DNA of 21,599 bases, from positions 1 through 21,599 of IMG/VR virus record IMGVR_UViG_3300031785_000065; one strand, 5' to 3'. The position numbers and the translations under genes are program-made. Below are positions 1-21,599 of this stretch, one piece after another (the stretch's first letter is position 1; each line of letters begins with the position of its first letter). The stretch is from a virus. Below the pieces are notes generated by a model. The model searched no databases. It saw nothing but the letters and a program-made list of their open reading frames with translations, and had not been told where the DNA came from.

Positions 1-905
1 CCTTGACCGTAGATGTTTCCCGTATCTTTGTACGTATCAATGCTAAACGCTTTGGCTTCCTCGAACGAACCGCTTGTTTCCACCGGTAGGTTAAGCATTA
101 TTTGACCGCCTTCCGACGTCGAATCTTGATTGTATACGGCAACGCCCGTAGTTTTAACCAATCCTACGTCTTGCGTACCGCTTGTGGCCGGAACGGCGTA
201 ACCGCGTTGTACGACTACGATGTTGGAAGTGTTGGGCGGAACTCCTGAAAAGGTAATGGTATTGGCGTCTGCGTTTATCGCGTAAGCGGCGGTAGGCTCC
301 TGTAACACGCCGTCGATGGCTACTTCGTACATGTTGTCGCTACTTAGCGTAATACCCGGACTAAAAGTAAAAGCGGCGTTAACGCCGTCTCCGGTAAACG
401 TGTATTTAGCGGACTCGGTGGAAGATCCCGTTACCTTATTGCTTATCTGGGTATCGACGTAGTTCTTGGTCCCGGCGTCTTGAACGCCCGTAGGATCGGC
501 TACGTTGGTTATGCGTAGGCTTTTGGCGTCCCACTCCGTCCCCGCCACTTCCTTTTGAAGCGACAGTTGGTTGAGTTCGCCTATTTCCTCATTCAAGTAG
601 AGGTTGTGCAGGTACGACCTGTCGAGGGAAGACTCGGTCAATACGGAACCGTTTACGAAGTCCACCAACGGGTTGTCGGAGTCGGCGTTGGAATCACGCC
701 TTACTCGTACCTTTTGACCCACCGTAGCGCCGCTCGTAAGCACGACTTTGACGGCTGGTGAGGTGACTATCGTGTAGTCGGTGGTAAGGGTTTTCTTGAC
801 GCCGTCTATCTCGACAACGACGTGCGAATCTTCAAGGTACGGAAACGAGAACGCGAAATCCGTCTGCGCAGCCGTTGCGGTAAAGTCGACGTATGTATTA
901 GCCAT
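1..905 (-). CDS. Tail fiber protein, T7 gp17-like (partial, C-terminus beyond window edge)
   Basis: I translated this frame directly from the complement. It opens at 905 with MANTYVDFTATAAQTDFAFS and stays open for 301 codons to the left edge, so the receptor-binding C-terminus is missing. Residues 1-110 look like the T7 tail fiber N-terminal domain that anchors the fiber to the tail: a short beta unit with FPYLEDSHVVVEIDGV, then VRVRRDSNADSDNPLVDFVN and a helical segment (DRSYLHNLYLNEEI). A typical fiber connector follows (SLRITNVADPTGVQDAGTKN, about 129-148). Residues about 168-235 look like a second copy of the first beta unit. The gene follows the gp16-like gene with a 20-base gap, as gp17 follows gp16 in T7. 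The leader has no clear Shine-Dalgarno sequence. Family assignment is firm; host range cannot be read from the part present. Confidence 0.9.
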   Translation of the reverse strand, partial: MANTYVDFTATAAQTDFAFSFPYLEDSHVVVEIDGVKKTLTTDYTIVTSPAVKVVLTSGATVGQKVRVRRDSNADSDNPLVDFVNGSVLTESSLDRSYLHNLYLNEEIGELNQLSLQKEVAGTEWDAKSLRITNVADPTGVQDAGTKNYVDTQISNKVTGSSTESAKYTFTGDGVNAAFTFSPGITLSSDNMYEVAIDGVLQEPTAAYAINADANTITFSGVPPNTSNIVVVQRGYAVPATSGTQDVGLVKTTGVAVYNQDSTSEGGQIMLNLPVETSGSFEEAKAFSIDTYKDTGNIYGQ

Positions 906-925
906 GATGTGTTTCTACTTGTTAG

Positions 926-3900
926 TTATTGTTGAAGGAGTGATAGGACGTCCGTGAAATCGGCTCCCATACGAAATTGTTTCTTAGCTCGCGTGACTTG
1001 ATCGTAGTAACCCGACAGTTCAGGGAACTCTCTCATAGTGTCGTCTAACGCTTCAGACCTATACTTGGTAAGAATGCTGTTTATCTTTTGAATACGAGGA
1101 CTAGGAAAGCCGGGTTCCGACGTAGCTGAAAGCTTTTGATAAGCTCTGGAACGAATAAGACGCTCAAGAGATTGACGAAGAGTACGACCGCCTATGCGTA
1201 TTGTCTTCAGTTTTTCCAAGCGTCTGTCGTGAGCGGTTTGACCGCTGTCGTTCTCAAAAGCCAACAAATCGATAAGGTTGTGATACGTCGAGGGAGGTTC
1301 GCGGAACGCATGGTTCAAGCTAGCCATCTCGTTTAGTATGACGTCGTTCTTTTCAGTACTTGTGGCAATCGGGTTAATAGCGCCTATGAGCGGCAGGTTC
1401 TCAACCATTATCTCTTCACCCAACAAATTACGCTTAGGGTCGAGATTATCTCGTCCACTCGGTATTTTGTTTAACAAGGCGTCAGCTAACGTACGTACTT
1501 CACGCGACTCCTGGTCGCCTGTTCCGTATTGTATCTGATTGAGAAAACCGCTGTAAGGAAGCATGGACGAACCAAAGTTACGAAGTAAGCGGTCGCCGTA
1601 TCGTTCCGGGTTACTCGCGGCTTCCGTAAACATCTGAAGACCCGCTAAGTACGATTTGTTCGTTACGTTGCGAGTAAAGGTTACGGCAACAGCCGAAAAT
1701 ACTTGGTCGATAGCGCTGTCGTTAAATCCTTTTGGTGACTTTATGCCTGTCTCAACGAGGTCGGCCATAACGCCTAACAACGTGCCGAACGGGTCGAGAC
1801 GTTGGTAACTGTAGTATTTACCGTCTATCTTAAAACTGTATGGTTGCCATCCTGTAGCTTGTAACGCTTTCTTCTGCTTATGATCCTTCGGACCGCCACC
1901 TGTAAGAAACTCACGATTGTTTAAAGCCAAGTCCAACAGCACGGCTCCGGCGATTGCGGAAGTTGCCATCTTACCCCGCGCTTGCGCTTTCAGAATAGGG
2001 TCGCTTCCTTTGTGGTCTTTCCATAGCTTTTTTACTTCCGTCGGAAGCATAAGAACACCAGGTGTCCGTTCGAAAGCGAACTTCAACAAGTTGGTAGGAG
2101 TACGAACAAACGGCAGAATAAACCCGACTAAATTATGCTTTTGAGAGAGGTTTTGAATCCCTCTTGCCAACGTTCCTTCTTCCAATTCCTTGGTGAACGT
2201 CATGTACCTAGCTTCGTCTACGGCGTAGTTAGCTAATCCGGAAGCGTCCTCGTTGAACTTTTCGTTCTTGTAGTTGATTATGAAGTCCGCTTTTTCTTGG
2301 CCTTTCAGTCCTTGGCCATCAGCTATTTCCGTACCTTCTCGTATCAACGACTCTTCGGACATGTAGCGTCCGCTATCGGTAACGATGCTTTCTAGCCCCT
2401 TCTCGATGTGTTCAGCGAGTTTGTAAGGATCTTGAATGCCTTGTCCCAATCCGTCCATAGCCAGCTTTAAGCGAGCGGAACGGCGGTAGTGCAGTTGTTT
2501 AAAGAACTCATCGGTCGTCATCAACAGACGCGAAGGAATGCGGATGAACTCACCCGCCCAGTTAAGAGTACCGTGCAGACGCTGTCCTTCCTTCACACCG
2601 AAAGCTTCAGCCGTTATAGCATTTTGCGGTCCTTCTCCAAACGCTCTGGCGTCGGGATCAAGGGTGTTCTCAGCGGTCTTTAAAGTGTTTCTGGCGAACT
2701 TGAACGCTTCCTTGTACATCGTCATGTCCGCCCATGAAGCGAACGCTTGCTTGGTTACTTCCAGGTTACCCGACAGAACACCGCCTACGGCAGTCTCAAG
2801 GGTACTCCAAACACCTGCTAAAGCGTTGCCCATCACGTTGACTACCTGTGTACGAGGACCACTCAAGATGCTGTTGATCCAATATTCGCGAGGCATGTCC
2901 AACAAACGGCTTCCTTGGGTCTTACGAGCGAGTCCCATGATACCGTTCAAGCTACCTTGCAGGTCGTTCGGATCAACGGTTTCGTCGATAATCTTCATTA
3001 TCTTGTCGGGGTCCATGCCACCGTTCTCGTTAATGAAGTTCTTGCGGATGCCTTCGCTCGTCATGTCGGCTTCGTTCAAACCGATCTTACGACTAGGTTC
3101 TTTGTTTCTACGTACGCCTAAAGCCAGCGAAGACTCGCGACCTAACCGCCAGTAGTAGTTGGAGAACTCGACAAGCTCTTGTAAAGTGTTCTTTAACTCA
3201 GCAACAGCGACGGTTCCTCCGCCTGATTGGCGATACTTGTCACCGGCTGTCATCAAGTTACGGACGAGACCCTCGCCTATCCGCTTGTAAACGGTTGCTT
3301 CAAGACGTACTTGTCGCTGGTTCTCTATGGTGTTCTCCATTCCTTTGAAGCGGTCGGTTATGACGTTGTCTCCAAAGTCCGTTGGAAGTCCTTCAGCCGC
3401 TTCTTGGTCGAGCTTTGCCATCGTTGCAGGGTCTTTCGTTACCTCTGCTCTAAGAGCCGCTGTTAACGAGTGAATGCCATCTGTGGTCTCCATACGAGGA
3501 GGAACGACTTCAGCGCCCTTAACGACCGCTTCAGAAAACTCCTTATGCTTGGGGTCGATGTCGCCAAGGTCTCCACGAACGGCTCCAAAAGTGCCTGGTT
3601 TACCTTTAACTACTCCTTTGGGACGCCCTTCGGATATAATATCCATACCGCTTCTCAAGGTCTGTTCAAGTAAAGTACCGTCGACGTCCTTCCCTAAAAT
3701 AGTTGCGACCAAAGAAACGAAACGATCCCATAAAGTCTTTTGTTTGCCTTTGATCTTTATACCGGCTAAAGCGCGTTGAAACGCTTCGTTTGTTAAACCG
3801 TGAGCAACAAACTCATCTATATTACTTAAAGCGTAGGAAAAACCAGGTTCCCCTTTTAAAGCTTGGTTCGCTTTGTTAAACGCCACCAATATGGATTTAT

Positions 3901-5572
3901 ACGCTCCTTTAGCTTTAGTTAGGTCGTCTAAGTTACTTAGATTCTTTCTTATCTTGAGAGCGGTAGCTGCGTGGACCATTTCGTGAAGAACTGTTTCTTC
4001 GTTGTCGCCTCCCCTAAACAAAGTAATGGCGTCCTCACCTTCGTCGTATATCCCTTTAAAACCTTGTTCGTTTACTTTGCCTTCGGTGCGGACAGACACA
4101 GCGCGGTCACCTTCATCACGCATTGCTTTATTCAATTGTGCTGCAAGCTTGCGTGTAGACTCTACAAAAGCGTTTTCAGCTAAGGAATCCAGAGCGTCTC
4201 CTACCGTAGTGCCTTGCGTGATAAGCGTTTGCGTCTTGTTGTCGGTAGGAGTACGGCCCATACCGGCTCTTGAGACCTCTAAGGCGTCTCTACCCGCCCC
4301 TCGCGTCATCGTGCCATCTTCCAACGCTGCTCTGAAACCTTCTAAGCGTTCTCTCAGTCCTTCTATCCTACGGTCTATGTCGTCTATCTGATTAAAGACC
4401 TCCTTGTTTTCTTGTCGATGTTGCTCTACCCATTTCTTGCGGTCTTTAGATTTCATCAACTCGCGTAGCTTCTCTACACCTTGATCGCTGTAGTCATTGA
4501 TAGGCAGTTCGTTTAAGACTACGTCGTTTTTTGCCGCTATACTAAATTGTTCAGAACGTAATTCTTGAATCTGCTGTTGAATGTCCGCTTGTTCCTTACT
4601 CAACCCTTCTTCAGCGAAATCAAGGCGAGCGCCAAAAGCGTTTCCTCTAAACCCTTCGTTCGTGAGTTTAGTCGCCGCTCCTTTTAACGGGGGAGATATT
4701 TCAAAGTCGTCGTAGATGTTAGGATTGCGTATAAACTCGTTAACCGCTTGCGAAGGATAATCGAAACCTAACCAATCGTCTTTAGCTAACGCTCGTAAGA
4801 AGTTTCTGTATTTAGGTTTAAACTCTCCAAGCGCGGACATTACTTCGTCCCCATCCGCTTCTTCGTCTAAAACTCTGTACCATTCGTCGATGATCTCGTT
4901 GTCGAAAACGTCTAGTAATTCCGGTCCTCTAGCACCGTGTACCGACGCCATGTCGCCCATCTCCAGATCCATAGCGGAGTATACGGAGTCGGGATCGGCG
5001 TTTTCCGCCCGTGCTTGTCGTCCCTTCTTCATCGCCTTCAAGCCTTTGATGAACCCGAAAGCGACCGCTTCCAAACCTAGACCCTCAAGCACGTTTTTCA
5101 GGCGTCCTTCGATCTCGCCTTCTTCGTCGTCGTGGGAGAGGAACTGAGTAACAGGGTTCTGTAGTTCGGGAACGGATTCAATGAGGTTGGACAGTCGAGC
5201 TTCCTGACCGTTGAACATCGTGAAGTCGGTTACGGCTCCGGCAATAGCTCCACGCGATACCGTACCGCTTAAAGCTTTCTGAGTAAGACTACCCGCTTTA
5301 GCTAAGTTACCGGCGCGTCCAGCCCACCCGAAGATAGGAACGAAACCGGTAACGAATTGAGTTATGCCTTCAACCGCCCCACCGGCTACCGTCTTGGACT
5401 TTCCTAAGAACTTTGTATCGTAGTCAGGTAACGCATCAAAGGTTAAGTAGTCAGCTAAATTGTAAACGCCTTGTACAGCGCCTTCTATGCCCCTGAACGG
5501 AGCCGCTAACAAATCAAAGAAAGTACTGTCGTCCTCTTCTTGTTGGTCGATGGGAAGTTGTTGATTGGCCAT
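926..5572 (-). CDS. Internal virion protein D, T7 gp16-like, with HExxH metallopeptidase motif
   Basis: At 1548 aa this is the largest gene here, and it lies between the gp15-like and fiber genes, the gp16 position. T7 gp16 (about 1318 aa) is ejected with gp14 and gp15 to form a channel across the cell envelope. The N-terminus has Gly/Ala-rich hydrophobic stretches (about residues 20-110, e.g. FVTGFVPIFGWAGRAG). A coiled region lies around 330-430. A zincin motif HEMVH is at H530-E531-H534, with a possible third ligand E587 in NIDEFVAHGLTNEAF. Further hydrophobic stretches occur near residues 895-920 (YWINSILSGPRTQVVNVMG), 1155 (VGFILPFVRTPTNLLKF) and 1210. I do not recognise the lytic transglycosylase domain found at the T7 gp16 N-terminus. 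The start overlaps the preceding stop as TAATG at 5572. The gp16 role is inferred from size and order; protease activity is inferred from the motif. Confidence 0.88.
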   Translation of the reverse strand: MANQQLPIDQQEEDDSTFFDLLAAPFRGIEGAVQGVYNLADYLTFDALPDYDTKFLGKSKTVAGGAVEGITQFVTGFVPIFGWAGRAGNLAKAGSLTQKALSGTVSRGAIAGAVTDFTMFNGQEARLSNLIESVPELQNPVTQFLSHDDEEGEIEGRLKNVLEGLGLEAVAFGFIKGLKAMKKGRQARAENADPDSVYSAMDLEMGDMASVHGARGPELLDVFDNEIIDEWYRVLDEEADGDEVMSALGEFKPKYRNFLRALAKDDWLGFDYPSQAVNEFIRNPNIYDDFEISPPLKGAATKLTNEGFRGNAFGARLDFAEEGLSKEQADIQQQIQELRSEQFSIAAKNDVVLNELPINDYSDQGVEKLRELMKSKDRKKWVEQHRQENKEVFNQIDDIDRRIEGLRERLEGFRAALEDGTMTRGAGRDALEVSRAGMGRTPTDNKTQTLITQGTTVGDALDSLAENAFVESTRKLAAQLNKAMRDEGDRAVSVRTEGKVNEQGFKGIYDEGEDAITLFRGGDNEETVLHEMVHAATALKIRKNLSNLDDLTKAKGAYKSILVAFNKANQALKGEPGFSYALSNIDEFVAHGLTNEAFQRALAGIKIKGKQKTLWDRFVSLVATILGKDVDGTLLEQTLRSGMDIISEGRPKGVVKGKPGTFGAVRGDLGDIDPKHKEFSEAVVKGAEVVPPRMETTDGIHSLTAALRAEVTKDPATMAKLDQEAAEGLPTDFGDNVITDRFKGMENTIENQRQVRLEATVYKRIGEGLVRNLMTAGDKYRQSGGGTVAVAELKNTLQELVEFSNYYWRLGRESSLALGVRRNKEPSRKIGLNEADMTSEGIRKNFINENGGMDPDKIMKIIDETVDPNDLQGSLNGIMGLARKTQGSRLLDMPREYWINSILSGPRTQVVNVMGNALAGVWSTLETAVGGVLSGNLEVTKQAFASWADMTMYKEAFKFARNTLKTAENTLDPDARAFGEGPQNAITAEAFGVKEGQRLHGTLNWAGEFIRIPSRLLMTTDEFFKQLHYRRSARLKLAMDGLGQGIQDPYKLAEHIEKGLESIVTDSGRYMSEESLIREGTEIADGQGLKGQEKADFIINYKNEKFNEDASGLANYAVDEARYMTFTKELEEGTLARGIQNLSQKHNLVGFILPFVRTPTNLLKFAFERTPGVLMLPTEVKKLWKDHKGSDPILKAQARGKMATSAIAGAVLLDLALNNREFLTGGGPKDHKQKKALQATGWQPYSFKIDGKYYSYQRLDPFGTLLGVMADLVETGIKSPKGFNDSAIDQVFSAVAVTFTRNVTNKSYLAGLQMFTEAASNPERYGDRLLRNFGSSMLPYSGFLNQIQYGTGDQESREVRTLADALLNKIPSGRDNLDPKRNLLGEEIMVENLPLIGAINPIATSTEKNDVILNEMASLNHAFREPPSTYHNLIDLLAFENDSGQTAHDRRLEKLKTIRIGGRTLRQSLERLIRSRAYQKLSATSEPGFPSPRIQKINSILTKYRSEALDDTMREFPELSGYYDQVTRAKKQFRMGADFTDVLSLLQQ

Positions 5573-7653
5573 TATTTAATATTGTTTAAAAAGACATGTA
5601 GTTTACGTTGCTTACGGACGAACGTTAAAGCATCGCCCTTGTAACCTATTAACCTAATTACGTTCTTAATGTCTGCCGGTACTTTAGCCGGGTCGCTGAT
5701 ATTGGCTGCGGAATTAACTTGAGAAACGGTCAGCAACACGGTGCTTGTCGGTTCTATTTTCTTAGGGTCGAATTTAAAACCGTCCCGTGTTACACCATTC
5801 TTTAAAGCGTTAGGTAAAGTGAACACATCAGACAAACGCGCTAACTCAAAGTAATTTTCCGTCGCTTCTTTGCGTTGTTGAGGTGTGTAAGGAACACGTT
5901 CGAACTTAAGACCCGTCCAATCGGCTGTAGGCATTACTCTTCCAGAGTTGGGAGCGGCTATTCCCGAAAAATGTCTTAAAGTAGGACCGATGTTCTTACG
6001 TATGTAATTTAAAGCTTTCTTACGTTCCTCGACAGGCGTCTTTTTATTGCTCAACACGCTACGGTTTTGTTGTACGTTTTTAACTATGTCTTCAGGGTCG
6101 TCTCCCCAGATGGAAGCGGTAACAGCTTCGGTGTCTGGCGTCGTTGCTGTTACTCTCCTTGCTTCAGCGTCCGCGTCTTTTTCCTTCTCCGCTGTCTCGT
6201 TTAATTTAAATATACGGTTTTCCAGTATAGGACGTTCCTTATCTATGAGTTCCCGTATAAAGTTGTCTAGCTCAGTACCGGCCGCGTCAGGGTTTTGTGT
6301 TTGTCCTGTGCGTACCATTTCTTGAAGCTTATCGTTAACTGCCGCGTTCATTTTACGGGCAGACTCTAATTGCAGACTAAGGAATCTAGGATCTTTACGC
6401 AGTTCAGGCGTCTCTATTGTTGAACCTTCAGCGGTCTGTTTAACGATGTTAAAAACGTTTCCTACTAAATTACTCTTTTGTCTTACTTTAGACTTAGCGT
6501 ATTCGTCTATGTCTACGTCTCCTTTTACAGCGCTTTCAGCATTCTTTTGAGCTTGAGCGGCGTAGATAGGGTCGGCGTCTCCGGCTACTGTCTCTTGAAA
6601 ACCTTTTAGCAGTACGTTGACGTCGTTGTACATCTGTCCGTCGTACTCAGCTTCACCGGTGTTTTGAATGGCGTTTAAGGCTAGGATGAACTCAGAATCA
6701 GTCGCTTCCAAACGTTCCAATCTGTTGACTCTATCAGCTTTGTCTTCCTGTTCCGCAACGTCGTCGATGAGTTGTTCTAACTCGATAGCGTGGGCTTCGT
6801 GTTTACCGTATAGGGTGTTTCCTACCTTTATGTTCGTCTTAGCCCAATTCAAGAATGCTCTAGCTTTTAACTCGTCAACGCGAGCTAGGCTTTTAACAAC
6901 CGATGAAATAGCCGCCCGTTGCTGGGTTGGAGCGAAACCGTTCATGTCTTGCCACGTGTTTTTAAGGCGCTCCATGTCTAGGTCGTATTGAGCGGAATCT
7001 AAATGGTCTACGTTCTTAGCTTCTCTAACGAACTCGTTAACGGTTTGTACGCCTATCTCAACACGCGCTTGTCTCGCTTTCTCTCCGTCGAATTGAGCGG
7101 CAAGTCGGGTGATCGTCGGGTTAAGCGCTTCTTGAAACCCTTCGTTTTGAAACTGACCTTGTAGACCGGGGTTATTCTCGATGAACTCAGCCATCTCTTC
7201 GTTGACTATGTCCGCCGTGTTTTTGTCGTCGTCTCCCTCTATCGGGTTTCTTAAACGACCGTCGGCGGCTATAAGTTGATTATAGAACACGTCGTGAGCG
7301 GCTTTACCTAGCGCCCGTTTCTTACGTTTCCAGTTAAGAGGAGACCCAAGGAACGGTATGTTGCCTTTGCGTACTTCCCTGTCGAGAGTTGCCTCGGACT
7401 GTGATAGTTTCTTCTTTAAGTCTTCCGGGCTTAACCGCTTCAAGTCGTCTTCGTACATTTCAGCGTCAATCTCTTGTATCGCTCCGTAATCCCTAAGAAT
7501 CGGGTTAACCTGCGACAAAGCGTCCGCCAAATCCATCAGCTTGTTGCGTCCCGCCTGTTGCGTTTGAACGCGGTACTGACCTCCGGCGTTAACGACCGCT
7601 TGCAACTTCGGTGCAGATCCTACGCCTTGTACTTGTACTCTTCCGTTAGCCAT
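5572..7653 (-). CDS. Internal virion protein C, T7 gp15-like
   Basis: This 693-aa protein lies between the gp14-like and gp16-like genes, and its length is close to T7 gp15 (747 aa). In T7, gp15 is part of the internal core and the trans-periplasmic ejection tube. The sequence is mainly charged and helical: few hydrophobic runs, many Glu/Lys/Gln heptad-like stretches, no signal peptide and no obvious membrane segment. The N-terminus is MANGRVQVQGVGSAPKLQAV. Both junctions are TAATG: the start at 7653 shares a base with the gp14-like stop, and its own stop shares base 5572 with the gp16-like start, so translation is probably coupled. No catalytic motif was recognised. The assignment depends mostly on position, length and composition, which are diagnostic in T7-like phages. 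Confidence 0.85.
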   Translation of the reverse strand: MANGRVQVQGVGSAPKLQAVVNAGGQYRVQTQQAGRNKLMDLADALSQVNPILRDYGAIQEIDAEMYEDDLKRLSPEDLKKKLSQSEATLDREVRKGNIPFLGSPLNWKRKKRALGKAAHDVFYNQLIAADGRLRNPIEGDDDKNTADIVNEEMAEFIENNPGLQGQFQNEGFQEALNPTITRLAAQFDGEKARQARVEIGVQTVNEFVREAKNVDHLDSAQYDLDMERLKNTWQDMNGFAPTQQRAAISSVVKSLARVDELKARAFLNWAKTNIKVGNTLYGKHEAHAIELEQLIDDVAEQEDKADRVNRLERLEATDSEFILALNAIQNTGEAEYDGQMYNDVNVLLKGFQETVAGDADPIYAAQAQKNAESAVKGDVDIDEYAKSKVRQKSNLVGNVFNIVKQTAEGSTIETPELRKDPRFLSLQLESARKMNAAVNDKLQEMVRTGQTQNPDAAGTELDNFIRELIDKERPILENRIFKLNETAEKEKDADAEARRVTATTPDTEAVTASIWGDDPEDIVKNVQQNRSVLSNKKTPVEERKKALNYIRKNIGPTLRHFSGIAAPNSGRVMPTADWTGLKFERVPYTPQQRKEATENYFELARLSDVFTLPNALKNGVTRDGFKFDPKKIEPTSTVLLTVSQVNSAANISDPAKVPADIKNVIRLIGYKGDALTFVRKQRKLHVFLNNIK

Positions 7654-8195
7654 TATGAATTCATTTGTTTGATTTCCATACCCGTCCGATAACCGCTCAC
7701 AGCGCTTTGAGCCGCGCTTTGAGCCGCGCTTAGTCCCGCCGTCAGGAAGCTGGGTCGGTTGATTGGTCGGTTGATTCCTATCTGATTCATTCGGGTACGG
7801 TATCCGGCATCCGTCAAAGCGAGTCCGGTGTTAACGTTCTGAAGTTCTTGTTGTCGGGTAAGAGCGACGCGATAGTCCGCTTCCTGCCTCGTATAGTCGT
7901 CTAGAAGGGCATCCACGGATGCTCCGCTTACTCCTGCCTCACCTGCCGACACTCCGGCGCGAGACAACGCTTCTCGGCTCTTTATGGCTATGTCTCCCAA
8001 TTCCTTGTTCATCGCCTCTTGCTCCTGGGCTTGTCTCATACGCAACGCCGACTGCTCTTGAATGAACCGTTGACGCTCCGCTTCCGCCGCTTGAGCTTGG
8101 TAACGCTGTTGTTGCCTCGCTTGTTGGCGTTGACCGGCAAATTGCACACCCGCTTGTAAACCGCCTACGACCGCTAAAGCTGCTGGATTACACAT
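7653..8195 (-). CDS. Internal virion protein B, T7 gp14-like
   Basis: A 180-aa protein (T7 gp14 is 196 aa) in the gp13-gp14-gp15 order. T7 gp14 is ejected first and forms the outer-membrane part of the DNA channel. The N-terminus is short and hydrophobic (MCNPAALAVVGGLQAGVQFA). A Gln/Glu/Arg-rich segment likely to be a coiled coil follows (about 22-75). After it comes a Gly/Ser/Ala stretch with GVSGASVDALLDDYTRQEAD, which resembles other phage gp14-type proteins. The C-terminus is Ala/Gly/Ser-rich and contains two short amino-acid duplications (INRP twice, AAQS twice) that are direct 12-base DNA duplications. The start at 8195 has only a weak purine stretch upstream. The gene begins 2 bases after the gp13-like stop. 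Confidence 0.87.
   Translation of the reverse strand: MCNPAALAVVGGLQAGVQFAGQRQQARQQQRYQAQAAEAERQRFIQEQSALRMRQAQEQEAMNKELGDIAIKSREALSRAGVSAGEAGVSGASVDALLDDYTRQEADYRVALTRQQELQNVNTGLALTDAGYRTRMNQIGINRPINRPSFLTAGLSAAQSAAQSAVSGYRTGMEIKQMNS
7702..7731. repeat. 12-base tandem repeat, about 2.5 copies
   Basis: On the plus strand the unit gcgctttgagcc occurs at 7702-7713 and 7714-7725 and is followed by a half copy, gcgctt. On the minus strand this encodes the SAAQSAAQSA stretch near the C-terminus of the gp14-like protein. Twelve bases keep the reading frame. It was read directly from the sequence. Confidence 0.9.
7753..7776. repeat. 12-base perfect tandem duplication
   Basis: The unit ggtcggttgatt occurs twice, at 7753-7764 and 7765-7776, with no mismatch. 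It encodes the INRPINRP stretch of the gp14-like protein. It lies 21 bases from another, unrelated 12-base tandem repeat in the same gene. Confidence 0.9.
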
Positions 8196-8197
8196 AG

Positions 8198-8665
8198 TTA
8201 TTTATTCTTTCGATTAATGGTGAAGCGTCGGAAGTCCGACCCGTGGGATTCACCGAACTCGGCTCCCAACCAGGTCAACCATCTGACTGATAATTTGTTG
8301 TTCATACTGACGATGTTAGTTAGACGTTCGTAACCGTCCATCAAATCGTCTAGGTACTCTTTAGAATGTTTTACAAAGGTCTTTTTTATGGTCGGCATAA
8401 GATCCGTACCTAACAACCAAGCGCACCCCGTATCCGGGTCTTCCGTCGGACACACGCCAAAGCTCGCTATGAGCCTGTAATCGCGCGTCTTGATCGAATA
8501 GCACTTGTCCGACAGGTGAAACGATTGTTCGCACGCCACTCGCGGATGCACGCCTAGACCGATGCATTCAAGCATATCCTCGACCCGCATGTTCTCGTAA
8601 AGAGCCGGACCATCGAAACCGATGATCGCTTTGGATACGTGGCAGTCGTCGAATCTACGATCCAT
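8198..8665 (-). CDS. Internal virion protein A, T7 gp13-like (DUF2833 type)
   Basis: A 155-aa protein between the nozzle and gp14-like genes, the position of T7 gp13 (138 aa), a minor protein needed for assembly of the internal proteins. The central part (VACEQSFHLSDKCYSIKTRD, then LIASFGVCPTEDPDTGCAWL and LLGTDLMPTIKKTF) has the layout I associate with the DUF2833 family. That family looks like an acetyltransferase-type fold: a beta hairpin with a Gly turn (FGVCP), a WLLGTD strand, then helices and the C-terminal WLTWLGAEFGE. No acetyltransferase activity is known for the family. The gene overlaps the end of the gp12-like gene by 11 bases. The protein has five Cys residues, many for its size. 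Confidence in the family is good; the biochemical role is unknown. Confidence 0.85.
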   Translation of the reverse strand: MDRRFDDCHVSKAIIGFDGPALYENMRVEDMLECIGLGVHPRVACEQSFHLSDKCYSIKTRDYRLIASFGVCPTEDPDTGCAWLLGTDLMPTIKKTFVKHSKEYLDDLMDGYERLTNIVSMNNKLSVRWLTWLGAEFGESHGSDFRRFTINRKNK

Positions 8666-11594
8666 AGCGCCGTGAACGAGGCGTTACAAAACTTTCGAAC
8701 TCAGCGGCCAATAACTTGGCGGGAAGCGCGGACGAAGACTTGATCTTGATGGTCGTTTCATCGTGCTTGGCGTGGATCGGAAAACGGAACGAACCGCTGT
8801 CCACGACCAACGACCCAAGTAACGAGTCGGCTCCTAGTTCGGTAGGATTAAAGGCGTAGTTGTAGGTGTCCCTGTAAAGAGGCGTTACCTCGACCGTAAA
8901 ATGTCCGGTGTCGGCGTAGTCGATAGCTCCGTTTCGAAGCGTCTGATAAGTAAAGTTACTGGTCGCCTTGCCTCCCCGTTCGGTGGGTTGCTTAAGCGTT
9001 TGCGTGGAGAACGTGTACTCCATGTCGTATTCGCGACCGACGTAGAATACGTTTAAAGTGTAGGTAACACCGGCGTTGCTCCAATCCGAAGCGAATCCCG
9101 CTGGTGGTTGGTTTGAAGCGACCGACCAATAAGACGCTCCACCACCCGTACCGGGTTCGTTCGCGTCCGATGAAACGTGTTCTTGTAGACACTCGTAGTA
9201 AATACCGCCGTGATAAATGAACGGAGTAACGTCGCCCGCCATACTGAACTCAACCGTCCCCAGACTTGCGTCGTCGGCATCGGTTTGTATGGTTAGACGT
9301 CTGCCTTTTTCCGTGTAAACGACTGAACCTACGGGATCATACGGCATTAAACTTACTACGGTACGCTTTTTAGCTACGTTGTAAACCACGCTTAAGGACG
9401 TACTTTTAACCCGTTTGTCCAACAATATGGCGTAGTCTTTGCCGGTGTCCACGTTTCCTGACTCCATCGACATGCGTTCCAGGTTCGTCTTGGTTCCGTC
9501 CTTTGTGACGAGGTACAAGTCGGAGTCTATGAAACCCGCTCCCACGACGTCGTCGGTGAACTCGAAACGACTCCAACTGCTTTGGATCTTCTCCTTGTTT
9601 TGCCAGAAGTACTTGTAGACGTATAAATGCTTTAGGTTGGAACTACTGGTAGCTACGAGGACGTCTTCAGACGGTGTTCCTACCAACTGCCTTAACGAAG
9701 TAGGGACGTACTTGGGTGTTTGAGCGGTTATCTCAGCGGCTTCGAAGACGTCCGTCGTGTTGTCGACGTAGAACTCGTATACGCCTTCGTGATTAGCTCG
9801 ACTGAACGGAAAGTAAACGTACCCTGTTTGAGCCAACGGCTTAACGTCGTCAGCTACGTCGTATTCGGTTATAGGCGATATGTTTACCGTCTTAGGCGTC
9901 AGTAGGTCCGTACCTCTAAGAACGAACTGAGACTGAGGACCGAACAACACCAGCTTCTCTTGAAACGGTACGGCGTGTTTAAGGGTCGATACCTTGGTGT
10001 GAGCAACTCCCACGTCTATGGGATCGCCATCCAGCAACGTCTGTACGGTAGTTCTCCAAAAGTTAAAGTATTCGTCAGACTCGCTGAACACGACCGAACC
10101 GTCGGTCAATATACCTAATCGGTTCTTGTAAAAGAATATGTCGTTTATCTTGCTTCCGACGAAAGACGGTAACGGACTGCTAACCGAATCGCCTACTCGT
10201 CGAGGCGTCCACGGTTGTGGTTCAATTGTATACGCAGTCACTATTCCCGATGCATTGAGTGTAGGTACGATTTGAATAGGAACAGTCGAATTTGATAAAG
10301 AATGCTGTTCTCCTGCCGGTGTTCCCGTAACCGACGCTTCGTACTTCCATCCAACCGTCTCCACCCATGAACCTTCACCGAATTGTTCGTTGTCCTTGGT
10401 CTCGAACTTAACGTAGTAATCGTCTTGGTTAAGCTCGACGTCGCCTCTTACCTTCACTCTAAAATCTTTAAAACACTGTTTAGGCAGGTCGGTCATGCTT
10501 TCCACTTCTTTGTAGATGACGCCTAACCCCGTGTTACCTAAACCGTCTTCACTCGATATGGTAAAATCCAACCCGTCTGTTTTGGTTATCTTTATCAGGT
10601 TTCCGTGTCGAGTCGTAGTAATCGTAGCAGCAGGGTTTACCGTGCCAGTAGCTACTGCCGCAACCAAAGGAGGCTCGCTACGGGAAATCGTCGACAACTC
10701 CGTCCACGCCATCGGAGGAAACGATCCATATCTCTTTTGAGTAAAAACAGCGTCGGGAGCGGTAGTGTAACCAGCACCGCCGGATGTCATAGTAATACCT
10801 GTTATTTCGCCTGTAGAAGAGTCAACTCTTGCTCGTCCTTTGGCTCCGCTTCCTCCTCCTCCCGTAAAAGTAACGTCGACGTAGTAAGTATCTTCGATAC
10901 CGATTCCGTATTCCTCACGCTCTCCCACGACTACCTCGTTTCGGTAGCCGGTTCCTCCGTTAGTTATTGTTAAACCGGTAACGCGACCGGCTGACGACAT
11001 AGTTGTTATTGCCGTGTCGAGTCCCGCCGCTATTGATTCCGAATCGGAAGTACCGGCAGGAGTATGTTCGGCTAATATTCCGTCTAACGTAATCATGTAC
11101 GAGGTTGCGTCGGCTCCTTGTTTGACGAACGCTAAAGCCTCGGTTTCCAGAGGATCGGTAACGGACGCTCCTAAAGACACCGTAACCTCGTTGTTGGCTA
11201 CCAGAGTATAGTCGGCTACCGTCAACGCTCTAAGGTTCTTCAAAGGCGTCGTACCGCTGTTTAAATACGTTTGGGCGGATGCGTTGATGCTTACGGGAAG
11301 AGGAGTTCCGTCTACTGTGAAGATGCTTACAGCCGCCGTACCGCCGTTGTTGGCGAACACCATGACGTGTTGGTTGGCGCTGTCTCTGTCTACGAAGTGA
11401 ACCAACGAGTCGTCGGGTATCTCCGTGGAGAACAAATCCTTTACGTGGTTCGTGTTCGGTCGCTTCGTCAACCCGTCCACAACGGAGCTATAGGCGTTTA
11501 CCTGCTCCTCCGCTTGACCCGGATAACGAAGATTGTCGGGTTGTTGCGAGACGCCTTGTACCAGGTTAGGTACGCTGGTTGTTAACAAAGGCAT
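8655..11594 (-). CDS. Tail tubular protein B (nozzle), T7 gp12-like, with two inserted modules
   Basis: The protein has 979 aa when started at the ATG at 11594 (MPLLTTSVPNLVQGVSQQPD), which matches the typical gp12 start and leaves a 4-base gap after the gp11-like stop. The same frame is open 35 codons further upstream, but that part overlaps gp11 and reads as low-complexity sequence. T7 gp12 (794 aa) is a six-fold nozzle built around a beta-propeller. Conserved-looking segments include FVGSKINDIFFYKNRLGILT (about 478-497), FSESDEYFNFWRTT and FQEKLVLFGPQSQFVL (about 544-559). Two segments look inserted: a glycine-rich repeat module at about 202-288 (TITNGGTGY, then TMTSGGAGY) and a possible carbohydrate-binding module at about 789-845 (YHGGIYYECLQEHVSS, then NEPGTGGGASYW). 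Core identity is firm; the two module assignments are tentative. Confidence 0.9.
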   Translation of the reverse strand: MPLLTTSVPNLVQGVSQQPDNLRYPGQAEEQVNAYSSVVDGLTKRPNTNHVKDLFSTEIPDDSLVHFVDRDSANQHVMVFANNGGTAAVSIFTVDGTPLPVSINASAQTYLNSGTTPLKNLRALTVADYTLVANNEVTVSLGASVTDPLETEALAFVKQGADATSYMITLDGILAEHTPAGTSDSESIAAGLDTAITTMSSAGRVTGLTITNGGTGYRNEVVVGEREEYGIGIEDTYYVDVTFTGGGGSGAKGRARVDSSTGEITGITMTSGGAGYTTAPDAVFTQKRYGSFPPMAWTELSTISRSEPPLVAAVATGTVNPAATITTTRHGNLIKITKTDGLDFTISSEDGLGNTGLGVIYKEVESMTDLPKQCFKDFRVKVRGDVELNQDDYYVKFETKDNEQFGEGSWVETVGWKYEASVTGTPAGEQHSLSNSTVPIQIVPTLNASGIVTAYTIEPQPWTPRRVGDSVSSPLPSFVGSKINDIFFYKNRLGILTDGSVVFSESDEYFNFWRTTVQTLLDGDPIDVGVAHTKVSTLKHAVPFQEKLVLFGPQSQFVLRGTDLLTPKTVNISPITEYDVADDVKPLAQTGYVYFPFSRANHEGVYEFYVDNTTDVFEAAEITAQTPKYVPTSLRQLVGTPSEDVLVATSSSNLKHLYVYKYFWQNKEKIQSSWSRFEFTDDVVGAGFIDSDLYLVTKDGTKTNLERMSMESGNVDTGKDYAILLDKRVKSTSLSVVYNVAKKRTVVSLMPYDPVGSVVYTEKGRRLTIQTDADDASLGTVEFSMAGDVTPFIYHGGIYYECLQEHVSSDANEPGTGGGASYWSVASNQPPAGFASDWSNAGVTYTLNVFYVGREYDMEYTFSTQTLKQPTERGGKATSNFTYQTLRNGAIDYADTGHFTVEVTPLYRDTYNYAFNPTELGADSLLGSLVVDSGSFRFPIHAKHDETTIKIKSSSALPAKLLAAEFESFVTPRSRRYGS

Positions 11595-11598
11595 CGCT

Positions 11599-12177
11599 TT
11601 AACGGTCGATGACGCGTTGTACGTCGTAGTTGTCGAATATGGTTCTGTCGGCGTTCTCGCTGTCGGACGATATTGCCCGTGCTTTAGCCTCGATCTCATC
11701 GCGTAACGTAAACGCTTCTATCTCCTGCGATCCGAGGAAACGATTGGCGAACTTGCGTGAGGCGCGGACCAAGACGTAGTAGCGGAACTGTTCCGGCATC
11801 TCCGTGAAGTCCAGTTGGAAAGTGATAATGACCTTGAGGTCTTGCGTGAAAACGTCCGTGTGGTTCTTTCTGTCGTATAGACTGACTCCTCGTTGAACGA
11901 CGTCTATGTCGGTGTATTTACCTGATTCGGTGTCGATCTTTAGCGTGTTGGACGGTAACACGAATTTGTTGGTGGAGGCGTCTCTGACTACCTCGTAGTC
12001 GTATTCGGTATTGAAGTGCCAACCATCGCTCTGTATCTCGCGCGTTACTTCGTCCAAGAGATTCTCGGCTGTAACGACGGAAACGGGAACGCTGGTTCCT
12101 CCGAGGGTATTGACGGGACTTTCGCCTATCACGCCCAACATGGAGTTAACAGCTTCTAACTTACTTGTGAGTGCCAT
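11599..12177 (-). CDS. Tail tubular protein A (adaptor/gatekeeper), T7 gp11-like
   Basis: A 192-aa protein, nearly the same length as T7 gp11 (196 aa), the ring between portal and nozzle. Family features: the opening SKLEAVNSMLGVIGESPVNT, a long helix pair, LLDEVTREIQSDGWHFNTE, then PEQFRYYVLVRASRKFANRF and a charged C-terminal helix. It is the first gene after the terminator-like hairpin downstream of the capsid gene. The leader is AT-rich (TTTATATACA before the ATG) with no strong Shine-Dalgarno sequence. Four bases separate its stop from the gp12-like start. Identity is very likely from sequence pattern, length and neighbours. Confidence 0.93.
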   Translation of the reverse strand: MALTSKLEAVNSMLGVIGESPVNTLGGTSVPVSVVTAENLLDEVTREIQSDGWHFNTEYDYEVVRDASTNKFVLPSNTLKIDTESGKYTDIDVVQRGVSLYDRKNHTDVFTQDLKVIITFQLDFTEMPEQFRYYVLVRASRKFANRFLGSQEIEAFTLRDEIEAKARAISSDSENADRTIFDNYDVQRVIDR

Positions 12178-12200
12178 TGTATATAAAAGATTAAAGCTTT

Positions 12201-12258
12201 GGCGGAGGTCGGGTTAAAGGAAGGAAAACGATAAAACCTTTCTATACCGACCCCCGCC
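12201..12258 (-). terminator. Long hairpin after the major capsid gene (candidate T-phi analogue)
   Basis: The plus-strand arms are ggcggaggtcgg (12201-12212) and ccgacccccgcc (12247-12258). In the minus-strand RNA all 12 positions pair: 11 Watson-Crick and one G-U. In plus-strand RNA the odd position would be an A-C mismatch, so the structure suits the coding strand. An inner 5-bp stem (12216-12220 with 12237-12241) extends it. It lies 18 bases past the capsid stop, exactly where T7 has T-phi after gene 10. The bases after it on the minus strand are A/T-rich (AAAGCTTTAATCTTTTATAT), but there is no clean U-run directly after the stem. It may reduce transcription or stabilise the capsid mRNA. 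Confidence 0.75.
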
Positions 12259-12276
12259 GCAGCAAGAGTGTGAAGA

Positions 12277-13338
12277 TTAGCCTTGTAACTCGATAGCGCA
12301 CTCAGGACGGAGAACTCCGTGACCCATTGCGTACTTGGCTACGAAAAGCGTACCTTGACGATTGATGTCGTACTCGGACTCGGTGGCGAGATCGAGCAAC
12401 TTGACAGTACCCACAGCGGAAGGATGGGAGACAATTCCGACGGTCTTCGAAAAGTCGCCGTTGTATCCGCTTCCGCTTCCACCGAACACGTCGTTGGACG
12501 CAGCACCGTCACCGGTAGCATCCGCAGACAAATTGCCAGAAGGAATGTGAGTGGACTTGTAGATACTGATACCTGCAACTTGAGGTACTGTACCACTAGC
12601 AAGCGAACCGGAACCTCCAACGTCCTTATTAGCAGCGGAGGTGCTGATTACCAACGATCCACTACCGCCTGTGATGAGCTTGTAGTATTCCGTTGGACGA
12701 AGAACGCAGAAGCGACCCTCGGCGGGAACGTCGTTGTTGTCGAGACCAGCGGCGGCAGTGAACAATCCGGCTACAAGCTCTGCACCTGTAGGATCGGTGT
12801 TGTCTCCATCGTCTCCTGAGTCAGCGTGAGTGCCGAGTGCGTTAGCAGACAAGTCTACGATTTGACCTCCGTTACCACCGGTTACAGTCGTATCGGAACG
12901 AGCGGCGGCGATGAAGACCTTGGCGATAGCTTGGTCGAACCTACTAGCCAACGCGCGTCCCAACTCGGAAGAGTAAACGGAACGAATGTCGTAGTGGTTC
13001 TTTACGTCGTCGATACTAGCCAAGAACGAAGAAGCGAGAAGCACGTCGTCGATAGTGATGACAACTTCATTCTTCTTGATGTCGCTCAAGTAGCTGTTAC
13101 CTGCGTCCGCGATGTTCTGACCGGGAGTGTGGTAGGAAGCGGTAGCAACACCGGTAACGGGGAACTGAGCGCTCTTACCGCTGTCGATGGTGCGAACCGT
13201 GTGTAGTGGTTTGAATATGTTATTCGCTTCAAACGTCGTTAATATTTCACCGGCAAACTTCTTCAGAAAGAGAGCGTTAGCGTCTCCCGCCGAATTAATT
13301 TGACCGACGCGTGAGGGAGTGGTGTCTCCATTAGCCAT
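12277..13338 (-). CDS. Major capsid protein, T7 gp10-like
   Basis: A 353-aa protein (T7 gp10A is 345 aa) between scaffold and gp11, as in all T7-like phages. It has the HK97-fold capsid character of this group: an N-terminal arm with LFLKKFAGEILTTFEANNIF, then KSAQFPVTGVATASYHTPGQ, an E-loop-like segment, VVITIDDVLLASSFLASIDD, and a long helix with SSELGRALASRFDQAIAKVF. The Gly/Ser/Asp-rich stretches at about 150-180 and 230-290 are probably surface loops. It has a clear ribosome site: AAGGA at 13348-13352, 9 bases before the ATG, consistent with high expression. I saw no in-frame extension or frameshift product like T7 gp10B; the hairpin follows 18 bases after the stop. Identity is nearly certain. 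Confidence 0.95.
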   Translation of the reverse strand: MANGDTTPSRVGQINSAGDANALFLKKFAGEILTTFEANNIFKPLHTVRTIDSGKSAQFPVTGVATASYHTPGQNIADAGNSYLSDIKKNEVVITIDDVLLASSFLASIDDVKNHYDIRSVYSSELGRALASRFDQAIAKVFIAAARSDTTVTGGNGGQIVDLSANALGTHADSGDDGDNTDPTGAELVAGLFTAAAGLDNNDVPAEGRFCVLRPTEYYKLITGGSGSLVISTSAANKDVGGSGSLASGTVPQVAGISIYKSTHIPSGNLSADATGDGAASNDVFGGSGSGYNGDFSKTVGIVSHPSAVGTVKLLDLATESEYDINRQGTLFVAKYAMGHGVLRPECAIELQG

Positions 13339-13465
13339 AGTATATAATCCTTATGATAATTGTTAGTAGTGTGGTTTGTTTTAACCGCCTACAGCGTCGG
13401 TCGGAATCGTGGTTGTCGGGCGCACCCGGCCAAGTCGTCTTCGTCGCTTAATGCGTGATAAAGTG
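13339..13465 (-). promoter_or_regulatory. Intergenic leader upstream of the major capsid gene
   Basis: This 127-base stretch is the longest gene-free interval in the window. It holds the capsid ribosome site (AAGGA at 13348-13352) and the word TACTAACA (13361-13368). It also holds a short GC-rich inverted repeat (CGGG-TGCG-CCCG, minus strand) and an A/C-rich segment at 13361-13384 with weak likeness to a T7-type promoter. T7 has its strong phi-10 promoter at this place, so a phage promoter is plausible, but no consensus can be set from one site. No ATG-started ORF was found in it on the coding strand. Confidence 0.35.
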
Positions 13466-13738
13466 TTAGTCGTCGGAGGTCAGCGGTATCGCGTACCATC
13501 CTTCGGGTAAGGTCACCTTGTTTGAACTCTTCTCCCAACCGCCCTCAGGCGTAGGAAAATAGACGTGACCTTTGACGTCGTCTGCTAGGCGGACAACGTC
13601 GGTGGATTCGAACGAACCGTCAACGAAGACGATCCTTTTGCTTCCGCAACCGCTTGCGAAGAGCAGACTGCAAACGATCCCTGTCTTCAGACTCCAGCTT
13701 GTGAGCGTCCGAAGCGGTCGTAGGTGTCTTGATTTCAT
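13466..13738 (-). CDS. Small lipoprotein, out-of-frame with the 59-aa gene (o-spanin candidate)
   Basis: A 90-aa protein. The N-terminus is basic (MKSRHLRPLRTLTSWSLKTG), then comes a hydrophobic stretch IVCSLLFASG and Cys31, a lipobox-like LFASGC. This suggests a lipoprotein with a mature part of about 60 aa. The mature part (VDGSFESTDVVRLADDVKGH, then KVTLPEGWYAIPL) resembles small phage lipoproteins that end in LPEGWY-type motifs; their function is not known to me. Its first 119 bases overlap the 59-aa gene in another frame, as Rz1 overlaps Rz. There is no strong ribosome site, so translation may be coupled to the overlapping gene. Against the spanin reading, it lacks the proline-rich character of Rz1. 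The lipoprotein call is good; the lysis role is inference. Confidence 0.6.
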   Translation of the reverse strand: MKSRHLRPLRTLTSWSLKTGIVCSLLFASGCGSKRIVFVDGSFESTDVVRLADDVKGHVYFPTPEGGWEKSSNKVTLPEGWYAIPLTSDD

Positions 13739-13799
13739 TTACGGTTTGTTTGAGGAAGAACTCGATTATCGTTTTAAGTATCGATGCGATGATCCCCAT
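13620..13799 (-). CDS. 59-aa amphipathic/charged protein, i-spanin candidate
   Basis: I found this gene by reading the complement. It starts at the ATG at 13799, whose first base is the last base of the upstream stop (TAATG), and ends with TGA at 13620. The N-terminal 20 residues MGIIASILKTIIEFFLKQTV are hydrophobic enough for a membrane or amphipathic helix. The middle (TPTTASDAHK) is polar. The C-terminus (about 35-59) is rich in Arg/Lys/Glu/Asp and probably helical. A single N-terminal membrane helix followed by a charged helix is the i-spanin (Rz) layout, and the lipoprotein gene begins inside it in another frame. However, 59 aa is very short for Rz (T7 gp18.5 is about 143 aa). Similar short proteins occur in other phages without known function. 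Confidence 0.6.
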   Translation of the reverse strand: MGIIASILKTIIEFFLKQTVNEIKTPTTASDAHKLESEDRDRLQSALRKRLRKQKDRLR

Positions 13800-13975
13800 T
13801 ACTTCTCTTTTGCCTTCCCGACGTTCAACGCCAACAGGTCGAGGATCTTGTACAGCTTCTTAACGATGCCGTCGTCTTTAGGGGTAGGCGTAATAGCCGC
13901 TACTGCCGAAGCAAGAGCCACAGCCGCCGTTAGTATGCCCAGGATAGCTTCCCAGTTTTCTTGTACGTATTGCAT
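13799..13975 (-). CDS. 58-aa holin-like protein
   Basis: I read this gene from the complement: ATG at 13975, TAA at 13799. A good ribosome site AAGGA lies upstream (the leader reads AAGGAACATC before the ATG). The protein opens with MQYVQENWEA, followed by one clear membrane segment ILGILTAAVALASAVAAI (about 11-28). A turn TPTPKDDG and a helix with a basic end (IVKKLYKILDLLALNVGKAK) follow. A short protein with an N-terminal transmembrane helix and a basic tail fits a small holin or holin-like protein. The two genes after it, a short membrane protein and a nested lipoprotein, strengthen a lysis reading. No endolysin lies in this window; in T7 the amidase gene is in the early region. The gene is real with high probability; function is moderate. 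Confidence 0.7.
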   Translation of the reverse strand: MQYVQENWEAILGILTAAVALASAVAAITPTPKDDGIVKKLYKILDLLALNVGKAKEK

Positions 13976-13988
13976 GATGTTCCTTATG

Positions 13989-14747
13989 TTAAAGATTACT
14001 TACTGCTAGTCGTCGGTCTACCTCGGCGTGATACGCTTTGTCTCCGCTCTTGTATCGAGGGTCGTTCATTGCTCTGGTGACCTCCTGCATGGATTGATAC
14101 GGTAAAGTGGCTGAACCCGTCGTAGACCCCATAGCGAGCTTTGGAGCGGTTGAACCGTTCGCCGCCTTGTACCGCGCGTGTAAACCGCTTACGGCGAGCT
14201 TGGCGTGTTCTACGGAACCCGTGGTAACTACCTCGTTGTAGGTGTCCATCTCTTCGTCGGTGAGGTTTTGACCCGCCCATTCCGTCATGGCATCGTAGTC
14301 GTTACCGGCAACGCCTTTTATAGCCGACTGTTGGTTCTCCATGAGAGCGGCTTGACCGGCGGCGTAGCTGTCCACTAGCTCACGATTGAGTCCTAGCTTG
14401 GCTAACGATTCATAGGTGTCGTCCGTAAGCTCGCCTTTTTCGAAGAACTCTTTCGACGCCTCTATGATCAAATCGTTGCTTTCAGTCGGTTCGGTTTCAG
14501 CGACTTCTTCGTCCGCTTTGTCCGATCCTAGCTTCTTCTCTAGCTCGCCGTAGGCTTTCGCCATGTCTTCAGCGGATTCGAACTTCTCAGGAAGCCACTC
14601 AGGACGCTCCGCATCATCTACGGTCTCTCCTTGCGAATCCCCATTCCCTGCATCCTCCGCATTGACGGGAACGTCCTCGGTAACTTCTTCCGGTTCGATC
14701 TCTCCGGGCGTTTTCTCGTTTATTTCGACTCGTTGTAATTCAGCCAT
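13989..14747 (-). CDS. Scaffolding (capsid assembly) protein, T7 gp9-like
   Basis: A 252-aa protein between portal and capsid genes, the gp9 position (T7 gp9 is about 307 aa). The first 60 residues are very acidic (GEIEPEEVTEDVPVNAED), followed by PEWLPEKFESAEDMAKAYGE. That segment is typical of podophage scaffolds and is followed by a helical core. The C-terminus is more basic (NDPRYKSGDKAYHAEVDRRL), as expected for the capsid-binding helix-turn-helix of scaffolds. The protein shapes the procapsid and leaves before maturation. The ribosome site is good (AAGGAAACAAACG before the ATG). Only 13 bases separate its stop from the holin-like gene. Identity rests on position, acidity and the conserved segment. 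Confidence 0.88.
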   Translation of the reverse strand: MAELQRVEINEKTPGEIEPEEVTEDVPVNAEDAGNGDSQGETVDDAERPEWLPEKFESAEDMAKAYGELEKKLGSDKADEEVAETEPTESNDLIIEASKEFFEKGELTDDTYESLAKLGLNRELVDSYAAGQAALMENQQSAIKGVAGNDYDAMTEWAGQNLTDEEMDTYNEVVTTGSVEHAKLAVSGLHARYKAANGSTAPKLAMGSTTGSATLPYQSMQEVTRAMNDPRYKSGDKAYHAEVDRRLAVSNL

Positions 14748-14765
14748 CGTTTGTTTCCTTCGTTG

Positions 14766-16322
14766 TTATTGTTCGTTTGGTTCTGGTTCTTGTTGTTGTT
14801 GAGCCATTGCGTTAATAGCGGGACCGACTGCCGGTGCGCCCAACTTCATCATCATCTCTTGTTGTTGAGCCGCTTGCATCTGTTGTTGAAGTTCTTCTTC
14901 CGTCTTGATCAACCCTTCGGTCTCGATGCCAAGAGCGGTAGCGCGTCGCTTGAAGTAGTCGGATACGTTGACGTACTGCATGACCGCTTCGGGACCGACC
15001 ACCTGATTAGCTCCGGCTAGGAACATGTCCAACCTGTTGAGGTCGTTACCGCGTCCCAAAGCCTCTACGCCTGTTACGATGGTCGGTTTGACTATGTCCT
15101 TGGGTAGCTTAGGTAGACGATCCTTGCGTCCCATACGCTCCATTAAACGGGTAACGAGCGGTAGTTGGAACTCCTGGGACAGGATGCTGTACAGACCGCC
15201 TAACGCCGCTTCCAATTCCTGCGACAACATACGGATCTCTTCAGCGGTAACCCTCTCGGCGTCCCTGACCACGTTGGAGTTGAGCAGGAAGGCGTGGCTG
15301 AGACGGTCTTGGATCTGAGCCATAACCGTTTGAGCCACTCTAAAATCATTGAACTTGTTGAGTTGTAAGACCGATACGTCCCCGTCCGACCCTTGAACGA
15401 TTGCCCCGTTGGGAGCTTCAGCCAGAGTACGGGCGCGAGTCGTACCGTTGGGGTTAACCATAAATAGTACTTTAGCCGCAGCCGCGGAGCCTTCCACGAT
15501 GGCTTTCGTCAACGCTTCCAGACTCTTCAGGTCGCCTATGTATTCCTCGACGAACCCTCGACCGTAGTCCTCACCGTCTATTCGGGTGTAACGAAGAGGT
15601 AACCAAGGAGACTTGTCCAAAGCGTACTCGCCGTAGGACTCCTCGATGGGCATTCCCTTGACGTCTTGACGGACTACGAACTTGTCGTCTTCACGGCATA
15701 CGGAAGTAAATAGCTCGCAGGTGTCTTCCTTGGACTCTTTGTAAACTTCGTTCCTAACGGACTCCGGCAGCATCATAGGCGCTACGGTCTCCTTGACGGC
15801 GATGTGTGTGACGTTGCCCATTGGATCACGCTTAACCACGTATCGGTCGGGTCGAAAGACACGCATACCGCCGTCGTCGGGGAGATACAACAAGGTGTTG
15901 CCCGTTATCAATAAATTCTTCAACGCTTCGAACACGCCCACTCTGAACGCTTCTACCTCGACTTCCTGAGATACCGCTCGTTCGACTTCGCTAAGAGCTT
16001 TTTCAAGGTCCGTGCGTAGCTGTTCGCCTTGCTCTTCGCCTAACTCCGCTTTGGCCTTGTCCAACTCGTAACGGTCGATGACCAAACGAAAGAACGGAGC
16101 GTTGGGAGGTAACAAAGCTATAAGCAGTTTAGACGCCAGGTTGTTGACGCCTCTTGCACCAATCCCTTGATACGGCGTGTAATACTTGGTATTCGATCCG
16201 TGTCCCTCCGGCGGTAGAACGTAAGGTATGGTCAGTTCGGCGGAGGTACGACCTCTATCGATAAAAGACCATCGCTGACCTTCCAACGACGTGTAGGTTT
16301 TTTGCGCGGATTCGTAGTTCAT
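14766..16322 (-). CDS. Portal (head-tail connector), T7 gp8-like
   Basis: I place the start at the ATG at 16322, giving 518 aa (T7 gp8 is 536 aa). The longer open frame to 16406 overlaps the upstream gene and has an unlikely Arg-rich start, while the ATG at 16322 forms an ATGA junction with the upstream stop. Portal features are the opening YESAQKTYTSLEGQRWSFID, then TIPYVLPPEGHGSNTKYYTP, YQGIGARGVNNLASKLLIAL and LPPNAPFFRL. Downstream come a wing/stem region and a C-terminal helical barrel. The C-terminus is Gln/Met-rich (EEELQQQMQAAQQQEMMMK) and ends in MAQQQQEPEPNEQ. As a dodecamer it forms the DNA entry vertex, binds the terminase and then the gp11 adaptor. Identity is nearly certain. Confidence 0.95.
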   Translation of the reverse strand: MNYESAQKTYTSLEGQRWSFIDRGRTSAELTIPYVLPPEGHGSNTKYYTPYQGIGARGVNNLASKLLIALLPPNAPFFRLVIDRYELDKAKAELGEEQGEQLRTDLEKALSEVERAVSQEVEVEAFRVGVFEALKNLLITGNTLLYLPDDGGMRVFRPDRYVVKRDPMGNVTHIAVKETVAPMMLPESVRNEVYKESKEDTCELFTSVCREDDKFVVRQDVKGMPIEESYGEYALDKSPWLPLRYTRIDGEDYGRGFVEEYIGDLKSLEALTKAIVEGSAAAAKVLFMVNPNGTTRARTLAEAPNGAIVQGSDGDVSVLQLNKFNDFRVAQTVMAQIQDRLSHAFLLNSNVVRDAERVTAEEIRMLSQELEAALGGLYSILSQEFQLPLVTRLMERMGRKDRLPKLPKDIVKPTIVTGVEALGRGNDLNRLDMFLAGANQVVGPEAVMQYVNVSDYFKRRATALGIETEGLIKTEEELQQQMQAAQQQEMMMKLGAPAVGPAINAMAQQQQEPEPNEQ

Positions 16323-16540
16323 TCCGTTGGTGATGGGTCGGGCAATTCGTAATCGGTAGGCTCTCCTAGCTGCGAAGCGTACGTAGAATCCCAACGAATG
16401 TACCATTTACCGTTGTGCTTTTCCACGTCCACCGCTTGAACTGTGTCCCCAGAATCGGGAAAGCCAAACTGTTCGTTCAGTTCGTCCTGAGCCGCAACTG
16501 CCGCTGTTTTCGTTGAGTAACGATATCCTTTTAGTATCAT
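16319..16540 (-). CDS. 73-aa conserved-looking phage protein, unknown function
   Basis: The start is taken at the ATG at 16540 (MILKGYRYSTKTAAVAAQDE), one base past the upstream stop. A longer frame to 16576 would overlap the upstream gene. The protein has the form of a short family I have seen near fiber and adhesion genes in aquatic phages. These have an N-terminal GYxYxTxxAAxAA helix, then LNEQFGFPDSGDTVQAVDVE, a beta hairpin KWYIRWDSTYASQLGEP and an acidic tail. No catalytic residues, signal peptide or membrane segment can be seen. Its stop overlaps the portal start (ATGA), so the two are probably translated together. It may be a minor virion or assembly factor; this is a guess from position only. 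Confidence 0.7.
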   Translation of the reverse strand: MILKGYRYSTKTAAVAAQDELNEQFGFPDSGDTVQAVDVEKHNGKWYIRWDSTYASQLGEPTDYELPDPSPTE

Positions 16541-16541
16541 A

Positions 16542-17531
16542 TCAGTATGTCCCGTAGAAGGTGTTGACGTTAGCAAGTATGGCGGCTTTGTATGAGGCTC
16601 TGTCTACGTGATAGAATACCAGTTCCGATATTTTGCCCTCCCACGAATCGTATCCGCTTCCGTTGGACGATCCAATGCACTGTTGAGTGTATAAGGTATA
16701 TATGTTAGGATTAGTAGTAGTTGTTGCCTCAGAACCTCCATCCGATGAAATAGCGGTAGTAGTTCCGTCATAATTCCACCATGCGATTGACTGGGTGTTG
16801 TTTACCAGTGCGGTAGGGGAATCTAACTGTATTCCAGTGCCCGACGATTGGGTACGCCTAAAATATATGTTGCCGCTAGTGCCATAGGCTCCGATGCTGT
16901 CGCCGTAGTAATGCGAGTATCCACTGCCGGTCGCACCCGTACCCCAAAGCATTTCGTTCTGAGTGCCAGAACCTACCGTCAATTCGCAAACCGCTATTCC
17001 TGCCGTTGGCGAACCTGTTTTGTTATTCCAGCACTGAGTGTTTGGCTCGTTCGTTCTCCGGAGAGCACTTCTTAACCAGAAGCCCGCGCCGAACTGGATG
17101 GAAGGCTTTGAGTTGCTTTCCGTAACTACCCCCGCCGATACTATGGTCGGCTGCTGCGAAGCGGTTGTCTGAGTGCCGTGCATACCATGCGGCCCTTGAT
17201 CGTACCACGTCACTACGTATCCCACATCGCTTCCTCCTGTTCCGGTATGAGCGAGCAAAGCCGTTTGGTCTATTACGCCAGTGTTGGTAAAACCTATGTC
17301 CGCTTCAGCGTTATCGCTAGATCGCCTCACCTTGACGCAGTTGCCGGTGTAGTCTGGAACGATTTGCCGAAGAGAAAACACACAAACTGCCCGTGAAAAC
17401 AAGTCCGGCATGTAAATGTGCCAATTTGAACCGTCGGAAATTATGGTTCTTGTGGTGTCCGTTTCGTATAACATCTTCCCCGCTCCATGTGTCGGGCGGG
17501 AGCTTGAAGTGCATGTATCTAGTGTACTCAT
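16542..17531 (-). CDS. Laminin G/arabinofuranosidase-like virion protein (host-surface binding candidate)
   Basis: A 329-aa protein. Residues 1-45 carry a virion display motif, GKMLYETDTTRTIISDGSNW. Residues about 44-120 contain AVCVFSLRQIVPDYTGNCVK, then VRRSSDNAEADIGFTNTG and VVTWYDQGPHGMHGTQTTAS. This S-L-R-x(n)-Y-T-G...RRSSDNAExDIGF...TWYDQ pattern is known from proteins related to the arabinofuranosidase B catalytic domain and concanavalin A/LamG folds in phages and marine bacteria. The remainder is Ser/Thr/Gly/Asn-rich beta sequence, with a C-terminal segment WEGKISELVFYHVDRASYKA typical of LamG ends. Enzyme activity is not shown by the sequence; sugar binding is more likely. The leader is SD-less and AT-rich (AATAATTATTATTATC). 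It probably decorates the particle or acts in adsorption. Confidence 0.75.
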   Translation of the reverse strand: MSTLDTCTSSSRPTHGAGKMLYETDTTRTIISDGSNWHIYMPDLFSRAVCVFSLRQIVPDYTGNCVKVRRSSDNAEADIGFTNTGVIDQTALLAHTGTGGSDVGYVVTWYDQGPHGMHGTQTTASQQPTIVSAGVVTESNSKPSIQFGAGFWLRSALRRTNEPNTQCWNNKTGSPTAGIAVCELTVGSGTQNEMLWGTGATGSGYSHYYGDSIGAYGTSGNIYFRRTQSSGTGIQLDSPTALVNNTQSIAWWNYDGTTTAISSDGGSEATTTTNPNIYTLYTQQCIGSSNGSGYDSWEGKISELVFYHVDRASYKAAILANVNTFYGTY

Positions 17532-17542
17532 GATAATAATAA

Positions 17543-18382
17543 TTATTGCTGTTCCGGATACTTAAACCAACTTACGCCGTTAAATACGTAAAAGCATTCC
17601 GTGTCCGTTCCGTATGCTACCGTTCCATCAGCGTCGCTAGAACGCGCGAGAATGTTTGCTTCGGTGTCTAAAATACTAATGGTGAATCCGCTTGCCGGAT
17701 ACAGGTGACTGACCGTAGTGGAGTAAATGCCGTAAGCATCGGTTGAAGGCGGTCCCGACGACGTCCACTTACCGCGTATCTTGAAGTAGTAAGTCGTGCC
17801 GGGAGTAGTCATCGTAAAGTTGTAGGACGTAGTCCCACCCGCTATGTTCGCTGATCCCGTACCTGTAGTGAACCCTGAATCCTCGGCGTATTGTAGCTCG
17901 TATGCAGTGTCTGAACCTACTCCTAAAAGACTCCAAGTCAGTGGCAACGTAGCTCCCGTCGGTGTTCCTACCGTTAAAGTCGTTTGACCTACTGCTCTAA
18001 CAGGTATTGCGTTCGACCACGGACTTAACCCTGCGCTGTTTTCAGCACGTATGTAGATGTAATTGGAAGAGGTCAAGTTACCGGCGGCAACGCCTAAGTT
18101 CAAGGGGGTGGCGACAACCGAACCGATAGTGGAAGGATCAACGCTTGCGCTTGATGACTGACTCCACCTATAACCGGTCGCTCCGCTTACCGCAGGCCAA
18201 GTTAAATTCCATCCGGTCGAGGTGGCGTCGATGGTTACCGCTGAAGAGATCGTTACAACAGGCGCTTCCGTCGGAGTCGCGTCAAACCCGTACAACGAAC
18301 CGAAACCCGGTCGCGTAAAACGATTAGGCAACGCCGTAAGCTCGCTGGGAACTTGTAGGTTGTTCGTGAACGTGATGGACAT
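17543..18382 (-). CDS. Fibronectin type III-domain virion protein
   Basis: A 279-aa protein. The N-terminal 35 residues (NNLQVPSELTALPNRFTRPG) are a possible anchoring segment. Two fibronectin type III-like domains follow. Domain 1 is about 40-130, with WNLTWPAVSGATGYRWSQS and YIYIRAENSAGLSPWSNAIP. Domain 2 is about 133-228, with PLTWSLLGVGSDTAYELQYA and YNFTMTTPGTTYYFKIRG. The C-terminus (about 244-279) is GTVAYGTDTECFYVFNGVSW followed by FKYPEQQ, a motif also found at the start of the next gene's product. FN3 domains are common on phage tails and heads and are thought to give weak binding to the cell surface. It lies between the 105-aa gene and the LamG-like gene with tiny gaps and has no Shine-Dalgarno sequence. 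Domain calls are good; location on the particle is unknown. Confidence 0.82.
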   Translation of the reverse strand: MSITFTNNLQVPSELTALPNRFTRPGFGSLYGFDATPTEAPVVTISSAVTIDATSTGWNLTWPAVSGATGYRWSQSSSASVDPSTIGSVVATPLNLGVAAGNLTSSNYIYIRAENSAGLSPWSNAIPVRAVGQTTLTVGTPTGATLPLTWSLLGVGSDTAYELQYAEDSGFTTGTGSANIAGGTTSYNFTMTTPGTTYYFKIRGKWTSSGPPSTDAYGIYSTTVSHLYPASGFTISILDTEANILARSSDADGTVAYGTDTECFYVFNGVSWFKYPEQQ

Positions 18383-18387
18383 GGCTT

Positions 18388-18705
18388 TTAAAGTGAATCA
18401 ACGGTTCCTGTTGCGTGTACGCCTACTGTTCCGTTAGCAATCGCTGTAATGTTCGCACGTATTTTTTCGTAGTGACCGTGGTCGTCGCGTACCATTACGT
18501 TGCCAGTGGCGGTTAAAGCTTCTATATGGATAGCGCGCCACTCTCCCGCTACGTAAGCTTCAACGTTCACAGTCGCGCTTGTGGAAGCGGATTCGATGGT
18601 GAACGTCCAGCCTTTCGCGCGTTCGACGCTGAAGGACGAGCCTGCTCCTGTTCCGCTTGTAGAATCGGCAAGAAGCGTGATCTTCTGGAGTGTTTTCAAT
18701 GACAT
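18388..18705 (-). CDS. 105-aa beta-type protein, probable minor virion protein
   Basis: I do not recognise this family. The protein opens MSLKTLQKITLLADSTSGTG, then has alternating hydrophobic/Thr-Ser segments that suggest a beta sandwich (GWTFTIESASTSATVNVEAY, AGEWRAIHIEALTATGNVMV). The C-terminus is YEKIRANITAIANGTVGVHA with no charged tail. It has no Cys, signal peptide or membrane helix. The Ser/Thr/Ala/Gly composition matches the two surface-type genes that follow, so a small decoration or fiber-associated protein is plausible. Its leader contains ATAACAACTAACAAG and lacks a strong Shine-Dalgarno sequence; GAGA is the best match. Six bases with no overlap separate it from the FN3 gene. 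Confidence 0.65.
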   Translation of the reverse strand: MSLKTLQKITLLADSTSGTGAGSSFSVERAKGWTFTIESASTSATVNVEAYVAGEWRAIHIEALTATGNVMVRDDHGHYEKIRANITAIANGTVGVHATGTVDSL

Positions 18706-18730
18706 GATAGTTGTGTTCTCTTGTTAGTTG

Positions 18731-18937
18731 TTATGTTGGTAAATTGACGCCGCTTCCACCGTAAGAACCACCCATAGACGGACGCTTAACGGTTAATTGG
18801 CTAGTGCCTCTGCGTTTTTTGGTCGCACCTGTTCGTCCTTGTTTAGGAGCTTTGGCCACTACCGCCGTTTCAGCCGGTGGAGGCGGAGGTGGTGGAGGCG
18901 GAGGAGGTGTTTTCGGTTCTGAACCGCCGAAGCACAT
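18731..18937 (-). CDS. Polyproline, basic small protein; T7 gp7.3-like C-terminus
   Basis: A 68-aa protein. It begins MCFGGSEPKT, followed by 11 prolines in a row (residues 11-21, DNA 18875-18907). A basic middle follows (KAPKQGRTGATKKRRGTSQL), and the end is Gly/Ser-rich (VKRPSMGGSYGGSGVNLPT). From memory, T7 gp7.3, a 99-aa virion/tail assembly protein encoded just before the portal, also ends with a basic Arg/Lys/Gly stretch, an S-L-x-V segment and a Gly-rich end of GGGIN type. Position (between exonuclease and portal) and this C-terminal pattern suggest the same role. The ribosome site is good (AAGGATTAATC before the ATG) and lies inside the preceding gene. The homology is suggestive, not proved. 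Confidence 0.7.
   Translation of the reverse strand: MCFGGSEPKTPPPPPPPPPPPAETAVVAKAPKQGRTGATKKRRGTSQLTVKRPSMGGSYGGSGVNLPT
18875..18907 (-). repeat. Eleven consecutive proline codons
   Basis: Codons CCT, CCG and CCA follow each other 11 times, encoding residues 11-21 of the small basic protein. Mixed third bases show the run is not a simple trinucleotide expansion, which suggests selection for the amino acids. Such runs normally stall ribosomes unless EF-P acts. Confidence 0.9.
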
Positions 18938-18939
18938 GA

Positions 18940-19140
18940 TTAATCCTTGGTTATAATTGTTTCATTCTGCTCGTCGAATACGTCCCAAAGGAAGTTAACG
19001 ACTTTGCGTTGACCCGCTTTAATCCATACATCCCTTTCACTATCATTAGGATCGGGACATCGGTCGGGATAAAGTTCGTCTAATCTTTCGAGTAAACGCC
19101 GACTTAAATCGGGTAAGTCTCTTGTTATAGTGTTCTCCAT
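18940..19140 (-). CDS. 66-aa small phage protein, unknown function
   Basis: The ATG at 19140 directly follows the TAG of the diphosphohydrolase-like gene, so translation is probably coupled; no Shine-Dalgarno sequence is visible. The protein is charged and helical: DLPDLSRRLLERLDELYPDR, then CPDPNDSERDVWIKAGQRKV and VNFLWDVFDEQNETIITKD. The pattern LxxLxxLYPDxCPxxxDxxRxxWxxxGxRxVVxxL resembles short proteins in many podophages. No function is known to me for these. It has one Cys and no membrane segment. It may act with the neighbouring nucleotide-metabolism proteins or belong to the virion group that follows; the sequence does not decide. Confidence 0.7.
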   Translation of the reverse strand: MENTITRDLPDLSRRLLERLDELYPDRCPDPNDSERDVWIKAGQRKVVNFLWDVFDEQNETIITKD

Positions 19141-19500
19141 CTACTTATAAGGTAAGTCGTTGAGTTCATGTGGAAGGCGTCCGTCTTTGATCGCTTGTTC
19201 CGTCCATATCCACGCCGAAGCGTTCCATAATATAGCCCCTAGATGGTCTTCCGACTCGTCGCCTTCGGACGCCGCCAACAGGTGACGCATCATGCTGTCG
19301 TACAACCGACTAAGAGGCATCCCCTTCATCCAGTTGTTGTCGCCATAGTGGACGGCTCCGTCTTCGAAACGCTTGGCGAGGGCGAGAAGTGCGGTTGGGG
19401 GGATAAGGCTGAATCGTCCTCGTCCAACGTCCCCGTCACGCTGCGCACCACTTTCGAATACTTTCTTTTCTCCGCTGGTGGGTAATTTGCTGGCATCCAT
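19141..19500 (-). CDS. dATP/dGTP diphosphohydrolase-like protein (DUF5664 / MazZ-type N-domain)
   Basis: A 119-aa protein. The core matches the pattern of the DUF5664 family (now linked to dATP/dGTP diphosphohydrolase): GAQRDGDVGRGRFSLIPPTA, then LAKRFEDGAVHYGDNNWMKG, LSRLYDSMMRHLLAASEGDE and EDHLGAILWNASAW. Likely metal and nucleotide ligands are among E46, D47, H73, E82, E84, D85 and H86, as in MazG-type all-alpha NTP pyrophosphatases. Such an enzyme would cut dNTPs to dNMP and pyrophosphate and shape the nucleotide pool. It starts 175 bases inside the exonuclease gene, and the conserved core begins within that overlap, so no later start can avoid it. An upstream AAAGGAAC gives a moderate ribosome site. 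Family likely; substrate unproved. Confidence 0.78.
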   Translation of the reverse strand: MDASKLPTSGEKKVFESGAQRDGDVGRGRFSLIPPTALLALAKRFEDGAVHYGDNNWMKGMPLSRLYDSMMRHLLAASEGDESEDHLGAILWNASAWIWTEQAIKDGRLPHELNDLPYK

Positions 19501-20228
19501 AGATATGTTAGTTCCTTTCGTTTAATGTTGTATTCGTCTTTGCGTAGTAGTCGAGCCATCCATGCGTTCATCAACGCCTCCTCTTCCGTCAAGCCTTTCT
19601 CTTCGTACAGCTTCATGACCGACGCCCAAGTGTATCCGTTCTCTTCCAACCAACGTTTGGCTCGTACCGTACCGATACCCGGAACGCCGTAGTACCCGTC
19701 CGTAGAGTCTCCCGATATGACTTGTTCCAAATGGAAGCGGTCTGCGGCGTCTACGCTCGGTTCATGCATTTCGTCTTTGTTGAAATCGTAGTACATGCCC
19801 GGAACGCCTTTGAAGTCCTTGTCTACGCTTACTATGATTCGTCTGTCGGTGCGGTTCGGTCGTTCGGTAGCGAGTATCGACAACACGTCGTCAGCTTCCA
19901 GGTTAGGCCACTGCACGGTTCCGTACTCCTCATCCAACCACTTCTTGATAGGTCGCAGTCCTATAGGTTTGAACACGCCTTTGCGGTTCGCTTTGTACAA
20001 CGGGTTAAGTTTGCGTCGGAAGTTCTTTGGGTCGGACAGAGCCAACACCATAGAGTCCGCTTCCAACTTCTCACGGAACGTTTCTATCCTGTCCACTATC
20101 CACGCCTTGGCTACCGCTAGGTCGGCATGGACGGTCCATAGGTCGTCTTCCCATTGTACGGGTTGCTGACATATAGCCGCTCCTTGGAACGCCAACACGT
20201 CCGCGTCTATTAACATCATCGTTTTCAT
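19326..20228 (-). CDS. 5'-3' exonuclease, T7 gp6-like
   Basis: A 300-aa protein, the same length as T7 gp6, a 5'-3' double-strand exonuclease (RNase H activity too) that degrades host DNA, removes primers and helps concatemer processing. FEN-family metal ligands are visible: D8 and D10 (LIDADVLAF), E111/D113/D114 (LEADDVLSI), D136 and D138 (SVDKDF), and D174/D177 in GDSTDGYYGVPGIGTVRAKR, the helix-hairpin or H2TH region. Basic residues R71/R72/K73 lie in the arch region. The last 58 residues (after about 242) are Pro/Ser/Thr-rich and overlap the diphosphohydrolase gene, so the natural domain probably ends near residue 245. The start at 20228 has a weak GAGA purine site; ATGs at codons 4 and 5 are alternatives. 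It follows the nuclease gene by 5 bases. Confidence 0.92.
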   Translation of the reverse strand: MKTMMLIDADVLAFQGAAICQQPVQWEDDLWTVHADLAVAKAWIVDRIETFREKLEADSMVLALSDPKNFRRKLNPLYKANRKGVFKPIGLRPIKKWLDEEYGTVQWPNLEADDVLSILATERPNRTDRRIIVSVDKDFKGVPGMYYDFNKDEMHEPSVDAADRFHLEQVISGDSTDGYYGVPGIGTVRAKRWLEENGYTWASVMKLYEEKGLTEEEALMNAWMARLLRKDEYNIKRKELTYLWMPANYPPAEKRKYSKVVRSVTGTLDEDDSALSPQPHFSPSPSVSKTEPSTMATTTG

Positions 20229-20233
20229 CGTTG

Positions 20234-20758
20234 TTATTCTTTCTCTTTAGGTTGTTCGTAAAAAGGCGACCAGTTGTCACGGTACTTCTCGTACTTACTC
20301 GCCGACCGTTTGTTTCCCGCCATTAGTTTTATCGTCTTGGGTATCTTGATCGTATTCGGTAAGACGTACCAAGCTTTCTCCGGGTCGACGAAACACACGA
20401 CTAAATCCACTTCGTTTCCTATCGACTTCTTCACGACGCTGCCCGTACACGTCATAAGTTTGTAGCTGCCGTATTCGCCTTTAGCCTCCGTTCCTTTAAC
20501 TTGAACCCTTAAGTCACCAGCCGGACACGTCACGATAAAGTCCCACGCTTGCGGAACCGTCGGGTCGTGAGGTTCGAAACCGCGTCTCAGACATTCCGTC
20601 CTGAACTCGCTCTCATACACCGCTCCCTGTATGTTTGTTTTGCTTACCATAGTTCTTTGTTGTTGTTGTTCTTTCCAATCCCACGGTACTCGCAGGTCTT
20701 GGGTATCGTATGCCCACGCTAAAGCTAGACACGTCTCCATCTCCACTTGTTCATTCAT
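20234..20758 (-). CDS. PD-(D/E)XK nuclease (QVK variant, PDDEXK_5-like)
   Basis: The protein has 174 aa when started at 20758, where the ATG shares a base with the polymerase stop (TAATG) and GGAG lies 8 bases upstream. A longer frame to 20812 has no support. An ATG at codon 37 (20650), where the conserved part begins, is an alternative without a ribosome site. The core has YESEFRTECLRRGFEPHDPT (E49/E51), then AWDFIV (D73) and LRVQVKGTEA (Q86, K88). This D-x12-QxK with an upstream Glu fits the PDDEXK_5 group and has the spacing of archaeal Holliday junction resolvases. A role in resolving recombination intermediates, like T7 gp3, or in host DNA breakdown is plausible. The last 30 residues are charged. 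The fold call is good; the substrate is open. Confidence 0.8.
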   Translation of the reverse strand: MNEQVEMETCLALAWAYDTQDLRVPWDWKEQQQQRTMVSKTNIQGAVYESEFRTECLRRGFEPHDPTVPQAWDFIVTCPAGDLRVQVKGTEAKGEYGSYKLMTCTGSVVKKSIGNEVDLVVCFVDPEKAWYVLPNTIKIPKTIKLMAGNKRSASKYEKYRDNWSPFYEQPKEKE

Positions 20759-21599
20759 TAATGCGTCTCCGCCCAGTTGCGTCCGACTTTGTATTCGCCG
20801 TCCAATGGACATTTGAAACCCAACGACTCACCGGCAAAGCGAATGGATTCCACCGCCATCTTTCCGTACAGGTCTGCTTTCTCCGGTAACACCTCCGCTT
20901 GGAACTCGTCGTGAACGTTGGCTACGAACGCATACTCTCTTCCGTGTTGCCACTGTAACAACGTCAAGTCTCTGTGTATTTTTATCAACGCTTGCTTCAT
21001 GACCACCGCACCAGCCGACTGCAACAACATGTTGAGAGCGGAGTGTTCGGATCTTATCGGTAGGATACGACCGTCTATTCCCGTTAGAAAACCACCACGC
21101 TTTACCTTCTCCTCAACCGCTTTGTTCAAACGGGCAAGAGCCGGTAACTGCGACAGGAAACGTTTCTTCAACGCCGCTCCCTGCTTGGCTGAACCTCCGA
21201 CTATGTCTCCTATCTTGGCGTTTCCGGCTCCGTATAGGAATGCGTATATAAACGTCTTAGCTTGATCTCTCGTATCCAATCCCGCCGCCTTCTGGTTAAC
21301 GGTGTGGATGTCCTCTTGTATTAGTTTCTTTGCGTATACTCCTCCGTCGAAAAGAGCTAGGTAATGAGCGAGACAACGTAGTTCCAGACCGCTTGCGTCG
21401 ACACCGACTAAGTCGTACCCGTCTCCCGCTTTGAACAACTCCCTGCACGTCTTGCCGTGGGTCGCTCGTACTGCCGGAACTTGGGCGAGGTTAGGAAGGC
21501 TGTGCGTACACCGTCCCGTCACCGCTCCGTTCGTGTTTACCTTGCCGTGAATGCGTCCGTTCTTGACGACTCTCATCCAACCGTTCTCACCTTCCGCTA
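20758..21599 (-). CDS. DNA polymerase family A, T7 gp5-like (partial, N-terminus beyond window edge)
   Basis: The visible 280 codons are the C-terminal polymerase part, and the frame stays open to the right edge. Motifs are: GRIHGKVNTNGAVTGRCTHS (thumb/palm DNA contact), motif A VGVDASGLELRCLAHYLA, motif B/O-helix RDQAKTFIYAFLYGAGNAKI and motif C VANVHDEFQAEV. They are followed by the C-terminal CPLDGEYKVGRNWAETH, the same kind of ending as T7 gp5. Catalytic Asp in motif A and motif C are present. The position equivalent to E. coli Pol I 762 is Tyr, as in T7, but the next residue is Ala where T7 has Gly. The proofreading exonuclease and any thioredoxin-binding loop would be upstream, outside the window. 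The enzyme replicates the phage genome. Identity certain; only the N-terminus is missing. Confidence 0.95.
   Translation of the reverse strand, partial: AEGENGWMRVVKNGRIHGKVNTNGAVTGRCTHSLPNLAQVPAVRATHGKTCRELFKAGDGYDLVGVDASGLELRCLAHYLALFDGGVYAKKLIQEDIHTVNQKAAGLDTRDQAKTFIYAFLYGAGNAKIGDIVGGSAKQGAALKKRFLSQLPALARLNKAVEEKVKRGGFLTGIDGRILPIRSEHSALNMLLQSAGAVVMKQALIKIHRDLTLLQWQHGREYAFVANVHDEFQAEVLPEKADLYGKMAVESIRFAGESLGFKCPLDGEYKVGRNWAETH
20767..20770 (-). promoter_or_regulatory. Shine-Dalgarno site that decides the nuclease start
   Basis: The complement reads GGAG here, 8 bases before the ATG at 20758, inside the last codons of the polymerase gene. Neither the upstream ATG (20812) nor the internal ATG (20650) has such a site. 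Hence the start at 20758 was chosen for the PD-(D/E)XK nuclease. Confidence 0.7.

Follow-up and report, generated by a model that had tools for sequence, protein, structure and literature searches.

The window analysed here is the whole of a 21,599-base IMG/VR fragment of a T7-like virus whose late genes lie on the minus strand. Between the scaffold and major capsid genes, in an interval referred to below as the slot, are three small genes transcribed in the order a58, b59 and c90 (Table 1). An earlier note on this DNA had placed three open reading frames between positions 13466 and 13975, and all of them are present there on the minus strand, together with the TAATG join it had described, in which one base is common to a58 and b59. 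Its picture of the lipoprotein gene as nested out of frame in the 59-aa gene holds in part: c90 does start inside b59, 61 nt after the b59 start and in the +1 frame relative to it, but after an overlap of 119 bp it extends 154 nt past the b59 end, so that the layout is 'overlapped' rather than 'nested'. A search of the slot for promoters and terminators gave nothing beyond chance expectation.

Table 1. Features of the scaffold-capsid slot and its borders in the window, with early lipoprotein genes of three relatives (last row, positions in the relatives)
Feature	Position	Strand	Description
a58	13799..13975	-	58 aa, one transmembrane helix at about residues 10-28, phrog_9685
b59	13620..13799	-	59 aa, amphipathic helix 2-23, cationic helix 37-58
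c90	13466..13738	-	90 aa, predicted outer-membrane lipoprotein; leader, linker, small beta domain 50-82
c90 lipobox A28-S29-G30-C31, Gly at +2	13646..13657	-	
b59/c90 overlap	13620..13738	-	+1 frame, dual coding
Scaffold, gp9-like	13989..14747	-	upstream slot border; phrog_1052, PF05396
Major capsid, gp10-like	12277..13338	-	downstream slot border; PF21703, phrog_267
Early lipoproteins of G002, G003, G007	2885-3037, 7777-7974, 29601-29735		

Genes this short, with overlapping frames, might be taken for chance open reading frames, but that explanation is as good as ruled out by purifying selection together with the conserved frame and lipobox. Across ten homologues pN/pS is 0.19 for a58 and 0.44 for the single-coding part of c90, while the b59/c90 overlap has a synonymous difference of about 0.50, lower than the 0.72-0.75 of single-coding parts, as expected for dual coding. 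Synonymous shuffling of the b59 codons regained the c90 start and lipobox in none of 20,000 trials. The earlier note had also held that loss of the lipobox and overlapping frame in close relatives would count against its proposal; both frames, the c90 start and the lipobox are in fact kept in the six closest relatives of b59 (88-93% in b59).

The c90 lipobox, called by a sequence-pattern test, reads ASGC and is preceded by a basic and hydrophobic leader. As looked for in an o-spanin signal, there is no Asp at +2; Gly stands in that position, and by that criterion the protein would not be retained at the inner membrane. Asp at +2 is likewise absent from all 106 lipoproteins found in the slot of relatives and from 30 wider c homologues. 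The beta domain is confidently predicted and has a fold without a solved counterpart, Foldseek of the model against the PDB having given no significant match and a PDB search with a c90-homologue profile a single, non-significant hit; the model does match one viral protein (E 1.8e-5) and, marginally, one uncharacterised phage protein. The profile search for spanin families proposed earlier for the 59-aa and 90-aa proteins gave neither of them a name: b59 and c90 match no spanin or other named family in PHROGs, Pfam or NCBIfam, nor did tblastn of the two and of an 86-aa relative against named phages return a match. The window pair is without a periplasmic cysteine in b59 or mature c90, a residue that is usual, not absolute, in two-component spanin systems (507 of the 528 catalogued; PMC6139136), and four b homologues (L194, L195, L196 and L201) have cysteines. 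We consider c90 a likely o-spanin-like lipoprotein, predicted to lie in the outer membrane.

Its putative partner, b59, carries a conserved KxxAxDA..R.R motif and is predicted to form two helices (mean pLDDT 71). Of the two helices described earlier, the cationic C-terminal one stands, but the N-terminal one is amphipathic (K9, E13, K17) and not convincingly transmembrane. Judged by simple hydropathy and insertion scales, the latter crude, it scores poorly as a transmembrane segment, with a 19-residue hydropathy maximum of 1.28 and an approximate insertion energy of about +5, and most of the b family is similar; the Rz-type proteins of two other loci (L064 and L072) give -1.6. By these scales b59 does not have the N-terminal transmembrane domain and periplasmic C-terminus of an i-spanin, and its sequence marks it as i-spanin-like in position, not in topology. 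What survives of the proposed Rz/Rz1-like layout is an overlapped, adjacent pair with a lipobox; the transmembrane i-spanin and a family match do not.

Comparison with known systems leads to a similar mixture. The 'overlapped' type of P2 LysB/LysC also has a lipoprotein gene that starts in the +1 frame inside its partner and extends beyond it (PMC6139136), although b59 is shorter and without a convincing transmembrane domain, and the window pair lacks the periplasmic cysteine. T7 gp18.5/gp18.7 (Rz/Rz1-like) likewise consists of a membrane-bound protein and a lipoprotein encoded by overlapping genes in two frames, but in T7 the slot holds no gene, the spanins lie between the small and large terminase genes, the o-spanin is fully embedded and the i-spanin is 143 aa long. 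We also considered the disruptin of phiKT (gp28), a cationic lysis peptide used instead of spanins, in view of the small size and +6 net charge of b59, but here a lipoprotein is also present, and the idea is weakened by the charge not being conserved among b homologues (-4 to +9). The phiKT slot is empty.

The third protein, a58, has its transmembrane helix (approximate insertion energy -0.45) followed by a TPTPKDD motif and a basic amphipathic tail, and matches phrog_9685 (E 3.9e-15), a PHROGs family with no assigned function. Homologues in non-T7 phages adjoin Rz/Rz1 (L064 and L072), lysozyme or amidase genes; at L043 the neighbours are an amidase and a different overlapping lipoprotein pair, a 'nested' one. 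The description of this gene as holin-like is thus borne out by its small size, at least one transmembrane helix and lysis neighbourhood, and not by family, there being no match to described holin families. Going by sequence features, a58 is a possible, unproven holin and probably not the only one, because relatives carry a separate candidate after the fiber gene, at the gp17.5 position.

To see what occupies the slot elsewhere, we used 106 IMG/VR loci that contain the scaffold as well as the capsid gene and that group, at 95% capsid identity, into 39 clusters; those among them that were retrieved via the capsid are not biased to small slot genes. Every one of the 106 has a lipobox ORF in the slot (99 by the strict pattern, 7 by a relaxed one), a density of 1.28 per kb, compared with 0.0009 per kb for the rest of the coding strand; outside the slot, the strict pattern found one match in about 1,080 kb of coding strand, within the capsid gene of the window. 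At L092 and in its relatives, the gene for a 154-aa protein that has several hydrophobic stretches (L092:3216-3680) contains a fully embedded lipoprotein gene in another frame (3355-3624), and such an embedded frame is expected to be open in <1% of codon shuffles. The slot lipoproteins as a whole form four families without detectable mutual similarity (43, 27, 23 and 13 loci). All members of the family of 27 have, besides the lipobox, a mature part with a C-terminal transmembrane segment. This is the design of the T1 gp11 u-spanins, a likeness that belongs to these relatives and not to the window genes, and for one member there is a weak match to a spanin family in PHROGs (E 0.024). Since unrelated lysis-type gene sets occupy the same spot in relatives, these sequences strongly support the scaffold-capsid position as a real lysis slot; the idea of a lysis-type gene set inside the head operon is supported, and the arrangement is kept in relatives.

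Pseudomonas phage LUZ100 has in its slot an a58 homologue (gp37), an unannotated 78-aa ORF and a lipoprotein, gp38, overlapping that ORF (20081-20617; L165:18884-19420). The arrangement resembles that of the window, with the difference that gp38 belongs to another lipoprotein family and has two further cysteines. It matches the Rz-like spanin family phrog_1275 (E 1.6e-12), and its homologues are annotated Rz1 or o-spanin; according to the LUZ100 paper, spanin genes could not be annotated in this phage (PMC10134795). Gp50 of LUZ100 weakly matches Phage_holin_2_2, below cut-off. The slot of Rhizobium phage Pasto (MT708545, CPT_Pasto_041-044) contains, as deposited, an endolysin, a class II holin, an i-spanin and an o-spanin. 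This is the same slot in another T7-like phage, and its holin, i-spanin and overlapping o-spanin are arranged in the order of the window genes, but an endolysin is included, the i-spanin has a clear transmembrane helix, and no sequence family was found in common with b59 or c90. For the Pasto o-spanin there is a weak match to LysC (PF23793; E 2.5e-4, below cut-off), and our literature search found no publication on the Pasto lysis genes. A lysis cassette in this slot is therefore not unprecedented; the slot has mostly been overlooked, and its annotation in Pasto concerns one GenBank isolate.

Other named phages have other genes there: Limnohabitans phage YIMV22061 has a GTA_holin_3TM protein (E 1.6e-17). 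In HTVC168P, CRP-125 and P-SCSP2 no coding-strand lipobox ORF was found in the stretches covered (nearly all of the first two, and 33.7 of the 37.3 kb of P-SCSP2), and their slots contain very basic tiny proteins (L164:17601-18102, L167:19744-19878 and L163:11658-12636, respectively). Similar basic proteins lie after the fiber in three relatives of the window (G002, G007 and G010).

Small phage lipoproteins of the receptor-blocking kind, such as T5 Llp or Cor, exist, and co-expression with the capsid would suit protection of the progeny, so that c90 might serve superinfection exclusion instead of lysis. We regard this as improbable: all 106 loci have a slot lipoprotein, drawn from unrelated families of which one has a spanin-like second membrane anchor, the same slot contains a protein with a spanin match in LUZ100 and one annotated as a spanin in Pasto, b59 and c90 match no defence family in PADLOC, and a match to Cor was obtained for another slot family at E 0.4 only.

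The b and c genes also occur together well outside this phage group. Scanning with c90 homologues gave 74 loci. In all 28 examined, which include phages without this capsid and one 167-kb contig, the c start lies inside a b homologue in its +1 frame, so that among the embedded, overlapped and separated architectures of two-component spanins the pair is of the overlapped kind. Because b and c keep this fixed frame together across unrelated phages, b59 is likely, on comparative grounds, to be a dedicated partner of c90. The gene before b varies, being a58 or one of several two-helix proteins, and this apparent modular exchange of a58 and other neighbours around b and c is the behaviour of lysis genes. 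At L229 and L237 a two-helix protein gene precedes b and c, and these are followed by the capsid and, directly after it, a lysozyme gene (L229:6107-6724; L237:7541-8200, below the Pfam cut-off); the predicted L237 protein has a hydrophobic segment at its start and so might be either an endolysin with a signal anchor or an enzyme of the virion. The 167-kb contig (L017/L216), far above T7-like genome size, has the whole trio, with a58 81% identical, which suggests transfer of the cassette between phages of different types. Searches with four endolysin families turned up few matches in the 25 records carrying c (or, at L043, a58), and Amidase_2, Peptidase_M15_3 and GH108 gave no useful match in such records. 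The prophage search found only one contig, from a Neomarinimicrobiota MAG (L252; JASMKZ010000072.1), with a c homologue at its edge, possibly a hint of the host or a misbinned phage.

The position of the trio in the head operon, and of the L212 b and c pair before a head maturation protease, would also fit accessories of head assembly or minor virion proteins acting with scaffold and capsid. This is highly improbable, however, given that the c90 lipobox leader directs export from the cytoplasm, that unrelated phages lacking these capsid genes also carry the b and c pair, and that slot contents are replaced by unrelated lipoprotein sets with scaffold and capsid remaining homologous.

The window contig ends before the fiber and terminase genes, so the rest of the lysis complement could be examined indirectly, in nine long relatives and AP013544. 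The earlier note had asked whether related phages lack spanins after the fiber, and the near-complete relatives agree with this: the post-fiber or terminase regions covered, in G001, G002, G003, G005, G007, G010 and AP013544, showed no pair of the Rz/Rz1 type. A small transmembrane protein stands at the gp17.5 position wherever the fiber-to-terminase stretch was covered, and an amidase follows the large terminase in AP013544, G001 and G008. A link between the 58-aa membrane protein before b and c at L195 and the AP013544 protein at the gp17.5 position was tried and dropped, the similarity not being significant. In the early region of G002, G003 and G007, between the genes for the terminase and the RNA polymerase, lie genes for cysteine-rich lipoproteins 44-65 aa long; the window itself encodes a 68-aa protein (18731-18937, minus strand) with an 11-proline run and a weak match to phrog_1391, which has no assigned function.

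In G002, G005, G007 and G010 the protein at the gp17.5 position is 83-96 aa long, with an N-terminal transmembrane helix and a coiled coil, and weakly matches both the Rz-like spanin family phrog_739 (E 0.027-0.042) and the holin family phrog_1296. Its i-spanin topology and phrog_739 match, taken with the want of a clear transmembrane domain in b59, raise the question whether this protein, and not b59, is the partner of c90 as o-spanin, b59 being only an accessory or regulatory peptide. We think this unlikely, as the protein is also found in G002 and G007, whose u-spanin-like slot protein needs no partner, and as the joint occurrence of b and c in a fixed frame across unrelated phages points to b.

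We consider it probable, from the comparisons above, that the trio is a late lysis module in the head operon, mainly for outer-membrane disruption, with c90 as an o-spanin-like protein, b59 as its partner and a58 as a holin-like protein, although the spanin reading in its details holds only partially. The trio would be expressed together with the capsid. We infer that c90 would be lipidated and then sorted to the outer membrane, and that b59, translated just before it, would contact c90 in the place of an i-spanin, binding the inner membrane via its amphipathic N-terminal helix, with the small, holin-like a58 as a membrane protein accompanying pairs of this kind. A holin, either a58 or a gp17.5-type protein after the fiber, would permeabilise the inner membrane, an endolysin encoded elsewhere would cut the cell wall, and b59 and c90 would then act jointly on the outer membrane.

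More tentatively, and with considerable doubt, one may ask whether b59 and c90 form an outer-membrane disruption pair without a transmembrane i-spanin, a third route beside spanins and disruptins. The amphipathic b59 would reach the periplasm after holin action, or lie flat on the inner membrane, and would work with an outer-membrane lipoprotein bearing a small beta domain. Such a pair, similarly doubtful, would occur in marine T7-like and other phages. In a spanin survey of 677 phages, 91 yielded no spanin, and marine podoviruses belong to this group (PMC6139136).

For annotators, the fixed scaffold-capsid slot offers a guide to genes of this kind, with candidate genes in LUZ100, which has a laboratory host. 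If b59 truly has no transmembrane domain, the pair tests the need for bridging by a membrane-spanning i-spanin. And if the preferred reading of the trio as a lysis module is true, the repeated occurrence of unrelated lipoprotein sets in one place would mean strong selection on the function and weak selection on the protein that carries it out.
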